NCBI RefSeq assembly: GCF_004765785.1
Contig: NZ_SBIT01000008.1
Location: 62,001-126,000 of the forward strand
Length of the DNA stretch: 64,000 nucleotides
Direction: 5' to 3'
DNA from: Halorussus ruber
GTDB taxonomy: Archaea > Halobacteriota > Halobacteria > Halobacteriales > Haladaptataceae
Shown: piece by piece, positions 1 through 64,000 of the stretch
How positions within the stretch are numbered: the stretch's first letter is position 1
Layout: each line of letters opens with the position of its first letter
Position numbers and translations under genes: made by a program
Notes under the pieces: model-generated
What the model saw: only the letters and a program-made list of their open reading frames with translations
The model's database searches: none
Told to the model about the DNA's origin: nothing

Positions 1-1230
1 CACGAAGTCCCGGAGGGTGCCCGGCCGGACGACCTCCTTGAGGTTGAACCCGTCTACGCCCACGTCCTCGTACCAGTACTGGAGTTCGTCGGCGACCTGC
101 TCGGGGTCGCCGACGACGACCGGCGAGGTGGACCCCAGACCGGCGAACTCCGCGACCTCGCCCACGGTCCAGTCGCGCTCGGGGTCGTTCTTCGTGAAGG
201 CGTTGACCGCGCCCTGAATCGCGTCGGTCTCGATGTGTTCGACGCTCTGGTCGGGGTCCAGTTCGGAGAAGTCCACGTCGATGAAACCGGCAAGTAATGC
301 CAGCGTCGCCTCGTAGTCGACGTTCTCGGCGTAGGTCTCGTACTTTTCGAGCGCGACGGCCTCGGTTTCGCCCACGATGGGCACGATGCCGGGGAAAAAC
401 CGGAGGTCGTCGGGATTTCGGCCTCGTTCTTTCGCGCGCGAGCGAAGGTCCCCAATATAGCTCCGCACGCCCTCCTCGGTCGGTTGGCTCACGAAGACGG
501 CCTCGGCGTTGTTCGCGGCGAAGTCCCGCCCGCGGTCCGAGGAGCCAGCCTGATACAGGACCGGCGTGCGCTGGGGCGAGGGTTCGCAACTGTGGGCGTC
601 GGGGACCGAGAAGTACTCGCCCTCGAAGTCGATGCCCGAGACCCTCTCGGGGTCGGTGTAGACGCCCGCCTCCCTGTCGCGGACCACCGCGTCCTCGTCC
701 CAGCTCTCCTCCCAGAGGCGGTGGCAGACCGCCATGAACTCGTCGGCGCGGTCGTATCTGGTCTGGCGGTCCATCCGCTCGTCCAACCCGAGGTTCCGGG
801 CCGCGCTTTCGAGGTAGGAGGTCACGATGTTGAACGCGACTCGACCGTCGGTCAGGTGGTCGAGTGTCGAGAGTTCGCGGGCCAACTGGTAGGGGTGGAC
901 GTAGGTGGTCGAGCGCGTCACTGCGAATCCGAGGTGGTCGGTGACGGTGGCCATCGCCGGGACGAGGGCTTGGGGGTCGTTGGCGGGCGTCTGAACTGCC
1001 TTCTCGACCGCGGTCTCGCTGTCGCCGCCGTAGACGTCGTAGATGCCCCGCACGTCGGCGAAGAACACGGCGTCGAAGCCCCCGCGCTCGGCGGTCCGGG
1101 CCACGTCGAGCCAGTACTCCACGTCGGTGTAGCGGTGGGACTGGTCGCCCGGCGTCCGCCAGTTGCCGGTCGTGACGTGTTCGACCGAGTTCATTGTGAA
1201 CAGGTTGAGGTGGATGTAGTCGCTGGTCAT
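1..1230 (-). CDS. NtaA/SnaA/DszA-type FMN-dependent monooxygenase (3' end cut by window)
   Basis: Reading the minus strand from an ATG at 1228-1230 gives 410 codons open to the window edge, so the C-terminus is missing. The family uses reduced FMN, supplied by a separate reductase, to oxygenate small organic substrates; it belongs to the bacterial-luciferase-like TIM barrels. Visible marks are an N-terminal HLNLFTM segment, GGFDAVFFAD, the stretch TRSTTYVHPYQLAR, VAFNIVTSYLESAARNLG and VLYQAGSSDRGRDFAANNAEAVF, all typical of the NtaA/SnaA/DszA subgroup. The substrate cannot be told from sequence. An ATG at 1191-1193 is a less likely start because conserved N-terminal residues would be lost. 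The next gene, an ATP-grasp enzyme on the same strand, starts 1.4 kb upstream and its stop lies 89 bases before this start. Confidence 0.85.
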   Translation of the reverse strand, partial: MTSDYIHLNLFTMNSVEHVTTGNWRTPGDQSHRYTDVEYWLDVARTAERGGFDAVFFADVRGIYDVYGGDSETAVEKAVQTPANDPQALVPAMATVTDHLGFAVTRSTTYVHPYQLARELSTLDHLTDGRVAFNIVTSYLESAARNLGLDERMDRQTRYDRADEFMAVCHRLWEESWDEDAVVRDREAGVYTDPERVSGIDFEGEYFSVPDAHSCEPSPQRTPVLYQAGSSDRGRDFAANNAEAVFVSQPTEEGVRSYIGDLRSRAKERGRNPDDLRFFPGIVPIVGETEAVALEKYETYAENVDYEATLALLAGFIDVDFSELDPDQSVEHIETDAIQGAVNAFTKNDPERDWTVGEVAEFAGLGSTSPVVVGDPEQVADELQYWYEDVGVDGFNLKEVVRPGTLRDFV

Positions 1231-1319
1231 CGTCGTTTCAGTGGGCGTTCGCGGGGGAAAAGACGGGGATACCGGCGAGACGTGGGGTCGAACTCTGACG
1301 CCCACAAACGCCTCTCGCC

Positions 1320-2627
1320 TCAACAGCTACAGTAGTACTCCGAGGTCCCGAACTCGGTGCTGAGAAGCTGATACGCCGGGTCGGGGTCGCTCGGCCGATA
1401 CACCCCGGTCGTGAGGTCGCCACCGGCCTCGAAGTCGCCCGAGAGGAGCGCCCGCCAGTCGCTCCGGGCCAGCACGTCCGCGAAGGTGTCGTCCGAGGAG
1501 AGCAGTTTGAGGTAGTCCGCGAGGGAGACCCACTTGGCATCTCGAAGCCCTCCCGACTCGTACGCCTCGCCGACAGCATCGCTGTAGGCCGCCAGCGGGA
1601 GGTTCGCACCGGCCTGCACGGGCAGGGAAATCCACTTCCACGGCCGGGTGTTCACGTCGAGGAGGACGTACTCCTCGCGCTCGTAGTCGTAGACGAACTC
1701 GGCCTCGCTGATGCCGTAGTAGCCCGTCTCTTCGAGGACCGCGAGCGCGTTCTCCTCGACCTCGCGGGCGGCGTCGCCGGTCGCTCGCTGGACCACGCAG
1801 GAGGTGCCGTATCCCAGCGGGTACCGGACGCGGGCGTTCCCGACGAACGAGACCGGGTCGCCCGACTCGGGGACGTACGAGGCCAGCGAGCAGTCCGCAC
1901 CGCGCTCGACGGGGACTTTCTCTTGGGCCATGACGCGGATGCCCTCCGCGGCGGCGTTGGCGACCACGTCCTCGAACTCGGCCTCGTCTGCGACTTCGAT
2001 GACGTTGGTGCCGACCGCCTCCGAGAACTTGCGCTTGAGGGCGGGTTTGACCACCAGCGGGAAGTCGAGGCGCTCGGCGGCCTCCGCGGCGGGGACGCTC
2101 TCGCGTCCGGTGGCCGAGTCGCGCCCGGCCGGACCCGGTTCGCCGCCGGTCGCTTCGGGGTCGGTCTCGGCGATGCGGTAGGTCTCGGGGTAGGGCACGC
2201 CCAACTCCTCGGCGACGGCGTAGAGCGATTCCTTGTCCAGCACCCGGTCCACGATTTCGCGGTCGGCGAACGGGAGGACGACGCCCTCGGGGTCGGTGCG
2301 CGAGAAGGCGTGGACCCACTCGTCCATGCACCCGAAGGCGACCGCCTCGTGGTCTAACTCGGCCGTGAGCGCCTCGACGTCCTCGCGGAAGCCCTCCTCG
2401 TCGTCGAGGGGGTAGGTGACCCGCCCGGCGAAATCGATTGCCTCAGAGTAGGGCGCGACTCCCTTCTCGTTGCGGTCGAGCGCGATGACGGGCACGTCGC
2501 GGGCTTTCAGCGCCCGCGCCACGCTCAGACCGGTGACGTGGGCGTTGCAGACGATTGCGGGCGGACGGTCGAAGTCGGCCTCCGCGAGGTCCTCGCGGAG
2601 TCCGTCGAACGAGCGAAAGGTTGCCAT
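1320..2627 (-). CDS. ATP-grasp family ligase (carboxylate-amine ligase-like)
   Basis: 435 residues. The N-terminal third is a pre-ATP-grasp domain (IVCNAHVTGLSVARAL, then VIALDRNEKGVAPYS). The ATP-grasp fold follows, with the nucleotide-binding lysine segment FPLVVKPALKRKFSEAVGTN and the metal-binding motif LLDVNTRPWKW near residue 330. Such enzymes form an acyl-phosphate and transfer it to an amine. The arrangement resembles the uncharacterised COG3919-type ATP-grasp proteins often found with polysaccharide or D-amino-acid ligases, but the substrate is unknown. A TATA-like TTTTTAGC at 2652-2659 lies 28 bases before the ATG, which fits a leaderless transcript and supports this start. The protein ends in a short Cys-containing tail (EYYCSC), which is odd but directly seen. 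Confidence 0.8.
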   Translation of the reverse strand: MATFRSFDGLREDLAEADFDRPPAIVCNAHVTGLSVARALKARDVPVIALDRNEKGVAPYSEAIDFAGRVTYPLDDEEGFREDVEALTAELDHEAVAFGCMDEWVHAFSRTDPEGVVLPFADREIVDRVLDKESLYAVAEELGVPYPETYRIAETDPEATGGEPGPAGRDSATGRESVPAAEAAERLDFPLVVKPALKRKFSEAVGTNVIEVADEAEFEDVVANAAAEGIRVMAQEKVPVERGADCSLASYVPESGDPVSFVGNARVRYPLGYGTSCVVQRATGDAAREVEENALAVLEETGYYGISEAEFVYDYEREEYVLLDVNTRPWKWISLPVQAGANLPLAAYSDAVGEAYESGGLRDAKWVSLADYLKLLSSDDTFADVLARSDWRALLSGDFEAGGDLTTGVYRPSDPDPAYQLLSTEFGTSEYYCSC

Positions 2628-2748
2628 GCCCGACTCTTCGCGGTTCGCCCGCTAAAAACCGTCCGAGTCGGCAACACCCTCCGGGGTCTGGGACAACTTC
2701 AAAAACATAATTATGAAATAGAAATAACATATATTAAATAAAAATTAG

Positions 2749-2757
2749 TATAAAATA
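2749..2757 (+). promoter_or_regulatory. TATA box of candidate structured RNA
   Basis: TATAAAATA lies in a very AT-rich stretch (2700-2760). At the usual archaeal distance of about 27 bases, transcription would start near 2779, just before the first of a chain of helices. No start codon with a plausible gene follows on this strand, so the box would serve a non-coding RNA. Inference from spacing only. Confidence 0.4.
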
Positions 2758-2778
2758 TAGGGGTTGTAGGGCTACTAT

Positions 2779-3045
2779 TTGCTGAAAACGGCCGATTCCC
2801 CGGCTATCGTAACCTTTAGGATGGAGAAGGTGGTAACAAGAGATGGACAACCACCTCACCACCATCCGCGTTGTCCACGCATCCAACAACCTGAAAATGG
2901 TTTAAAACTAACCGTCACCACCCGATAACAGCCGCTTTACCACCGGCTGTCCGACGAGTGAGCGGCCGCTTTACCACCGGCCGTAATGACGGTTGGCTTC
3001 CAAACCTTTCTGTTGTCACACAATAACTACTATTGTAGGTTTATT
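2779..3045 (+). ncRNA. Candidate structured RNA with twin identical-loop hairpins
   Basis: Pairings read from sequence: 2788-2794 with 2801-2810 (three-base bulge); 2812-2816 with 2827-2831; 2844-2851 with 2870-2877 (8 bp); a closing stem 2908-2917 with 2987-2996 (10 bp, one T.G) that encloses two hairpins, 2928-2934/2944-2950 and 2962-2968/2978-2984. Both enclosed hairpins have the same loop, CTTTACCAC, on different stems. A hairpin at 3020-3025/3031-3036 followed by a T-rich run looks like a terminator. TYACCACC occurs four times (in both twin hairpins and near 2856 and 2915), and a complementary GGTGGTAA sits at 2829-2836, so alternative pairing is possible. The two wobble pairs are G.U only if the plus strand is the RNA. 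It could instead be the 3' untranslated part of the small minus-strand gene at 3148-3351. It matches no RNA I know (not RNase P, 7S or rRNA). No gene is seen in 2628-3147. Confidence 0.5.
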
Positions 3046-3147
3046 CTTATAAATCAGATAGGACCTTAAACGGCCGAAAAAGAGCATCAGTCAAAAATAT
3101 ACGAATCTATGGAGTTGTACCGCTTCAAAGAGCGGTGCGGACCTACC

Positions 3148-3351
3148 TTACTTCGTTTTCACGTCCTTCGGGCGGTCGGCTTCTTTCGACCGGGTGTGCG
3201 CTACTACGAAGCCGAGTACCATGCTCGACCCGCAGATTATCACGCCTGCGGCGGCAACCCAAGGGTTGCCGCCCAGAAGACCCGTTCTTATCAACTCTCC
3301 TCCGACGAGAACCCCCATACCAAGGGGGTCCGGATTGATGTTGGCTTCCAT
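3148..3351 (-). CDS. Small single-span membrane protein, function unknown
   Basis: 67 residues from an ATG at 3349-3351, preceded by an AAAGGT ribosome-binding-like sequence six to eight bases upstream. The protein has a Gly-rich amphipathic N-terminal half, one hydrophobic segment of about 20 residues (AAAGVIICGSSMVLGFVVA, roughly residues 34-52), and a short charged tail rich in Lys, Arg and Asp. It is far less acidic than its neighbours and lies in an AT-rich islet, which suggests acquisition, for example from a virus or plasmid. A TATA-like TTTTTAACC on the minus strand at about 3504-3512 could drive it. I do not recognise a family. A coding shadow on the opposite strand exists, but the hydrophobic pattern and RBS favour this frame. 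Confidence 0.5.
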   Translation of the reverse strand: MEANINPDPLGMGVLVGGELIRTGLLGGNPWVAAAGVIICGSSMVLGFVVAHTRSKEADRPKDVKTK

Positions 3352-3661
3352 TTACCTTTCTGAGAAACACGCAGGCTACCAAACCCACATGCGCCTCCAT
3401 AGTTAGGAGACTCGCGCCAGCAAAACATCAGTAGTCAACCCTCTCTTCGATTAGAGCACAGAGAGTCCATCTCATAGACGCTGTACTTTCATTCTAATCC
3501 AAAGGTTAAAAACATTCGTCACGCGCATCGAAACTCACTATTGAAAGCGTACACCGTAATAAACGGGCAAATAATCAATCCTGCCGCAACCAATGAAATA
3601 GAGTTTACATAAATATAATTGTATTAATAGGGGATGAAAACAATTATTAAACAAACAAATC
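3352..3661. other. AT-rich intergenic stretch, no gene seen
   Basis: 310 bases between the small membrane protein and the Rsm22-like gene. It is markedly AT-rich from about 3480, with a minus-strand TATA-like sequence near 3504-3512. T-rich sequence on the minus strand at about 3600-3660 probably ends transcription of the Rsm22-like gene. I see no other structure. Confidence 0.5.
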
Positions 3662-5143
3662 CTATACCGGGACCGCATCAACAATCGTCTCCTCGTCTAC
3701 AACCAGATTATACGCCTCCTCGTCGTCGTTCCACAGCGCCAGCACGCCCTCGAACGAGAGCAAGTCGCCGTAGTCCGCCCGCTTCAGGTCCCGGTTCAGC
3801 GAGGTCTCGCGGGTCAGCACCGCGAAGTGGTCCTCGGACTCGCTCCCGTCGCCGATCTTGAACAGCGGGTTGGCGTCGCCCTCGGCCAGCGAGTGGCTGA
3901 GTTTGACCGCCGCGAGGTCGATGCGCTGGGTGACGTGGCGGTCCATCTCGGCCATCTTGGCGACCCGGTCGGCGTCGGCGGTGAAATCCAGCTTTCGCCG
4001 ACCGTCGGGGCGCAGAATCGAGTAGGCGAACTGCACGTCCGCGTTGACAAACTCGCCGCTTCCGGGGGCCGGGTGGTCCTCGGCGTCGCTCGCGCCTCCG
4101 GCACCGCCCCGGCTCCCGGCGTCCGGCCCGCGCTCGCCCTCGTCCAGCCTGCGCTGGAAGCCCGGAACTTCCAAGTCGGGTTTCACGTCGAAGGACCACC
4201 CGCGGTCGGTCGGGCGCTCGCCGGGCCAGAGCCGAAGCGTCGGCGAGAAGACCGAAACCTCGTCGCCCTCGTCGGCGATGGCGCGCTCGACCTCCCGCAG
4301 ACCGATAGCCGTCTCGCGGTCGGCGGGTTCGATGGCGAGGAGCGCCCCGTCCTCGGCCAGCGCGTCGAGATACCGGCGGACGACCGCCTCGGGGTCGTCG
4401 AGTTCGTTGAGGACGTTGGCGAACAACAGCAAGTCGTACTCTCTGTCCTCCGGAACCTCGAACTCCTCGGCCAGTTCGCGGTGGCGTTCGGCGTGGAAGT
4501 TCCGGCCCGCGTCCTCGAGCATGTGGTCGAAGACCTCGGCCGCTGGGTCGCTCGGTTCGACCGCGTCGTAGCGCACCAGCGCGTCCTCGGGGAGGTAGTC
4601 CGCCACCCCGAGCGCCGGACCGCCGACGCCAGCGCCCACGTCGAGGACGCGGAGGTCCCGGTCAAGCAGGCCCTCCTCGCCGAGTTCGTCGAGGACGTAC
4701 TGGACCACCGCGTAGTTGTCCGGCAGGTGGTAGACGGCGTAGCCGAGCGCGGCGGTCTCGCCGTACTCGACTGGGTTGTTCCAGTAGTAGTCCTCCTTCA
4801 GCTTGCGAATCGCCGCGCGCAACTCGTCGCCCGACTCGCCGTCCTGCCAGTCCACCCCGAACTTGCCCACCAGCAGGTCTTCGAGTCGGTGGCCGTACTC
4901 CGGCGGGAAGGCCTCGACGCCCCGGAAAGTCGGGGTAATCGGCCCCTCCTCGACCGGCGCGAAGGTTCGGTCCTCGCGCTCCACGAGACCGAGCGAGGCC
5001 GCCTCCTCGCGCAGAATCTGGCGGACGACGCCGGGATGGGGCTGGCTCTCTACGTACTCGGCGATTTCGTCGGCGTCGATCGGCCGGACGTTCCGGAGGT
5101 ATTTGGCGTTATCGCGGACCTTCTGGCGTAGTTCGTCGTTCAT
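3662..5143 (-). CDS. Rsm22-like small-ribosomal-subunit methyltransferase
   Basis: 493 residues from the ATG at 5141-5143. The open frame runs on upstream to about 6175, but that part is the antisense of the prephenate dehydrogenase gene and has shadow composition. The core is a class I SAM-dependent methyltransferase with motif I VLDVGAGVGGPALG near residue 165 and a following acidic VEPSDPAAEVF. It has LLLFANVLNELDD in place of a normal NPPY motif, and a cluster of conserved residues in the C-terminal half. The layout fits the Rsm22 family, linked to small-subunit rRNA or ribosome assembly in mitochondria and archaea. A Gly/Asp-rich insert (GERGPDAGSRGGAGGASDAED, about residues 345-365) is probably a haloarchaeal loop. 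The start overlaps the tyrA stop by four bases (ATGA), so the two are translationally coupled. Confidence 0.8.
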   Translation of the reverse strand: MNDELRQKVRDNAKYLRNVRPIDADEIAEYVESQPHPGVVRQILREEAASLGLVEREDRTFAPVEEGPITPTFRGVEAFPPEYGHRLEDLLVGKFGVDWQDGESGDELRAAIRKLKEDYYWNNPVEYGETAALGYAVYHLPDNYAVVQYVLDELGEEGLLDRDLRVLDVGAGVGGPALGVADYLPEDALVRYDAVEPSDPAAEVFDHMLEDAGRNFHAERHRELAEEFEVPEDREYDLLLFANVLNELDDPEAVVRRYLDALAEDGALLAIEPADRETAIGLREVERAIADEGDEVSVFSPTLRLWPGERPTDRGWSFDVKPDLEVPGFQRRLDEGERGPDAGSRGGAGGASDAEDHPAPGSGEFVNADVQFAYSILRPDGRRKLDFTADADRVAKMAEMDRHVTQRIDLAAVKLSHSLAEGDANPLFKIGDGSESEDHFAVLTRETSLNRDLKRADYGDLLSFEGVLALWNDDEEAYNLVVDEETIVDAVPV

Positions 5144-5955
5144 GAGTCGTCCTTTTGTCCGTCTTCTGTCTCTCGTTTCGCTTCCGTCTCGGCGGTCTCT
5201 CGCTCTGCAATCGCGCTCTCGCTCGCTTCCCGGTACAGTTCCGCAAACTCGGACTCGTCGGCGTCGGCCAGACGCCTCGCGGCCTCGGCAACCCTGTCGG
5301 CCCCGCCGAAGGTCTCCTGAATCTCGGCGTAGACGGCGGGCGTGTTGCCCGTGACCTGCTCGGCGACCGCCGACAGCTCCTCGAAAATCGGGGTCGTCAG
5401 CCCCTCGGGGACCTCCTCGGCCGCGAGGGCGAACGAGAGTACTGCGGCATGGGTCCCGGCCTGCACCGTCTCCATCGCCTCGTCGTGTTCCTCGGGCGTC
5501 GTCTCCACGAGGAGGTTCCCGGCCGTCTCCAGCGCGTTCAGCATCGAATCGACCGTCGGTCCTCGCTGGTCGGCCACGACCGCCACGTTGCCGGGCGCGT
5601 TGGCCGAGGCGAACAGGGGGTGGAGGCTCACGCGTTCTCGCTCGGGGCCAGCGGAGCGCATCGCGTCCACCGGCCCGGTCATCTGGCCGGTCACGTCCAC
5701 CAGCGCCTCCTCGGCCTTCGGTGCGTGGGCCTCGATGGCCGACTTCGCCGCCGAGACCGGCACCGCCACGCAAACCGCGTCGAATCGCTCGTCGGTCGAG
5801 AGCGAGACCGCCCGGCCGCCGACCGCGCTGGCGGCCGCCTCGGCAGTCTCGGGGTCGGTGTCGGCGAACGCCACGTCCGCCTCCTCGACGTGCGCCGCGA
5901 CGACTTCGCCGAACCACCGACCCATCTCGCCCGCGCCGACGACGAGTAGCTTCAT
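5140..5955 (-). CDS. tyrA: Prephenate/arogenate dehydrogenase
   Basis: 271 residues. The N-terminus is a Rossmann NAD(P) domain with LLVVGAGEMGRWFG, followed by an all-helical dimerisation domain. The catalytic His is probably in SLHPLFA (residues 112-118), matching the conserved H-P-M/L-F of the TyrA family. The enzyme converts prephenate (or arogenate) to 4-hydroxyphenylpyruvate or tyrosine, the branch after chorismate mutase. aroA (11.8 kb) and aroC (18 kb), two earlier shikimate-pathway genes, lie nearby, though not in one operon. The C-terminal tail is very rich in Glu, Lys and Asp. The gene is followed with a four-base overlap by the Rsm22-like methyltransferase. The upstream gap holds a family 1 repeat. 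Confidence 0.85.
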   Translation of the reverse strand: MKLLVVGAGEMGRWFGEVVAAHVEEADVAFADTDPETAEAAASAVGGRAVSLSTDERFDAVCVAVPVSAAKSAIEAHAPKAEEALVDVTGQMTGPVDAMRSAGPERERVSLHPLFASANAPGNVAVVADQRGPTVDSMLNALETAGNLLVETTPEEHDEAMETVQAGTHAAVLSFALAAEEVPEGLTTPIFEELSAVAEQVTGNTPAVYAEIQETFGGADRVAEAARRLADADESEFAELYREASESAIAERETAETEAKRETEDGQKDDS

Positions 5956-6049
5956 CGAGAGGAGATAGCCGGTCGGCTTTCAAAAGGAGTTCGCTACGAA
6001 CCTTTGAGCAGGACGAGGAACTACCAGAGACGGAACTGTGAACGTTTCT

Positions 6050-6240
6050 TGAAGCCCCCGCCCGGTCGCGGTCGCTGGCCGGGATATTCGCGGCTCTCCG
6101 CACAGCCCGCCGCGAATAGTGGCCCGGCCAGACGACCACGTGAACGCGACCGGGCGGCCCCTTCATCCCACCCATTGTGGGTTGTCAAGCGAGCGCATTC
6201 CGGTGGATTGTCGAGAATTCGCATTCCGGTGGACTGCCCG
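6050..6240 (-). repeat. Family 1 palindromic element, copy 1
   Basis: Fills most of the 302-base gap 5956-6257. The outer stem is 6050-6070 with 6145-6165, broken by a 3x3 internal loop. The middle stem 6075-6083/6123-6131 is a perfect 9 bp. The inner stem TATTCGCGGC (6085-6094) pairs with GCCGCGAATA (6109-6118). The leader lies to the right (6166-6240) and reads on the minus strand, so the element is oriented with both flanking genes. The leader contains a local direct repeat, GCATTCCGGTGGA, at about 6195 and 6222. No side hairpin module is present in this copy. Confidence 0.85.
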
Positions 6241-6257
6241 ACCAAGCTCTCGCCGCT

Positions 6258-6797
6258 CTACAGCGAGCGCGCCATCTCCAACTCCGCGCTCCCCGAGTCG
6301 CAGGACTCGAAGCCGACGCCGCGGTAGAGTTTGACCGCCGGGCGGTTCGTCCGCTGGACCGAGAGCCAGACGCGCTCGACGCCCAGCGACCGGCCCTGCC
6401 CGAGGAGCGCCCGGATGACGGCCGACCCGACGCCCGCCCGGCGGTAGTCCGGGTGGACGAACAGCGCGAGTTCGTGGCCCGGCCCGCCGTCGAGCAAAAT
6501 GGCGTGGGCGACCGCCCGTCCGTCGTGCCACCCGACGACTTCGATGCCCTCCGAGAGCCTGTCGAGCCACTCCTCGCGCCGCCGGGGACTCGCTGGCGGG
6601 ATGCCCTGTGCGCGGTCCGCCGGGCCGAAATCGTCGTACATCTCGGCCAGCGCCTCGCGCGTGTCGGTCGGAGAGTCGTCTGGAGAGGCGTCTGCCGAGC
6701 GGAACTGGAGGGTGCGCCCCTCGGCGTCGGTGACGGCGTGGGGCGGTCGCGGGAACTCGGGGCGGTCGGCGTCGGCGTCGGCGGCGTCCGCACTCAT
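6258..6797 (-). CDS. GNAT-family N-acetyltransferase
   Basis: 179 residues. The GNAT core occupies about residues 50-175. Acetyl-CoA binding motif A is HPDYRRAGVGSAVIRALL (about residues 117-134), with the Q/RxxGxG/A pattern as RRAGVG. Motif B is NRPAVKLYRGVGFE, where the Tyr is the usual acid. The family moves an acetyl group from CoA to an amine; the substrate cannot be told. The first 45 residues are a poorly conserved acidic leader. Upstream at 6834-6840 the minus strand has a TTTAA box. Family 1 copy 1 lies immediately downstream. Confidence 0.8.
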   Translation of the reverse strand: MSADAADADADRPEFPRPPHAVTDAEGRTLQFRSADASPDDSPTDTREALAEMYDDFGPADRAQGIPPASPRRREEWLDRLSEGIEVVGWHDGRAVAHAILLDGGPGHELALFVHPDYRRAGVGSAVIRALLGQGRSLGVERVWLSVQRTNRPAVKLYRGVGFESCDSGSAELEMARSL

Positions 6798-6898
6798 CTA
6801 CCCATCACGGTTCGACCGAAGGAACTCCGGCAGTTAAAGATAATGGTCATTCATGATAAAGTTCCTAATATGCCCTTAGTGGGCACGTCTCGGGCGGG

Positions 6899-8119
6899 CT
6901 ACTGGTTCCACGGGGCCTCGTCGGGGTCCACGATGCGCTCGCGCTCCTCGATGGAGTCGATTTTCTCGACGTCCTCGTCGTCCAACTCGACGCCGAGGCT
7001 CAGCCAGTTCTCGCGGAGATGCTCCTCGCTGGTCGCCTTCGGGATGGCGGTGACCTCCTTCTCGCGGAGCCACGCGAGGCTGATTTGCTGAGGCGTCGCG
7101 TCGTGCTTGTCGGCGACCTCCTGCAGTTCGTCCACGTCCGAAACGTCGCCGCGAGCGATAGGGGAGTAGGCCACCAGCTCCACGTCCACGTCGTCCTGCG
7201 CGCAGAACTGCCGGAGTTCGGTCTGCGGGAGGAGGGGATGCATCTCGACCTGATTAGCGAAGATGGGTTCCTCGGAGGCCTCGATGGCCTCCTCCAGCAG
7301 TTCGACCGTGAAGTTGCTCACGCCGATTTCCTCGATGAGACCTTCGTCGCGGAGTTCCGCGAAGGCCTCCATCGTGTCGGTGGGTTCGTACTCGCCCATC
7401 GGCCAGTGGACGTACAGCAGGTCCACCGAATCGACGCCGAGGCGTTCGAGGCTCTCCTCGGCGCTGGTCAGCACGTGGTCGTAATCGAGGTTGTCGGGGC
7501 TGACCTTGGTCGCCAGAAAGAGGTCCTCGCGCCCGATTTCGGCCTCCACGACGGCGTCGCCGACCGCGGTCTCGTTGTCGTAGCCCTCGGCGGTGTCGAT
7601 GTGGCGGTAACCCATCTGGATGGCCTGCCGGACCGCCTCGACGCACTCGTCGTACTCTTCCATCTGGTAGGTGCCGAGACCGAGCATCGGCATCCCGTGG
7701 GCGGTCGGCGGCGAGCGGTCCGCGACCTCCTCGGAGATTCCCGCGGCCTCGGTTCCGGCGGGTTGCGCGCCTTCCACGTCTTCCTCGCCCGCCTCGCTCT
7801 CGCTCGCTTCGCCCTCGCGGTCCTCCTCTCGGGCCTCCTCTCGGGCCTCCTCGCCCGAGACGCTTCCCATCGAACCGGGCTGGTCGGTGGCCCCTTCGGC
7901 CGCCTGCGTCGCTTTCTCGCGGACCTCGCTGGCGGCCTCGCTCAGGTGGCCCTCCTCGCCCTCGGCGCTCGGCTCGCCCCTGCGCCGCCTGCCGAAAATG
8001 AACCCGGCCGCGAAGGCGACCGCGAAGGGAAGCCCCTTCTGTAGCAGACTGCTCCCGGCCCCGGTTTGGTCCCGCTGTCGCTCCTCTCGGTCGGCTCTCT
8101 CGGTCTCGCGTCCAAGCAT
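6899..8119 (-). CDS. Aldo/keto reductase with N-terminal membrane anchor and acidic linker
   Basis: 406 residues; ordinary members have about 270. The reductase part begins near residue 140 (MPMLGLGTYQM) and keeps the catalytic tetrad of the family: Asp in HIDTAEGYDNE (with Tyr four residues on), Lys in FLATKVSP, and His in LLYVHWPMG. It also has the NADP-binding signatures IGVSNF and AIPKATSEEHLREN. The extra N-terminal part has a hydrophobic segment (GLPFAVAFAAGFIFG, about residues 29-43) next to RRRRGE, then some 90 residues very rich in Glu, Ala and Ser. This looks like a membrane tether with a flexible acidic linker. The enzyme should reduce carbonyls with NADPH; the substrate is unknown. 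An alternative start at the Met before PMLGLG would give a normal soluble enzyme, but the extension is in frame with halophilic codon use and composition. Confidence 0.8.
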   Translation of the reverse strand: MLGRETERADREERQRDQTGAGSSLLQKGLPFAVAFAAGFIFGRRRRGEPSAEGEEGHLSEAASEVREKATQAAEGATDQPGSMGSVSGEEAREEAREEDREGEASESEAGEEDVEGAQPAGTEAAGISEEVADRSPPTAHGMPMLGLGTYQMEEYDECVEAVRQAIQMGYRHIDTAEGYDNETAVGDAVVEAEIGREDLFLATKVSPDNLDYDHVLTSAEESLERLGVDSVDLLYVHWPMGEYEPTDTMEAFAELRDEGLIEEIGVSNFTVELLEEAIEASEEPIFANQVEMHPLLPQTELRQFCAQDDVDVELVAYSPIARGDVSDVDELQEVADKHDATPQQISLAWLREKEVTAIPKATSEEHLRENWLSLGVELDDEDVEKIDSIEERERIVDPDEAPWNQ

Positions 8120-8218
8120 GGCTTCTGAGTTCGAGAGTCGCGTACTTCCCCGTTGTGGCGGGTGCGATGCAAAAGAACGAGACCGGAGTCGAAACGCCGA
8201 CCGAGTTCGACGCTCGGC

Positions 8219-9406
8219 CTACTCGACCTGCAACTGAATCGGATAATCGGTCAGGTTCTCGTAGCCGTCTTCGGTCACGACCACGAGGTCCTCGATGCGG
8301 ATGCCGCCGACTTCGGGGTCGTAGAGGCCCGGCTCGATGGTGATGACGTGGCCCGGTTTCAGTTCGCCGCCGTCGGGGCTGACTCGCGGGAGTTCGTGCA
8401 CGTCGAGGCCGATACCGTGGCCCGTGCTGTGGATGAAGCCGGTTTCGGCGTCGGGGTTGTTCCGGAGGGTGTCGTAGCCCTTCTCCTCGTAAACGTCGCA
8501 GACCGCGTCGTGGACCTCGCGCCCCGTGACGCCGGGTTCGACCGCGTCGAGGGCGGCCTCGAAGGCCTCGTGGGTGTCGTCGTACCGCTTTCGGACCTCC
8601 TCGGTGGGTTCGCCCTTCACGAAGGTCCGGGTCATGTCACCGTGGTACTTGGTGGACTTGTTCCGCGGGAAGATGTCGATGACGATGGTCTCTCCGGCTT
8701 CGAGGGGGCCGCTCCCGCGGTTGTGCGGCCCGGCGGCGTCCGCGCCGCAGGCGACGATGGTCTCGTCGAGTCCGCACCCGTGGCGCAGGAGCGTGACCTC
8801 TATCTCCTCCTTGACGCGCTCGCTGGTCAGGACCTCGCGCTCGCCGTCCTCCTCGTGGTAGAGCAGGCCGTCCTCGACGGTGGCCTCGGCCAGCATCTCC
8901 TCGGCGGCGGCCATCGCGGCCTCGTTGGCGCGCTGGGCCTCGTGGACGTGTTCGACCTCCTCGTCGGACTTGGTCGCGCGAATCCGGGTCACCACGTCGT
9001 CGGGGAGGACTTCGACCGAGACGCCCTGCTCGCGCAGGTCGTCGGCGGTCCCGAGGGGGAACCGCTCCGGCGCGGCGACCGACTCGACGCCGCGGTCCGC
9101 GAGGAACTCGGCGCAGGCCCGGTGTTCGGCCTCGGCGCGACCGTACTCGCCGACCTTCTCGTGGAAACCGTAGTCGGTGAGGCGAGCGACCTCGTCGGCG
9201 CGGCTCTCCTCGACCGCCCGGCCGTACTCCAGCCCGGAGACCAGCAGGTAGGTCCCGTCGGGCGTGTAGAGCGTGACGAAGGCGTCCGGCGCGTCGAAGC
9301 CCGAGAGGTACAACTGGTCGGACTCGCCGGAGTCGGCGTCGAGGAGGTAGCCGTCTACGCCAGCGTCACCGAGCGCGTCCGAGAGCGGGGATAGGTCTGG
9401 GTCCAT
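8219..9406 (-). CDS. M24-family Xaa-Pro aminopeptidase/dipeptidase
   Basis: 395 residues from the ATG at 9404-9406; the frame is open further upstream but without a sensible N-terminus. It has the creatinase-like N-terminal domain (GYLLDADSGESDQLYLSGFD) and a pita-bread catalytic domain. Its metal ligands are visible in order: Asp in VIDIFPRN, Asp in YHGDMTRTF, His in HSTGHGIGLDVHE, Glu in IEPGLYD, and Glu in IRIEDLVVV. The enzyme cleaves peptides with proline in the second position, in the cytoplasm. The haloarchaeal PepQ/PepP distinction cannot be made here. The gene is monocistronic; two oppositely oriented family 1 elements lie between it and the next gene. Confidence 0.85.
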   Translation of the reverse strand: MDPDLSPLSDALGDAGVDGYLLDADSGESDQLYLSGFDAPDAFVTLYTPDGTYLLVSGLEYGRAVEESRADEVARLTDYGFHEKVGEYGRAEAEHRACAEFLADRGVESVAAPERFPLGTADDLREQGVSVEVLPDDVVTRIRATKSDEEVEHVHEAQRANEAAMAAAEEMLAEATVEDGLLYHEEDGEREVLTSERVKEEIEVTLLRHGCGLDETIVACGADAAGPHNRGSGPLEAGETIVIDIFPRNKSTKYHGDMTRTFVKGEPTEEVRKRYDDTHEAFEAALDAVEPGVTGREVHDAVCDVYEEKGYDTLRNNPDAETGFIHSTGHGIGLDVHELPRVSPDGGELKPGHVITIEPGLYDPEVGGIRIEDLVVVTEDGYENLTDYPIQLQVE

Positions 9407-9538
9407 ACCTGCCGAAAGCGACCGAGGGCGGAAAACGATACGGGTTCCGGAACGCCTCGGAGATGGAGGTAAAGCTGAAACGGCAGTTTTGACTACCCCT
9501 GCGCTCGGAACCGCAGGAATCGATAGGGCCGCGGTGTC

Positions 9539-9775
9539 CTCGAAAGCCCTCGCGCGGTTCGCGGTCGTTCCGCCGGATATTCGCGGGCCTCTCCGCACAA
9601 CCCGGCCCGCGAATAGGGTCGCCGGAGACGACCACGGTAAACGCCGGAAGACAAACCGCGTCTTCCGAGGTCACCCTCGCTCCGCTCGCGTGACCGCGAA
9701 CCCCGCTCGCCCTTTCAGTCCGCCGAAGGGGTCGGTTTGTCCACCGGCAGAAACCAGTCGGTGGTCCCACTCTGC
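9539..9775 (-). repeat. Family 1 palindromic element, copy 2
   Basis: The outer arms (subtype B) are at 9539-9563 and about 9694-9718, and the leader (9719-9775) reads on the minus strand. The inner stem TATTCGCGGGCC (9578-9589) pairs perfectly with GGCCCGCGAATA (9604-9615). The middle stem GGTCGTTCCG pairs with CGGAGACGACC with one bulged base. The leader-side arm carries two side hairpins: CGGAAGAC/GTCTTCCG (9645-9652/9660-9667), and one closed by GGTCAC/GTGACC. The gap 9407-10089 has no gene and is filled by copies 2 and 3. Confidence 0.85.
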
Positions 9776-9800
9776 TGAACGTCGCCGGGTCTGCGGCCAG

Positions 9801-9977
9801 CGTGCGCTCGGTGGAACAGACCACTGGCAAACGCCCGATGGAACACCAAATAGGGTGGGATGAAGGGGCCGGTCGCTCGCGTTCAGTTTCGTCGTCTCTG
9901 TGGGCCACTATTCGGACCGGGCGTTGCGGAGCGGTCCGAATATCCCGCAGAGCGACCGCGAGCGACCGGGGGCTTCA
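9801..9977 (+). repeat. Family 1 palindromic element, copy 3
   Basis: The leader, starting GCTCGGTGGAACAGACCAC, runs from 9806. The outer stem (subtype A) is 9861-9881 with 9957-9977, interrupted by a GGG/GGG internal loop. The middle stem CTCTGTGGG (9896-9904) pairs with CCCGCAGAG (9944-9952), including one T.G that is a wobble only on the plus strand. The inner stem TATTCGGACCG (9909-9919) pairs perfectly with CGGTCCGAATA (9932-9942). It is oriented with the small membrane gene that follows and back-to-back with copy 2. Confidence 0.85.
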
Positions 9978-10089
9978 GCGGACGACATCACAGCTCTGTT
10001 TCTTACAGTCCAATTACGGACTCCACCACAGTAACGACCGTACCGACCCAGAACCCAGCTTTATCAAATCAGCCGTCCAACACCTCGGC

Positions 10090-10254
10090 ATGGGTTTCGC
10101 GGCGTCCCGGCCGGGGTGGCAGCGGGCGATTTTCCTCGTGCTGTTCGTCGCGGTCGTCATGGCCGTGGTGGACGCGTTCCGCGAGGAGACGCTGATTCTC
10201 GTCGCCGTCTTCGCGCTCCTCGGCGTGGACGACGACCGACCGGAGAATCGCTGA
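10090..10254 (+). CDS. Small hydrophobic membrane protein
   Basis: 54 residues from the ATG at 10090, with a TTTATC box near 10059-10064, about 28 bases upstream, which fits a leaderless start. There are one or two membrane segments (AIFLVLFVAVVMAVVDAF and LILVAVFALLGV) and a short acidic tail, DDDRPENR. The frame is open further upstream but crosses the repeat element, so this start is preferred. Function unknown; small proteins of this form are common in haloarchaea. It converges with the lipoprotein gene at 10305-10853. Confidence 0.5.
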   Translation: MGFAASRPGWQRAIFLVLFVAVVMAVVDAFREETLILVAVFALLGVDDDRPENR

Positions 10255-10264
10255 ATCCGCCGCG

Positions 10265-10302
10265 AAAGCAATCCAAACATTGCTTTAGAAAACAAAAACA
10301 AT
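10265..10302. terminator. Bidirectional terminator between convergent genes
   Basis: AAAGCAAT (10265-10272) pairs with ATTGCTTT (10279-10286) around a six-base loop. On the minus strand the preceding bases are a T-rich run (TTGTTTTTGTTTT, 10288-10300), the usual archaeal termination signal for the gene ending at 10305. Confidence 0.6.
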
Positions 10303-10304
10303 TC

Positions 10305-10853
10305 CTATCGGCGTGTCTTCAATTCTCCGTCCCGTCGAACCGTCGAGTCCGGGCCGACGAAATACGTCGCGTACTGCGTGAAGTAGTCGGCGTGGACGGT
10401 CGTCTCGCCTTCGCCGGAGTTGGCCCACGCCGAACACCAGACCACGACCTGAAAGCCCTCGCCGTACGCTTCGACCGAATCGACGCCGCACTCCCGATGC
10501 ACGTCGGTCGAACCGTCGCGGTAGAGGAGGTTGTACACCCACCGACGCTCGAAGGCCCAGACGTACTCGCGGACGCTCTCGGCGGTCAGGTCCGCCGGGC
10601 GCTCGGGCCGGGATTTCGGCCCCTCGGGGAACTCGGCGGACGCCTTGTTCTTCGACCCTTCCGGAACCGAGGAGTCCTCCCCGGGGGTGCGGGTCGCCTC
10701 GCTTTCGGTGGTCGAGTCCTCGGTCTCGTCGGCCGACTCCTCGGCGTCGAGCGCGCCGGAGACGCACCCCGCGAGCGACCCGGCGAGCGCGAGCGTTCCG
10801 GCCCGGAGGAGGCGGCGTCTCGACCGGGACAGACGGCGTCTCGACGGTGGCAC
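10305..10853 (-). CDS. Secreted lipoprotein, function unknown
   Basis: 182 residues if it starts at the GTG at 10851-10853. The N-terminus is RRRLSRSRRRLLRAGTLALAGSLAGC, a basic, possibly Tat-type signal with the lipobox LAGC, so the mature Cys would be lipid-anchored on the outside. A Ser/Thr/Glu linker of about 50 residues follows, then a globular domain of about 100 residues with Trp- and Tyr-rich stretches (REYVWAFERRWVYNLLYRDG and VVVWCSAWANSGEG). No enzyme motif is evident. The frame is open to 11036, but an upstream start would place Arg-rich sequence before the signal peptide and run into the promoter of the divergent gene. Confidence 0.65.
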   Translation of the reverse strand: MPPSRRRLSRSRRRLLRAGTLALAGSLAGCVSGALDAEESADETEDSTTESEATRTPGEDSSVPEGSKNKASAEFPEGPKSRPERPADLTAESVREYVWAFERRWVYNLLYRDGSTDVHRECGVDSVEAYGEGFQVVVWCSAWANSGEGETTVHADYFTQYATYFVGPDSTVRRDGELKTRR

Positions 10854-10938
10854 GTCCGGGGCGACTCGGCGGCGCGGTAAATACGTTTCCCGACAGGACG
10901 ACGAAAAGTATTCCACCTCGGCGTTCGTGGCGAGTGTC

Positions 10939-11229
10939 ATGTCCCCGGACGAACCGCCACGGCGAGGATACGAACCCTCGCCCAACCTCAAAATCGCGCT
11001 CGGAGCGATTGCGCTCGTCGTCGTCCTGTACAGCATCGTCGTCGCAACCCGGCCGCTCCTCGGCGTGACGTTCGTAGTCTGGCTGTTCGGACTCTACCTC
11101 CTCTGGCGGTTCTTCCACCTCGCGGCGCGGTTCGTCCGGGCAATTGAGCGCATCGCCGACGCGATGGAGTCGCCCGGGCGAAGCGAAGCAATCTCCGACC
11201 GCGAACCAGAGCGCGAGCGAGAGGTCTGA
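10939..11229 (+). CDS. Small membrane protein with two spans
   Basis: 96 residues from the ATG at 10939. Two hydrophobic segments (IALGAIALVVVLYSIVVATR and VTFVVWLFGLYLLWRFFHL, about residues 19-38 and 44-62) are followed by a charged helical tail. No family is recognised. It is divergent from the lipoprotein gene, with about 85 bases between the starts, and lies upstream of a universal stress protein on the same strand. Confidence 0.6.
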   Translation: MSPDEPPRRGYEPSPNLKIALGAIALVVVLYSIVVATRPLLGVTFVVWLFGLYLLWRFFHLAARFVRAIERIADAMESPGRSEAISDREPEREREV

Positions 11230-11299
11230 GTTTCTTTCGTCCCGATTTCCGGTCGTCCCGGCCGCAATCCAAATCACCGCGCGCGTCGAAGTATCCCGC

Positions 11300-11749
11300 A
11301 TGAGATACCTCGTCGCGGTCGACGGCTCCGAGTCCAGCATGGCGGCGCTCCGGTACGCGGTCGAACAGGCCGCCGCGACCGGCGCGGAAATCGTCGCGGT
11401 CAGCGTCGTCGTCCCCGAGCAGTTCTTCACCGGCGGAGACGACCCGCCGATGAGCTACGCCGAGGCCGCCGACGAACTCGTGGCCGAGGACGTCGAAGAC
11501 GCCGAGGAGGACGCCCAGCAGGCCCTCGACGAGGCGCTCGAAGTCGGCGAGAAAACCGGCGTCGAGGTCGAGACCGGCATGCTCTACGGCGAACCGGTCG
11601 AGGTCCTGACCGAGTACGCCGACGACAACGATTTCGACGCCATCTTCGTCGGCCACCGCGGCCTCTCCGAGGAGTACGAGGGGCTGGTCGGTTCCACCGC
11701 CAAGGGAATCGTCGGGCGCGCGACGGTCCCCGTGACGGTCGTTCGATAG
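11300..11749 (+). CDS. Universal stress protein (UspA family)
   Basis: 149 residues, one Usp domain. It begins MRYLVAVDGSESSMAALRYA, where the Asp binds the adenine ring. The ATP-binding C-terminal motif is GHRGLSEEYEGLVGSTAKG, with the G-x2-G-x9-G-S spacing kept, so this copy probably binds nucleotide. A loop at residues 42-70 is unusually acidic (DELVAEDVEDAEEDAQQ). Function is a general stress or nucleotide-sensing role, not more precisely known. It precedes aroA by 57 bases on the same strand. Confidence 0.9.
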   Translation: MRYLVAVDGSESSMAALRYAVEQAAATGAEIVAVSVVVPEQFFTGGDDPPMSYAEAADELVAEDVEDAEEDAQQALDEALEVGEKTGVEVETGMLYGEPVEVLTEYADDNDFDAIFVGHRGLSEEYEGLVGSTAKGIVGRATVPVTVVR

Positions 11750-11806
11750 GCGAGACGAATTGCGCCCTCCGGTATTCTGATACGCCCTCGGGTCGTCGGG
11801 CCGGAC

Positions 11807-13096
11807 ATGGACGTAGAAATCGAGCCATCGACGCTCTCGGGGACGGCCCGCGCGCCCTCCTCGAAAAGCTACACTCACCGGGCGATTCTGGCCGCGGGGT
11901 ACTCCGGCGGCGCGCTGGTCTACGACCCGCTCGTCAGTGCCGACACGAAGGCGACGATGCGGGCGGTGGACGCCTTCGGCGGGGACGTGGAACGGAAATC
12001 GGACCACCTCGAAGTAGACGGGTTCGACGGCAAACCCGAGGTCCCCGGCGACGTGCTGGACTGCGCGAACAGCGGGACGACCATGCGACTCGTGACTGCG
12101 GCCGCCGCGCTCGCCGACGGGATGACGGTCCTGACCGGCGACAGCTCGCTGCGCTCGCGGCCTCACGGCCCGCTTCTGGACGCCATCGAGGAGCTAGGCG
12201 GTCGGGCCGAAAGCACCCGCCGGAACGGGCAGGCACCCCTCGTCGTGGGCGGCCCCATCTCCGGCGGCGAGGTGTCGATGCCCGGCGACGTCTCCTCGCA
12301 GTTCGTCTCGGCCCTGCTGATGGCCGGGGCCGTCACCGACGAGGGCATCGACATCGAACTCGAAACCGAACTCAAGTCCGCGCCCTACGTGGACATCACC
12401 ATCGAACTGCTGGACGAGTTCGGCGTCGAGGCCGGGAAGCGTGCAGATTCCTACCGCGTCGAGGGCGACCAGTTCTACGAACCCGAGGACGGCGAGTACC
12501 ACGTGCCGGGCGACTTCTCCTCGATTTCGTACCTCCTCGGGGCGGGCGCAGTCGCCGCGAGAGAGGGCGAGGAGGTTCGGGTCCGAGGGGCCTACCCCAG
12601 CGCGCAGGGCGATTCGAAAATCGTCGGCGTCCTCGGTCGGATGGGGGCCGACGTGGACTGGAACCGCGACGACGGCGTCCTCACGGTCGAGCAGTCCGAC
12701 CTCTCGGGCGTCGAGGTGGACGTGGGCGACACCCCGGACCTCCTGCCGACTCTCGCGGCGCTCGGCGCGGTCGCTGACGGCGAGACTCGCATCGTCAACT
12801 GCGAACACGTCCGGTACAAGGAGACCGACCGCGTGACCGCGATGGCCGAGGAGTTGGAGAAAATCGGCGCGGAGACCGAGGAGCGCGAGGACGTCCTCGT
12901 CGTTCACGGCGACGAGAGCGACCTGACCGGCGGCGTCGTGGACGGTCGGGGCGACCACCGCATCGTGATGGCGCTCGCGCTCGCCGGTCTGGCGGCCGAC
13001 GGCCCGACGACCATCTCGGGAGGAGAACACGTGGACGTGTCCTTCCCCGACTTCTTCGAGGTCCTCTACGAACTCGGCGCGACCGTGAATCGGTAA
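11807..13096 (+). CDS. aroA: 3-phosphoshikimate 1-carboxyvinyltransferase (EPSP synthase)
   Basis: 429 residues, the full family length. The enzyme joins phosphoenolpyruvate to shikimate 3-phosphate, the sixth step to chorismate. Signatures seen are SSKSYTHRA (shikimate-phosphate binding Lys/Ser/Arg), [11 protein letters not shown] (family signature), [13 protein letters not shown], and [12 protein letters not shown] with the catalytic Glu, followed by [13 protein letters not shown]. aroC lies 5 kb downstream and tyrA 6 kb upstream. Family 1 copy 4 lies in the 444-base gap after the stop. Confidence 0.95.
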
Positions 13097-13184
13097 TCGC
13101 TCGCAACCGAGAATTGCCCGGAGACGTGAATCGCCCGGAAACGCGGTTTCCGGGCGATGGACAGCAGGCCGACCAACCGTCGAG

Positions 13185-13420
13185 GATGCGCTCGACTGAC
13201 CAACCGCCGAGAAAGAGCTTATTCGACCAGTCCACCGTGGGTGGGATGAAGGGGCCGCCCGGTCGCGGTCACGCGAGCGAAGCGAGGGTGACCTCGGGAG
13301 ACGCGGTTTGTCTCCCGGCGTTCAGTTTAGTCGCCTGAGCAGGCAACTATTCGGTGCGCGGGCGGTGCTGAGAGCGCACCGAATATCCTGCTCAGCGACC
13401 GCGACCGGGCGGGGGCTTCA
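13185..13420 (+). repeat. Family 1 palindromic element, copy 4 (with side hairpins)
   Basis: The most complete copy. The leader begins near 13185. The outer stem is 13247-13270 with 13397-13420, with the GGG/GGG internal loop. Side hairpin a is closed by GGTCAC (13267-13272)/GTGACC (13288-13293) and contains GCGAAGC. Side hairpin b is CGGGAGAC (13295-13302)/GTCTCCCG (13310-13317). The middle stem CTGAGCAGG (13335-13343) pairs with CCTGCTCAG (13387-13395). The inner stem TATTCGGTGCGC (13348-13359) pairs with GCGCACCGAATA (13374-13385). Otherwise 13097-13540 holds no gene. Confidence 0.88.
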
Positions 13421-13540
13421 ATAAACCTGCTTCCAAGTATTCTCGGCAGTCTTTCCGACTGCTCTTTTTGTGCTTACTGTTTTTCACCCCCTCCCACACC
13501 ATCGACACTTATTTTCCCCGAGTAGTCGAACCCCCGCCAA

Positions 13541-14779
13541 ATGCTCCGAACCGACGTGGCCGAGGACCTCCGGCGGGAGTTCGGCGAGGAGGGTCTCCTC
13601 TTTCCGGACTACGAGGGCTACTGCTTCGCTAACGTGCCCCACACCGTGGCGTCCCTCCTCGGTGCCGACACCGGTCGCACCTTGCCCGAGGACGCGCTGG
13701 CCGACGTAGGGGACGACGAGGTCGAGAACGTCCTCGTCGTGCTGGTCGATGGCCTCGGCTTCCGGCAGTGGCGGCGCGAGCGCGACCACCACGGACTCCT
13801 CGACCGACTGAGTTCCGCGGCGCGAATCACCCCCCTCACGTCCATCTATCCGAGCGAGACCGCCGCGGCGATGGAGACGTTCCACACCGGGTCGCTCCCG
13901 GCCGAACACGGCGTCGTCGGGTGGAACGTCTACGAACCGACCGCCGACGAGGAGTTCGAGGCCCTGCCGTTCCTGAACAAGGACGGCGAGAGACCGGCCA
14001 TCTCGCGCGAGGAGCTTTCGGCCGCCGAGTCGCTCTACCCCGAGTTGGCCGCGGACGGCATCTCGGCTCATCACGTCGTGCCCTACGAGACGACCCACGA
14101 GGGCGCACGGCGCCACGGCTACGAGACGCTGGAAGAGTTCGCCGAGGTTGTCCCCGAAACCGTCGAGGCGGCCGACGCGCCGTCGTACTGCTTCGCCTAC
14201 CTGCCCCACGTGGACGCCGAGGCCCACCGGACGGGCACCGACTCGGCGGACTACCGCGAGACGGTCGGCGAGGTCCTCTCAGCGGTCGAATCGGCGCTCG
14301 CGGGCCTCGACGGCGACACCGCCGAGGAGACGCTGGTGGTCGTCACCGCCGACCACGGGCACGTCAACACCGACCCCGAGCGCAACGTGAATCTGGACCG
14401 CCGCGAGGCGTTGGTGGCCGCGCTCCGCCAGCACGCCGACGGCACGCCCGTCAAGTTCTCGGGGAGTCCGCGCAACGTCCACCTCCACTTGCGGGCGGAC
14501 CGCGTCGAGGAGGTCGCCGAGGCCCTGCGCGCCGATTTGGACTCCCGAGTGTTCGAGCCTGCCGAAATCTTCGACCGCGAGCTATTCGGCGACGTGGGGC
14601 CCTCCGAGACCTTCCGGCGGCGGCTCGGCGACGTGGTGGTCTCTCACCGCAATCTCGGCGTCTGGTGGGGCGACGAGGAACCCGATAATCTGGGATACGT
14701 CGGGATGCACGGCGGTCTCCACCCCGAGGAGATGCTGGTGCCGTTCGCGGCGATTCGAGCCGACGAACTGGTCGAGTGA
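13541..14779 (+). CDS. Alkaline-phosphatase-superfamily phosphodiesterase/pyrophosphatase
   Basis: 412 residues. The two-metal site of the nucleotide-pyrophosphatase/phosphodiesterase type can be traced: Asp in VLVVLVDGLGFRQW (about residue 70), nucleophile Thr/Ser in SIYPSETAAAMETFHTG, Asp and His in YLPHVDAEAHRTG, Asp-His in VVTADHGHVN, and a late His in PRNVHLHL. It should hydrolyse a phosphodiester or phosphonate; the substrate is unknown. There is no signal peptide, so it is cytoplasmic. It converges on the membrane-protein gene ending at 14835. Confidence 0.85.
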   Translation: MLRTDVAEDLRREFGEEGLLFPDYEGYCFANVPHTVASLLGADTGRTLPEDALADVGDDEVENVLVVLVDGLGFRQWRRERDHHGLLDRLSSAARITPLTSIYPSETAAAMETFHTGSLPAEHGVVGWNVYEPTADEEFEALPFLNKDGERPAISREELSAAESLYPELAADGISAHHVVPYETTHEGARRHGYETLEEFAEVVPETVEAADAPSYCFAYLPHVDAEAHRTGTDSADYRETVGEVLSAVESALAGLDGDTAEETLVVVTADHGHVNTDPERNVNLDRREALVAALRQHADGTPVKFSGSPRNVHLHLRADRVEEVAEALRADLDSRVFEPAEIFDRELFGDVGPSETFRRRLGDVVVSHRNLGVWWGDEEPDNLGYVGMHGGLHPEEMLVPFAAIRADELVE

Positions 14780-14780
14780 C

Positions 14781-14833
14781 TGGGATAAAATTATATTTAT
14801 TTATTAAAGATAAGTTTTGGTTGCTTAAAGTGG
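14781..14833. terminator. AT-rich terminator region between convergent genes
   Basis: The 55 bases between the two stop codons are almost pure A/T on both strands, with TTTATTTATTAAAG on the plus strand and matching T-rich runs on the minus strand. This is the oligo-T signal haloarchaea use to stop transcription, serving both genes. Confidence 0.5.
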
Positions 14834-14834
14834 T

Positions 14835-15581
14835 TCAAAGTTGCGTTTCTCCGCCCGTCCGCCGAATCACCGCCGCGACGACGCCCGCGTGGACTGCGGC
14901 CATCGCCCCGCTCCCGACCGGTCCCGCCAGCGGCGCGCTCGCGAGCAGGTGATTCGCCAGCCCGACGACGAGGACGACGCCGAACAGCGACCAGCCGTGG
15001 CCCCGCGTCTCGGTCCAACTCCGCCGGAGCGCGGTCCCGACCGACTCGCCGAGGACGAGGCGACCGGGGAAGGGGACCAGACGGACCGTCACGACGAGGA
15101 AGGCCACGATGAGCGGAATCCCGATAAGCACGGCTCCGCCCTCGAAGTCCACCCGACCGACACCGACCCCGAGGAGCGCCGCGACGAGGCCGTACCGCGC
15201 CAGCGCCGGGAGCGTGAGTCGCGTCTCCAGCAACCGACTCAGGGCGAACGCGCTCGCCGCGACGACGGCGAGGAAGGCGACGAGTTCGAGGCCGACCGCG
15301 GTCGCCAGCCACCGCGACTTGAGGTGGAGCAGGGCCGAGGGCGGCACCGTCGCCCGCGAGACGACCGACACCACGAACTCGAACGCGACGGTCACCCGAC
15401 CGTCCTGAATCCCCTCGTAACCGGCGGTCGGAACCGGACTCCGAAGGAGATACCAGTCGGCCCCGGCGACGAGTGCGCCCGCAAGCAGGAGCGCCACCGA
15501 CGCCGCCGGATTCGCCGCGAGTCGGTCGCGGGCGTCGGCGAGGAGGCCGGTCGTCGAGAGCGAGGAGTCCTCCTCGGTCAT
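14835..15581 (-). CDS. Multi-span membrane protein (DUF4013-like shape), function unknown
   Basis: 248 residues from the ATG at 15579-15581, overlapping the stop of the PQQ-propeller gene by four bases. About six hydrophobic segments: near residues 25-45, 70-95, 110-135, 140-160, 165-185 and 210-235. Between them, GRLVLGESVGTALRRSWTETRG is the kind of amphipathic loop seen in haloarchaeal DUF7544/DUF4013-like membrane proteins. The coupling suggests a partnership with the exported propeller protein. No transport or enzyme signature is seen. Confidence 0.65.
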   Translation of the reverse strand: MTEEDSSLSTTGLLADARDRLAANPAASVALLLAGALVAGADWYLLRSPVPTAGYEGIQDGRVTVAFEFVVSVVSRATVPPSALLHLKSRWLATAVGLELVAFLAVVAASAFALSRLLETRLTLPALARYGLVAALLGVGVGRVDFEGGAVLIGIPLIVAFLVVTVRLVPFPGRLVLGESVGTALRRSWTETRGHGWSLFGVVLVVGLANHLLASAPLAGPVGSGAMAAVHAGVVAAVIRRTGGETQL

Positions 15582-16867
15582 GGCTCCTCCAGCGCGTAGA
15601 CGTGCCCGTCGCCAATCGCGTACAGCGTCTCGCCGACCAGCGCGGCCGGGGACCACGGACCGTGGGTGTCTGCATCCTTACCGAACTGCCACCGGAGGTG
15701 GCCGTCTCCGGCGTCCACGGCGGCCATCCCGCCGTCCTCCGTCGGGACGTACACCACGCCGTCGGCGACCGAGGGCGGCGCGAACTGGGGCGTCTCCTCC
15801 GGCGCGGTCTCGCTCCGCCAGCGTTCGCTCCCGTCGGCCGCGTCCACGGCGACGAGATAGCTGTCGTCCTCTCCTCGGAACCCGGCGTAGGCGACGCCCT
15901 CGGCCAGCGCGACCGCGCCGTAGTCCCGCGAGAACTCCTCGGGTGCGAACTCCCAGCGCGTCTCGCCGTCGTAGGACAGGCCCGCGAGACCGTCGTCCGT
16001 GGCGACGACCAACTGGTCCGGCCCGGCCGTCACCGAGAGCGGCGGGGCGACATCGACTTCGGCGTCGAATCGGTCCTCGCCGGTTTCGAGGTCGTAGCCG
16101 CGAACGCCGCCGGGGTACTCGGCGGCGTAGACCGTCCCGCGGTGGACCGCCGGACGGCGCGTGTCCACGTCTTTCCGCCAGCGAGTTTTCCCGCTACTCG
16201 CGTCGATTGCGCGGAGTTCGTCCGTCGCGGCGACCAGAATCGTCCCGCCCGCCACGACCGGCGGCGAGGTCTGGGGTTCCGCCCCGAAGAAAGCCGTCTG
16301 TCGGTCGCTGTCTCCGCCTTTCCACCGCGTCACGCCGAGGTGGGACCCTAAAATCCTCAGGCCGCCGTTGGCGTGGAGACCGGTGACGCCCCGCGAGGAG
16401 GTGACTGCGAGCGTCGGCGACCGGTAGGCCCGGGCCGAGGCGACCGCCGGGGGCGTCCGAGAACGACGGGCGACGCGGAACTCGACCGCGCCCGTCTCGG
16501 CGTCGAGGACCAGCAGTTCTCGCCCGGCGGCGTACACCCGACCCTCGGCCACGATTGGAGTCGGCGCGTAGCCGAATCCGCGGTCGATGTCGATTTCGCG
16601 CTTCCAGCGGACTGCCGCGCCGTCTTTCGGCGGGGTGGCAGACGGCGCGTGGTTCCGGCCCGCGGGGTCGTGCTGTGCCATCGGCCACGCTCCGCCGGGG
16701 GCTGAATCTGAGAGGAACGAGCGAGTGGCGGGCGGCGAGCGAGTGGAGGACGACGAACGACCGGTGGCAGTCGAGCGAGCAGACGTGAGAAGCCGACTGC
16801 TCCCGAGCGCCCCGGCGACTGCGCCCGAGGCGGCCAGTAGGCGGCGTCTTGTCGGAGAGGGAACCAT
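15578..16867 (-). CDS. Exported PQQ-like beta-propeller repeat protein
   Basis: 429 residues. The N-terminus (RRRLLAASGAVAGALGSSRL) is a twin-arginine-type signal. The mature part has repeated PQQ/quinoprotein-dehydrogenase-like blades, recognisable as repeats of G-x-V-Y-x-A and L-D-A-x-x-G-x-x-x-W such as VYVPTEDGGMAAVDAGDG and LRAIDASSGKTRWRKD. This fits a seven- or eight-bladed propeller like those of archaeal outer-face proteins and BamB. It probably acts as a protein-binding scaffold rather than an enzyme, since no dehydrogenase active-site set is evident. It is translationally coupled to the downstream membrane-protein gene. Confidence 0.8.
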   Translation of the reverse strand: MVPSPTRRRLLAASGAVAGALGSSRLLTSARSTATGRSSSSTRSPPATRSFLSDSAPGGAWPMAQHDPAGRNHAPSATPPKDGAAVRWKREIDIDRGFGYAPTPIVAEGRVYAAGRELLVLDAETGAVEFRVARRSRTPPAVASARAYRSPTLAVTSSRGVTGLHANGGLRILGSHLGVTRWKGGDSDRQTAFFGAEPQTSPPVVAGGTILVAATDELRAIDASSGKTRWRKDVDTRRPAVHRGTVYAAEYPGGVRGYDLETGEDRFDAEVDVAPPLSVTAGPDQLVVATDDGLAGLSYDGETRWEFAPEEFSRDYGAVALAEGVAYAGFRGEDDSYLVAVDAADGSERWRSETAPEETPQFAPPSVADGVVYVPTEDGGMAAVDAGDGHLRWQFGKDADTHGPWSPAALVGETLYAIGDGHVYALEEP

Positions 16868-16918
16868 ACTCGGGGCGTCTGTCCGCGGACGAAATAACAG
16901 TTGGGTAATGAGTTAGCG

Positions 16919-17905
16919 CTATCCGACGATTCCGAGGAGGCCCAGCGCCCACCGGACCAACTCCGAGAGCGCGAACAGGCCGCCCTCGGCGCGCGAGAGT
17001 CTGCGTCCCGACCAGAGCGCGACCACCATCACGACGACGAGGACCGTCAGCCACGCCATGCTCTCCAGCGCCGCCCCGGAGACCGCGAGCGGCCGGACCG
17101 CGGCACCCAACCCGAGGATGCCGAGGACGTTGAAGACGTTGCTCCCGACCACGTTGCCGACCGAGACGCCGACGCGACCGCGGCGAATCGCCACCAGCGA
17201 GACCGCGAACTCCGGCGTCGAGGTGCCCGCCGCCACTATCGTCCCGCCGATGACCCACTCCGAGACGCCCGCCCCGCGGGCCAGCGCGGTCGCCGCCTCG
17301 ACCATGAAGTGGCCGCTCACCAGCACGATTGCCAGACCGGCCGCGAGGAGAGCAGCGTTCCGGGCCGGAGAGGCGTTCCGTCCCACATCGAATGCTGGCG
17401 TCGAATCCGGCGGGGAACTGTCCTCGCCGGGTTCGACGCCGCGCCGAGACTCGGCGGCGAGCAGGTAGCCGATGTAGGCGACCAACGAACCGACCAACAG
17501 CAGTCCCTCGCCGCGCCCGACCGTCAGGTCTGCCATCGCGGCGAATCCGGCGAGCGTCGAGGCGACGAGCGCGAGGCCGTCGCGGTGGACCAGCGACCGC
17601 TCGACCGGCACGACTTCGAGGAGGGACACGACCCCGAGGATGAACGCGAGGTTGTAGATGTTCGACCCGACGACGTTCCCCACCGCGATGTCGCCCGCGC
17701 CGGCCAGCGCCGCGTCGGTCGTCACGACGAGCTCCGGCGTCGAGGTCCCCATGGCGACGACGGTGAGGCCGATGGCGAGTTCCGAGAGACCGGCGCGACG
17801 GGCGAGTCGGACCGCGGAATCGACCAACAGTCGCGCTCCGAGCCAGAGGCCGAGGACCGTGGCGGCGACGACGGCGAGTCGGACAACGGTCGCTTCCCCT
17901 ACCAT
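16919..17905 (-). CDS. Cation/calcium exchanger (CaCA family, YrbG-like)
   Basis: 328 residues from the ATG at 17903-17905; a GTG at 17921-17923 is an alternative. There are ten or so membrane segments in two inverted halves, each with the alpha-repeat signature: AIGLTVVAMGTSTPELVV and VVGSNIYNLAF in the first, VIGGTIVAAGTSTPEFAV and VVGSNVFNVLGILG in the second. The Glu in each G-T-S-x-P-E motif coordinates the ion. It exports Ca2+ in exchange for Na+ or H+. A cytoplasmic loop between the halves is short and acidic. It is divergent from aroC, with about 60 bases between the starts. Confidence 0.88.
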   Translation of the reverse strand: MVGEATVVRLAVVAATVLGLWLGARLLVDSAVRLARRAGLSELAIGLTVVAMGTSTPELVVTTDAALAGAGDIAVGNVVGSNIYNLAFILGVVSLLEVVPVERSLVHRDGLALVASTLAGFAAMADLTVGRGEGLLLVGSLVAYIGYLLAAESRRGVEPGEDSSPPDSTPAFDVGRNASPARNAALLAAGLAIVLVSGHFMVEAATALARGAGVSEWVIGGTIVAAGTSTPEFAVSLVAIRRGRVGVSVGNVVGSNVFNVLGILGLGAAVRPLAVSGAALESMAWLTVLVVVMVVALWSGRRLSRAEGGLFALSELVRWALGLLGIVG

Positions 17906-17966
17906 TGCAGGACCAACTTGCACCTACTCCAAACCATAAATACCGGCCCCGACCAACGTTCCCCCA

Positions 17967-19133
17967 ATGAACGGAAACAGCTTCGGACGCCTCTTTCAAG
18001 TGACCACGTTCGGCGAGAGTCACGGCGAGGCGATGGGGGTCACCGTCTCGGGGTGCCCGGCGGGTCTCGAACTCTCGGAGGAGGACGTGCAAGCAGACCT
18101 CGACCGGCGCAAGCCCGGCCAGTCGATGATAACCACCAGTCGGGGCGAACCGGACCACGTCTCGATTAAGTCCGGGCTACAGGACGGCTACACCACCGGA
18201 ACGCCAATCGGGATGGTCATCGACAACAAGGACGCCAAGTCCGAGAAGTACGAGCCGTTTATCACCGCGCCCCGACCCTCCCACGGCGACTTCACCTACT
18301 CGGCGAAGTTCGGCACGCGCAACTGGGGCGGCGGCGGCCGGTCGTCGGCCCGCGAGACGGTCAACTGGGTCGCGGCCGGAGCCATCGCCAAGAAAATCCT
18401 CTCGCAGGAGGGCGTCGAACTCAAGGCTCACGTCAACCAAATCGGCGACATCGAGGCCCCCGAGGTCTCCTTCGAGGAGATGCTCGACCACAGCGAGGAG
18501 AACGAAGTCCGGTGCGCCCACCCCGAGACCGCCGAGGAGATGCGCGAGCGAATCGACGAGTACCAGCAGGAGGGCGACTCTATCGGCGGGTCCATCTACT
18601 TCGAGGCCCGGGGCGTCCCCCGCGGCCTCGGCGCGCCCAGGTTCGACTCGGTCGAGGCTCGACTCGGACAGGCCATGATGAGCGTGCCCGCCTCGACCGC
18701 CTTCGAGTTCGGTCTGGGCCGCGAGGCCCGCGAGTACACCGGGATGGAGCGAAACGACGAATGGGAGTTCGAAGACCCCGAGAATCCCGACGAGAGCGAC
18801 CCCGTACCGACCGAGAACGACCACGGCGGGCTACAGGGCGGCATCACCACGGGCGAACCCATCTACGGCGAGGTCACGCTCCACGCGCCGACCTCGATTC
18901 CCAAGACCCAGACCACGGTGGACTGGGAGACCGGCGAGGAGAAGGACGAACAGGTCATCGGTCGCCACGACCCCGTGCTTCCGCCCCGCGGCGTCCCGGT
19001 CGTCGAGGCGATGCTTGCGCTGACGCTGGTCGACTTCATGCTCCTGGGTGGCCGCATCAACCCCGACCGGATGGACGACCGGCCGGGCGAGTACGATACC
19101 GATTACCACCCGAGCAGTCCGCGAAACGAGTAG
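17967..19133 (+). CDS. aroC: Chorismate synthase
   Basis: 388 residues. The enzyme makes chorismate from EPSP with reduced flavin as catalyst, the last shared step to the aromatic amino acids. It begins MNGNSFGRLFQVTTFGESHG, with the conserved His in GESHG, and has DRRKPGQS, the region RSSARETVNWVAAGAIAKK, and HDPVLPPRGVPVVEAM with the second conserved His. An acidic insert of about 15 residues (EFEDPENPDESDPVPTE) is a halophilic feature. A CCATAAATACC box lies some 30 bases before the ATG. Confidence 0.96.
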   Translation: MNGNSFGRLFQVTTFGESHGEAMGVTVSGCPAGLELSEEDVQADLDRRKPGQSMITTSRGEPDHVSIKSGLQDGYTTGTPIGMVIDNKDAKSEKYEPFITAPRPSHGDFTYSAKFGTRNWGGGGRSSARETVNWVAAGAIAKKILSQEGVELKAHVNQIGDIEAPEVSFEEMLDHSEENEVRCAHPETAEEMRERIDEYQQEGDSIGGSIYFEARGVPRGLGAPRFDSVEARLGQAMMSVPASTAFEFGLGREAREYTGMERNDEWEFEDPENPDESDPVPTENDHGGLQGGITTGEPIYGEVTLHAPTSIPKTQTTVDWETGEEKDEQVIGRHDPVLPPRGVPVVEAMLALTLVDFMLLGGRINPDRMDDRPGEYDTDYHPSSPRNE

Positions 19134-19188
19134 AAGGAGTGCGGTCGAACAGTCGCCCGGCCGCCCCTGTCGGCCCGACGACCAGACG

Positions 19189-19833
19189 TTACATCGAACT
19201 GTTGTTGCCACCGCCTCCGCCGCCGCCCTGCGTCGACACGTCGCCGACCATCGTGTTCGGGTGGACCAGACAGATGTAAGTCGCCATCTCCTGAGTCGCG
19301 GTGAACCGAGCGCCCTGCACCGCGCCCTGCTCGGAGATGATTTCTGTCTTGTCGACCAGCGACTCGGTCGACTGCTGGCCGCCGGTTTGGTTGCCCGTCA
19401 CGTTGCCGCCGGTCGCGTTCCCGGCACTGACGCCGGTCACGTTTCCGTCGGAGACGTTGAGCGAGACGCTCTCGTTCGAGGCCGTCTCGTTGACCTGCGT
19501 GAAGACGTCCTCGGGTACCGAGAGCGGTTCGAGGACCTGCAGGTTGTTGCCCTGCGAGTCCTGAATTGCGAAGTTGTGGGGCTGACCGTCAACGTTCTGC
19601 CAGATCAGGGTGTAGGTCGTCCCCGTCTGCAGGTTCAGCGTCGGGTTCTTCGGGACGTTCTCGGACCCCGCGCCCGGGACTCGCCAGCCCTGCCAGCCAC
19701 TCGTCTTCCCGCCGAGGACGATGACCTCCTCGTTCGAGCCGCCCTGAGCGAGGACCGTCGCGTTCAATCCAGCCAATGCACCGGTCGCTGCCGTCGCTTT
19801 CAGGAAGCGACGACGAGATGTGTTCTCTGTCAT
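19189..19833 (-). CDS. Exported blue-copper (halocyanin-like) protein with sequon-rich insert
   Basis: 214 residues with a twin-arginine signal (SRRRFLKATAATGALAGL). The cupredoxin fold has all type 1 copper ligands: His in GQPHNFAI, then Cys, His and Met in ATYICLVHPNTMVG. It should carry electrons at the outer face of the membrane. Between the two ligand blocks is an insert (about residues 115-165) with six N-x-S/T sequons (NET, NES, NVT, NAT, NVT, NQT), so it may be heavily N-glycosylated. The C-terminus is a Gly run. It is monocistronic and convergent with aroC. Confidence 0.85.
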   Translation of the reverse strand: MTENTSRRRFLKATAATGALAGLNATVLAQGGSNEEVIVLGGKTSGWQGWRVPGAGSENVPKNPTLNLQTGTTYTLIWQNVDGQPHNFAIQDSQGNNLQVLEPLSVPEDVFTQVNETASNESVSLNVSDGNVTGVSAGNATGGNVTGNQTGGQQSTESLVDKTEIISEQGAVQGARFTATQEMATYICLVHPNTMVGDVSTQGGGGGGGNNSSM

Positions 19834-20057
19834 GAAACCCCCATCAGAGAGTACTCGGCGAGGGGATTAAATCGGGGTAATCGTTGTGAGCTTTCAGTTC
19901 TGTAGACTCGTGTAATGGGAGGTTACGAAACCGCGTGAACGATTTCGGGCCTCGACGCGCGCTCGCCGGAAGAGGAGTTCCCGCGAGCGGCTGAACTGTG
20001 CCGTTTTGCCGGTAATTTTATTACGCTATTGTATGCAACCATACACAGGGTCAGAAC

Positions 20058-20393
20058 GTGTCTAAAACTAACATGGGAAACGACACCGGCGACGAGTCCG
20101 GACTAACCGAGTCGCCGGACCGGCCGGGGGTCTATCGAGCGAAGTACGACCCCGACGGGCCGGGAACCGTCAGCGACACCGTCATCAGAGCGATTGCGGA
20201 GGTCGCGGACGTGGACCCGACCAACACGGTCATCCCGCTCGCCGACAGAATCGACCCGGACGCGCTCAACGCGCTGTTCGCCGACCGCGAGGGCAAAGCC
20301 CAGACCACCTTCCGCGTCTGCGGCCTCGAAGTCCTCGTGCGAAGCGACGGCCGGGTTCGCATCGTCGACGAGTCCGTTTCCGACACAGACTGA
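20058..20393 (+). CDS. HalOD1 output-domain protein
   Basis: 111 residues from a GTG at 20058; an ATG at 20073 is also possible. It is a single HalOD1 (halobacterial output domain 1) module, recognisable by VSDTVIRAIAEVADVDPTNT and LADRIDPDALNALFAD, with a C-terminal strand pair (FRVCGLEVLVRSDGRVRIVD). HalOD1 domains occur alone or fused to response regulators in haloarchaea; their biochemical role is unknown. A TTTTATTA box at about 20015-20022 is the likely promoter. The next gene starts 14 bases after the stop, so the two form an operon. Confidence 0.8.
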   Translation: MSKTNMGNDTGDESGLTESPDRPGVYRAKYDPDGPGTVSDTVIRAIAEVADVDPTNTVIPLADRIDPDALNALFADREGKAQTTFRVCGLEVLVRSDGRVRIVDESVSDTD

Positions 20394-20406
20394 CGAGGTG
20401 AGTGGT

Positions 20407-21429
20407 GTGCAAAACACGAAACTGATTCGAACGTGCGTAGACGGCGACCCTCACACGCTCGTCCTACGCCGACGACCGACGGACGTATCGACGCTCGACC
20501 TCCTGTTCGACGCGGTCGCCCCCGAGCGACCCACCGACGCGCTCGCGGTCACCGACGACGGCACGGAGGGCTTTCTGGAAGCGTGGACGAGTCAGACCGG
20601 GCGTCGCCCCCGGAACATCGGCATGATTAGCGTCGGCGAGCGAATGCGGTCGGCCGCGTCGTCTCGGTCGGGGTCCGGCAGGTCCGCGGGCGGGTCGAGT
20701 CCCGCCAGTCCGTCCGGCCCCGGCGAGTCCGCCGGTCGGTCAGGTTCCGCCGGGTCGTCCGATTCTCCCGGTCGGTCCGGTCAGGCCGCGCCGCCCGTGG
20801 CGCACAACGACATCGTGCAGGGCGTCGCCGACCCGACCGACACCGACGCCATCTGCGACGCCGTCCTCGGGTATCTCGACGCGTGGCCCACCGAGGGCCG
20901 GACCGTCGTCTACTTCGACGCGGTGTCGTCGCTCCTCGACGAACTCGGTACCGAGGAGACCGCCGACCTCCTCGGCGAACTCGTCCGGGAACTCGACGCC
21001 CGGGACGCGGTCGGTTACGTCTGTCTGACGCCCGAGGACCACAATCCCGCGGTCGTCCGGGAAGTCGCCTCGCTGTTCGACACGGTGGTCGAGTGTACCG
21101 GAAGCGCGGCCGACGCCGTCGCCGAACCCTCGGTCAGCGACTGCTTCGACGCGCTGGCCGACGCCCGACGCCGGTACGTCCTCGGGGCGGTGCTGGAGGG
21201 CGGAACGTTCTCGGTGGACGCGCTCGCCGACGGCATCGCCGACCGAAGTTCGGCAGACCGCGAGGAGGCGTACGTCTCGCTGCTGAACGTCCACCTGCCG
21301 AAACTGGCCGATTTGGCGCTTATCTCCTACGACCGGGACGCCGAGACCGTCTCGCCGGGCTATCACTTCGGGCGAACCGAACCGTATCTCCGACACGCGA
21401 TGGAAATCGAGGGCGAAGAGTACGCCTGA
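20407..21429 (+). CDS. DUF7504/DUF7344-type two-domain regulator-like protein
   Basis: 340 residues from the GTG at 20407, chosen because GAGGTG (20395-20400) is a good Shine-Dalgarno sequence six bases upstream. The first 220 residues resemble a degenerate RecA/KaiC-like fold (LLFDAVAPERPTDALAVTDDG, TVVYFDAVSSLLDELG, VGYVCLTPEDH) without a Walker A motif. It is interrupted by a Ser/Gly/Pro linker of about 50 residues. The last 100 residues form a winged-helix-like domain (CFDALADARRRYVLGAVLEGG) of the haloarchaeal DUF7344 type. The pairing with HalOD1 suggests a signalling role; partners are unknown. Confidence 0.7.
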   Translation: MQNTKLIRTCVDGDPHTLVLRRRPTDVSTLDLLFDAVAPERPTDALAVTDDGTEGFLEAWTSQTGRRPRNIGMISVGERMRSAASSRSGSGRSAGGSSPASPSGPGESAGRSGSAGSSDSPGRSGQAAPPVAHNDIVQGVADPTDTDAICDAVLGYLDAWPTEGRTVVYFDAVSSLLDELGTEETADLLGELVRELDARDAVGYVCLTPEDHNPAVVREVASLFDTVVECTGSAADAVAEPSVSDCFDALADARRRYVLGAVLEGGTFSVDALADGIADRSSADREEAYVSLLNVHLPKLADLALISYDRDAETVSPGYHFGRTEPYLRHAMEIEGEEYA

Positions 21430-21478
21430 GCGAGTCGCTCCGACCGGTTTTTACCTCGCGGACCCCACAGTCCCGACG

Positions 21479-22108
21479 ATGGACGCGAACCAGCAGACTC
21501 GCGCCAACCCGTTCGGGATGGACGCCGAGTGCGAGAACTGCCCGGAACTCTGTGAGACTCGCCAGCAGGTCGTCCACGGGTACGGCGACGTGGGGGCGGA
21601 CTTCCTCTTCGTCGGCGAGATGCCCGACGAGGAGGCCGACCGGACGGGCGTGCCCTTTACCGGGGAACGCGGGGAGGCCCTCCAGAATATTCTGGGCTAT
21701 CTCGGCCTGAACAACTCCCTGCCGAGCGCCGACGACCCCGAGTTGGAGAACGCGTTTCTGACGTATCTCACCCGGTGTCGAGACCCGGAGCGCCCGCCGA
21801 CCGACGAGGAGATTCGGACCTGCGAGCCCTACCTGAACGCCGAGATTCGGATGATAAACCCCGAGATTCTGGTGCCGGTCGGCCAGCGCGCGCTGACCGA
21901 AATCGCCACCGAGTACACCACGGCCTCGGCCGAGGAGTTCGACGCGAGCGAGGACCACGCCACGACGATTCGGGGTCGGGGCTTCGAAATCGTGCCGATG
22001 CGCGACCCCCAAGCGCAGTCGGAGGCCGACCGCGAGGCGTTCGTGGATCACTTCCAGTCGCTGATGGCCGGGGATTATCGGCAGACGAAAGGGCGGCGGA
22101 GTCGGTGA
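21479..22108 (+). CDS. Family 4-like uracil-DNA glycosylase homologue with altered motifs
   Basis: 209 residues. Four Cys that would hold the iron-sulphur cluster of family 4 UDGs are present: AECENCPELC near the start, and TRCRDPERPPTDEEIRTCEP. Motif 1 is GEMPDEEADRTGVPFTG in place of the usual GEAPG...PFVG, and the late His-Pro-Ser motif is replaced by VPMRDPQAQ. The fold is clear, but uracil excision cannot be assumed because catalytic residues differ. It probably binds or repairs DNA in the cytoplasm. It is preceded by a short gap after the DUF7504-type gene. Confidence 0.75.
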   Translation: MDANQQTRANPFGMDAECENCPELCETRQQVVHGYGDVGADFLFVGEMPDEEADRTGVPFTGERGEALQNILGYLGLNNSLPSADDPELENAFLTYLTRCRDPERPPTDEEIRTCEPYLNAEIRMINPEILVPVGQRALTEIATEYTTASAEEFDASEDHATTIRGRGFEIVPMRDPQAQSEADREAFVDHFQSLMAGDYRQTKGRRSR

Positions 22109-22148
22109 AAAAGAGGCCGGTCGGAGTCGCTAACTCTTCTCGGAAAGC

Positions 22149-22352
22149 TCAGCCCCAGTAGGGCGTCGAGAGCCAGCGATTCGGCCCGGTTCCGGACTTG
22201 CTCAGCGCGAGGACGACCACAATCATCAGGCCGACGACCGCGAGCGCGGCGACGTTTCCGAGCGCGACCTGTACGAGACCGACGAGGCCACCGGCCGCGA
22301 CGAACGCCACGAGCGCGACCGACAGCGCGGTGAGGGGTTTCGACCAGTTCAT
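22149..22352 (-). CDS. Small two-span membrane protein
   Basis: 67 residues from the ATG at 22350-22352. Two hydrophobic helices (LTALSVALVAFVAAGGLVGLV and VAALAVVGLMIVVVLALS) are joined by a short Gly/Asn turn, with a tail ending in TPYWG. Function unknown. It is convergent with the UDG-like gene. Confidence 0.6.
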   Translation of the reverse strand: MNWSKPLTALSVALVAFVAAGGLVGLVQVALGNVAALAVVGLMIVVVLALSKSGTGPNRWLSTPYWG

Positions 22353-22400
22353 GCCAGCGCATTGGGAAGGTGCCCAGATAAGTGTGACCAACCACCCGCG

Positions 22401-22561
22401 TCGCTTGGTGGGACAGATAGCAACCCTGGCGGACTGAAAGGGCGAGCGGGGTTCGCGGGCCGGAGGCCCGTGGTCGTCTCAGCCGACCGCTATCGGCGCG
22501 CGCAGTTCTGCGCGCGCCGATATGTCGCTGAGCGACCGCGAACCGCGCGAGGGCTTTCGAG
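22401..22561 (+). repeat. Family 1 palindromic element, copy 5
   Basis: Subtype B. The leader GCTTGGTGGGACAGATAGC begins at 22403. The outer arms are 22434-22458 and 22536-22561. A different side hairpin, GGGCC(GGA)GGCCC at 22457-22469, sits on the leader-side arm. The middle stem CTCAGC[C]GAC pairs with GTCGCTGAG. The inner stem TATCGGCGCGCGC (22491-22503) pairs perfectly with GCGCGCGCCGATA (22510-22522). It occupies the gap 22353-22679, which has no gene, in the orientation of the following gene. Confidence 0.87.
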
Positions 22562-22679
22562 ACTACGACTCTCCCGTGATTCCTCGGATTCTCTGGGTCA
22601 GTTCTGATAGCTTACTCGAACCCACCACGCGGAAGGCTAGATTAAAACCTTCAAGGTTCGCGCCCGCCGAGGAGGTGGT

Positions 22680-23435
22680 ATGACACACATCGCGGTCTTC
22701 GCCGACCCGCCGCGGCCGGGGCTGGCGTTTCCCGAACTCGTCGCATCGTCGCCCCTCTCCGAATCGGAGGCGGCCGACCTCTACGCCGCGACGCTCAAGG
22801 ACACGCTCGTCGCCGCCCACCGGAGCGGCGGTGACCTGCTGGTCAACTATCGGCCGGACGACCTCCTCGCCGAGGAGTTCGTCGGCGAGCAGTCCGCCGA
22901 GGCCGAGGTCCGCGCGTTGGCGGCCGACGCGCTCGATTCGACCGACGAGGCCCGATTCGAGGTGCAAGTCGGCTCGACGTTCTCGGCCCGCGCGGGCAAC
23001 ACCGTCTCGCACCTGCTGGGCGAGGAGGAAGTGAACTCGGTGGCGGTGGTGCCCGGCACCGCGCCCCTCCTCACCCGCCAAGAAATCGACAGCGCCGCGA
23101 TGAAACTCCGGCGCAGGGAGGTCGTCCTCGGCCCGAGCGAGCGCGGTCGGGTCCACTACGCCGGGTTCACCGAGCCAATCGACTTCGAGGACGCCTACAC
23201 CACACCCGCAATCGAGACGCTGACCGACCGGGCCATCGACGCGGGCCACGAGGTCGGGTTCCTCCCCGCAAAGACCTGCATCGAGACCGAGGAGGACCTC
23301 TGTTCGCTGGTCTCGGTCCTCAACGCCCGCGCCAAGGCCGGGCGCGTCGTCCCCGAACACACCACGACGCTGTTCCGCGAGTGGGGCCTTCGCGTCGAGG
23401 AGGGCGTAGAGGGGCCGGAGCTAATTCGGGAGTAG
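22680..23435 (+). CDS. DUF2064-like glycosyltransferase-A-fold protein
   Basis: 251 residues. The N-terminus (IAVFADPPRPGLAFPEL) and the early stretch SESEAADLYAATLKDTL match the pattern of the DUF2064/TIGR04282 nucleotide-sugar-transferase-like family (FAKPPRPG... ALYRAFLLDT). The substrate-binding core is much changed, with no DxD-type motif clearly placed. The remainder has VNSVAVVPGTAPLLTRQEIDSA and a helical C-terminus. The function is unknown, and the assignment rests on the N-terminal third. It lies directly upstream of tRNA-Ser. Confidence 0.6.
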   Translation: MTHIAVFADPPRPGLAFPELVASSPLSESEAADLYAATLKDTLVAAHRSGGDLLVNYRPDDLLAEEFVGEQSAEAEVRALAADALDSTDEARFEVQVGSTFSARAGNTVSHLLGEEEVNSVAVVPGTAPLLTRQEIDSAAMKLRRREVVLGPSERGRVHYAGFTEPIDFEDAYTTPAIETLTDRAIDAGHEVGFLPAKTCIETEEDLCSLVSVLNARAKAGRVVPEHTTTLFREWGLRVEEGVEGPELIRE

Positions 23436-23478
23436 ACCGACAGTTCTTAGACGCCGGAGTCGGTACTGTCGGGTGCGC

Positions 23479-23561
23479 GGTGGGATGGCAGAGCGGCCTA
23501 TTGCGCCTGCCTTGAAAGCAGGTGGCGTCAAGCCTCTTGGGTTCAAATCCCAATCCCACCG
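23479..23561 (+). tRNA. tRNA-Ser(TGA)
   Basis: 83 bases, class II with a long variable arm. The acceptor stem GGTGGGA (23479-23485) pairs with TCCCACC (23554-23560), and the discriminator is G 23561. The D arm begins GCAGAG. The anticodon stem CCTGC/GCAGG closes the loop CTTGAAA, giving anticodon TGA. The T arm is TTGGGTTCAAATCCCAA. CCA is not encoded, as usual in haloarchaea. Confidence 0.96.
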
Positions 23562-23581
23562 TCTTTTCCGACGAACAACCT

Positions 23582-23727
23582 GCGAGTAGCTTGTCTACTC
23601 GCAACCCGTGAGGAGGAAAGCGGGTTCGGATTGGGATTTTAACCCCTGCCAGTCGCATGCCCGGAATGGCCCGGAGGGCCACACGCCCGGACCGTCTGGC
23701 TCTGGGTTCAAATCCCAATCCCACCGT
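23582..23727 (+). other. tRNA-derived integration scar (attachment-site-like repeat)
   Basis: The 25 bases forming the 3' end of tRNA-Ser and one base beyond (23538-23562) recur exactly at 23703-23727, after a second, degenerate tRNA-like stretch. An inverted copy of the same T-arm lies at 23628-23645: 17 of 18 positions are complementary to 23704-23721. A perfect hairpin GCGAGTAG/CTACTCGC (23582-23589/23595-23602) follows the tRNA. Elements that integrate by site-specific recombination leave such a duplicated tRNA end. No integrase gene is in the 165 bases between the repeats, so this is a scar or a minimal remnant. The open frames here, with GLGFEP-like peptides, are translations of tRNA sequence and not genes. 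Confidence 0.65.
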
Positions 23728-23812
23728 AATTCTGACGCTCGTGAAACGGTGAGTCGGTGGTTTGTTCGGGTTAATCGATGGTTTTGGGTGGTGTTGTCGG
23801 CGCTATCGACTT

Positions 23813-23934
23813 CCCGAAAGCCGAGAGGAAGCTAGCTACTCCCGAAGCCGAGAGGAAGCTAGCTACTCCCGAAGCCGAGAGGAAGCTAGCTACTCCCGAA
23901 GCCGAGAGGAAGCTAGCTACTCCCGAAGCCGAGG
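23813..23934 (+). repeat. 27-base tandem repeat, four copies plus a part
   Basis: Units at 23813-23840 (one extra A), 23841-23867, 23868-23894, 23895-23921 and a partial unit from 23922. Each begins CCCGAAGCCGAGAGG and contains the palindrome AGCTAGCT. Copies 2-4 are identical. The unit length is a multiple of three, so frames stay open (peptide repeats of ERKLATPEA or REEASYSRS), but there is no convincing start or RBS. There are no spacers, so it is not a CRISPR. Confidence 0.9.
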
Positions 23935-23949
23935 AGTTACCGCACAGCA

Positions 23950-24120
23950 CCGCAACCGCGGGCCACACCCTCCCCAACCGACTGCGTTGCTCGGCCTGCG
24001 GCCTGCGCTACTCATCCACCGGAGGACAAACCGCGTCCTCCGAGCCTTCGGCGAAGCCGAAGACCTCGCGCGACGATGGCGCGGCATGAAGCCGCGCCAG
24101 CGCGCGCCGGACGGTTCTAT
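23950..24120 (+). repeat. Family 2 hairpin element, copy 1, with a shared side hairpin
   Basis: Three hairpins in a row: CGGAGGAC/GTCCTCCG (24020-24027/24035-24042, the same module as in family 1), CTTCGGC/GCCGAAG (24046-24052/24056-24062), and GGCGCGGC/GCCGCGCC (24078-24085/24091-24098), followed by AGCGCGCGCCG. The last hairpin and tail recur at 33592-33623 with different stem bases. The gap 23562-24215 has no gene. Its last part, 24121-24215, is AT-rich and carries T-rich minus-strand runs that probably terminate the mcl operon. Confidence 0.7.
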
Positions 24121-24215
24121 CTAAAGCAACCTAAACAATTCCTAGAGAAATAAAAATATGTCTTTAACAAATGCAGGGTTGTCGAGAAGATAGAATTACA
24201 ATTCCTACGCCCGCC

Positions 24216-25238
24216 CTATTCAGCCGCCAGCGCGCGCTCCAGCAGGTCGTCGTCGTAGAACTCTCGGGTCTGGGTCTCGCGGGCGTCGTGGACCGCCCGG
24301 ACCGTCTCGACCGTGTTCTCGAAGTTCTTGAACGTCGCTTCGTCCACCATCTGGCCGTCGATGGACACCGCGCCGGTGCCCTCGTCTTTGGCTTCGGTGA
24401 ACGCCTCGATTTTCCGGACGGCCTCCCGAAGTTCCTCCTCGCTCGGCAGGTGGATGCGGTTGGCTTGTTCGGTCTGGTTGGGGTGGAGCGCCCAACTGCC
24501 GTCGAGGCCGACGCGGGCCTCGCGCTCGGCGTACTCGGCGTACTCGTCGCCGTTGTAGAACGTGACGCCAGCGCGCTCCTTGAACAGCTTGTCGAAGGGA
24601 CCGCCGATGGACAGCAGGCCGTTCGCGCTGGCCTCGTTCGACATCGCCTCGTAGAGGCCCGGCCAGTTCGGACTGCCGCCGACGTCGCGCGCGCCCAGTT
24701 CGGCGGCGTAGTCCACCGGGCCGAACACGAGCGCGGCGAGTCGGCTCTCACCGCCGAAGCGGGCGATTTCCTTCAAATCAGAGCGAGCGCGGGCGGTCTC
24801 CACGATGACGGCCAGCTCGATTTCGTGGCCCGCCTCGCGGCAGGCGGCCTCGACCGCGGCCTCGGCGTTCTCCACGTCCTCGCGGCGGCCGACCTTCGGC
24901 ACGACCACGCCGTCGAGATGCTCGCCGACCGATTCGGCGAGGGTCGCTATCTGGTCGCGGCCACGCTCGCGGGTCGCCTCGTCGTCGTAGGCCCACTCGA
25001 CGCGCGGCCAGATTTCGCCCGCGAACTCCGGCGCGTATTCGGGCAGGAGGTCTCGGACGTTCTGGAGGGCCTCCTCCTTCTGGTCGGGCGCGGTGCCGTC
25101 TTCGAGGTCCGGCACCAGCCAGTCGGGTGCCTGCCAGCCCTCGGCCGTGAGGCCCGAGCGGAGGTACTTCGCGCTGTCGTCGCGGGGGACGCCAGCGGGC
25201 GCGGTCTGGAACGTTCGGCAGAGTCGTGGGTTCGTCAT
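24216..25238 (-). CDS. mcl: Beta-methylmalyl-CoA/malyl-CoA lyase (CitE-like), methylaspartate cycle
   Basis: 340 residues of the HpcH/HpaI-CitE aldolase family. Signatures are DWLVPDLEDGTAPDQKEEA, with the metal-binding acid pair, VEWAYDDEATRERG, VVVPKVGRREDVENAEAA and ELAVIVETARARSDL. The C-terminal helical lid contains the conserved LHPNQTEQANRIHLPSEEE. In the methylaspartate cycle the enzyme splits methylmalyl-CoA to propionyl-CoA and glyoxylate. It is the last gene of the five-gene operon mamA-glmE-mal-mch-mcl, 41 bases after mch. The context rather than the sequence decides the substrate. Confidence 0.88.
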   Translation of the reverse strand: MTNPRLCRTFQTAPAGVPRDDSAKYLRSGLTAEGWQAPDWLVPDLEDGTAPDQKEEALQNVRDLLPEYAPEFAGEIWPRVEWAYDDEATRERGRDQIATLAESVGEHLDGVVVPKVGRREDVENAEAAVEAACREAGHEIELAVIVETARARSDLKEIARFGGESRLAALVFGPVDYAAELGARDVGGSPNWPGLYEAMSNEASANGLLSIGGPFDKLFKERAGVTFYNGDEYAEYAEREARVGLDGSWALHPNQTEQANRIHLPSEEELREAVRKIEAFTEAKDEGTGAVSIDGQMVDEATFKNFENTVETVRAVHDARETQTREFYDDDLLERALAAE

Positions 25239-25279
25239 GGGTGAGTCTGAATGTCTTGTTCAGTTTCGCTTGCGGATGG

Positions 25280-26383
25280 TCAGTTGCGCTTCTGGACGAG
25301 TGCGGTTCGGGTGCCGGAGTAGACCGGTTCGTCGCGCTGGTTGAACGCCACGTGTTCGAAGGTGACCTCGCCAGCGTCGTCGCGGTCTTCCTCTCGGACC
25401 TCCTCGACCCGCGTGAAGCCGTAAATCGTGTCGCCGACGGTCACGAAGTCGTGGAATCGCTCGTCGTCGCAGGACACCTCGCGGACGGTCCGCTCGTCGG
25501 AACGAGCGTGACCCAGCGCGATGGAGCGCGTTACGTCGCCGTAAGCAACGATTTCGCCCGAGGGCGAGTCGGCCATCGCGTCGGCGTTATGGTGCTGTTT
25601 CGCGGTGTTGAGCGTCGCAAGTGGCAGTTGCGCGACCATCGTGTCGTCGATGGTCCGGCCGCGCTCGTGTTGGTAGGCCACCGCGGCGTCTCCGCCGCGC
25701 TCTTCGGCGCGGTCGAGAGCCTCGCGGAAGTCCTCGAAGTAGCCTCCTTCCGGCGCGAGGAGTTCCTCGGGGAGGTCGTCGTCCGACGCCGCGGCGTCGG
25801 ACGACTCGCCGGACTCCTCGGCGGTTTTGTCCGCGTTCTCGGCGGTTTTGCCCTTCCCGTCGGTGGCGAGCGGTTCCCGGCGCGGAATCATGTTCGTCCG
25901 GGTGTACGAGAGGAGTCGCTCGCCCGTCTCGGCGTCGTAGCCCGTGGTCTCCCACGTCACGATGCCGAACGCCGGGCGGGAACTCGACTCGGCCTTGCTC
26001 TCGACCACCGACTCCACGCGGAGTTCGGTCCCCGGCTCGACCCCTGCCCGATGGTATCGCAGGCCGTCGCGGCCGAGGAAGTAGCCGCCCTTCTCGCTCA
26101 GGTCCTCAACGGTCGCGCCCATCACGCAGGCCAGCAGGTAGTCGGGATGGACCGGGACCGCCTCGAACCCGCGCTCCTCGGCGACCGAGGGCCGCCAGTA
26201 GACCGGGTCGTAGTTGAGCGTCTGCCCGGCCCAGAGTTCCGACCCGTGTCGGGAGAGTTCGAGTCCGGGCGAGTGCTCGATGGTCTCGCCCTCGGCGAAG
26301 TCCTCGAAGCAGTTGCCCTTCTCCTTGGTTGCTGCCCGGTCCAGCGCCGCCGAGAACGTCTCGGAATCTGTCCAGTCAGTCAT
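25280..26383 (-). CDS. mch: Mesaconyl-CoA hydratase (MaoC double hot-dog)
   Basis: 367 residues from the ATG at 26381-26383, overlapping the mal stop by eight bases. It has two hot-dog (MaoC-like) domains, residues about 30-165 and 225-360. The first has NCFEDFAEGETIEHSPGLELS and the second a VTVGDTIYGFTRVEEV segment; NYDPVYWRPSVAEERGFEAVPVHP is the substrate-side region. They are joined by a very acidic linker (AENADKTAEESGESSDAAASD). It hydrates mesaconyl-CoA to methylmalyl-CoA, the substrate of the next gene's product. Length and gene order match characterised haloarchaeal enzymes of the cycle. Confidence 0.9.
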   Translation of the reverse strand: MTDWTDSETFSAALDRAATKEKGNCFEDFAEGETIEHSPGLELSRHGSELWAGQTLNYDPVYWRPSVAEERGFEAVPVHPDYLLACVMGATVEDLSEKGGYFLGRDGLRYHRAGVEPGTELRVESVVESKAESSSRPAFGIVTWETTGYDAETGERLLSYTRTNMIPRREPLATDGKGKTAENADKTAEESGESSDAAASDDDLPEELLAPEGGYFEDFREALDRAEERGGDAAVAYQHERGRTIDDTMVAQLPLATLNTAKQHHNADAMADSPSGEIVAYGDVTRSIALGHARSDERTVREVSCDDERFHDFVTVGDTIYGFTRVEEVREEDRDDAGEVTFEHVAFNQRDEPVYSGTRTALVQKRN

Positions 26384-27662
26384 CTGCAATCGCCTCCTCG
26401 TCCGCCGGTTCGCCGACCGACGCCGGGGGCCACGACCCCCGACGAGCGAGCGCCCGGCGCATCTCGTTTGTCACTATCATGTACCCCTCGTCGAAGCCCA
26501 TGCCGGGCTTGGCCAGCACCTGTCCGGCGTCGGTCGCCAGCGCGACGTGGGCGCAGTTCCGGGCCGACTCGGCGGTCTCGTTGCAGGTCCCGCCGAGATA
26601 GGCGCGAGTGTCGGTGCCCTCGCAGTACCGGACCGCCTCGCCGCTTCGCTGGACGCCGCCGAGGTCGGGCGTCTTGACCTGCACCACGTCGGCCGCTCCG
26701 GCGTCGGTGAAGGCGCGAACGTCGTCCAGCGTGTTGCACCACTCGTCGGCCACGATGTCCACGCCGACGCCAGCATCCGCGAGTCCGTCGCGGAGTTCGG
26801 TCATAGCGTGAATCTGGTCGCCCCGACCGCCCTCGTCCATCGGCCCCTCGACTTGAAGCGGGTAGGGGTCGGCGGCCGCCCGGAGGTCGGCGAAGTAGTC
26901 GGCGAGTTCCGCCCGGTCGTAGGGCGGGCCGAAGACCTCGCCGAGGATGCCGTAGACGTCCACGTGAAACCGCGGCGAGTAGTCGAAGTCGTCTGCGCGC
27001 GCCGAGAGCCAGTCGAGGTACTCGACCAGTCGCTCGCCCTCCTCGCCGACCTTCTCGACGCTGTTGAACAGGCCGTGGGGCAGGACGGGCACGCGCTTCA
27101 GCAGCATCTTCTCGGCGTTCTCCCGGCGGGCGTCGCCCGACTGGCCGAACACCGGAATCGGTTCGTCCGCCGGGTCGGTCCCGAGCGCGTCGGCCAAGAC
27201 CTCGGTCTTGGTCTCCCGGCGGGCGGTCGCCGCCGCGTCGAGGAGCGCCTGCGAGACCCCGTACCTGACCGCGGTGTGGAGTCTCCCGCCGGACGCCGGT
27301 TCGATTTCCTCGGCGAGCGCGGCGTTCTCTCCGAACTCCTCGGCGGACCGCCCCTCCAACTCGTCGGCGACGGTGCCCTCCACGACCGGGACGAACTCCT
27401 CGGCCCGGAAGAGGGGGTCCCGGCCGCCAGCGCCGGAGTACTGGACCGCGGCGCAGTCGCCGGTCGCCACCGTGCCGTCTTCGAGTTCCAGCAGGACGCT
27501 GATGGCCTCGCCCGCCTGCCGGACGCGGTCGAAACCGGGCGTTACCGGGTCGCCCTCGTAGCCGAATCCGTCGTGTTCCGCGCCCTGCTTGATGGCGCGC
27601 TGGTCGTCGAAGAAGAACCCGGAGACGCCGGGGACCGCCCGGACGCGCTTTATCGTCGTCAC
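26376..27662 (-). CDS. mal: Methylaspartate ammonia-lyase
   Basis: 428 residues from a GTG at 27660-27662 that overlaps the glmE stop (GTGA). It is an enolase-superfamily member. The C-terminal barrel has metal-binding acids in FHVDVYG, VEGPMDEGG and DIVADEWCNT, and the catalytic Lys in VVQVKTPDLGGVQ. It removes ammonia from 3-methylaspartate to give mesaconate. It sits between the mutase, which makes methylaspartate from glutamate, and the hydratase, in pathway order. Confidence 0.93.
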   Translation of the reverse strand: MTTIKRVRAVPGVSGFFFDDQRAIKQGAEHDGFGYEGDPVTPGFDRVRQAGEAISVLLELEDGTVATGDCAAVQYSGAGGRDPLFRAEEFVPVVEGTVADELEGRSAEEFGENAALAEEIEPASGGRLHTAVRYGVSQALLDAAATARRETKTEVLADALGTDPADEPIPVFGQSGDARRENAEKMLLKRVPVLPHGLFNSVEKVGEEGERLVEYLDWLSARADDFDYSPRFHVDVYGILGEVFGPPYDRAELADYFADLRAAADPYPLQVEGPMDEGGRGDQIHAMTELRDGLADAGVGVDIVADEWCNTLDDVRAFTDAGAADVVQVKTPDLGGVQRSGEAVRYCEGTDTRAYLGGTCNETAESARNCAHVALATDAGQVLAKPGMGFDEGYMIVTNEMRRALARRGSWPPASVGEPADEEAIADD

Positions 27663-29092
27663 GCGCCCTCACCTCCCGGTCGGCCGATGAGTCGCCCCTC
27701 GCTGATGGCGTCCACGTCGTCGGCGACCATCTGGAAGGACCGGTCGCGGTTCTCCGCCCTCGCTCTCCTGTCGAGTCGGTCGGTGTGAACGTCTTTGAGG
27801 TCCGGGTCGAGCGCGAGGTTTCCGAACTGGAGGATGCGGACCCGCCCGTCGTCGTCGCGGGCCGGGAGGACCGCGCTCTCGGCGCTGTCGCTCGGCGCGA
27901 AGGGCACGTCGATTTTCCCCGTGTCGAAGGCCTCGACCACGCCTCGGGCCACGTCCTCGTCGCCGAGTTGGAGGATAGTGTCCATCAGCGAGCGCGTCGA
28001 TTCCTCGATGAACTCGCGTTCGCGTTCGACGCCGTCCAAGTTGATATCCTGCTCGCGCATCATGTCGATGAGTTGCTTGGTGGTCCGCAGGCCCGCGGCG
28101 TTGGCCTCCTTGGTCGGGACGCCGCCGAACTCCTGCGGGGATTTCGTGATGACTTTGTCCGGCTCCGCGATGGCCGCGGTGGCTGCGCCGAGCGCGATGA
28201 CGCCGTTGGCGCGGGCCTCGTCCGGCGGGAACCCGCCCATCCACTCGTGGAAGACGGTCGTGACGGTGGCCTCGTTCGGGAGGTACTCCTCGCCGAGCGA
28301 CTTGAGCGCGCGGAGTGCCGCGATGTCCTGCACGAGGTTGCCGACCTGCCCGTAGCCGAGCGTGATACTCCGGACGCCCTGCGTGGCGGCGAGCATCCCC
28401 TCGACCAGTCCGACCGCGATGGCGATGGCGGGCGGGACCAGCGTCCCCGTGAGGGGGCCGAACGGTTCGCGGTTGATGGTGACGCCGCGCTCGGTGTAGG
28501 CCCCGGCGAGGCGGTCCACGTACTGCCAGTGTTCGATGGTTTCCGCGAGGTCGTGGCCCTTCGTGTAGGGAATGTTGTACGAGACGGGGCCGCCCTCGAA
28601 GCTCTGGAAGCCGCCCGCGAAGGTGACCGCCGCCAGCAGTCTGGCGTCGGGCGTGCCGTGGCGCACCTCGATGGGCGTGTCCAACGCCTCGATGAGTTCC
28701 CGGCATCCCTCGACGCCGTGGTTGACTGCGGGGAAGCCGTTCAGGGTGTCTTCGCCGCTCTCGCGTGCCTCTTCGAGGCCCTGCTGGGCCTTCTCGTACT
28801 CGTTGTCGCGGGTGTACGAGTCGATGGTCGTCGGGAGCAGGTCGGCCCGGCCCGCGTCTTCGAGGTGGCCCAAGAGCGCGATTTGGTCGTCCAGTCGAGG
28901 GACGCCTGCGCGGGGTTGGAGGAGCGGGCGGTCGGCGTCTTCGAGGACGCTGGCGAACTCCTTGCTCGCGGGAAGCGACTCGTGGTAGGCGATGGCCTCC
29001 TCGAAGTCGATGTCCTCGACCGACCAGTCGCTTCGTATTCGTTCGTCGATGCGTGAGAGGTCCTCTCCGGATAGTCTTCTATCGCGTAACAT
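27659..29092 (-). CDS. glmE: Glutamate mutase, epsilon subunit
   Basis: 477 residues, the usual length of the large subunit. It forms the TIM barrel that holds glutamate and meets adenosylcobalamin carried by the small subunit. Typical stretches are PLLQPRAGVPRLDDQIALL, TIDSYTRDNEYEKAQ, NGFPAVNHGVEGCRELIEAL, FEGGPVSYNIPYTKG, and TVFHEWMGGFPPDEARANGVI. It rearranges glutamate to 3-methylaspartate. It starts 17 bases after the small-subunit stop and ends overlapping mal, so the subunits and the lyase are made together. Confidence 0.93.
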   Translation of the reverse strand: MLRDRRLSGEDLSRIDERIRSDWSVEDIDFEEAIAYHESLPASKEFASVLEDADRPLLQPRAGVPRLDDQIALLGHLEDAGRADLLPTTIDSYTRDNEYEKAQQGLEEARESGEDTLNGFPAVNHGVEGCRELIEALDTPIEVRHGTPDARLLAAVTFAGGFQSFEGGPVSYNIPYTKGHDLAETIEHWQYVDRLAGAYTERGVTINREPFGPLTGTLVPPAIAIAVGLVEGMLAATQGVRSITLGYGQVGNLVQDIAALRALKSLGEEYLPNEATVTTVFHEWMGGFPPDEARANGVIALGAATAAIAEPDKVITKSPQEFGGVPTKEANAAGLRTTKQLIDMMREQDINLDGVEREREFIEESTRSLMDTILQLGDEDVARGVVEAFDTGKIDVPFAPSDSAESAVLPARDDDGRVRILQFGNLALDPDLKDVHTDRLDRRARAENRDRSFQMVADDVDAISEGRLIGRPGGEGA

Positions 29093-29109
29093 ACTGGAAA
29101 ACAGCTACC

Positions 29110-29550
29110 TCAGGTCGTGAGCCTCGCTCGTTCGGCTTCGGATTCGGCGATGTTCATGTCCGCCTTGAGGGCGGCGATAGCTTCCGTCGGCTTCGTCTCG
29201 GAGTCGAAGACGCGGTCGAAGCCCATCTCGCGGAAGCAGTCGCGGGTCTCCTCGAAGTCGTCCTGACCGACCGCGAGGTTGCCGCCGATGTAGGTGATTG
29301 GGTCGATGTCGGCCTCCTCGATGGCCTCGTGGAAGCCCCGGCAGTCCTGCTCTGCGTGGCCGTACAGCGAGGAGACGAGTACGGCGTCACCCTCGTGTGC
29401 TTGCGCCGCGCTGATGAACTCCTGCTGGCTGGACTGGACGCCGAGATTGACGACCTCGAAGCCAGCGGTCGAAAGCGCCTGTTCGAGTATCGTGATGCCG
29501 ACGGCGTGCGCGTCGGACCCGATAACGCCGAGGATGACTGTAGCAGACAT
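29110..29550 (-). CDS. mamA: Glutamate mutase, B12-binding small subunit
   Basis: 146 residues from the ATG at 29548-29550. It is a cobalamin-binding Rossmann domain with the base-off/His-on motif DAHAVG (D-x-H-x-x-G, residues about 14-19), followed by LNLGVQSSQQEFI and LVSSLYGHAEQDCRG, the matching parts of the B12 pocket. It is the first gene of the methylaspartate-cycle operon. The start fits a leaderless transcript, since a TATA-like box is centred about 30 bases upstream. An in-frame GTG at 29574 would place eight extra residues over the operator and is less likely. Confidence 0.93.
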   Translation of the reverse strand: MSATVILGVIGSDAHAVGITILEQALSTAGFEVVNLGVQSSQQEFISAAQAHEGDAVLVSSLYGHAEQDCRGFHEAIEEADIDPITYIGGNLAVGQDDFEETRDCFREMGFDRVFDSETKPTEAIAALKADMNIAESEAERARLTT

Positions 29551-29565
29551 CGCACTCAATACTTC

Positions 29566-29599
29566 CATGAACAATACTTAAAGATAATCATTGTTCATG
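29566..29599 (-). promoter_or_regulatory. Operator-like dyad centred on the mamA TATA box
   Basis: CATGAACAAT (29566-29575) and ATTGTTCATG (29590-29599) are exact 10-base inverted repeats, 14 bases apart. The TATA-like box of mamA (ATCTTTAAG on the minus strand, about 29577-29585) lies exactly between them. A dimeric regulator bound here would cover both the TFB/TBP site and the start region, which suggests repression of the methylaspartate operon. The divergent mct gene starts 104 bases away and may share it. Confidence 0.65.
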
Positions 29600-29702
29600 A
29601 TTAAATCCCTTTAAGGTCATTTGAGGGTGTACGTGTCCCTTGTTGACAAAGGTAATTATTTATTGCGAAGGTTTTTGGTCCGGGTGGCCGACGAGCGTAA
29701 CG

Positions 29703-30965
29703 ATGCAAGCGCTGGACGACGTCCGCGTTCTCGACCTGACGCAGGTTCTCGCAGGACCGTACTGCACCATGCTCCTCTCGGATTTGGGTGCCGACGTAGT
29801 GAAAATCGAACGCCCCGGCGGCGACCTCATCCGTCCCAATCCGCCGTTCGTCGGCGACGCGGGCGGCGAAGGTGACGGGAAAGACGGTGGCAGCGAGAGC
29901 GACGCTGGCGATGGGAGCGACGGGGACAGCGTCGAGGAGGAAGCCTACGGCGGCTACTTCCAGAGCGTCAACCGGGGGAAACGAAGTCTGGAGATGGACC
30001 TGACCGGCGAGGCGGACCGCGAGGACTTCCTCGAACTGGTCGAGGAGGCCGACGTCGTCGTGGAGAACTTCCGCGCGGGCACGATGGAGAAGTTCGGACT
30101 GGAGTACGAGACGCTCCGCGAGCGCAACCCCGAGTTAATCTACGCCTCGATTCGGGGCTTCGGCGACCCGCGCACCGGCGAGACCGACCGACAGGGCCAG
30201 CCCTCCTTCGACCTCATCGCGCAGGCCCTCGGCGGCGTGATGGAGATTACCGGGCAAGAAGACGGCCCGCCGACCAAGGTCGGGCCGGGCATCGGCGACC
30301 TCTTCACCGCGACGCTGAACGCGGTGGGCATTCTGGCGGCGCTCCACCACCGCGACCGGACCGGCGAGGGCCAGTACGTCGATACCGCGATGTACGACGC
30401 CATGATTTCGATGACCGAGCGGTCGGTCTACCAGCACTCCTACACGGGCGAGGTCCCGACTCGGCGAGGCAACTCCCACCCGACGCTGTTCCCCTACAAC
30501 GCCTTCGAGGCCGCCGACGGGCACGTCGTCATCGCCGCGTTCGGCGACAACCACTGGCAGGCCCTCTGCGAGGCGATGGACCGGCCGGACCTCGCCGCGG
30601 AGTACCCCGCGACCGCCGACCGACTCGACCACCGGGAACTCCTGCGCGACGAAATCGGCGACTGGACCGCCGAACACGCCGCCGAGGAGATTTGCGACCT
30701 GCTGGAAGGCTCGGTGCCCTGCGCGCCGGTCCAAGACGTGAGCGACGTGTTCGAGGACCCCCACGTCCACGCTCGGGACATGCTGGTGGACGTCGAGCAA
30801 CCCGGCGCGGACGAGGAGGTCACCATCGCCGGGTCGCCCATCAAACTCAGCGAGACGCCGCCCGAACCGGGCGAGCGCGCCCCGCTACTGGACGAACACC
30901 GCGAGGACCTGCTGGGCGACGGCGCGAGTCGCGCGGAGCGCGAAACCGCCGACACCGACGACTGA
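29703..30965 (+). CDS. mct: Class III CoA-transferase, probably succinyl-CoA:mesaconate CoA-transferase
   Basis: 420 residues from the ATG at 29703. CaiB/BaiF (class III) family: it starts DDVRVLDLTQVLAGPYCTM, and the aspartyl-CoA catalytic Asp is expected in YVDTAMYDAMISM. Other marks are NRGKRSLEMDLTG, VVVENFRAGTMEKFGL, and IYASIRGFG. An acidic insert of about 30 residues (GKDGGSESDAGDGSDGDSVE) follows the first domain. Position beside the mutase/lyase/hydratase/lyase operon makes activation of mesaconate the likely role; a mesaconyl-CoA C1-C4 transferase is the other candidate. AT-rich AATTATTTATTG at 29654-29665 is the likely promoter. Confidence 0.85.
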   Translation: MQALDDVRVLDLTQVLAGPYCTMLLSDLGADVVKIERPGGDLIRPNPPFVGDAGGEGDGKDGGSESDAGDGSDGDSVEEEAYGGYFQSVNRGKRSLEMDLTGEADREDFLELVEEADVVVENFRAGTMEKFGLEYETLRERNPELIYASIRGFGDPRTGETDRQGQPSFDLIAQALGGVMEITGQEDGPPTKVGPGIGDLFTATLNAVGILAALHHRDRTGEGQYVDTAMYDAMISMTERSVYQHSYTGEVPTRRGNSHPTLFPYNAFEAADGHVVIAAFGDNHWQALCEAMDRPDLAAEYPATADRLDHRELLRDEIGDWTAEHAAEEICDLLEGSVPCAPVQDVSDVFEDPHVHARDMLVDVEQPGADEEVTIAGSPIKLSETPPEPGERAPLLDEHREDLLGDGASRAERETADTDD

Positions 30966-31058
30966 GCAATCCACCGGGATTCGCTCGGTGGTGCTTTCTA
31001 TCGAGGATTTTCCGGTGATTCATCTGTCGGGAAGAGTCTGTGGAACTTCCATCAGTAG

Positions 31059-31167
31059 GCGCTCAATTGACCAACCACCAGCAGACGCTTGACTGCCCAA
31101 ACCGCGGTTTGGGTGGACGAAAGGGGCCGCCCGGTCGTGCCCGGAGGGCTTGGTCGTTTCAGCGACC
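31059..31167 (+). repeat. Family 1 palindromic element, copy 6 (truncated)
   Basis: The leader (from about 31061, GCTCAATTGACCAACCACC) and the 5' outer arm (31119-31137) are kept. A small side hairpin GCCC(GGA)GGGC lies near 31139-31149. Then GGTCG(TTTCAG)CGACC appears in place of the whole inner domain and 3' arm. A 16-base palindrome CCAAACCGCGGTTTGG lies in the leader at 31097-31112. The sequence becomes AT-rich within 40 bases and the NdpA-like gene follows. No gene is seen in 30966-31303. Confidence 0.7.
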
Positions 31168-31303
31168 TCTCACCGTCTTTTCCGGCGAACTTGTGGTAGA
31201 GAATTCTTACATAAATGAGCGGTTTGAACGAGAAAATAGAGTACTAGCAATGGTTCTATTCAATATCGATATTATTAATAGATTGCATTTATTAGGTTCA
31301 TAT

Positions 31304-32350
31304 ATGAGTTCTGAGCGAGCCAGAACGGTTGATATTGATGTTCATCGGCTAGCGTATGGTCCAGTCGGTGGTGAAACAGCAGGTACAATAAAAGAAGAAA
31401 CCTCTATCGAAGATTCAGAAGAAGTCCTTAACCATTTCAGGTATTATATTGAGGACATTGTGATGAAAGGGGACATCACAAAGGTGACTCATGGTTCATA
31501 CGGGTCGGAATCAGAATTCAAAAACAAATTAGAAAAAGCACGTAATACTACTGATGACGAAGAATTCCGTACTACTCTTGTAGGATGGGCAGAAGACTTA
31601 AACGGAAAAATAACTGGGAGTGCTAGTGAGGGAAGTCTTCTAGCAGCACAAGCAACCCTGAGTGGGGGAAACATCCCGAATGCGCCATTAGAGACACTCA
31701 TCCTACTGAAACTAGATACAGAAGATGCTGTTCGTTTGTTCCAATCTGAAGACGGGATGGATGTTATTCCCCAGAACAGGGCATATCCCTCCCCAAGTCA
31801 AATTCAAAAGGCCGCTATCTACCCCGGAGAAGAAATACCGCCACATTCGAAAGAGGGTGATATCAAAATCTACCAGTCAAGTGACTCGGACTACTTCGTA
31901 GAGTTCCTTCAGTGCTCAACTCTACAACAGTCTAGTCTTGAGCAGGCACGAACTGCTCTTACGAAGGCTGAAGGTCTGGTTAAGGAATCTGTGGATAGAG
32001 AATTTGATCAGAGCGACTTCACCGAAATCATTTCTGAAGCGGAGACTGGAGGAGAACTCACTCCTCAAAGTATTGGAACTGCTTTGGAAAAGAACTCTGA
32101 TGGAAACATTGATCAACAAGAGGTAGTTGAAAAGTTTAAAGAAGATAGCCGATTGCAACAGTTGGAAATTGATGCAGACGATTTACCAAAGAAAACTAAA
32201 CTCACGGTTCAAAGGAATGGTCGGGAAATCACCATAAAGTATCCCTCGTCTGTATCCTCAAGCGTGGAAAAAATCGACGGCGAAGACGGAGAGGATGACA
32301 AAATCGTAATTAGAGGGAATATCACTAATGAGGAGTACCTAGAGAAATAG
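31304..32350 (+). CDS. NdpA/YejK-like nucleoid-associated protein, AT-rich, probably acquired
   Basis: 348 residues from the ATG at 31304, chosen because ATTATTAATA (31271-31280) is centred 28 bases upstream and the length then matches the bacterial family (about 335). ATG 31250 gives 18 more residues. The central part, NAPLETLILLKLDTEDAVRL then PSPSQIQKAAIYPGE, and the end, KKTKLTVQRNGREITIKYP followed by IVIRGNI, match the layout of the 37-kDa nucleoid-associated proteins that bind nucleoid DNA. Codon use is AT-rich and the protein is less acidic than its neighbours, so it was probably gained by transfer. Such genes often travel with mobile or defence loci, but none is evident here. It stands alone beside a truncated repeat. 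Confidence 0.6.
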   Translation: MSSERARTVDIDVHRLAYGPVGGETAGTIKEETSIEDSEEVLNHFRYYIEDIVMKGDITKVTHGSYGSESEFKNKLEKARNTTDDEEFRTTLVGWAEDLNGKITGSASEGSLLAAQATLSGGNIPNAPLETLILLKLDTEDAVRLFQSEDGMDVIPQNRAYPSPSQIQKAAIYPGEEIPPHSKEGDIKIYQSSDSDYFVEFLQCSTLQQSSLEQARTALTKAEGLVKESVDREFDQSDFTEIISEAETGGELTPQSIGTALEKNSDGNIDQQEVVEKFKEDSRLQQLEIDADDLPKKTKLTVQRNGREITIKYPSSVSSSVEKIDGEDGEDDKIVIRGNITNEEYLEK

Positions 32351-32512
32351 GTCCCACATTGGTCTAATAGCTGGTCCTTTACAAGTACCTGTGAGTATCT
32401 ACATTTAATTGGGCCTAACCAAGTAGTCTGTCCGTTATCTCGCGGTAGCGTTTTCAACTTTAGACAAACCAAGAGAGAAATCCTTTTCCTCCACCCACAC
32501 AACCCTCCACAC

Positions 32513-32833
32513 ATGGACTGGCCGCACGACCCCGACGGCGAAGAAGGGAGCGAAGGCGGACGCAAGTACGGCATGGCGATTCTCGCCAAGAAACTCGACG
32601 ACGAGGAAGACTTCCCGCTGAAGAAGCAGGAGTTCGTCGAGGAGCACGCCGACGAGCCGATTCGCATCAACCACCAGCGCGTCGTCAGCGTCGGCGACAT
32701 CTTCGAGTACGTCGAGGGCGACGAGTTCGAGACCATCGTGGACTTCCACAAGGCGGTCGGCGCGGGAATGCGGAAGGGCGGCTTCTGGGACTACCACCCG
32801 CAGGGCGAGAACCCCGAGAAGAAGAGCGCCTGA
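32513..32833 (+). CDS. DUF5785-type conserved haloarchaeal protein
   Basis: 106 residues starting MDWPHDPDGEEGSEGGRKYG. The protein is strongly charged, with a helix LKKQEFVEEHADEPIRI, a central VSVGDIFEYVEGDEFETIVDFHKAVG and a C-terminal RKGGFWDYHPQGENPEKK. This is the pattern of the short, highly conserved haloarchaeal DUF5785 family, whose function is unknown. It is cytoplasmic. Codon use is normal for this genome, unlike the gene before it. Confidence 0.75.
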   Translation: MDWPHDPDGEEGSEGGRKYGMAILAKKLDDEEDFPLKKQEFVEEHADEPIRINHQRVVSVGDIFEYVEGDEFETIVDFHKAVGAGMRKGGFWDYHPQGENPEKKSA

Positions 32834-32978
32834 GCCGGTTCTCGCTGCGGATTTTTCTCGGACGGCTTCCGAAACCCTCGCGCGCAGAACCACGCGCGAG
32901 GGCAGGAGGTACGACTGGCGTCGAGATGCGATTTCTGTCGGCGCAAACGATTTACTTTCGTCTGGTGTACCAACGAAC

Positions 32979-33113
32979 ATGGTCGTCAAAACCGAGCGCG
33001 ACGAGATGACGTGGTACAAGTGCGAGGGGTGCGGGATGATGTTCGACGACGCCGAGGACGCCAAGCAACACGAGGCCAACTGCGACCACGAGGACCCCTC
33101 GTACATCCAGTAG
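32979..33113 (+). CDS. Very small zinc-finger protein (DUF7128-like)
   Basis: 44 residues from the ATG at 32979; the stop is TAG at 33111-33113. The sequence is YKCEGCGMMFDDAEDAKQHEANC, a C-x2-C ... H-x3-C arrangement like a C2HC finger, with an acidic tail ending DPSYIQ. A TTTACTTT box lies at 32951-32958, some 28 bases before the ATG, which fits leaderless expression. Haloarchaea encode many such one-finger proteins; DNA, RNA or protein binding is possible, and the role is unknown. Confidence 0.75.
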   Translation: MVVKTERDEMTWYKCEGCGMMFDDAEDAKQHEANCDHEDPSYIQ

Positions 33114-33190
33114 CGCGGGTTTTGGGGAGTGCTGTTCTTTCGGTGTAGTGTCTAGTGTCGTCTTCTGAAGTCTTGTTCTGTCGTTTTGGG

Positions 33191-33262
33191 TTGACGTAAC
33201 TGGAAGTACGAACAGCAGACTTTGTCTTGACGTAACTGGGAGTGCGAACAGGAGGACTCCCG
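33191..33262 (+). repeat. Two tandem 36-base imperfect direct repeats
   Basis: TTGACGTAACTGG begins each unit (33191-33226 and 33227-33262). The first 28 bases agree at 25 positions, then the units diverge. They lie in the gap 33114-33686, which also holds family 1 copy 7 and family 2 copy 2 and has no gene. Confidence 0.7.
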
Positions 33263-33276
33263 TAGTGATGTCCCGT

Positions 33277-33512
33277 TGAAGCCCTCGCCCGGTCGCGGTC
33301 ACGCGGGCGGAGCGAGGGTGACCTCGGAGGATGCGGCTTGTCCTCCGGCGGTCGCTCAGCGGGATATTTCGCGCCTCTCCGCACAGCCCGGCGCGAAATA
33401 GGGCCACGCTGAGGCGACCACGAGCCTGTCGGCCCGCGACCGGGCGGCCCCTTCATCCACCCGGCGGTTTTTCGGTCAGGCGTCTGCCGGTTGACAGTCC
33501 CACCGAGCGCAG
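33277..33512 (-). repeat. Family 1 palindromic element, copy 7 (with side hairpins)
   Basis: The outer stem is 33277-33298 with 33434-33455. The leader lies to the right (33456-33512) and includes GCTCGGTGGGACTGTCAAC on the minus strand. The inner stem TATTTCGCGCC (33365-33375) pairs perfectly with GGCGCGAAATA (33390-33400). The middle stem CTCAGCG (33355-33361) pairs with CGCTGAG (33407-33413). Side hairpins a and b (33297-33347; CGGAGGAT/GTCCTCCG for b) sit on the arm away from the leader. A GGGCC/GGCTC hairpin like that of copy 5 sits on the leader side. It lies downstream of livF in the same orientation. Confidence 0.87.
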
Positions 33513-33519
33513 GTCTCAC

Positions 33520-33625
33520 GCCTCCCAACCTCCTGCGGTCCTCGGTCCTCGCTTCGCTCGTCCTTACGGTCCTCGTCCCTCGCACGCCGATGGTGCGACA
33601 CGAGGTCGCACCAGCGCGCGCCGAA
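33520..33625 (+). repeat. Family 2 hairpin element, copy 2
   Basis: GGTGCGAC (33592-33599) pairs with GTCGCACC (33605-33612) around the loop ACGAG and is followed by AGCGCGCGCCG. Copy 1 has GGCGCGGC/GCCGCGCC around ATGAA with the same tail, so two stem pairs changed on both sides. The upstream part is C/T-rich (CCTCCCAACC) with loose similarity to 23968-24010. Confidence 0.65.
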
Positions 33626-33686
33626 GCAGAAATCCGATTACTTCGAGACAGAGCGTGAAAACGAGAAAAACGCGGGAAAAGTCGTT

Positions 33687-34436
33687 CTAGTCGTCCGTCG
33701 CCGCCTCGCCCGTCTCGCCGGTGTCGCCGCCACCGCCGCCGAGGTAGAGTTCCGTGACCTCCTCGTTGTCGAGCAGGGCGTCACCCGTGTCCTCGAAGCG
33801 GTTCTCGCCCATCTCCAGCACGTAGCCTCGGTCGGAGTTCTTCAGCGCCTTCCGGGCGTTCTGCTCGACCATCAGGATGGCCGTGCCCGACTCGTTGATT
33901 TCGATGATTTTCTCGAACACCTCGTCCACGAGGTCAGGCGCGAGGCCCGCGCTGGGTTCGTCCACCAGCATCAGGTCCGGGTCGACCATCAGTCCCCTGC
34001 CCATGGCGAGCATCTGCTGTTGCCCGCCGGACATGGTCCCGGCCTTCTGGTTCTGGCGCTCCTCCAGAATCGGGAAGCGGTCGAACACCTCCTGCAGGGC
34101 GTCCTCGGGCATCGAGTCGAGGATGTACGCGCCCATCTCCAGGTTCTCGCGCACCGTCAGGTTCGGGAAGACGTTGTCCACCTGCGGGACGTAGCACATC
34201 CCCTCGCGGGTGATTTCGTCCGGCCGGAGGCCGGTGATGTCCCCGCCGTCGAAGGTGACGGTCCCCTCCCAGCAGTCGATGAGGCCGAAGACGGCCTTCA
34301 TGAACGTCGATTTCCCGGCCCCGTTGGGCCCGATGATGCAGACGATTTCGTCGTCGTTCACGTCCATCGAGACGCCGTGGAGGATTTGGGCGTCGCCGTA
34401 CCCCGAGACGACGTCGCGGGCTTCGAGTAGCGCCAC
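33687..34436 (-). CDS. livF: Branched-chain amino acid-type ABC transporter ATPase
   Basis: 249 residues, one ABC ATPase domain: Walker A CIIGPNGAGKSTFMKAVFG, Q-loop VPQVDNVFPNLTVRENL, signature MSGGQQQMLAMGRGLM, Walker B LMLVDEPSAGL, and the switch His region replaced by Gln (MVEQNARKAL) as is normal in LivF. It is the last gene of livH-livM-livG-livF. The Liv family imports hydrophobic amino acids, urea or other short amides; no solute-binding protein gene is in this window, so the substrate is open. The last 20 residues are a Gly/Thr/Glu tail. Confidence 0.9.
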   Translation of the reverse strand: MALLEARDVVSGYGDAQILHGVSMDVNDDEIVCIIGPNGAGKSTFMKAVFGLIDCWEGTVTFDGGDITGLRPDEITREGMCYVPQVDNVFPNLTVRENLEMGAYILDSMPEDALQEVFDRFPILEERQNQKAGTMSGGQQQMLAMGRGLMVDPDLMLVDEPSAGLAPDLVDEVFEKIIEINESGTAILMVEQNARKALKNSDRGYVLEMGENRFEDTGDALLDNEEVTELYLGGGGGDTGETGEAATDD

Positions 34437-34439
34437 GAA

Positions 34440-35444
34440 TTATCCCCCCAGGTAGGCGTCCACAACTCGCTGGTCGTTCTGTACCTCTTCGGGCGTGCCT
34501 TGCATCAGCTTCTTGCCTTGGTCCATGACGATAATCGTGTCCGAGAGGTTCATGATGACCTCCATGTCGTGTTCGACGATGCAGAACGTGTAGCCCTGCT
34601 CGCGCAGGTTCTCGATGCGCTGGAGCAGCTTGTCGGTCAGCGCGGGGTTGACCCCGGCGACCGGCTCGTCCAGCAGGATGAGGTCCGGGTCGGTCATCAG
34701 CACGCGACCCAGTTCGAGCAACTTCCGCTGGCCGCCAGAGAGGTTGCCCGCGTACTCGTTGGTGAGGTGGTCGAGTTCGAGGAACTCCAGCATCTCGACC
34801 GCGCGCTGGCGGACCTCGTTCTCCTCGTCTTCGACCGCGCCGCGGCGGAACCACGCGTTCGTCAGGCTCTCGCCGCGCTGGTCCTGCGGCGCGAGCATCA
34901 GGTTCTCCAGCACGGTCAGTCCCTGCAACTCGCGGGTCAACTGGAAAGTCCGAGACAACCCCTCCTGCGAGACGCGGAAGGGACGCTTGTTCCTGACTTC
35001 CAGAACGTCGTTTTTGACCTTCTCCTCGGCCTGATAGACGCCCGCGCCGAGGCCCGCCCCGACCAGCGCCGCGCCGCCGAGGCCGAGCGTCGAGACCCCC
35101 GCTGAGGCCGCGGCCGCCAGACCGATTCCGCCGAAGGTCATCCCGGACGCGCTCATCCAGATGCCCTGCTCGGTGTCGCTCGGGCGCATGATGTCCTGTA
35201 GGTCCTGATTCCGATAGCGAACCTCCCCGCCGTCAGGCTCGTAGAACCCGCTGATGAGGTTGAACGTCGTGGTCTTCCCGGCCCCGTTCGGCCCGATGAG
35301 ACCCGTGACGGTCCCCTCCTCGACCTCGAAGGTCGCGCCGTCGACAGCCGTAATCCCGCCGAAGGTCTTGCGCAGGCCCTCGACTTCGAGGATGGCTTCG
35401 CCGGTCCCGTGCGTCTGTTCGTCTGCTTCGACTGTTTCACTCAT
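34440..35444 (-). CDS. livG: Branched-chain amino acid-type ABC ATPase with hydrophobic insert
   Basis: 334 residues from the ATG at 35442-35444, which overlaps the livM stop by four bases; LivG proteins usually have about 250. Walker A is LIGPNGAGKTTTFNLISGF, the signature LSGGQRKLLELGRVL and Walker B LILLDEPVAGVNP. The H-loop is IVEHDMEVIM. Between the Walker A strand and the GLSRTFQLTREL Q-loop region there is an extra stretch of about 75 residues. It contains some 40 Gly, Ala and other hydrophobic residues (FGGIGLAAAASAGVSTLG, GAALVGAGLGAGVYQ) that could enter the membrane. The open frame continues upstream, but only as the antisense-like shadow of livM. Confidence 0.88.
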   Translation of the reverse strand: MSETVEADEQTHGTGEAILEVEGLRKTFGGITAVDGATFEVEEGTVTGLIGPNGAGKTTTFNLISGFYEPDGGEVRYRNQDLQDIMRPSDTEQGIWMSASGMTFGGIGLAAAASAGVSTLGLGGAALVGAGLGAGVYQAEEKVKNDVLEVRNKRPFRVSQEGLSRTFQLTRELQGLTVLENLMLAPQDQRGESLTNAWFRRGAVEDEENEVRQRAVEMLEFLELDHLTNEYAGNLSGGQRKLLELGRVLMTDPDLILLDEPVAGVNPALTDKLLQRIENLREQGYTFCIVEHDMEVIMNLSDTIIVMDQGKKLMQGTPEEVQNDQRVVDAYLGG

Positions 35445-37393
35445 TCCTCTGACACCTCCGCGAGGGTTCGCTTCTCGCCCCACAGCCCTTCGGGGCGGTA
35501 GTAGAGGATGACGATGAGGAGCGCCCCGATGAACGCCAACCTGAGCGCCGAAATCGAACTCCCGGCTGCGGTCGGGAAGAACGCCTTGATGTCGGCGGTC
35601 GCCTTCTGGAAGGACCAGTAGATGGTCGAACCCAGAATCATCCCCTTGTTGTTGGCGGTTCCGCCGATGATGAGCGCGAGGAAGGCGATGAACGTGATTC
35701 GCGGCGCGAACATCGTGTGGACCAGGCTCTGGAAGTAGATGGCGGTCAGGCCGCCAGCGAATCCGGCAAGCGCCGACCCGAGCATCATGCTCTGGACCTT
35801 GTACGCGAAGGTGTTCTTGCCGAGCGAGGTCGCCACGTCCTCGTCCTCGCGGATGGCCTTCAGCACCCGGCCGAACGGCGATTCGACCGTAATCTCCGAG
35901 AGGTAGTACAGCATCGCCAGCGACGCCAGCGTCAGCACCAGCAGGAACCGCGAGTAGTCGAACAGCGCGGTCCCGGCCTGGAACTTCATCAGCCACAGCA
36001 GGTTCTGGATGGTGTTGTCCACGACCGCGCCGAAGCCGTTGCGCTGGAAGGGCACGATGTTCGCCATCACGAAGTACCGGATGACGAACAGCCAAATCGC
36101 GCCGACGCCGACGATGCGGACGAACTCCACGCCCGAGCCGAACCGGCTCCAGTTCGACCCGACGTAGTAGACGCCGTAGAGGAAGGCTACGAGCAGTCCC
36201 ATCGTCACGAACAGGCCGACGCTGCTCATCACGTCGCCCGACCCGCCGCCGAGGACGATGAGCGGCGCGAAACACGCCACGAACACGACTGCGAGGCCGA
36301 GCGCGGTGGCGAAGTCCCGGCCCGAGAGGTCGCTGTACCGGCGGGCGACCGCGACAGCGCCGAACACCCACGTGAACAGCGACAGCGCCGACAGGAAGAC
36401 GAACGCGACCATCGGCGAGTCGCCCATGACCAGCGCGGCCCCGAAGGCGGCGGTCGCCGTAATCGCACCGGCGAGCGGCGCGTAGCGTCGGTTCGCGCCG
36501 TAGAATCCCGCGGTGACCGCGGCGAAGACGACGAGGCCGAACAGCCAGTCGAGGCTCACGCCGAAGGGCGACCACCACTCGAAGGACTGCCACGCGACAG
36601 CACCGGCCGCGAGGCCGAACACCGCGCCAGCGCCCAGCAGGACGCGCTGTTCGGTCTCGCCGGTCTCCATCCGCGACCGGCGGGCCGCGACGTAGCCGAC
36701 GCCGAGGGTCGTCAGCGCGAGCAGGGCGTCGACGACCCAGCCGCCGATACCGGGCGTGCCCGAGATGGTTCGGTCGCGGGTGACGCCACCGTCGGAGCGA
36801 GGCTCCGTTGAGGCTCCCGAACCGTCGGTTCGCTCACCGCCGTCTGCCGCGAGTTCCGACCCGCGCTCGGTCCCGACCTGCGCGAGGACGTAGGTCGCCA
36901 CCGTCCAGAGGACGAGGACGACGAATCCCAGCAGCGCGGCGGTCTGGACCGTGTCGCCGGGGAGCGGGAAGAAGTCGCGGAAGGGTTGGCTGAACCCGCG
37001 GAGCGACCCGGGGCCGTTCGCCAGCCAGCCTTCCGACTGGACGATGCGCTTGAGGATGACCGAAATCCCGAGGACCGCGATTGCCAGGTAGTCCTCCCTG
37101 AGGCGTATCGCCGGGAGCGCGACCAGCATGCCGAGGAGTCCGGCGACCAGCGTCCCGACAGCGATGGCCGGGAGCCACGGCCAGTTCCACCCGAGGATGT
37201 ACGTGGTGAACGCCTGCTCGCTGGCGGGTGGAAGGACCAGCAGCGCAGTCACGTACGCCCCCGTCAGGTAGAACGCCACGTGCCCGATGTCGAGTAAGCC
37301 GGTGTAGCCGAACTTGATGTTCAGTCCGAGCGCGAGTATCGCGTAGATACCCACGATGATGCCGAGCGAGACGAGGCTTGATGATAGTGCCAT
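35441..37393 (-). CDS. livM: Branched-chain amino acid-type ABC permease, enlarged
   Basis: 650 residues, about twice the usual LivM. The N-terminal 165 residues (ALGLNIKFGYTGLLDIGHVAFY, ALPAIRLREDYLAIAVLGIS) and the C-terminal 200 (ESPFGRVLKAIREDEDVATSLG, the EAA-like coupling region, then ALAGFAGGLTAIYF and ALIIGGTANNKG) are standard. Between them lie about 280 extra residues: an acidic Gly/Ser/Asp linker and roughly eight extra membrane segments. The insert is in frame with matching codon use. It starts four bases after livH and is coupled to livG. Confidence 0.87.
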   Translation of the reverse strand: MALSSSLVSLGIIVGIYAILALGLNIKFGYTGLLDIGHVAFYLTGAYVTALLVLPPASEQAFTTYILGWNWPWLPAIAVGTLVAGLLGMLVALPAIRLREDYLAIAVLGISVILKRIVQSEGWLANGPGSLRGFSQPFRDFFPLPGDTVQTAALLGFVVLVLWTVATYVLAQVGTERGSELAADGGERTDGSGASTEPRSDGGVTRDRTISGTPGIGGWVVDALLALTTLGVGYVAARRSRMETGETEQRVLLGAGAVFGLAAGAVAWQSFEWWSPFGVSLDWLFGLVVFAAVTAGFYGANRRYAPLAGAITATAAFGAALVMGDSPMVAFVFLSALSLFTWVFGAVAVARRYSDLSGRDFATALGLAVVFVACFAPLIVLGGGSGDVMSSVGLFVTMGLLVAFLYGVYYVGSNWSRFGSGVEFVRIVGVGAIWLFVIRYFVMANIVPFQRNGFGAVVDNTIQNLLWLMKFQAGTALFDYSRFLLVLTLASLAMLYYLSEITVESPFGRVLKAIREDEDVATSLGKNTFAYKVQSMMLGSALAGFAGGLTAIYFQSLVHTMFAPRITFIAFLALIIGGTANNKGMILGSTIYWSFQKATADIKAFFPTAAGSSISALRLAFIGALLIVILYYRPEGLWGEKRTLAEVSEE

Positions 37394-37397
37394 TGTG

Positions 37398-38843
37398 TTA
37401 TCCTCCGGTGATTCCCTCCGGCTTGACTAGCAACACGACGAACAGGATGGCGAACGCGATGGGAATGCGGTAGACCGACCCGATGTCCGGAATCGCGTAG
37501 ATGCCGACGTCCATCGAGAGGCCGACGATGTAGCTCCCGAGAATCGCGCCGTAGACCGACTGGAGGCCGCCGAGGATGACCCCGGCGAACATCGGGAGCA
37601 GGAGGAAGAATCCCATGTTGACCGTCAGTTGCGCGAACAGCACGCCGAGCATCACGCCGCCGACAGCGGCGAACGCCCCGGCGATAATCCACGTCGCCAT
37701 CATCACGCGGTCGGTGTTGATGCCGGTAATCTTGGCGAGGTCGATGTTGTCGCTGGAGGCCCGCATCGCCTTCCCGAGTTTGGTCTCCTGAAGCAGGAAG
37801 TGGAGCAGGCCCATCATCACGACCGCGATGACGACGACCGAGGCCCGCATCAGCGAGAGGCGGATGCGAGTCGAGAACGCCGACGAGTCGGGCACCGTCC
37901 CGCCGCCCGAGAGCGCGAACAGCAGCGCGACGAACGTCACGATTCCGGCGAGGGCCGCGGTGAGTTTCGGGCCGACGGTGTGGCCGGTGCCGTACCCTTC
38001 CGCGCCGCCGCTCCGCCAGCGGTAGGCCGCGAACGCGACCCCGACGGTTGCCGCGAGCAGGGCGAGCGCCGCCAGCCACGAGTACGTCGCGGTGAACATC
38101 GCCTGGTCGGGGTTCGGCCCGGTGTCGATGACGTGCATCGTGATGCCGCTTCCGGTGACGTAGAGGTCGAAGAACTTCGCGGCCGACAGGCCAACGTCGT
38201 AGCCGAAGACGCTGCCGACCTGCGGGACGACGTAGGTCCGGACCTGCCCGCCGTAGAACGCTTGGGTCCCGAACCGGAGGACGAACGACAGGCCCAGCGT
38301 GACGATGAGCATCGTCGCCAGCGACGCGTCCTTCGCGCGGAACTTCTGGAAGATGACCTTTTCGAGGAAGGGGGCAATCCACGCCAGCATCAGCGCCGAG
38401 AGCAACAGTCCGGTCCAAATCGACGGGAAGCCGACGACCACGAGGACGCCCAGCACCGCGGCCACCGCGAGGTGGACCCCGAGCGCGAGCGCCGAACTGG
38501 GGTCGCCGGGCCACCACGACCCCTTCAAGGCGGGCATTCCGCCGAGTAAGTACACCGCGGCGAGCGCCGACCCGGCCGCGAGGAGGAACAGGACTGCGAA
38601 GCCGACCGCCGTGAGTTCGCGGGCGGCCTGCGCCTGAGTCAGCAACTCGAACACCGGCACGGTCGCCGGTTTGTTGACGAGCAGCGCCATGTACGCCCCG
38701 AGCATGAGGAGTTCGCCGTGGGCGAAGTTCGGGACTTCGGCGATGTTGTACACCAGCGCCAGCCCGATAGCGCCGAGCGCGACGATGCTCCCCGTGACGA
38801 GGCCAGTCACGATGGCGTTTGCCAGCCCGGTGCTAGGTGGCAC
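37398..38843 (-). CDS. livH: Branched-chain amino acid-type ABC permease, enlarged
   Basis: 481 residues from a GTG at 38841-38843, with GAGGTGAT eight bases upstream as Shine-Dalgarno sequence; normal LivH has about 290. The N-terminus has ALGAIGLALVYNIAEVPNFAHGELLMLGAY. The C-terminal half has TKLGKAMRASSDNIDLAKITGIN (coupling helix region) and AGVILGGLQSVYGAILGSY. Two hydrophobic insertions, near residues 80-150 and 245-330, add extra spans. It is the first gene of the transporter operon. The upstream region 38844-39029 carries AT-rich promoter-like sequence. Confidence 0.87.
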   Translation of the reverse strand: MPPSTGLANAIVTGLVTGSIVALGAIGLALVYNIAEVPNFAHGELLMLGAYMALLVNKPATVPVFELLTQAQAARELTAVGFAVLFLLAAGSALAAVYLLGGMPALKGSWWPGDPSSALALGVHLAVAAVLGVLVVVGFPSIWTGLLLSALMLAWIAPFLEKVIFQKFRAKDASLATMLIVTLGLSFVLRFGTQAFYGGQVRTYVVPQVGSVFGYDVGLSAAKFFDLYVTGSGITMHVIDTGPNPDQAMFTATYSWLAALALLAATVGVAFAAYRWRSGGAEGYGTGHTVGPKLTAALAGIVTFVALLFALSGGGTVPDSSAFSTRIRLSLMRASVVVIAVVMMGLLHFLLQETKLGKAMRASSDNIDLAKITGINTDRVMMATWIIAGAFAAVGGVMLGVLFAQLTVNMGFFLLLPMFAGVILGGLQSVYGAILGSYIVGLSMDVGIYAIPDIGSVYRIPIAFAILFVVLLVKPEGITGG

Positions 38844-39029
38844 GAGTTATCACCTCGCATGTCTGATTGTCACAACCTACCATATGTCGTATCTCGCAAG
38901 CCCGACCTATTTGTGTCTTGTGCTTTTTCGTACCTCAGAACGAGAAGATACCAGCCAAACGGCCGTCAGGTCTGCCGGACGCTCTGTCTCGGCGGTCGGA
39001 ATTCCTGCCCGATTCTCGTCGGCCTCGCG

Positions 39030-39647
39030 CTACACCTCTCGGCAGTCGGCGCAGATGAGTTGTCCGTTGACGTTAGCGAGTTCGCGGCTCAGGGTGCCGC
39101 AGGCCTCGCAGATGCTCCGGTCGGAGTACTGGGACTGCTCGCCGTTGTCCGCGAAGGTCTCGCCGGGGTCGCCCGAGGAGGGTTCGCCCGCCATGCGCTC
39201 GTCGGCGACGATACCGCCGCCGCCGACCTCGTCGGGCGCTTCAGTCCCGAGCGAGGGGACGCTCGACAGCGACGCCGAGGCCGAAATCACGTCGCGCTCC
39301 GAGAGGACCCCCGCGAGTTCGTCGCCGTTGGTCACGAGGAGTCGCCGGATGTCCTCGCGGGACATGGTTCCGGCGGCGTCCGAGAGCTTCTGGTCGGCGT
39401 CCACCGAGACCACGGGGTCGGACATCACCGCCGAGACCTCGGTCTCGGCCGGGTCGCGCTCCTCGGCGAGGAGCGAGAGGACGTCCGACTCGGTCATGAT
39501 GCCGACCGGTTCGCTCCCCCGGAGGACGACGACGCACCCGACGCCGTCCTCGTCCATGAGTTTGACCGCCCCGAGAACCGTATCAGATTCGCTAACGCCG
39601 ACGTACTCTCGGGACATCACGTCCCGAACGCTCACTTCGCCTTCCAT
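39030..39647 (-). CDS. CBS-pair protein with C-terminal zinc ribbon
   Basis: 205 residues. Two CBS motifs fill residues 1-125 (VRDVMSREYVGVSESDTVLGA, VGIMTESDVLSLLAEE, VSAVMSDPVVSVDADQKL, LAGVLSERDVI). They form a Bateman module that normally senses adenine nucleotides or SAM. After a Gly/Ser linker, ICEACGTLSRELANVNGQ and ICADCREV form a four-Cys zinc ribbon at the end. It probably has a regulatory role, possibly with nucleic acid or a protein partner. TTTTTAGA at 39671-39679 lies 28 bases before the ATG, so expression is probably leaderless. Confidence 0.85.
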   Translation of the reverse strand: MEGEVSVRDVMSREYVGVSESDTVLGAVKLMDEDGVGCVVVLRGSEPVGIMTESDVLSLLAEERDPAETEVSAVMSDPVVSVDADQKLSDAAGTMSREDIRRLLVTNGDELAGVLSERDVISASASLSSVPSLGTEAPDEVGGGGIVADERMAGEPSSGDPGETFADNGEQSQYSDRSICEACGTLSRELANVNGQLICADCREV

Positions 39648-39805
39648 GTGCGAAAGATTGCCATAGGTTCTCTAAAAAGTATCCCCGGCAAGCTTAAGCC
39701 CGTGACGGGCATACGTTAACAGTTGACTGGATTCTGGCGGGAAGCGTCGGCGGTCTCGCGCCGAACTGTCGTTAGCGTGAGAAAAACCGGCAGTCGTCGG
39801 CGTCG

Positions 39806-40372
39806 TCAGCCATCGACTCGGGCGGTCGTCTCGCCCCGCTTGCGACCGTACCGGGCGGCGAGTTCGTCCAACTCCTCGGCGTAGCGGGCGTCGAGTCGCT
39901 CGACCTCGCGGCGACCCTCGTCGGTCAGAATCCAGTCGGTGACTCGCGCATCGTCGGTGACTCGCTCGTAGGCCGTCGGGCCCGCCGGGTCGCCGTCGGC
40001 CTCGCGCTCGCCGAGCGCGAATCGGGGTTCGCCGAGCTGGGACTCGGATAGCTCCTCGACGCGCCGGACGAGGCCCTTCTCGTCGAGTTGCGTGAACGTC
40101 CGCCGAATCGTGGACTTCCGGACCGTCGCGCTGGCCGCACCCTTCGGGCCGACGTTGGCGTAGCCGCCGCGCTCGATGACCGCCGCGATGTCGTCCAAGA
40201 CGCCGCTGACGGTCGTCGGCGCGTAGCGGTCGCCCTCGCCCGCCATGTGGTGCAGGATTGTGCGCTCGATGTGACCGCTGGTCCGTAGCTCCTCGTCTGT
40301 CGGCGGACTCTCCTCGGACTGGTCGTCGTGCGCCTGTTCGTCAGGCTCGCGGGCTTCCGTGTCTTCTCCCAT
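39806..40372 (-). CDS. Winged-helix transcription regulator-like protein
   Basis: 188 residues from the ATG at 40370-40372. An ATG at 40397-40399 is in frame, but TTTAAT at 40398-40403 is then the TATA box 28 bases before the chosen start, which fits leaderless expression. After a 35-residue acidic leader, a winged helix runs from IERTILHHMAGEG through STIRRTFTQLDEKGLVRRVEEL. A second conserved block, VTDWILTDEGRREVERLDARY, is followed by a helix. The pattern resembles PadR- or MarR-like repressors. The target is unknown. Confidence 0.7.
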   Translation of the reverse strand: MGEDTEAREPDEQAHDDQSEESPPTDEELRTSGHIERTILHHMAGEGDRYAPTTVSGVLDDIAAVIERGGYANVGPKGAASATVRKSTIRRTFTQLDEKGLVRRVEELSESQLGEPRFALGEREADGDPAGPTAYERVTDDARVTDWILTDEGRREVERLDARYAEELDELAARYGRKRGETTARVDG

Positions 40373-40457
40373 ACTAGATGTAACGTAGTTCCGTTTCATT
40401 AAACCTTTGGGATGTTACGCTTCTCGGGAGAGGCGAGGAATCGACTTTCCTCTGCTT

Positions 40458-40555
40458 CGCTCGGCGGGTCAAACACCCCTTAGTGGACTGGAAGGGCGAG
40501 CGCAGTTCCATCTGCTTCTGCGGTTCCAAGCGCGAGGCTCTCGAAACCACGGTCC
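40458..40555 (+). repeat. Family 1 element, copy 8 (degenerate, minimal)
   Basis: The leader GCTCGGCGGGTCAAACACC starts at 40459. The 5' arm is CTGGAAGGGCGAGCGCAG (40488-40505) and the 3' arm GCGCGAGGCTCTCGA. The inner domain is reduced to CGCAG(12-base loop)CTGCG at about 40501-40522. This is the only copy oriented against both neighbouring genes. The remainder of the 303-base gap 40373-40675 is AT-rich (40580-40670), with no gene seen. Confidence 0.6.
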
Positions 40556-40675
40556 GGTTCTAACTGCGCCCCGACGACCATCTGAAGAAACAAAAACTGA
40601 TGTTTGAGAAACTTATCTATATCTCAGGGAAATAGAAAACAGTTCTAAAAGTGACTGAAGATTATTCTCAGACGG

Positions 40676-41434
40676 CTAGTCGATGACGACGCGGTCGCCG
40701 TCCTCGCGGCACTCTTCGAGGGCGTGCTTGGCCGCCATTCCCGCGGTCTGGGGGTTCGCGGCCTGTCCGACGCCGACCTTCAGTTCGACCTCGACGGTGT
40801 CCTGCACGTGCCGGATGGCGTCCTGATACGCCTCCTCGTCCAAGTCGGGGCAGACCGCGATGACGTTGTCTCCTCCGACGAAAAAGGACAGGCCGTCGTG
40901 CGCGCGGCGGAAGTACCGCATCAGTTCGGCGTAGCCCTGCTCGATGTGGATGAACGAGTCGAAGGCGTTGAGCTGGTCGGTGTACTTCCCGGTGGCGTCG
41001 TTCACGTCGAAGTGCGCGATTTGCACGTCGTCGTCGGTGCGCTCGTCGGGGTCGAGCGTCGTGCCCCGCAGGATTTCGGTCCGGTCGGCCTCTTGGGCGC
41101 TCCCGGCGTCTTGGATGTGGTCGGTCGCGGCCGAGAGCGCCTCGACGGGACTCGGGTCCACGCCGACGCCGAAGCTGACGGTCACGGGGTAGCGGTTGCT
41201 CACCGACTCCTGTATCATGGCGTGGTCGGCCTCGTCCATCCCGTTCGTGACCGCAATCATGTTGTCGAACCGCGTGAAGAAGACGTAGCCCTCGCGGTTG
41301 CCGATAAGTTGCGAGAGGTCGGCGTACAGCCTCGACTGGAGGGTCTGAAGGTCCACTTCCCGGCGGGGTTCGGGCGTCACGGTCCACGGTCCGTAGTTGT
41401 CGATCTGAATCAGGGTGACCTGCGCGTTCGTCAC
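40676..41434 (-). CDS. gch3: GTP cyclohydrolase III
   Basis: 252 residues from a GTG at 41432-41434. Archaeal type III (IIa) enzyme of two ferredoxin/GGDEF-cyclase-like halves. It starts QVTLIQIDNYGPWTVTPEPRREVDLQ, then SQLIGNREGYVFFTRFDNMIAV, VTVSFGVGVDPSPVEALSAA, GLSFFVGGDNVIAV and LKVGVGQAANPQTAGMAAKHAL. It opens the ring of GTP to the formylamino-pyrimidine used for archaeal riboflavin and F420 synthesis. The start is supported by a TATA box 30 bases upstream, which lies inside a 14-base palindrome. Confidence 0.94.
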   Translation of the reverse strand: MTNAQVTLIQIDNYGPWTVTPEPRREVDLQTLQSRLYADLSQLIGNREGYVFFTRFDNMIAVTNGMDEADHAMIQESVSNRYPVTVSFGVGVDPSPVEALSAATDHIQDAGSAQEADRTEILRGTTLDPDERTDDDVQIAHFDVNDATGKYTDQLNAFDSFIHIEQGYAELMRYFRRAHDGLSFFVGGDNVIAVCPDLDEEAYQDAIRHVQDTVEVELKVGVGQAANPQTAGMAAKHALEECREDGDRVVID

Positions 41435-41457
41435 AGTTGGCCGTTGTTTTGTGGCGC

Positions 41458-41471
41458 TAGCTTATAAGCTA
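41458..41471 (-). promoter_or_regulatory. Perfect palindrome over the gch3 TATA box
   Basis: TAGCTTATAAGCTA is a perfect 14-base palindrome whose centre is the TATA-like CTTATAAG, about 30 bases before the gch3 start codon. It may be a regulator site over the promoter or simply a symmetric TATA box; the extension by three matching bases on each side favours the former. Confidence 0.4.
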
Positions 41472-41577
41472 TCCTAATTCTGGTAGTGTTTCCATAATTG
41501 GTAGGGTTTCTCTAAGCGATTTTACTTCCGCTCTGGTCTACTTACCTTTATTGCCTTCCCTTGACAACTGGCTGTTG

Positions 41578-42360
41578 ATGACACGATTTAAAATTGGAGT
41601 GGTGAAAAACCCGGAGGAGATACCCTCTCTACAAGAATTTGACGAGCGCGATGAAATTGCAGACTCTTCTTTTCCAATTCAAGAGGAAAGGGATGGAGAG
41701 TCTCTCCGTAAAGGCTTCAGAGACCCTTACTATGAGGACGGAGATGATGATACACAGGAGTTCTTTTACTTCGACTGTGTGATAGAGACGCTAGAGAAAA
41801 ATACGAGATTAGATGAGGACGGGAACGACTTAGAACATCATGTTCAGAGTCGAGATACAATGCACTTTATTTTGCTTCCTGATGGGCGATTTATCTACGA
41901 ATCTGCTAAAAATGTTGGACCGGGGAATGCATTGAGACTTCTCTTAGGTGAAATCCCCGAAATAGAGAGCGATATAACTATCCCTCACTCTGTACTCCGA
42001 AACTATTACTTTGATAAGGATGAGGTAAGCAAGGTGGTTGTTAATGGGATAGAATCTGATGATGATCCTGAAGAATATACAGAACCTGTTCGCTCAATTC
42101 TCCGAACGGGTCGAATGTTAGAAAGTACTACCTTCAATACTGGTGATTTTGAGACAAACCTAAGAGAATCTGATCTTGTCGGGAGCTTCATTGACCATGG
42201 GAACGTGAAGTTCATCAAGGGATCAGATGAAGATACAAATACAAAAGCCGTGTCTAACAATGGATGGGTAAGATTCTACCTTCCGACAGACCGGGATGTT
42301 GTTGAGCGTTCACGGTTAATACACCGAAAAGTTCGTCCGATCTTAGACGACGTGATCTAA
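41578..42360 (+). CDS. Unknown protein in AT-rich islet
   Basis: 260 residues from the ATG at 41578, with CTTTATTG (41546-41553) centred 28 bases upstream. A TTG at 41551 is a weaker choice. The protein is mixed alpha/beta with few hydrophobic runs: a start TRFKIGVVKNPEEIPSLQEF, an acidic EDGDDDTQEFFYFDCVIETLEK, SRDTMHFILLPDGRFIYESA and a C-terminal WVRFYLPTDRDVVERSRLI. No known domain is recognised. Codon use is much more AT-rich than in gch3 next to it, so it was probably acquired. It and the gene at 42908 flank a cold-shock gene of normal composition. Confidence 0.7.
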   Translation: MTRFKIGVVKNPEEIPSLQEFDERDEIADSSFPIQEERDGESLRKGFRDPYYEDGDDDTQEFFYFDCVIETLEKNTRLDEDGNDLEHHVQSRDTMHFILLPDGRFIYESAKNVGPGNALRLLLGEIPEIESDITIPHSVLRNYYFDKDEVSKVVVNGIESDDDPEEYTEPVRSILRTGRMLESTTFNTGDFETNLRESDLVGSFIDHGNVKFIKGSDEDTNTKAVSNNGWVRFYLPTDRDVVERSRLIHRKVRPILDDVI

Positions 42361-42572
42361 ATCCCTCCTCTTAGTATCCCGCCCAAATTGCCGATACGGA
42401 CAGAACTTGCCACGAAACCGCGGAATCAGGCGTGATTTGGAGACGAACTGACTGTACGGTCACACTCATCCGATATTCTCCGGAGTTCTGAATATATTTG
42501 TCCAAATAAGACCATATTTTCTATACGAACATCGGAATACTTATCCGTGAAACGTGCATCCGTCTAATTGCA

Positions 42573-42767
42573 ATGGCAGAAGGAACTGTTGACTTCTTCA
42601 ACGACACTGGCGGCTACGGTTTCATCGATACTGAGGACGCGGACGAAGACGTGTTCTTCCACATGGAAGACATCGGCGGCCCGGACCTCGAAGAGGGAAC
42701 TGAGGTAGAGTTCGAGATCGAGCAGGCGGACAAGGGTCCGCGCGCGACGAATCTTACGCGACTGTAA
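42573..42767 (+). CDS. cspA: Cold-shock domain protein
   Basis: 64 residues, a single OB-fold cold-shock domain. The RNA-binding motifs RNP1 ([10 protein letters not shown], usually KGFGFI) and RNP2 (DVFFHMED, usually VFVHFS) are present, but the basic residues are largely replaced by Asp/Glu, as in haloarchaeal CspA. It binds single-stranded RNA or DNA and acts as an RNA chaperone. The unusual context is between two AT-rich unknown genes. A strong hairpin terminator begins right after the stop codon. Confidence 0.93.
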
Positions 42768-42809
42768 ACGCGTCTTCAAGCCGCCGCGAGGCGGGTGAAC
42801 GCGCTTTTT
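42768..42809 (+). terminator. cspA terminator hairpin with GCGA tetraloop
   Basis: CCGCC (42781-42785) pairs with GGCGG (42790-42794) around GCGA, a GNRA loop. TTCA (42775-42778) pairs with TGAA (42796-42799), and CGCG (42769-42772) with CGCG (42800-42803). TTTTT follows. This looks like a bacterial-type intrinsic terminator, or a stabilising 3' end for the short mRNA. Confidence 0.6.
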
Positions 42810-42907
42810 CTGTGGAACTACGTTCGAAGAGCGACTGGTGTATCTGTTGTTGAATATGATGTGTTGGTAGGAAGCATTTATTATCTCGACAGATTATTTA
42901 TTCGAGC

Positions 42908-43783
42908 ATGGACATTAACGATGAATTGGTAGATCAAGTTGAAGAAGCCTTAGAAGAGCAGTCGAATTTCGAGTATACAACTGATGATGGTGAGGTTCAA
43001 TTCATCCGCGACACAATTGACGCTTTTGACAATATTTCAGAACACGATGGCTCTCAGGAGATTAGTACAAAAGTAAAGAAGATGCATAGCACACCGGAAG
43101 TTACTTTTTGTTGGCCGTATATCAATGATAGCCCGCGTGCGGAGTTTGCCGACCTTCTATTTATGGCCAACTTCTACGAAGATAATACTTTAGTTGAAAA
43201 GAGGGCGATGATTTCCCAGTCAAAGTTCACTCCTAAAAACGCTCGTGAAAACAAAAATAAGAAATGGAAAATTCAAATGAACCAATTTATGATTCTCCAC
43301 GAACTACCCAAGTTTAAGGTCACCAGTCCGGGAACGGGAGAGATTTTTCAGTTAGACTCAGAGACCCGGATGTTCACTAATTATAGCTTCGCCAGTAATT
43401 TCTTAAAGCCATTTTATTATTCAACCGAAAATTTTGTGGATGATATAAACACAGGGGCAAAGAAGCCTACTTTGAACCTTGAACACAAGTCCATGAATGG
43501 ATACAACTCTTCAAAGAGTATAATCAAACGGTTCCTGAAAAGGAAGATCGGAGAAGAGGTAACCGAAAATGCTGAACTAATCAGGTTTTTACAACACATC
43601 TATGAGAACTCGGACTCCTTTGGAAGAAGTGAAACCGAAAACGTAGTCGCTACTGACGGAGGTGAACAGGAATTACCTCCGGGTCCAGAAGCGGGTGCTA
43701 TTCAAATAAACATCGGAGAACTAGACGAATTCGAATCTCTCGATGAGGCAATAGAAAGGAGCGAAGGGTCAACCACGTTCTGA
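42908..43783 (+). CDS. Unknown protein in AT-rich islet, possible PD-(D/E)xK-like core
   Basis: 291 residues from the ATG at 42908, with TTTATTAT (42877-42884) centred 28 bases upstream (leaderless). A central segment EFADLLFMANFYED ... RAMISQSKFT has an Asp followed about 20 residues later by Q-S-K. This is the spacing and hydrophobic framing of the D ... (E/Q)xK part of PD-(D/E)xK nucleases. It is followed by KKWKIQMNQFMILHELPKFK, like the helix after such a core. This is suggestive only, and an upstream catalytic Glu is not certain. Ser/Asn-rich and Lys-rich parts differ from local proteins and the DNA is AT-rich, so transfer is likely. The family is not recognised. Confidence 0.65.
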   Translation: MDINDELVDQVEEALEEQSNFEYTTDDGEVQFIRDTIDAFDNISEHDGSQEISTKVKKMHSTPEVTFCWPYINDSPRAEFADLLFMANFYEDNTLVEKRAMISQSKFTPKNARENKNKKWKIQMNQFMILHELPKFKVTSPGTGEIFQLDSETRMFTNYSFASNFLKPFYYSTENFVDDINTGAKKPTLNLEHKSMNGYNSSKSIIKRFLKRKIGEEVTENAELIRFLQHIYENSDSFGRSETENVVATDGGEQELPPGPEAGAIQINIGELDEFESLDEAIERSEGSTTF

Positions 43784-43854
43784 ACTTTTCTATCCCCGTC
43801 ACCGGAAATCCGATTCCGAGAGATTCAAACCACAGTCTACCTTCCACCCCATCA

Positions 43855-44655
43855 ATGACTATCCCGTCGTTCGTCATCGGTATCGCGGGGGGAACCGGGG
43901 CCGGAAAGACGACGGTCGCCCGCGAAATCACCGAGGAGGTCGAAGACTCCGTGACGCGCATTCCGATGGACAACTACTACGAGGACCTGAGCCACCTCGA
44001 TTTCGAGGAGCGCACCGAGGTCAACTACGACCACCCCTCGGCGTTCGAGTGGGAACTCCTTCGGGAACACATGGACGCTCTCCTCTCGGGTCAGACCATC
44101 GAGATGCCCCAGTACGACTTCTCGGAACACAATCGCAAGGACGAGACCCGGACGGTCGAACCGACCGACGTGGTCGTGCTGGAGGGTATCTTCGCGCTCT
44201 ACGACGAGGAGGTCAACGAGATGCTCGACATTCAGGTCTACGTCGAGACCGACGCCGACGTGCGCATCCTCCGGCGCATCGAGCGCGACGTGGTGGACCG
44301 CGGCCGGGACTTGGAGGGCGTCATCGACCAGTACCTCTCGACGGTCAAACCGATGCACGAGCAGTTCGTCGCGCCGACGAAGAAGCACGCAGACCTCATC
44401 ATCCCCGAGGGCGCGAACGCCGTCGCGGTCAACCTGTTGGAGGAGAAGGTCCGGGCCGAGACCTACACCGACTCGGGGTCGGCGTGGACCCTCGGCGAGG
44501 AGGGCGTCGAGCGCGAGCAGAACGAGCGCCTCACCGTCACCGGTCCCGCCGCGACCGAGGCCGAACGCGAGAGCGACGGACGCCCGGACGGCGGGCGAGA
44601 GGGTCGAGACGCGGACTCGACCGACCGGCGGTGGAGCGACGAGCAATCGGAGTAG
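43855..44655 (+). CDS. udk: Uridine kinase
   Basis: 266 residues. The P-loop is IGIAGGTGAGKTTVARE (residues about 7-23), followed by the substrate region MDNYYEDLSHLDFEERTEVNYDHPSAFEWELL and VVVLEGIFALYDEEV (Walker B). The lid region IRILRRIERDVVDRGRDLEGVIDQYL is typical of the uridine/cytidine kinase family of nucleotide salvage. The last 55 residues are an acidic and Arg-rich tail (ERESDGRPDGGREGRDADSTD) absent from bacterial enzymes. A family 1 element follows the stop. Confidence 0.92.
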   Translation: MTIPSFVIGIAGGTGAGKTTVAREITEEVEDSVTRIPMDNYYEDLSHLDFEERTEVNYDHPSAFEWELLREHMDALLSGQTIEMPQYDFSEHNRKDETRTVEPTDVVVLEGIFALYDEEVNEMLDIQVYVETDADVRILRRIERDVVDRGRDLEGVIDQYLSTVKPMHEQFVAPTKKHADLIIPEGANAVAVNLLEEKVRAETYTDSGSAWTLGEEGVEREQNERLTVTGPAATEAERESDGRPDGGREGRDADSTDRRWSDEQSE

Positions 44656-44694
44656 TCCGCGAAGGGAGTTCCGGATAGGCGTGACAACGGCCTG

Positions 44695-44906
44695 TCTCGC
44701 TCGGCGGGACAGACCACAACCTCGGTGGACTGAAAGGGCGAGCGGGGTTCGCGTGCAGTTTAGTCGTCTCAGCGCGGCTCTATTTCGGGCGCGCAGTTCT
44801 GCGCGCCCGAAATAGCCCGGTGAGCGACCGCCGGAAGACAACCCGCGTCTTCCGAGATCACACTCACTTCGTTCGCGTGACCGCGAACCGCGCGAGAGCT
44901 TTCGAG
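44695..44906 (+). repeat. Family 1 palindromic element, copy 9 (with side hairpins)
   Basis: The leader GCTCGGCGGGACAGACCAC starts at 44698. The outer arms (subtype B) are 44730-44753 and 44882-44906. The inner stem CTATTTCGGGCGCGC (44780-44794) pairs perfectly, 15 bp, with GCGCGCCCGAAATAG (44801-44815). Side hairpin b CGGAAGAC/GTCTTCCG (44832-44839/44847-44854) and side hairpin a (44856-44882) lie on the 3' arm. The gap 44656-44984 has no gene apart from this element; 44907-44984 is the upstream region of the Cdc48 gene. Confidence 0.88.
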
Positions 44907-44984
44907 GCCGTAGCTACTTCACTGACAGTTTCTGTAGAACGCAAAGGGGGAATCCTCAAGACGGACGAGCAACGAGAGACTGAC

Positions 44985-47207
44985 ATGAACGCGAAGGGTT
45001 CCGCCGCGGTCGAACTCACCGTCCAAGGCGCGGAGAAGCGCGACGCGGGCCGGGGCATCGCCCGAGTCCCCGAGTCCGCTCGGTCGGCGCTGGGCGTCCT
45101 GAGCGGTGACACCGTGGTCGTCGAAGGCGAGCGCGACACCGTGGTCAAGGTGTGGCCCGCAGGAACTGACGTACAGTCCGGCGTGGTGCAGGTAGACGGC
45201 GAGACGCGGGCCAACGCCGGGGTCAGCATCGGCGACACCGTGACGGTCCGCAAGATTTCGGTCGCCGACGCCGAGGAGGTCACGCTCGCGCCGACGGCCA
45301 CCTTCGACGCCGACGACCTCGACACCCTCGAAGCCGCCCTGAAGCGCACGCTCCGGGACCGCCCGGTCAAGGAGGGCGAGCGCGTCCGAATCGAGCGACT
45401 GGGCGACGCGGGCACCTTCCACGTCGGGGCGACCGACCCCGACGGCGTGGTCCGCGTGACCGAGGACACCGACGTTCGGGTCGCGCTCGACGGCGGGTCG
45501 GGGTCCAGCGCGGGAGCGGGGGCCGGGTCCGACTCCGGCGGCATCGCCATCCCCATCTCTCGCGGCGAGGGCGGCGACGGTGACGGCGAAACTCCGCCGA
45601 AGCCGACCGGCGCGACCTACGAGGACATCGGCGGCCTCGAAGACGAACTGGAGCGCGTCCGCGAGATGGTCGAGTTACCCCTCTCGAACCCCGCGCTGTT
45701 TCGGCGGCTCGGCATCGACCCGCCGAAGGGCGTCCTGCTCTACGGCCCGCCCGGCACGGGAAAGACGATGATAGCCAAGGCGGTCGCCAACGAGGTCGAC
45801 GCCCACTTCATCACGGTCTCGGGGCCGGAAATCATGAGCAAATACAAGGGCGAGAGCGAGGAGCGTCTGCGCGAGGTGTTCGAGAACGCCCGCGAGAACG
45901 CCCCGACGATCGTCTTCTTCGACGAAATCGACGCCATCGCGGGCGAGCGAGACGAGGAGTCCGACGTGGAGAACCGCGTGGTCGCGCAACTCCTCTCGCT
46001 GATGGACGGGCTGGAATCCCGCGGCGAAGTCGTCGTCATCGGCGCGACCAACCGGGTGGACGCCATCGACCCCGCCCTGCGGCGCGGCGGGCGATTCGAC
46101 CGCGAAATCGAAATCGGCGTCCCCGGCGAGGCCGGGCGGCGCGAGATTCTGGACGTTCACACCCGCGGGATGCCGCTGGCCGACAGCGTGGACCTCGACC
46201 GACTCGCGGCGACGACCCACGGCTTCGTCGGCGCTGACCTCCACGCGCTCTCGACGGAGTCCGCGATGGCCGCGCTCCGCCGCGCGCGAGACGCCGGGGC
46301 CGACGAGGAGGAACTCATGGAAGTCGAAGTCACCCGCGAGGACTTCGAGACCGCGATGGCTTCGGTGGACCCCTCGGCGATGCGCGAGTTCGTCGCCGAG
46401 TCCCCGGACACGACCTTCGAGGACGTGGGGAATCTGGACGAGGCCAAGCAGACGCTGACCGAAGCCGTCGAGTGGCCGCTGGCGTACCGCAACCTCTTCG
46501 AGCAGACCAACACCGACCCGCCCGCGGGCATCCTGCTCCACGGGCCGCCCGGCACAGGGAAGACGCTCCTCGCGCGGGCCTTGGCGGGCCAGAGCGACGT
46601 GAACTTCATCCACGTGGACGGGCCGGAACTGCTCGACCGCTACGTCGGCGAGTCCGAGAAGGCGGTCCGGGAAATCTTCGACCGCGCCCGACAGGCCGCG
46701 CCAGCGATTATCTTTTTGGACGAAATCGACGCCATCGCTGGCGAGCGCGGAAGCGGCATGGGCGGCGGCGCTGAAGTCTCCGAGCGCGTGGTCTCCCAGC
46801 TCCTGACCGAGATGGACGGACTGGCCGAGAACCCCAACCTCGTGGTGCTGGCCGCGACCAACCGCCGGGACGCGCTCGACCAAGCCCTCCTGCGGCCCGG
46901 CCGACTCGAAGAACACATCGAGGTCCCCGCGCCCGACGAGGAGGGTCGCCGGGCCATCCTCTCGGTCCACGCCGACGACCGGCCGCTGGCCGACGACGTG
47001 GACTTGGACGAACTCGCCGCCGAGTTGGAGGGCTACACCGGCGCGGACCTCGAAGCCGTGGTCCGAGACGCCTCGATGCGGGCGATTCGGGAGGCCGCCG
47101 AGGCGTGGGGCGTCGAGCAGGCCGACCAGAACGCCGACGAGATAGAAATCCAGAACAAGCACTTCGAGGCCGCGGTCGAGAAGGTCCGGCCGACCCTCGC
47201 CGAGTAG
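44985..47207 (+). CDS. Cdc48/VAT-type AAA ATPase
   Basis: 740 residues from the ATG at 44985; the open frame upstream runs through the repeat. It has an N-terminal double-psi barrel and clam domain ([27 protein letters not shown]), a Gly/Ser-rich linker, and two AAA modules. D1 has Walker A GPPGTGKT near residue 253 and Walker [14 protein letters not shown]2 has Walker A near 519 and [12 protein letters not shown]. Both keep the second region of homology ([21 protein letters not shown] and [20 protein letters not shown]). It unfolds proteins as a hexamer, feeding the proteasome or taking complexes apart. Confidence 0.94.
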
Positions 47208-47366
47208 CGTCCGCGTTTCGTCCCGTTTTTCGCGCACTTTTGGGCACGCTGTCTCGTTTCGGCGCTTCGCCGACGTGACTGCGCTCGATTCAGCTCGAAT
47301 AAATATTCCATCATAATACTAATAACAAATTTTATCTGCTGGCGATGAATCGAACGTATCGAACCC

Positions 47367-48290
47367 ATGACAGACGAAACCCCCGACCGCCGCGCTCGCG
47401 GCGGGCGTCGTCAGTTCCTGAAAGGTATCGGTACGTTCGGCGTCGGTGCGCTCGGCCTCCCCCTGCTGTCACGCGGCGGTGCGGCCGAGTCCGGCGATTC
47501 GAAGTCCGGCGACTCCGGGTCCGGCGCGGCTCCCGAGAAGTTCCGCGTGAGAGGGCGCGAAATCGTCAAGACCGAGATTCGGCCCGACAGCGTGACCGTC
47601 ACGAAGCGCAAGATCAGCGACGACCTCCGGCGGCGCTACGGCATCTCCCCGCCGGTTCTGACCAAGACCGAGTCAGTCGAGCGCCCTGCACCCCGCGAGG
47701 ACGACCTGCCGCTTCGGGACACCCGGACAGTCGAGCGCGAGTGGGACACCTACTACGCGAAGGAAGACGAGTGGAAGGCCTACTTCGAGTCCGGCGGCGA
47801 CCTGAGCGCCGAGTACCTCGACCCCGCCGAGGAGGACCACCCCTACGGAATCTGGGAGTACGAGGCCGTAGACGGCGGGTACGAGACCGCGGCCCCGATG
47901 AACGTCATCTCCGAGCAGTCCACCGGCGAGATTACGAACGTCCTGCTGAACGACGGGTGGACCGACTACGTGGTCCAGTACAATCGCCACGCCTACAACA
48001 GCGCGACCAACCAGTTCGAGCAACAGCACAAGTCCGCCGCGACGGGGACCTTCGGCTTCCTCGGTCGCAAGCACCTCAAGATGTGGGAGTTCGAGGGCTA
48101 CGTCTCCGGGTCGGCCCACATCGACAGTTCGGCACCCCACGAGGCCACCTCGTTCGAGGACGCCGAGCAGGCCATCGAGAACACCTTCGACGACGCCTCG
48201 GGCTGGTACGGCTACGACGATTACTACTACATGGACAACGGCTACCAGCTCGACCACGACAGCTACGCGACGAAGCTCGTCAAGTACTGA
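47367..48290 (+). CDS. Tat-exported protein of unknown function
   Basis: 307 residues with a twin-arginine signal (GGRRQFLKGIGTFGVGALGLPLL). The mature part begins with a Ser/Gly/Asp stretch, then a Lys/Arg/Glu-rich section (KTEIRPDSVTVTKRKISDDLRRR). A Tyr- and Trp-rich globular domain follows (AKEDEWKAYFESGG, HPYGIWEYEAVDGGYETAAPMN, GTFGFLGRKHLKMWEFEGYVSG), ending in repeated Tyr/Asp (DASGWYGYDDYYYMDNGYQLD). No enzyme signature is recognised. The protein is exported folded. An AATTTTATC box near 47328-47336 is the probable promoter. Confidence 0.75.
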   Translation: MTDETPDRRARGGRRQFLKGIGTFGVGALGLPLLSRGGAAESGDSKSGDSGSGAAPEKFRVRGREIVKTEIRPDSVTVTKRKISDDLRRRYGISPPVLTKTESVERPAPREDDLPLRDTRTVEREWDTYYAKEDEWKAYFESGGDLSAEYLDPAEEDHPYGIWEYEAVDGGYETAAPMNVISEQSTGEITNVLLNDGWTDYVVQYNRHAYNSATNQFEQQHKSAATGTFGFLGRKHLKMWEFEGYVSGSAHIDSSAPHEATSFEDAEQAIENTFDDASGWYGYDDYYYMDNGYQLDHDSYATKLVKY

Positions 48291-48332
48291 CCGGAATCCA
48301 CCTTTATTTCACTTCCCGTCCTACGATTCGTC

Positions 48333-48914
48333 ATGAACTGGTCCGCCGCCCTCCGGCCGCGCAGAGGTCTCGTTTTGCCCCTGCTCGTGGTCGCGGTCCC
48401 GGCGCTGTACTTCGTCTACCGGGCGGCCGCGATGGAGTGCGCGGCGGGTCGGCCGTGCCTCGACGCGACCTATCTCGGCGACGCCCTCGCCGCGCTCGCC
48501 GGGGCCTACCTCGTCGCCAGCGGCGCGCTGGCGCTGTTCGACGCCAGCGCACTCGCCGAATCGAGTTCCTCCGCTCGCCTCGCGCTCCGGCCGACCGACC
48601 GCACGCTCGCGGTGCTGGCGGTCTTCCTCGCGGCCATCGCAACGTACCTCCTCGCAACGCTGGTGACGGCGATTCCGGCGTGGCTCGACCTGCTCCTCGC
48701 GCCGTTCGGGCTGGTCGTCGCCCTGCCGTTCGCGCTGGTCTACGGCGGGACGGTCGTCGTCACGAACGCGCTCTTTTCGGAGCCGCCGCTGTGGGTCCAG
48801 TCGGCGGTCGTCGCGGCCTCGCTCGCGCTGACGGCGGTGTGGCTGTTCGCGCTGGCGACCGGCGTCGGGAGTCTCCTCGGGGCGTGGATGCCCGCGAGCG
48901 TCGGGTCGCGGTGA
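48333..48914 (+). CDS. Membrane protein with about five spans (DUF7548-like)
   Basis: 193 residues. Hydrophobic segments lie near residues 12-32, 47-67, 88-110, 117-145 and 155-180. A short outside loop carries two Cys (AAAMECAAGRPCLDATYLG) between spans 1 and 2, which could form a disulfide. No transport or enzyme motif is seen, and the name is a resemblance only. It follows the exported protein by 42 bases, so they may be one transcript. Confidence 0.65.
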   Translation: MNWSAALRPRRGLVLPLLVVAVPALYFVYRAAAMECAAGRPCLDATYLGDALAALAGAYLVASGALALFDASALAESSSSARLALRPTDRTLAVLAVFLAAIATYLLATLVTAIPAWLDLLLAPFGLVVALPFALVYGGTVVVTNALFSEPPLWVQSAVVAASLALTAVWLFALATGVGSLLGAWMPASVGSR

Positions 48915-49141
48915 GAGCAACTAGTATAATTGGTAGAGTGCTGATTACGATTGTTTAGACCACCCATTCATTTCTCCATCCGGTTTTCGAGATTCCCACT
49001 TCCGCCGAGAATCGCGCGCTGGCCGTGTGGCCCGCCGACCGCGTAGCCCGCTAACCAGCGACTATGCGGCCCGGAGTCGATTCCTCGATACTTCTAGCTG
49101 ACTCGGTGGCTTTACCCGCTTGCGGTAGCTACCCCGAGACA

Positions 49142-50077
49142 ATGACCGACTCATCCGACGCCGCGCCGCGGAACCCCGACGCTCTGCTCAGGCGGGCGGG
49201 CGTCCGGGGTAACCCCGACCGCGACCAGCACTTTCTGGTAGACGACCGCGTCCTCGACCGACTGCCCGAGTACGCTCTGGAGGCCGACTTCGACCTCTCG
49301 CACGTCCTCGAAATCGGCCCCGGGACGGGCGCGCTGACCGACCGACTCCTCGCTGTCGCGGACGAAGTGACCGTCGTGGAGCGCGACCGCGATTTGGCCG
49401 CCTTCCTGCGCGAGGAGTTCGCCGACGAAATTGCAGACGGCCGCCTCACGGTCGTCTCGGGCGACGCGCTCGAAGTCGAACTCCCCGAGTTCACGGCCTC
49501 CGTCTCGAATCTCCCCTACGGCGTCTCCAGCGAAATCACCTTCCGACTCCTCCCGCAGGGCGAGCCCACCGTCCTGATGTTCCAGAAGGAGTTCGCCGAG
49601 CGGATGGCCGCCGACCCCGGCACCGACGACTACGGCCGCCTCTCGGTCTCGGCCCAGCACTACGCCGACGTGGAAGTGGTCGAGCCAGTCCCGAAAGAGG
49701 CCTTCTCGCCGCCGCCGGACGTAGAGAGCGCGGTCGTCCGGACGACGCCCCGCGACCCCGACTACGAGGTCGGCGACGAGGACTTTTTCCTCCGGTTCGT
49801 CAAGGCCGTGTTCACCCAGCGCCGCAAGACCCTCCGGAACGCGATTCGGAACACGCCCCACATCTCCGGACTCGACGACGCCGACGCCGTGGTCGATGCT
49901 ATTTCCGAGGACCAGACCGACCTGAATCCCGACGTACTGAGCAAACGCGCGGGCAAGATTCCGCCCGAGACGTTCGCCGCGCTGGCGACGGCCGCCGACG
50001 AGTTCGGGCGAGAGAGCGAGGACGAGCGAGGCGGTGAGGACGACGCCGACGCCGAGCGAGGTGGTGAGACCACGTGA
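49142..50077 (+). CDS. ksgA: 16S rRNA adenine dimethyltransferase (Dim1/KsgA)
   Basis: 311 residues from the ATG at 49142. It has the SAM-binding motif VLEIGPGTGALTDRLL (about residues 58-73), acidic VVERDRDLAAFL, and the catalytic NLPYGVSSEITFRLL, with N-L-P-Y typical of dimethyl-adenosine formation. FQKEFAERMAADPGTDDYGRLSV and FTQRRKTLRNAI mark the C-terminal domain. It dimethylates the two adenines in helix 45 of 16S rRNA late in small-subunit assembly. The acidic tail (ERGGEDDADAERGGETT) is extra. The stop overlaps the mscS GTG start (GTGA). Confidence 0.94.
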   Translation: MTDSSDAAPRNPDALLRRAGVRGNPDRDQHFLVDDRVLDRLPEYALEADFDLSHVLEIGPGTGALTDRLLAVADEVTVVERDRDLAAFLREEFADEIADGRLTVVSGDALEVELPEFTASVSNLPYGVSSEITFRLLPQGEPTVLMFQKEFAERMAADPGTDDYGRLSVSAQHYADVEVVEPVPKEAFSPPPDVESAVVRTTPRDPDYEVGDEDFFLRFVKAVFTQRRKTLRNAIRNTPHISGLDDADAVVDAISEDQTDLNPDVLSKRAGKIPPETFAALATAADEFGRESEDERGGEDDADAERGGETT

Positions 50078-51255
50078 GCGGCCTCCTGACGGGATTCTTC
50101 TCAGTCATCGACCAACTGACGAACTTCACCCCGACCGAGCAAGTCGCCGCGACGGTTGCTATCGTCCTCGGGGTCCTCGCGGCCGTCTGGGCAGGGCGGT
50201 ACGTTCGACCGCGAATCCGCCAGCGACTCCCGCATCGCGTCGGCGACGTGGCGCTCCTCAGTGGTATCGCGGCGATTCTGTTCGTAGCGACGGTCAGTCT
50301 CATCGTCCTCTGGAACAAGGGGACCAACGCCGCCAACGCGCTGGACCAGATCGGCGCGACCGCTGGCAAGGGGTTCCAAGTCCTGTTCGCGCTGGCCGTG
50401 GCGGCGGGCGCGTACATCGTCACCGGGTTCGTCAAGACGGCCATCGACCGGTTGGTCGAGGAGCAAGACACCATCAGCCAGCACCAGAGCGAAATCGTCT
50501 ACCGCGTCTCGCAACTCACCATCTACGTCTCGGCCGGGGCCATCATCCTCGGGATGTGGGACGTGGACCTCAGCGGCCTGCTGGTCGGTGCCGGGTTCCT
50601 CGGTATCGTGGTCGGTATGGCCGCCCGCCAGACCCTCGGCGCGCTGCTGGCCGGGTTCGTGCTGATGTTCTCCCGCCCCTTCGAGATCGGCGACTGGGTC
50701 GAAATCGACGGCGAGGAGGGCATCGTCACCGACATCTCCATCGTCAACACCCGCATCCAGACCTTCGCCGGGGAGTACGTGATGATTCCCAACGACATCG
50801 TGAGCGGCGAGAAAATCGTCAACAAGAGCCGGAAGGGGCGACTCCGCATCGAGGTGGAGGTCGGGGTGGACTACGACGCCGACGTCGAGCGCGCGGCCGA
50901 CCTCGCCGAGGAGACGATGAAGGACTTGGACGAGGTGCTGACGGTGCCGACGCCGAAGGTGGTCCTCAAGGAGTTCGGCGACTCGGCGGTCACGCTCGTC
51001 CTCCGGTGCTGGATAGACAAACCCAGCGCTCGCAGGCAGTGGCGCGCCAGAACCGCCATCATCCAGTCGGTCAAGCGCACCTTCGACAGCGAGGGCATCA
51101 AGATTCCCTTCCCGCAGCAGGAACTCACCGGGCGCGAGGAGTCCGGCGGCTTCCAACTGACGGGCGAGGCCCCGGTCGCGCCGGAACCGACGACTGACGG
51201 CGGAACCGACGACGAAAAGAGCGCCGAAACCGGAGAGTCGGAGGAAAGCGAATGA
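50074..51255 (+). CDS. mscS: Small-conductance mechanosensitive channel (MscS family)
   Basis: 393 residues from a GTG at 50074. Membrane segments lie near residues 25-45, 60-85, 105-130 and 150-170. The pore-lining helix with Gly/Ala packing is GFLGIVVGMAARQTLGALLAGF, followed by the soluble beta domain with FSRPFEIGDWVEIDGEEGIV and GEYVMIPNDIVSGEKIVNKSR. It opens under membrane tension to release solutes at osmotic downshock. The acidic C-terminus is variable. It is the middle gene of three with overlapping ends (ksgA-mscS-hemK2). Confidence 0.92.
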   Translation: MSGLLTGFFSVIDQLTNFTPTEQVAATVAIVLGVLAAVWAGRYVRPRIRQRLPHRVGDVALLSGIAAILFVATVSLIVLWNKGTNAANALDQIGATAGKGFQVLFALAVAAGAYIVTGFVKTAIDRLVEEQDTISQHQSEIVYRVSQLTIYVSAGAIILGMWDVDLSGLLVGAGFLGIVVGMAARQTLGALLAGFVLMFSRPFEIGDWVEIDGEEGIVTDISIVNTRIQTFAGEYVMIPNDIVSGEKIVNKSRKGRLRIEVEVGVDYDADVERAADLAEETMKDLDEVLTVPTPKVVLKEFGDSAVTLVLRCWIDKPSARRQWRARTAIIQSVKRTFDSEGIKIPFPQQELTGREESGGFQLTGEAPVAPEPTTDGGTDDEKSAETGESEESE

Positions 51256-51848
51256 CTGACCTCGCAGACCGCCGAGACGCCGAGACCGAGGTGTACCAAC
51301 CCGCCGAGGATTCGAACTTGCTCGCGGAGGCCGCGATTGCCGACCTGCAATCGCTCGCTGACGACGCCCGCGACGACCTCCTCGCGCTGGAGGTCGGCAC
51401 CGGGTCCGGCTACGTCGCCGAGACGGTCGCCGACGAGACCGGCCTGCGAGTCTTGGGGTCAGATATAAATCCTCACGCCTGCGCGCAGGCCCGCGAGCGC
51501 GGCGTCGAAGCGGTCCGAGCCGACCTGCTCGAACCCTTCCGAGACGACGCCCTCGACGTGGTGCTGTTCAACGCGCCCTACCTCCCGACCGACCCCGACG
51601 ACGAGCGCGACGACTGGATGGAAGTCGCGCTCTCGGGCGGCGAGGACGGCCGGGCGGTCATCGAACCCTTCCTCGCGTCGGTCGGACGCCCCCTCGCCCC
51701 CGACGGCGCGGTCTACCTGCTGGTCAGCAGTCTCACGGGCGTCGAGGAAGTAGTCGAACTCGCAGCGGCAGAAGGGTTCTCCGCAGTCGCGCTCAGCGAC
51801 GAGTCCTTCCCCTTCGAGACGCTGACGGTGCTGAAACTGACGCGATAG
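51252..51848 (+). CDS. HemK2/Mtq2-type N5-glutamine methyltransferase
   Basis: 198 residues, overlapping the mscS stop by four bases. It starts EVYQPAEDSNLLAEAA, the mark of the HemK2 group that methylates the GGQ glutamine of release factor aRF1. The SAM motif is ALEVGTGSGYVAETV, and the acidic residue is in LGSDINPHA. The catalytic motif reads NAPYLPTDPDDE instead of the usual NPPY, a directly seen change of the first Pro to Ala. Function as release-factor methyltransferase is likely from family and length but depends on that motif being tolerated. Confidence 0.85.
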   Translation: MTDLADRRDAETEVYQPAEDSNLLAEAAIADLQSLADDARDDLLALEVGTGSGYVAETVADETGLRVLGSDINPHACAQARERGVEAVRADLLEPFRDDALDVVLFNAPYLPTDPDDERDDWMEVALSGGEDGRAVIEPFLASVGRPLAPDGAVYLLVSSLTGVEEVVELAAAEGFSAVALSDESFPFETLTVLKLTR

Positions 51849-51859
51849 CCTCGGCTTGA

Positions 51860-52555
51860 CTATCCCTCCTCAAACGCCTCCCGGTCGGCGTAGCTGTGCT
51901 GGTGTTTCCCGTGTTTCTCTCGAAACTCCCGTAGCTCCGGCGGGAGCGATTCGAGTCGTTCGACCAGTTCGTCGGCCTTCTCGACCGACCAGTCGGGGTC
52001 GAGGGCCGTCGAGAGCGCGAACAGGCGACTCCGGACGAGTTCGAAGAGGAGGTCGATTTCCTCCTCGCCGTCGCCCTCCTGATAGCTGAGGTCGTTGATG
52101 AGGTGGTGGAGACCGACTCGCCAGCCGACGCCGAACTCCCCGTCGCGTTCGACCTCCGCGACGGCGTCCGGTACCTCGTCGAACTCCTCGAAGAACGCGA
52201 CTGCCATGCGACTCGCGGTGGCCCAGAGGCGGACGTGGAGGCGCTTGCTCTCGTCGAGGTCGTCGATTCGGACTTCGGTGTCGTCGGTCCACCACTCCTC
52301 CGCGAAACCGTCGGCGACGAGTTCGTCCCAGCGGTCGCGCTCGTCTTCGGCCACCGCCTCGGGGTCGCCGTAGATGTAGAACGTGACTTCGCCGTCCTCG
52401 ACCGACGGGTCGTGACCGTACCGGGCGAACGTGAGCCACTTCACGTCGTCGCTGTCTTCGAGGCGGCGGAAGGCGGGGACGACGTACTCGCGTATCAGTT
52501 CCTCCTCGGCGTCCACGCCGCTGGTCTCGAAGATGACGACTTTCCTATCGGACAT
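51860..52555 (-). CDS. Conserved haloarchaeal protein, function unknown
   Basis: 231 residues from the ATG at 52553-52555, with GAGGTAGG directly upstream as ribosome-binding sequence. The sequence is soluble and strongly acidic: VVIFETSGVDAEEELIREYV, FRRLEDSDDVKWLTFARYGHD, FYIYGDPEAVAEDERDRW, and an abundance of Trp. A helical C-terminal part is rich in Glu and Leu. No known domain is recognised. It is convergent with the hemK2-type gene, with only 11 bases between stops. Confidence 0.7.
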   Translation of the reverse strand: MSDRKVVIFETSGVDAEEELIREYVVPAFRRLEDSDDVKWLTFARYGHDPSVEDGEVTFYIYGDPEAVAEDERDRWDELVADGFAEEWWTDDTEVRIDDLDESKRLHVRLWATASRMAVAFFEEFDEVPDAVAEVERDGEFGVGWRVGLHHLINDLSYQEGDGEEEIDLLFELVRSRLFALSTALDPDWSVEKADELVERLESLPPELREFREKHGKHQHSYADREAFEEG

Positions 52556-52667
52556 ACCTACCTCGACCGACAGCGGAAACAAAAATCTAACCCGGGGCTG
52601 TCGAGTCGGGAGTCGACTACCGACTGACGGGCCGAGGCCAGACTACTGCCTGCCGGGCCGAGACAGA

Positions 52668-53201
52668 CTACTGACTGGCGTTGACGGGATTTGGCAACTG
52701 ATAGAGGTCCGCGGTCGTGTCCTCGTTCTCGACGGTCAGGAGCGTTCGCCCGTTCACCGTGACCTCGAACTCCCGGTAGTCGGTCGGCAGACTCGTACTG
52801 AATTGCAGGTCGGTCGCCACCCGACAGTCGCCCGGCGGTGGTTTCTGCTCGCCTGCGTCCGAGGTGCGGGTCGTCTCCGGAACGGTCCGGAAGTCGATTC
52901 GGTAGCTTTCCGGTGTGACGCGACTTACGTTCGCCGAGACGCGCTGGTCGCGGTCGTTGACCACAGTCGCGTTCAGCGTCACCGCGAAAGAGTCGCCGAC
53001 CGCGACCTCGTGGACCCATCCGGCGTGGGACCGCACGTCGGGGCAGTTCGGGCCGGAACTGCTCAGCGAGTAAGGTGGCGATCCGGAGTCCGGACCAGCA
53101 TCTGTCGGAGCGAGTTGACCGCCGAAACCCAATCCGCCGACCGCTCCGGCGACGAGACCGAGGGCGAACGCGGGGACGACCGCCGAGGAGAGACGCGTCA
53201 T
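52668..53201 (-). CDS. Exported or membrane-anchored protein, function unknown
   Basis: 177 residues from the ATG at 53199-53201. One N-terminal hydrophobic helix (VVPAFALGLVAGAVGGLGFGG) acts as signal or anchor. A Ser/Pro linker follows, then a beta-rich domain (EVAVGDSFAVTLNATVVNDRDQRVSANVS and YREFEVTVNGRTLLTVENED). Four or so N-x-S/T sequons suggest glycosylation outside the cell. Two Cys (PNCPDVRSH, GDCRVATD) could pair. No family is recognised. Confidence 0.65.
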   Translation of the reverse strand: MTRLSSAVVPAFALGLVAGAVGGLGFGGQLAPTDAGPDSGSPPYSLSSSGPNCPDVRSHAGWVHEVAVGDSFAVTLNATVVNDRDQRVSANVSRVTPESYRIDFRTVPETTRTSDAGEQKPPPGDCRVATDLQFSTSLPTDYREFEVTVNGRTLLTVENEDTTADLYQLPNPVNASQ

Positions 53202-53332
53202 GGGGTAATAATCCCGACGATAACCTAGGTAGATTATCACCTTTCTGTGCGGTGTGTTACCTCAACACTATGCTCATAGGTAATTTCCTGAGAGGAAAAT
53301 ATTAAGCGTCAGCATTTCGTAGGACGGGGTAC

Positions 53333-54346
53333 ATGACAGAGCGCGTCGCAACTACACCGGGAGTGTTCCCGCTTCCGGACTGGGCCAAGGACGACTTGGC
53401 GGACTTGAAAGGTCACCAGAAGCACGACCTCATCGACGGCACCGAGAGCGAAGAAATCGTAGATGTCTACGACCAAGCCCGCGAAGAGGTCGTCGCCCGA
53501 CAGCAGACGGCCGGACTCGACCGCGCGGTCGAGGGGCAACTCCGCTGGGACGACATGCTCGCCCATCCCCTCGCGGTCCACGACGCCGTCGAGACACGCG
53601 GCATCGTCCGGTACTACGACAACAACAACTTCTACCGGGACCCGGTCGTGACCGGCGACCTGACCTTCGACGGCGACATCGCCGCCGAGTTGGAGGCCGC
53701 GAGCGAACTGGTCGAGGACGACGAACTGCAGGCGGTCGTTCCCGGTCCCTACTCGCTTTCGGACCTCGCCACCGACGAACACTACGGCGACGAGGCCGAC
53801 TTCTTGGACGCCGTCGCCGACTTCCTCGCGGGTGAGGTCGAGGCCTTCCCCGAGGTCGAGACGCTGTTCGTCCTCGAACCCTCGCTGGTCGAGAATCCGC
53901 CCGGTGAGGAGGCCGACGAGGACGAGCGCGCCAGCGAAGCGGTCGATGCCGTCGCTGGCGCGGTCGGGTCGGACACCGACGTCGTGGTCCAGACCTACTG
54001 GGGCGCGCTGGACGAGAAAGTCCACGCCCACCTGCTCGACGCCGACTTCGACGCGCTGGGCTACGACTTCGTCTCGAACTCCGAGGACAACCTCTACAAC
54101 ATCAACGAGTACGGGACGAAAGACTCCATCGCGGCGGGCGTCGTGGACGGCCAGAACACGCTGGTCGAGGACCCCGAGAAAATCGCCGAGCGGGCCGACT
54201 GGTTGGAGGAGAACACCCCAGCGGCCGAGTTCGAGACGATGTACCTGACGCCGAACACGGAGCTGTTCTACCTGCCGTACTCGACGTTCGAGGAGAAGCT
54301 CGCCGCGCTGGGCGAAGCGACCGACATCGCGGAGGTGAAAGCATGA
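53333..54346 (+). CDS. MetE-like barrel protein lacking the zinc site
   Basis: 337 residues, similar in fold and length to archaeal MetE C-terminal-type barrels (VATTPGVFPLPDWAKDDL, EGQLRWDDMLAHPLAVHDA, VVPGPYSLSDLA, LFVLEPSLVENPP, VVQTYWGA). The zinc-binding His-x-Cys and late Cys of methionine synthase are absent; the corresponding end reads YLTPNTELFYLPY. It may be a pseudo-enzyme or substrate-binding partner of the next gene, with which it overlaps by four bases (ATGA). In haloarchaea these two genes are regularly paired. Confidence 0.8.
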   Translation: MTERVATTPGVFPLPDWAKDDLADLKGHQKHDLIDGTESEEIVDVYDQAREEVVARQQTAGLDRAVEGQLRWDDMLAHPLAVHDAVETRGIVRYYDNNNFYRDPVVTGDLTFDGDIAAELEAASELVEDDELQAVVPGPYSLSDLATDEHYGDEADFLDAVADFLAGEVEAFPEVETLFVLEPSLVENPPGEEADEDERASEAVDAVAGAVGSDTDVVVQTYWGALDEKVHAHLLDADFDALGYDFVSNSEDNLYNINEYGTKDSIAAGVVDGQNTLVEDPEKIAERADWLEENTPAAEFETMYLTPNTELFYLPYSTFEEKLAALGEATDIAEVKA

Positions 54347-55410
54347 GCCAGAACCGAGACCAGTTCCGACCCCCGAATCACCCCAACGACCACTTCCTGC
54401 TGACGACCGTCGTGGGAAGCTACCCCAAGCCCAAGTGGGTGGACCGCGCCCGCGACCTCCACGAGGACCCCGAGGCCGACTTCGACGACGACGCGTGGCA
54501 GGAGGCCAAAGACGACGCCTCGCGGCTCATCACCGACGAACACGAGCGCGCCGGTCTCGACGTGGTCGTCGACGGCGAGATGCGGCGCAACGAGATGGTC
54601 GAGTACTTCGCCCACCGAATCGAGGGCTACGAGTTCAACGGCCCCGTGAAGGTCTGGGGCCACAACACCTTCGACAAGCCCTCGGTCGTCTCCGACGTGG
54701 AGTACGACGAGACGTGGCTGGTCGAGGAGTACGAGTTCACCGCGAGCGTGACGGACAAGCCGGTCAAGGTGCCCATCACCGGCCCGTACACGCTGGCGAA
54801 CTGGTCGTTCAACGAGGCCTATGAGGACACCGAGGCGCTGGCCCACGACCTCGCGGACCTCGTCAACGAGGAGGTCGAGCGGCTGGTCGATGCTGGCGCT
54901 CGCTACGTCCAGATCGACGAACCCGCGCTGGCGACGACCCCCGACGACCACGCCATCGTCGGCGACTGTCTGGAGCGCATCGCGGACGGGATTCCCGAGG
55001 ACGTGCGCATCGGTCTCCACGTCTGCTACGGCGACTACTCGCGCATCTACCCCGAGATTCTGGACTTCCCCGTGGACGAGTTCGACCTCGAACTCGCCAA
55101 CGGCGACTACGAGCAGTTGGACGTGTTCAAAGACCCCGAGTTCACCGCGGACCTCGCGCTCGGCGTGGTGGACGCTCACGTCGCCGAAGTCGAGTCGGTC
55201 GAGCAGATCAAGGAGAACATCCAGAAGGGCCTCGAAGTCGTCCCGCCAGAGCAGTTGACCGTCAGCCCGGACTGCGGGCTGAAGCTCCTCCCGCGCGAGG
55301 TGGCCTACGAGAAGATGGCGAATCTCGTGACCGCGGCCCGCGAAGTCGAGGAGGAACTCGACGCCGGGGAAATAGACGTCGAGCGGTCGGCCGTGACCGC
55401 CGACGACTGA
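54343..55410 (+). CDS. metE: Archaeal B12-independent methionine synthase (MetE-type)
   Basis: 355 residues, corresponding to the C-terminal catalytic barrel of bacterial MetE. It starts LLTTVVGSYPKPKWV, the conserved N-terminal G-S-Y/F-P-R/K. Zinc ligands are visible as His and Cys in IGLHVCYGDY (about residue 225) and Cys in VSPDCGLKLLPRE (about 310). VQIDEPALAT carries the conserved homocysteine-binding Asp-Glu. It transfers a methyl group to homocysteine. The methyl donor in archaea may be a pterin or a corrinoid protein and cannot be told here. Confidence 0.9.
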   Translation: MSQNRDQFRPPNHPNDHFLLTTVVGSYPKPKWVDRARDLHEDPEADFDDDAWQEAKDDASRLITDEHERAGLDVVVDGEMRRNEMVEYFAHRIEGYEFNGPVKVWGHNTFDKPSVVSDVEYDETWLVEEYEFTASVTDKPVKVPITGPYTLANWSFNEAYEDTEALAHDLADLVNEEVERLVDAGARYVQIDEPALATTPDDHAIVGDCLERIADGIPEDVRIGLHVCYGDYSRIYPEILDFPVDEFDLELANGDYEQLDVFKDPEFTADLALGVVDAHVAEVESVEQIKENIQKGLEVVPPEQLTVSPDCGLKLLPREVAYEKMANLVTAAREVEEELDAGEIDVERSAVTADD

Positions 55411-55664
55411 CCGCGCGACTCGACTCGCCCGAACCCCGCTGGCGCTTCTGGTCCTACTGGCGTCTTTCGGCTCACTGACGCCTCTCGACGGAGGGGCTGA
55501 CAGGCGGCGCGTGGGCTGCTTCGACCGCGAGGAGCGAGCCGCGCTCCCGCCTCGACTCCTCGCGGCAGTTCTCAGGTCACGGGCCGGGTTGGTCCCGTCT
55601 TCCTACTTCAAATTTGGCCGGTACTGTCGGATAGGATGGCAACAAAAGAGACCGGTCCGTGGAG

Positions 55665-56957
55665 TTAGTCCTCGGTTGCGACTCGATTCGATTGGCGCGT
55701 CGCCGGGGCGGGCGGCTCGTGGGTCCCGAACTCGGGGTGAGTCTCTTCCATCCAGAAATACACGACTGCTCCGGAGACGAACATCAGGGCGGCCGTCGCG
55801 TAGAACGCGGCTTCGGCGTTCACGAACTCCATCGAGAGACCGATCAGGATTGCGCCGACGCCGTAGCCGGAGTCGCGCCACATCCGGTAGACGCCCATCC
55901 CGGTCGCTCGCCACGTCGGATGGGCCGCGTCGCCCGGGACCGTCATCAGGTTCGGGTAGAGCATCGCCATCCCGAGGCCGGAAACGCCCGAGAGAACCGC
56001 CCACGGGAGGTAGCCATTCACGAGAACCATCCCGAGGATGCCCGCGCCAGCGAGGAACATCCCGGCGACGACGGGCGGGCGGCGACCGATTCGGTCCGCG
56101 AGTCCGCCGGTCGCAACCTGGAGGAAGTACATCGCGCTGTGAACGCCGACGACGAACCCGACCGCCGCGATTCCGAGCCCCTGACTCGTGAGATACAGCG
56201 GGACGGCGAGCCAGAACAGCGTGTCCACGAACTTCTCGATGTGGCCCGCCTGCGCCGCGGCGAACAACGTCCTGTCGCCGTAGGTCGCCCGCTTGAGTAC
56301 CTCGACGAACGGGAGGTTCGCGTCGTGGTGGTCGTCGTCATCGACCTCGACTTCTGCGTACTGGACGGTCTCCTTGATCAGGAAGATCGAGACGAGGAAC
56401 GCCAGCACGACCACGACTGCGAGGAAGTAGAAGGGCTCGGGTCGGAGACTCCACCGGCTAGCGATGACGCCCGTAATCCAGGCACCGGCGGCGACGCCGG
56501 TGTATCCGAACGCCTCGTCGATGCCGACGGCTAACCCTCGTTGTTCGGGGCCTGCGAGGTCGATTTTGGCGTTTATCGCCATACTCCAGGTCAGCGCCTG
56601 GTTGATGCCCAGCAGGATGTTCCCGACCGTAATCCAGCCCCAACTCGGCGCGAAGATGAGGATGACCGGAAGCGGAAGCGCGGTCGCCCAGCCAGCGACG
56701 AGGACCGGCTTGCGACCGTACTCGCCGCCCCATTTGCCAGCGTAGAGGTTGAGCAGCGCTTTGACGAAGCCGAACGAAACGACGAACGACCCGATGACGA
56801 ACAGCGACTCGACGCCGAGCACGTCGCGGCCGAGAACGGGCACGACGGCGCGTTCGGACCCGATGGTCAGCCCGGTGGCGAACACCAGCAGGACGTGTAG
56901 CGAGAACTGCCCGAGGTGTTCGCGGATGCCCTGTTTGAGTTCAGTTTCCGTACTCAT
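55665..56957 (-). CDS. MFS transporter
   Basis: 430 residues with about 12 membrane segments in two halves. The first-half motif GKWGGEYGRKPVLVAGW (residues about 75-91) and the second-half GGLADRIGRRPPVVAGMFL are the G-x3-D/G-R-x-G-R-R/K MFS signatures. DEAFGYTGVAAGAWITGVIA is typical of the drug/metabolite branch. The start lies three bases after the stop of the rhodanese-MBL gene, so the two are one operon. The substrate is unknown; sulphur-compound or oxyanion export would fit the neighbour. Confidence 0.85.
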   Translation of the reverse strand: MSTETELKQGIREHLGQFSLHVLLVFATGLTIGSERAVVPVLGRDVLGVESLFVIGSFVVSFGFVKALLNLYAGKWGGEYGRKPVLVAGWATALPLPVILIFAPSWGWITVGNILLGINQALTWSMAINAKIDLAGPEQRGLAVGIDEAFGYTGVAAGAWITGVIASRWSLRPEPFYFLAVVVVLAFLVSIFLIKETVQYAEVEVDDDDHHDANLPFVEVLKRATYGDRTLFAAAQAGHIEKFVDTLFWLAVPLYLTSQGLGIAAVGFVVGVHSAMYFLQVATGGLADRIGRRPPVVAGMFLAGAGILGMVLVNGYLPWAVLSGVSGLGMAMLYPNLMTVPGDAAHPTWRATGMGVYRMWRDSGYGVGAILIGLSMEFVNAEAAFYATAALMFVSGAVVYFWMEETHPEFGTHEPPAPATRQSNRVATED

Positions 56958-56960
56958 TGA

Positions 56961-58073
56961 TTACTCCGCTGCGCAGTTGTTGGGGCCCAGTTCCAGGTCG
57001 GCCAGTTCGTCGGCGGGAACCGATTCCTGTCCCACGTTCGTCCGCTTGACGCGCTCGAAGTTCGGCGGGTGATCCGGGATGTCCGACGCGAGTTCCTCGA
57101 TGAATTCCTCGCGGGCGCGTCCGAGATCCCCGTTCCGTTCTTTGACTTCAGCGAGGGTCGCGGTTACTGGCGGTTCGGGCGACCCGGGGTCGTGTGCTGG
57201 CAGGACGAGTGCGTCGTCCGGTCGGTCAAGTAACCGCTGGAGGCTCTCGTAGAGCGTCGCGGCGTTTTGTTCGACGTCGGAGTCCTCGATGCCTGCTTCG
57301 ACGCCGAGTTCGACGCGCCCGACGCTCTCGTGAAAGAGCGTGTCGCCCGTAATCAGCGCCGCACCCTCGATATCGAACGAGACGCTCCCCTCGCTGTGTC
57401 CCGGCGTGTGGACGACCTCGATATTCAACTGGCCGACCGTCACGGTTTGCCCGTCTTCGAGAGGCGTTGCGTCGATAGCGAGTGCATCCTTCGAGTGAAG
57501 GTAGTACGGAACGTCGTGTCGGTCGGCGAGTTCTGCCCCGCCGGAGGCGTGGTCGGCGTGAGCGTGGGTGTCGAAGACACTGACTAGGTCGGCGTCGTAC
57601 TCGTCGAGAATCGCCTCGTACTCCTCAAGGTAATGCGACGGGTCGAAGACGGCGGCCTCTCCGCCCGAGAGAAGGACGTGCGAGAGGCAGCCTTTTCCGG
57701 GTCGTGCAACCTGAATCAGCGTGCCGTCGAGGTCAGCCCGAACTGGCGCGTGCCGGTGAACGCGACTCCAGCCGTTCATCCCGTCGGCGAGCGTCGTCGC
57801 ATCGTAGTCCATCTCTTGAAGGACGTCGGCTGCCGTCGCCGCAGCGACGCCTGCCCCGCAGACGGTAACAATCTCCTTCTCTTCAGGGAGCTCTGCGAGG
57901 GCGTCTTTTGCCGCGTCGGGGTTGTCGGTCAGTTCGTCGTAGACATCGACGTTGACGCTGTCCGGGATGTGCCAGTCGTCGTGCTCTCCCTCGTGGCGAA
58001 TATCGACGACGAGCAAGTCATCTTCGTCGGCCTGTAATCGGTCACTAAGCTTCTCGGGGGTTATCTCTGACAT
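56961..58073 (-). CDS. Rhodanese - metallo-beta-lactamase fusion (persulfide dioxygenase-like)
   Basis: 370 residues. Residues 1-110 are a rhodanese domain with DLLVVDIRHEGEHDDWHIPDSVNVDVYDE and catalytic Cys in EIVTVCGAGVAAATAADV (about residue 73). Residues 120-370 are a metallo-beta-lactamase domain with metal motif VFDTHAHADHASGG, then VVHTPGHSEGSVSFD and LITGDTLFHESVGR. This matches the glyoxalase II/ETHE1-type group that oxidises persulfides, with the rhodanese moving sulphur. Usual fusions put the rhodanese last; here it is first. It is divergent from the HTH_10 regulator (starts 90 bases apart) and co-transcribed with the MFS gene. Confidence 0.88.
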   Translation of the reverse strand: MSEITPEKLSDRLQADEDDLLVVDIRHEGEHDDWHIPDSVNVDVYDELTDNPDAAKDALAELPEEKEIVTVCGAGVAAATAADVLQEMDYDATTLADGMNGWSRVHRHAPVRADLDGTLIQVARPGKGCLSHVLLSGGEAAVFDPSHYLEEYEAILDEYDADLVSVFDTHAHADHASGGAELADRHDVPYYLHSKDALAIDATPLEDGQTVTVGQLNIEVVHTPGHSEGSVSFDIEGAALITGDTLFHESVGRVELGVEAGIEDSDVEQNAATLYESLQRLLDRPDDALVLPAHDPGSPEPPVTATLAEVKERNGDLGRAREEFIEELASDIPDHPPNFERVKRTNVGQESVPADELADLELGPNNCAAE

Positions 58074-58162
58074 CAGTATTCACCGATAGGGGAGGTATTA
58101 GGATATAGGTGGTGCCGGACATGACCGGTGCCATTAATTGATAGCAGCACAAATATGCGTGT

Positions 58163-58897
58163 ATGAGTCTGTACGAGGCCTCGTTCCGGGTCAGACACGA
58201 GTGCCCGTATCGAGAAATTTCGGAGCGCTACCCGGACCTCACGATCCGGGAGTGGTACCTGAGCGACTGCCAAGTGATCGAAATCACATCTCCCGAAGCG
58301 CCAGCTGACGAACTCCTCGACGAGATCGGTCACTTGGGAACGATTCTCCACGAGTCGGTGGACGACTCGGGTCTCCACGTCGTCACGCAGTCCTGTCTCT
58401 GCTCACTGGAAGATTCCATCATCGACCGGTTCGAGGAGTACAACTGCCTGTACCAGCCGCCGACGGTTCATCGTCAGGGCTGGGAACACTACACGGTCAT
58501 CGCGTTCGACGAGAGCGACGTCCGGGCTCTCCTCCGCGACCTGGAGGCTGACCGTGACATCGAAGTGCTCTCGAAAACCGCTATCACAGAACAGCAAATC
58601 CCGCACAGCATGTTGGCTCCGGTCGACCAGTTGTTCGAGGACGTGACCGAGCGACAGCTGGCGGCGCTTCGATTGGCCCTAGAGAGCGGCTACTACGAAC
58701 AGCCGCGGAAGACCTCGCTCCGGGAACTGGCCGACCAGACTGCCGTCGCTCGCTCGACGTACGAGGAGCACCTCCGGAAGGCCGAGAACAAGCTCCTCAC
58801 GAACGCGGGCCAGTTCCTGCGACTGGTCACCGCGACATCGACGGCGGACCCCTTAGGCGTAGAACAGATTAGAGAGGCCGAACAGGCGGCCGACTGA
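58163..58897 (+). CDS. HTH_10 (bacterio-opsin-activator-type) transcription regulator
   Basis: 244 residues. The N-terminal 160 residues form the sensor-like domain of this haloarchaeal family (ASFRVRHECPYREISERYP, VIEITSPEAPADELLDEIG). The C-terminal HTH_10 motif is DVTERQLAALRLALESGYYEQPRKTSLRELADQTAVARSTYEEHLRKAENKL, residues about 165-225. It contains three Cys in the first 100 residues (HECPY, DCQVIE, QSCLCSLED), possibly redox or sulphur sensing. Position suggests it controls the divergent rhodanese-MBL/MFS operon. Confidence 0.88.
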   Translation: MSLYEASFRVRHECPYREISERYPDLTIREWYLSDCQVIEITSPEAPADELLDEIGHLGTILHESVDDSGLHVVTQSCLCSLEDSIIDRFEEYNCLYQPPTVHRQGWEHYTVIAFDESDVRALLRDLEADRDIEVLSKTAITEQQIPHSMLAPVDQLFEDVTERQLAALRLALESGYYEQPRKTSLRELADQTAVARSTYEEHLRKAENKLLTNAGQFLRLVTATSTADPLGVEQIREAEQAAD

Positions 58898-59080
58898 CCG
58901 ACCAGACGACGGACTAACCGGCCCGTCGTACTCCGGAACGGGTCTCAACCGGGGGCGAGCGCCTCGTCGGGGACGCCGACGATTCGGGGGTCGTCTCCCC
59001 TCGCAGCTGCGTAGAGGAATATAATTATTTATCTAAAACCGGTACGGTAGTGTTTAAGAAATAATATCAAGGCTCTCATA

Positions 59081-59509
59081 TCAGACTACGCCCCGAACCA
59101 GCGACCCGAGCGCCGACAGGCCGACCGGAATCCCGGCGCTCAGGAAGAGGAGTCGCCCCGTCTCGGCGTACTGCACGACGCCAGCGAATCCACTGCCAGA
59201 CGCCACCAACCCGACGAACACGCCCCACGCCAGCAGGCCGAACCCCAGTCCCGCGGCGAGCGCACGCTTCAGGTCTTTCGAGGCCAGTCCCACCAGCGCG
59301 CCGCCGAGGAGGAATCCGTACCAGTGGACCCACGCCGCGGCCAGACCCAGAACGGTCCCGGCGACCAGCGCGGCCCACCGCGCTCTGGCGTCGCCTCGGA
59401 TTTCGGCGAGCGCGCTCGAAATCGCGCCGGAACCGGCGTCCGCCTCCCTGCCCGCCGGGTCGTCGTCTCCGCGCCGACCCGCCGTATCGTCCTCCCGAAC
59501 CTCGCTCAT
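59081..59509 (-). CDS. Small membrane protein coupled to penicillin acylase gene
   Basis: 142 residues from the ATG at 59507-59509, overlapping the acylase stop by four bases. An acidic 45-residue N-terminal part is followed by about three or four hydrophobic helices (ALVAGTVLGLAAAWVHWYGFLLGGALVGL, ALAAGLGFGLLAWGVFVGLVASG, and LLFLSAGIPVGLSALGSLV). Function unknown. The region 58898-59080 before it holds no gene; it is AT-rich from 59020, with likely terminator sequence. Confidence 0.7.
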   Translation of the reverse strand: MSEVREDDTAGRRGDDDPAGREADAGSGAISSALAEIRGDARARWAALVAGTVLGLAAAWVHWYGFLLGGALVGLASKDLKRALAAGLGFGLLAWGVFVGLVASGSGFAGVVQYAETGRLLFLSAGIPVGLSALGSLVRGVV

Positions 59510-61911
59510 CGGTCCTCGCCTCCGGCGTCGCCGCGCTCGAACTCGATGGCCGTCTCGCCCCGAATCTCCCGGCTCATCGACTTGTACTTGCCGTCGGCCC
59601 AGAGTCGGAGCTGGTCGTCGTAGTGGTCCGAGAAGTACGCCCCGCTATTGCCGCCCGGCAGGACGCCGATCGACCGTTCGCGGTCGGCCATCGGGCAAAT
59701 CATCCGCCAACTGCTCCCGACCGACGACTCCTCGCGGTAGTTGTTCAGGGTGTAGGCCGACCCGTCGGTCGGGTACTCGGGGTAGTTGAGAAACGGTTGG
59801 TCGAAGGGATGGGTGATCGCGGCGGTCGTGTTGTAGTCGCCGTAGGTCGCGCCGTCCTCGACTTCGTCGAGGGCTTTCCGGAGCGCGCGGACCATCACCG
59901 CGGCGCGGCCCTCGTCGCCGAACCACCGGCTATCGTCGGGCAGCGTCGCCAGCACCCAGTCGTTCGGGTAGTACTCCTCGCCGAGGTCGCGCTCCTCGAA
60001 CTCGTCGGCGAACGTCTCCCGGCGGAACTGGTCGAACCACCGGACGAAGACGAGCGCGGCCCGCGAGTCCCGAACCATCCGTGCGTCCCAGTTCCGGAGC
60101 GTCTCGACCGCGTCCGAGAGACCGTCGGCCTCCTCGGCGGCCGCGACGAGTTCGCCGACCAACTGCTCTGCTCGGGCGGACTTGGCGTCCCGCTGGAGGC
60201 GGCGCATGAACTGGGAGTCCATCGACTTCTCGGATTCGGCCCGCCGGTCCAGCAGTTCGTAGAGGCGCTGACCTCGGTAGGGCGTGCTGTACCGCTCGCC
60301 GATGTAGTGTTCGGGGCCGTCTTCGATTCGCTGGTTCGCGGTGCCCAGATAGTCGGGATTCCGGACGTGTGGCTTCTCCTCGAAGGGGACGAACCCCTCC
60401 CACGACGAGACGCCGAACGGTTCGAAGCCCTCCCACTCGGCCTCGCCCGCCGACCCGTCGAAGACGCGCGTTCCCCAGACTTCTTCCCCATTCACTGTCC
60501 GAATCGGAATCTTCCCCGTCACGTAGTAGAGCGTGTTGCCCTCCCGGTCGGCGTAGACGACGTTCTGTGTCGGCAGGTCCATCTTCTCGGTCGAATCGAG
60601 GAAGTCCTCGACGCCCTCGGACTTGCTGTACTCGTGAATCGCCAGCGAGGTCCGGGTCGCGGTGTGGCCGGTCCACGAGACGCCGACTTGCTGGCCCTCG
60701 CGTTCGAGGACCGGCCCGTGGACCGTCTTCCGGACCGTGACGGTCCGGTCCTCGCCGTCGGCGACCCGAATCGTGCGCTCCTCGGTCTCGAAGTCCCTCC
60801 ACTCGTCCTCGTAGCGGTACCGGTCTCCGGCGTCGTCGGTCTCGTAGCTGTAGAAGTCGATGACGTCGGCCCCGGCGTTGGTGAACCCCCACGCGCCCGA
60901 GTCGTTCTCGCCGATGACGACGAACGGGACGCCCGGAAACGTCACCCCGCGGACGCTCACGTCGTCGGTCCGGAGGTTCATCTCGTACCAGACCGGCGGG
61001 GCCATCAGCGTGAGGTGGGGGTCGTTGGCCACGATGGGCGACCCCGACGCGGTCTGGTCACCGGAGACGACCCAACTGTTCGACCCGACGCCGGGCGGGG
61101 ATTCGAAGGCCGAGAGCCAGTCGAGTAGTCCACGGGTATCGCCTGCGAACTCTCCGGAAGGGCTGGCGATTCGGCGACTGCGAGTCGCCGAATCGCCATC
61201 GCCGTTCCGGATAATCGGCGCGTCGTGGTCCATCCGGAAGGGGTAGAGTCCCTCGACGGTTTTCTGGTCGAACTTCCGGGCGAGCAACTCCCGCCGGAGC
61301 GTCCAGAAACTCCCGGTCAGCCCCCACGAAATCTGTTGCTCCATCAGCATCGTGTCGGTGGGGGCCCACGGGTCGGGTTCGTAGTCCAGCAGGCCGAATT
61401 CGAGGGGCAGAGCCTCCTGCTCCCGGCAGGCGTTGACGCCCTCGGCGAAGGCCTCGGCGGCCCTTCCGGTCGGCGTCCCCTCTAGAAGTTCCAGATTCGC
61501 CTCGGCACCGCCGACGAAGTCCATCTTCACGTGGAACTCGTCGGAGTCGAGGGTGGCCTCGCCGACGACCGCCGAGAGTTCCCCGGCCATTACCCGGCGC
61601 TGGAGGTCCATCTGGAAGAGTCGGTCGGCGGCCTGCGCGTATCCCACCGCGAAGTAGAGCGCCTGCTCTCCGGTTTTTCCGGACTCCTCGGTCTCGACGT
61701 GAGCAGTCCCGTGGTCGTCGTACCGGACCGTCGCCTCGCCGTAGGGACTTTCGACCCGGCGATTCGTCCGGTCCGTCGCGTCCTGCCACGCCGACCCCGA
61801 AAACGGGGCGAACCGGTCAAGATAGCCCCGAACCGGCGAGAGCGACCCGCCGACCGCTCCGCCGCCGACGATGGCGGCCACGAGTGCCCGTCGCGTGGTA
61901 TCTATGTCCAT
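59506..61911 (-). CDS. Penicillin acylase-family N-terminal nucleophile hydrolase
   Basis: 801 residues. A short hydrophobic N-terminus with RR (TTRRALVAAIVGGGAVGGSL) suggests Tat export. The alpha-chain part has AVGYAQAADRLFQMDLQRRVMAGELSAVVG. The spacer is followed by the nucleophile Ser of the beta chain in PPGVGSNSWVVSGDQTASG (about residue 276). NDPHLTLMAPPVWYEMNL, then GENDSGAWGFTNAGADVIDFY, and a late Asn in SVGSSWRMICPM are conserved. The protein should self-cleave and hydrolyse amides, possibly acyl-homoserine lactones or similar; the substrate is unknown. The spacer region contains a striking 14-base inverted repeat (61165-61197). Confidence 0.9.
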   Translation of the reverse strand: MDIDTTRRALVAAIVGGGAVGGSLSPVRGYLDRFAPFSGSAWQDATDRTNRRVESPYGEATVRYDDHGTAHVETEESGKTGEQALYFAVGYAQAADRLFQMDLQRRVMAGELSAVVGEATLDSDEFHVKMDFVGGAEANLELLEGTPTGRAAEAFAEGVNACREQEALPLEFGLLDYEPDPWAPTDTMLMEQQISWGLTGSFWTLRRELLARKFDQKTVEGLYPFRMDHDAPIIRNGDGDSATRSRRIASPSGEFAGDTRGLLDWLSAFESPPGVGSNSWVVSGDQTASGSPIVANDPHLTLMAPPVWYEMNLRTDDVSVRGVTFPGVPFVVIGENDSGAWGFTNAGADVIDFYSYETDDAGDRYRYEDEWRDFETEERTIRVADGEDRTVTVRKTVHGPVLEREGQQVGVSWTGHTATRTSLAIHEYSKSEGVEDFLDSTEKMDLPTQNVVYADREGNTLYYVTGKIPIRTVNGEEVWGTRVFDGSAGEAEWEGFEPFGVSSWEGFVPFEEKPHVRNPDYLGTANQRIEDGPEHYIGERYSTPYRGQRLYELLDRRAESEKSMDSQFMRRLQRDAKSARAEQLVGELVAAAEEADGLSDAVETLRNWDARMVRDSRAALVFVRWFDQFRRETFADEFEERDLGEEYYPNDWVLATLPDDSRWFGDEGRAAVMVRALRKALDEVEDGATYGDYNTTAAITHPFDQPFLNYPEYPTDGSAYTLNNYREESSVGSSWRMICPMADRERSIGVLPGGNSGAYFSDHYDDQLRLWADGKYKSMSREIRGETAIEFERGDAGGEDR
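61165..61197 (-). repeat. Perfect palindrome inside penicillin acylase coding sequence
   Basis: GGCGATTCGGCGAC (61165-61178) and GTCGCCGAATCGCC (61184-61197) are exact inverted repeats around a five-base loop. It encodes part of the spacer (GDSATRSRRIASPS), the segment removed when the protein matures, so insertion there would be tolerated. No copy of the same sequence is seen elsewhere in the window. Confidence 0.8.
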
Positions 61912-62009
61912 ACCGAGATGTGGGGGCTCTCACATAAAATCGCTGTTCCACGGCAAGTAGGTTGAAAACAGTTTCTACGGTCCCGTTCGGGGTCTGTGTT
62001 AGTATCGCG

Positions 62010-62663
62010 TCAGACCGGTTGGGTCATAATCAGTCCGTCGACCCCCCGCCGTTCGAGCGCCCACGCCAGCACCCGAGAATCGACCGGCCACGCGTGGACC
62101 TCCATCCCCTCCTCGTGAGCGCGCTCCACGAGGTCAGTCCCAAAGCAGAGCGTCCAGTGGGGGTTGGCGTACTCGCAGTCGAGCGTCGTGGCGGTCTCGA
62201 AGTTGGCTTCCGGGCGCACGTCGAAGTTGAACGCCAGCGGAATCGACTCGTCCAGCATCCGAGTGCGCCAGAGCGGGTCGGGGTGGAGCGACGAAATCAC
62301 CACGTCGTTCTCGACGGCCTCCAGCACCGCCAGCAGGTCGGCGACCACGCCGGTCTCCTTGATTTCGAGGTTGAGGCCTACGCTCGGCGGGATGGCTTCC
62401 GTGACCTCGGTCAGCAGCGGGATGCCGGAGTCCGAGTCCTCCACGTCGAGGTCCGCGAGTTCCGTGGCCGAGAGGTCCTCGACGTCGCCCCGGCCGTCGG
62501 TGACGAGTTCGACGTTGTCCCAGTGGGAGACGACGAGTTCGCCCGACCCGCACCGCCGCACGTCGAGTTCCACCGCGTCGGCGAAGCGGGCGGCTCGGCG
62601 GGCCGCATCGACGGTGTTCTCGGGGTGTTGCTCGCCGAAGGCTCGGTGGGCGGTGATTTGCAC
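62010..62663 (-). CDS. Glycerophosphodiester phosphodiesterase-family protein
   Basis: 217 residues from a GTG at 62661-62663; a longer open frame to 62750 has an unlikely hydrophobic N-terminus. GDPD barrel marks: ITAHRAFGEQHPENTVDAA (catalytic His-Arg and Glu-Asn), DAVELDVRRCGSGELVVSHWDNVEL (metal Glu-x-Asp and second catalytic His), and GLNLEIKETG. LAFNFDVRPEA and the C-terminal VHAWPVDSRVLAW complete the fold. It hydrolyses glycerophosphodiesters from lipid turnover. Confidence 0.85.
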   Translation of the reverse strand: MQITAHRAFGEQHPENTVDAARRAARFADAVELDVRRCGSGELVVSHWDNVELVTDGRGDVEDLSATELADLDVEDSDSGIPLLTEVTEAIPPSVGLNLEIKETGVVADLLAVLEAVENDVVISSLHPDPLWRTRMLDESIPLAFNFDVRPEANFETATTLDCEYANPHWTLCFGTDLVERAHEEGMEVHAWPVDSRVLAWALERRGVDGLIMTQPV

Positions 62664-62852
62664 GTCGATACGTTGGTGGCGAAGGGGCAAGGGGTTGGCG
62701 GCGGACGAGAAGTTACTGTACAATGGGCTAAAGGATACAAATATTTGCAAGAGAACTGTATTTCATCGTCTCCTCGCTCGCCTAGAACCTGAAGCCGACG
62801 CTCCGCCGTCGAAGAAAACGCCGAAAAACGGGACGAAAACCGCGCTACGTCG

Positions 62853-63320
62853 TTACTCGTACAGCCACGTCTCGTCGATGCGCTCGTAATCGACCAGTTC
62901 CTCCTCGTCGAAGAACAGGTCGATTTCGCGCTCGTTCGCACCTTCGTCCTCGTGGTCGGAGCCGTGGATGACGTTGCGACCGAGGTCGAGACCGTAGTCG
63001 CCCCGAATCGTACCGGGCGCGGACTCGGCAGGGTCGGTCTCGCCCATCATCTTGCGGACCTGTCGGGTCGCGTCCTGGCCTTCCCAGACCATCGCAAAGA
63101 CGGGACCGGACGTGATGAACTCAACGAGGCCCTCGAAGAACGGCTTGCCCTCGTGTTCGCCGTAGTGTTCGTGGGCGAGGTCCTCGCTTATCTGCATGAA
63201 CTTGCCCGCGACCATCTTCAGACCGCGGTCCTCGAATCGGGAGACGATGTCGCCGATGAGGCCGCGCTGGACGCCGTCGGGCTTGACCATCACGAAAGTT
63301 CGCTCGGTCTCGTCGCTCAT
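62853..63320 (-). CDS. ndk: Nucleoside diphosphate kinase
   Basis: 155 residues from the ATG at 63318-63320, overlapping the L24e stop by four bases. It begins [19 protein letters not shown] (nucleotide-binding Lys), and the catalytic His is in [19 protein letters not shown], the family signature. It balances NTP pools by phosphate transfer through phospho-His. In archaea ndk typically follows rpl7ae-rps28e-rpl24e, as here. Confidence 0.96.
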
Positions 63321-63508
63321 TGCTCGGCCTCCTCGGTACTCCCGTCCTCGGTCCACTCGAGGTCTCGGGGTTCACGACCGAGGTCGGCGTTCTTCTCGCA
63401 CTTCGCCGAGCAGTAGTGAATCGTGCTACCGTCGGTGCGGACGAACATCGTGCCCGTGCCGGGTTCGATGTCGTCGCCACAGAAGTCACAGACTCGGGAT
63501 TTGGGCAT
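63317..63508 (-). CDS. rpl24e: 50S ribosomal protein L24e
   Basis: 63 residues. A four-Cys zinc site, [16 protein letters not shown] then [15 protein letters not shown], is the L24e signature, and [11 protein letters not shown] lies between. It is part of the large subunit interface with the small subunit. Three bases separate its start from the S28e stop. Confidence 0.95.
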
Positions 63509-63511
63509 TGT

Positions 63512-63739
63512 TTACTGACCTCCGATGGAGTCGGCTTCGCGGGCGGTCTCGCGCAGTTGAAGCACGTCGCCCTCTCGGACGGGGCCGAGGCAGTTCCGCG
63601 TGATGATGCGGCCCTGATTCTCGCCCTCGCGGATGCGGCACTTGACCTGCATGGCCTCGCCGTGCATCCCCGTCTTGCCGACGATTTCGATTACTTCGGC
63701 GGGCGTGGAGCCTCCTTCTTCAGTTTCCTCTGCACTCAT
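63512..63739 (-). CDS. rps28e: 30S ribosomal protein S28e
   Basis: 75 residues: [24 protein letters not shown] and [26 protein letters not shown]. The OB-fold S28e sequence is nearly complete and diagnostic. The first 12 residues are an acidic extension. It starts 12 bases after the L7Ae stop and is in the same operon. Confidence 0.96.
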
Positions 63740-63751
63740 GACTCAACCACC

Positions 63752-64000
63752 TCAGCGAAGTTCCTCGACCTTGTCGGCGATGTCCTCGATGTCGTCTTCG
63801 GCCTCGCCGGAGTCGGTGACGGCCGCGGCGGCGCTTCCGACTTCCAGCCCGGCAGCGTGACCGATGTCGTCCTGCGTCTCGACGAAGATGAAGGGAATGC
63901 CCTTCTCGTCGGCGAGTTCGGGCAGGTGCATGACGATCTCCTCGGGCTGGACGTCCTCGGCGATGTAGACGAGTTCCGCGTTACCGCGCTCGACCGCCTT
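63752..64000 (-). CDS. rpl7ae: 50S ribosomal protein L7Ae (5' end cut by window)
   Basis: 83 codons to the window edge; stop TGA at 63752-63754. The visible sequence [20 protein letters not shown], then [19 protein letters not shown] and [18 protein letters not shown], is L7Ae, which binds kink-turns in rRNA, box C/D and H/ACA guide RNAs and RNase P. The first 35 to 40 residues lie beyond the window. Confidence 0.96.

Follow-up and report, generated by a model that had tools for sequence, protein, structure and literature searches.

What is encoded at 2749-3045 of this 64,000-nucleotide stretch of Halorussus ruber DNA (hereafter the window), and on what does it act? The original prediction, made from the letters alone, was a new structured RNA in which two hairpins with the same loop sit inside a closing stem. 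We find that the structured element is genuine and encoded on the plus strand, and that a partner gene and an antisense tail, both missed in that prediction, explain it. The best reading, which on a small family (5 loci in 4 lineages) we consider likely, is a type I toxin–antitoxin-like module with an architecture resembling that of par(pAD1).

Fold and conservation of the structured RNA

The elements originally described were found where they had been placed, among them the two same-loop hairpins and the closing stem P1 (2908-2917 with 2987-2996, plus strand), which in the window copy has 10 bp with one G.U. The 9-nt sequence CTTTACCAC occurs twice, at 2935-2943 and 2969-2977, forming the loops (CUUUACCAC) of plus-strand hairpins P3 (2928-2950) and P4 (2962-2984). 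The loops are identical, as claimed, but “different stems” overstated the case: the P3 and P4 stems are near copies, with one base differing within a 20-nt repeat. On the 5′ side, hairpin P0 pairs GGACAAC (2845-2851, plus strand) with GTTGTCC (2870-2876).

A scan of the window against Rfam at the gathering score returned tRNA alone and no family at the structured element, and a DNA search with the element found one weak second site, in the same genome. Across four related loci, P0, P1, P3, and P4 persist despite sequence change: 96% of alignment cells are paired, five pairs have changed on both sides (vs. 2.0 in shuffles), and slid structures, used as a control, were far worse than the proposed fold. 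Helices set by hand showed full pairing in every locus, the sole exception being one mismatch in the weaker P2. The stem of P0 is kept with other sequence in the homologues (e.g., AUGGACU/AGUCCAU), P1 has 8–10 bp whose sequence differs among three lineages, the P3 stem is kept at all five loci, and the P4 stem is kept via G-C/G-U/U-A changes. The fifth member, on a plasmid of Haladaptatus salinisoli, retains a hairpin CAGCCG-9 nt-CGGCUG and a 7-bp analogue of P1. The absence of an Rfam match, together with homologues that keep their stems by compensatory changes, supports the prediction that the structured RNA is new.

A covariance-model search, one of the checks originally proposed, gave strong matches (E 1e-23 to 1e-30) only at the four loci used to build the model, each of which adjoins the small ORF described below. 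On the plasmid member, model R1 picked up hairpin P3 alone, below significance. Weak matches in G004 (L059) and G366 (L056) both fall within coding DNA and were rejected as chance.

The long transcript and the TATA box at about 2750 of the original prediction did not hold up, since that box is not conserved. Alignment conservation among the four related loci instead sets in sharply at 2806-2820, at the plus-strand sequence ATCGTAACCTTTAGG, a BRE/TATA promoter-like box predicted from this conservation. It resembles a haloarchaeal promoter and probably places the RNA start near 2842. The small RNA, a proposed antisense regulator or antitoxin with four homologous loci and one diverged, is thus drawn at 2842-3014 on the plus strand and is probably about 170–200 nt long. 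Its 3′ end is uncertain and may reach a T-rich stretch at about 3030-3050.

A convergent gene for a small membrane protein

Convergent to the small RNA, on the minus strand, runs its partner, a 67-codon ORF (3148-3351) that is the only conserved small ORF nearby and the gene of the proposed toxin. Small RNA and small ORF form a unit present at five loci in four lineages and convergent at all of them, with two copies in this genome, one in each of two congeners, and a diverged one on a plasmid. A search with the small ORF yielded the paralogue in its own genome and relatives in 2 of the 17 further genomes of the genus; beside each, the structured RNA recurs in diverged form and in the same layout. 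The unit is patchy in the genus (3 of 18 genomes) and its chromosomal sites vary; one locus, beside ribB/hemL, is common to the two congeners.

The fifth member, a 70-aa ORF of G007, emerged from a profile search (E 6e-5), and a reverse search with it gave the known members as best non-self matches. Haladaptatus salinisoli has a protein identical to it, annotated as hypothetical, on its 17.6-kb plasmid NZ_CP085334.1. Searches of genome contigs, viral contigs, and phage sequences gave no further member. Weak protein matches (L075, L078, L092, and others) were for the most part generic membrane proteins or segments of longer polypeptides, and those scanned had no antisense tail above local background. 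Two of them (L078:1420-1638 and L092:1519-1788) are short proteins of haloarchaea that carry two hydrophobic stretches and weakly resemble the small protein; the surroundings of the former revealed no clear antisense tail, and inspection by eye revealed none at the latter.

Purifying selection was detected in frame 0 of the small ORF only (dN/dS 0.38–0.65) and not in its overlapping frames. In the structure model (pLDDT 74), residues 9-27 and 30-58 form a helical hairpin; the protein carries a single strong TM segment and its tail is basic. Family members have 67–70 aa and a KD 19-mer maximum of 1.9–2.3. Pfam and NCBIfam yielded no family for the protein, and the defence and virus families of PADLOC and PHROGs gave no profile match. 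As expected of a type I toxin, the product is a small hydrophobic membrane protein, its toxicity being our proposal; its length slightly exceeds that of most type I membrane toxins, which are generally <60 aa (PMC8309996).

Complementarity of the RNA tail to the start site

The 3′ strand of P1 continues into a plus-strand tail (GTTGGCTTCCA..ACCTTTCTG, 2992-3012) complementary to the partner mRNA at 3340-3362 (minus strand), where the start codon and the ribosome-binding region lie. In the DNA, GTTGGCTTCCA-AACCTTTCTG, directly 3′ of P1, recurs as GTTGGCTTCCA-TTTACCTTTCTG across the RBS and start codon of the convergent gene, with an exact 11-nt repeat between 2992-3002 and 3340-3350. These bases had been assigned to a local pairing of GGTTGG with CCAAACC that would open P1; that pairing is not conserved, and the bases belong to the antisense tail.

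The cognate duplex of the window has an energy of –40.9 kcal/mol (z –7.2, 0 of 1000 shuffles), vs. –17.8 to –24.7 with the other lineages. Cognate duplexes over the loci lie between –34 and –43 kcal/mol. In a 5×5 matrix of tails and starts, same-lineage duplexes ranged from –34.5 to –46.9 kcal/mol and those between lineages were no better than –25.3; at the four related loci, the cognate duplex had z of –6 to –8.5 and was equalled in 0 of 1000 shuffles. Tail and target differ between lineages, yet match each other within each. As expected, the tails of the orthologous L031 and L032 cross-pair, and those of the two paralogues in this genome are orthogonal, as befits coexisting modules.

The uninterrupted helices measure 11–12 bp for the window and G022 and 17, 17, and 18 bp for the other three. 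In a scan of 53 control genes, helices reached 14 bp and the energies were just as low. The 11-bp helix of the window is by itself unexceptional in GC-rich DNA, because window genes scanned at random can reach 11–14 bp, and since scanned duplex energy is not specific, we place the weight on the fixed homologous position, the lineage specificity, and the five-fold recurrence. On these grounds, antisense pairing of the tail with the start site is well supported as a potential of the sequences. The RNA is complementary to the candidate toxin mRNA, as in type I systems, and the position of the tail over RBS and AUG suggests repression of the partner mRNA.

Hairpin loops and the mRNA leader

The small-ORF mRNA is predicted to start downstream of a BRE/TATA-like block (TGACGAA..TTTTTAA, 3504-3521, minus strand) kept in the four related loci. 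Its structured 5′ leader (3352-3483, minus strand) has about 131 nt, equal in length in the four related loci, and its own fold contains 10 pairs with compensatory change. An upstream ATG (3473-3475, minus strand), with equivalents in L030, L031, and L032, precedes the start of the small ORF by exactly 124 nt in all four related loci and stands just after the predicted mRNA start. In three of these loci, the frame that it opens extends into the small ORF, whereas in the window copy it stops after 15 codons.

Just upstream of the RBS, a leader hairpin (3368-3391, minus strand) carries the loop UUUGGUAG, able to kiss P3. This loop reads UGGUAG, UGGUAA, or GUAGU, and UGACU in the plasmid member, and the P3 loop, which becomes CACUAU or AGUCAC in homologues, covaries with it (UUACCA-UGGUAR, ACUAU-GUAGU, AGUCAC-GUGACU). 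A second mRNA hairpin, CCCCC-UUGGUAU-GGGGG, lies in the first codons (3311-3329, minus strand); its DNA is identical in all four related copies, third codon positions included. This hairpin (CCCCCUUGGUAUGGGGG) fits the P4 loop, its own loop having 5–6 bp of complementarity to the UACCA loops. Kissing with both the leader and the first-codon loops would account for the two identical loops in the RNA. The loop pairs were chosen after seeing the data, which makes the comparison post hoc and weak (chance about 2–15% for each match; 2/24 by permutation), and kissing of the UACCA loops of the RNA with the UGGUA loops of the mRNA is suggestive only.

Proposed mechanism and alternative explanations

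In the proposed module, the minus-strand gene would be transcribed into an mRNA whose long leader is folded and which encodes a small hydrophobic membrane protein, while the plus-strand RNA would form a closed domain that presents two hairpin loops, with the tail held beside the closing stem. First contact would be made between the UACCA loops of the RNA and the UGGUA loops of the mRNA. P1 would next open and the tail, whose pairing potential is described above, would engage the start site, blocking translation of the membrane protein. Upon RNA decay or loss of the module, the protein would be made and, if the hypothetical toxicity is real, the membrane damaged or depolarised. Transcription of the module, pairing in the cell, the translation block, and toxicity are what we infer for a system that might serve in plasmid stabilisation or as a stress-response or abortive element.

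The same antisense RNA might act as a translational repressor of a small membrane protein that is benign, such as a stress or envelope protein. All of the RNA evidence fits this equally, since nothing would look different if the antisense-controlled membrane protein were harmless, and two congeners have the ribB/hemL-side locus in common, as could be so for an ordinary gene. The very patchy spread within the genus, the copy on a small plasmid, and the variable chromosomal sites speak against it and for an addiction-type module, as does the tight control of so tiny a membrane protein by RNA; we judge the benign protein unlikely, though a serious contender.

Whether the structure could instead be a 3′-UTR or processed element of the minus-strand small-ORF transcript is a question of strand. 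The plus-strand fold (–86.6 kcal/mol, z –4.5) was matched in 0 of 200 shuffles, but a fold no less stable was obtained for the minus strand (z –5.3), so energy by itself cannot assign the strand. The plus strand, as originally predicted, is favoured because the conserved wobble pairs comprise five G.U vs. two A.C cells when read on that strand and because the antisense tail is sensible on the plus strand alone. A conserved promoter-like box also stands before the plus-strand RNA, and a minus-strand origin appears very improbable.

The original proposal of a two-state RNA switch and/or a mimic of the anti-Shine-Dalgarno sequence with broad action on ribosomes or mRNAs drew on TYACCACC, correctly noted four times on the plus strand and over-represented in the window (8 matches vs. 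2.1 expected; 0 of 100 shuffles reached 8), on its complement GGTGGTAA at 2829-2836, and on TCACCACC, one base from the anti-SD, but it is barely credible, as GGTGGTAA precedes the point where the RNA probably begins and is missing from homologues, no anti-SD match is conserved, and the homologue loops turn into ACUAU or AGUCAC, not SD-related sequence, in step with the neighbouring mRNA loops.

Relation to known systems

In par(pAD1), convergent RNAs cross direct repeats covering the toxin start, pairing is entered through a kissing loop, and the repeats are locus-specific (PMC7472228). The toxin–antitoxin-like module proposed here shares with par(pAD1)/Fst its convergent toxin mRNA and regulator RNA (RNA I and RNA II in Firmicutes), complementarity arising from direct DNA repeats of which one covers the protein start site, a proposed loop–loop first contact, poorly conserved repeats that would confer locus specificity, copies on plasmid and chromosome, and a small helical membrane protein with a charged C-terminal tail. 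It differs in having an archaeal host, a 67–70 aa helical-hairpin protein with no Fst sequence match found (vs. about 30–35 aa and a PXXXG motif in Fst/Ldr), and an elaborately folded RNA of about 170–200 nt (vs. about 40 nt for RNA II). The shared bidirectional intrinsic terminator with kissing loops that characterizes par(pAD1) was not seen by eye in the sequence; in place of terminator loops, the proposed kissing loops here are hairpins P3 and P4. With a protein unrelated by the searches made and no shared terminator seen, the module is not a member of the Fst family.

Like hok/sok, zorO/orzO, and other type I modules, whether encoded in trans or in cis, the unit combines a small hydrophobic protein, a long structured leader, and an adjoining RNA regulator, and the upstream frame overlapping the small ORF in three of four related loci resembles mok of mok/hok. 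Its arrangement and sequences differ from those of hok/sok and zorO/orzO, with no homology by any search made. Among archaeal RNAs, sRNA162 of Methanosarcina mazei and the asRNAs of Halobacterium act, or have been proposed to act, through antisense pairing at mRNA 5′ regions. The targets of sRNA162 are other mRNAs (PMC3510493), and the asRNAs reported from Halobacterium are those at type II modules (PMC6523106), so that in neither case is a small toxin paired with an RNA antitoxin.

A 2025 statement gives type I systems as known from Proteobacteria, Firmicutes, and Tenericutes only, with the authors' own cyanobacterial case the first outside these (PMC12390103). We found no archaeal type I system in the open-access papers searched; one may be reported elsewhere. 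We lean, if only somewhat, towards the broader claim that this is the first archaeal type I RNA-antitoxin/membrane-toxin module, which arose independently of the bacterial ones, is carried by haloarchaeal plasmids and chromosomes, and would use a two-point mechanism (paired kissing loops and an anti-start tail freed from the closing stem). If true, a par(pAD1) layout in archaea would show repeated origin of the arrangement, and haloarchaeal genetics would gain an RNA-regulated membrane toxin that is small and testable. A short membrane ORF, a convergent RNA, and a direct repeat at the start codon together make a recipe by which further modules could be sought in archaeal genomes, in which searches by homology see nothing.

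Genomic surroundings

The neighbours of the unit in the window are otherwise ordinary and include genes for an ATP-grasp protein and an Rsm22-like methyltransferase. A luciferase-like monooxygenase gene (Pfam Bac_luciferase) lies at 2-1227 on the minus strand. The regions 31000-33000 and 41000-44000 are AT-rich (45–53% GC vs. about 67%) and are possibly integrated elements.
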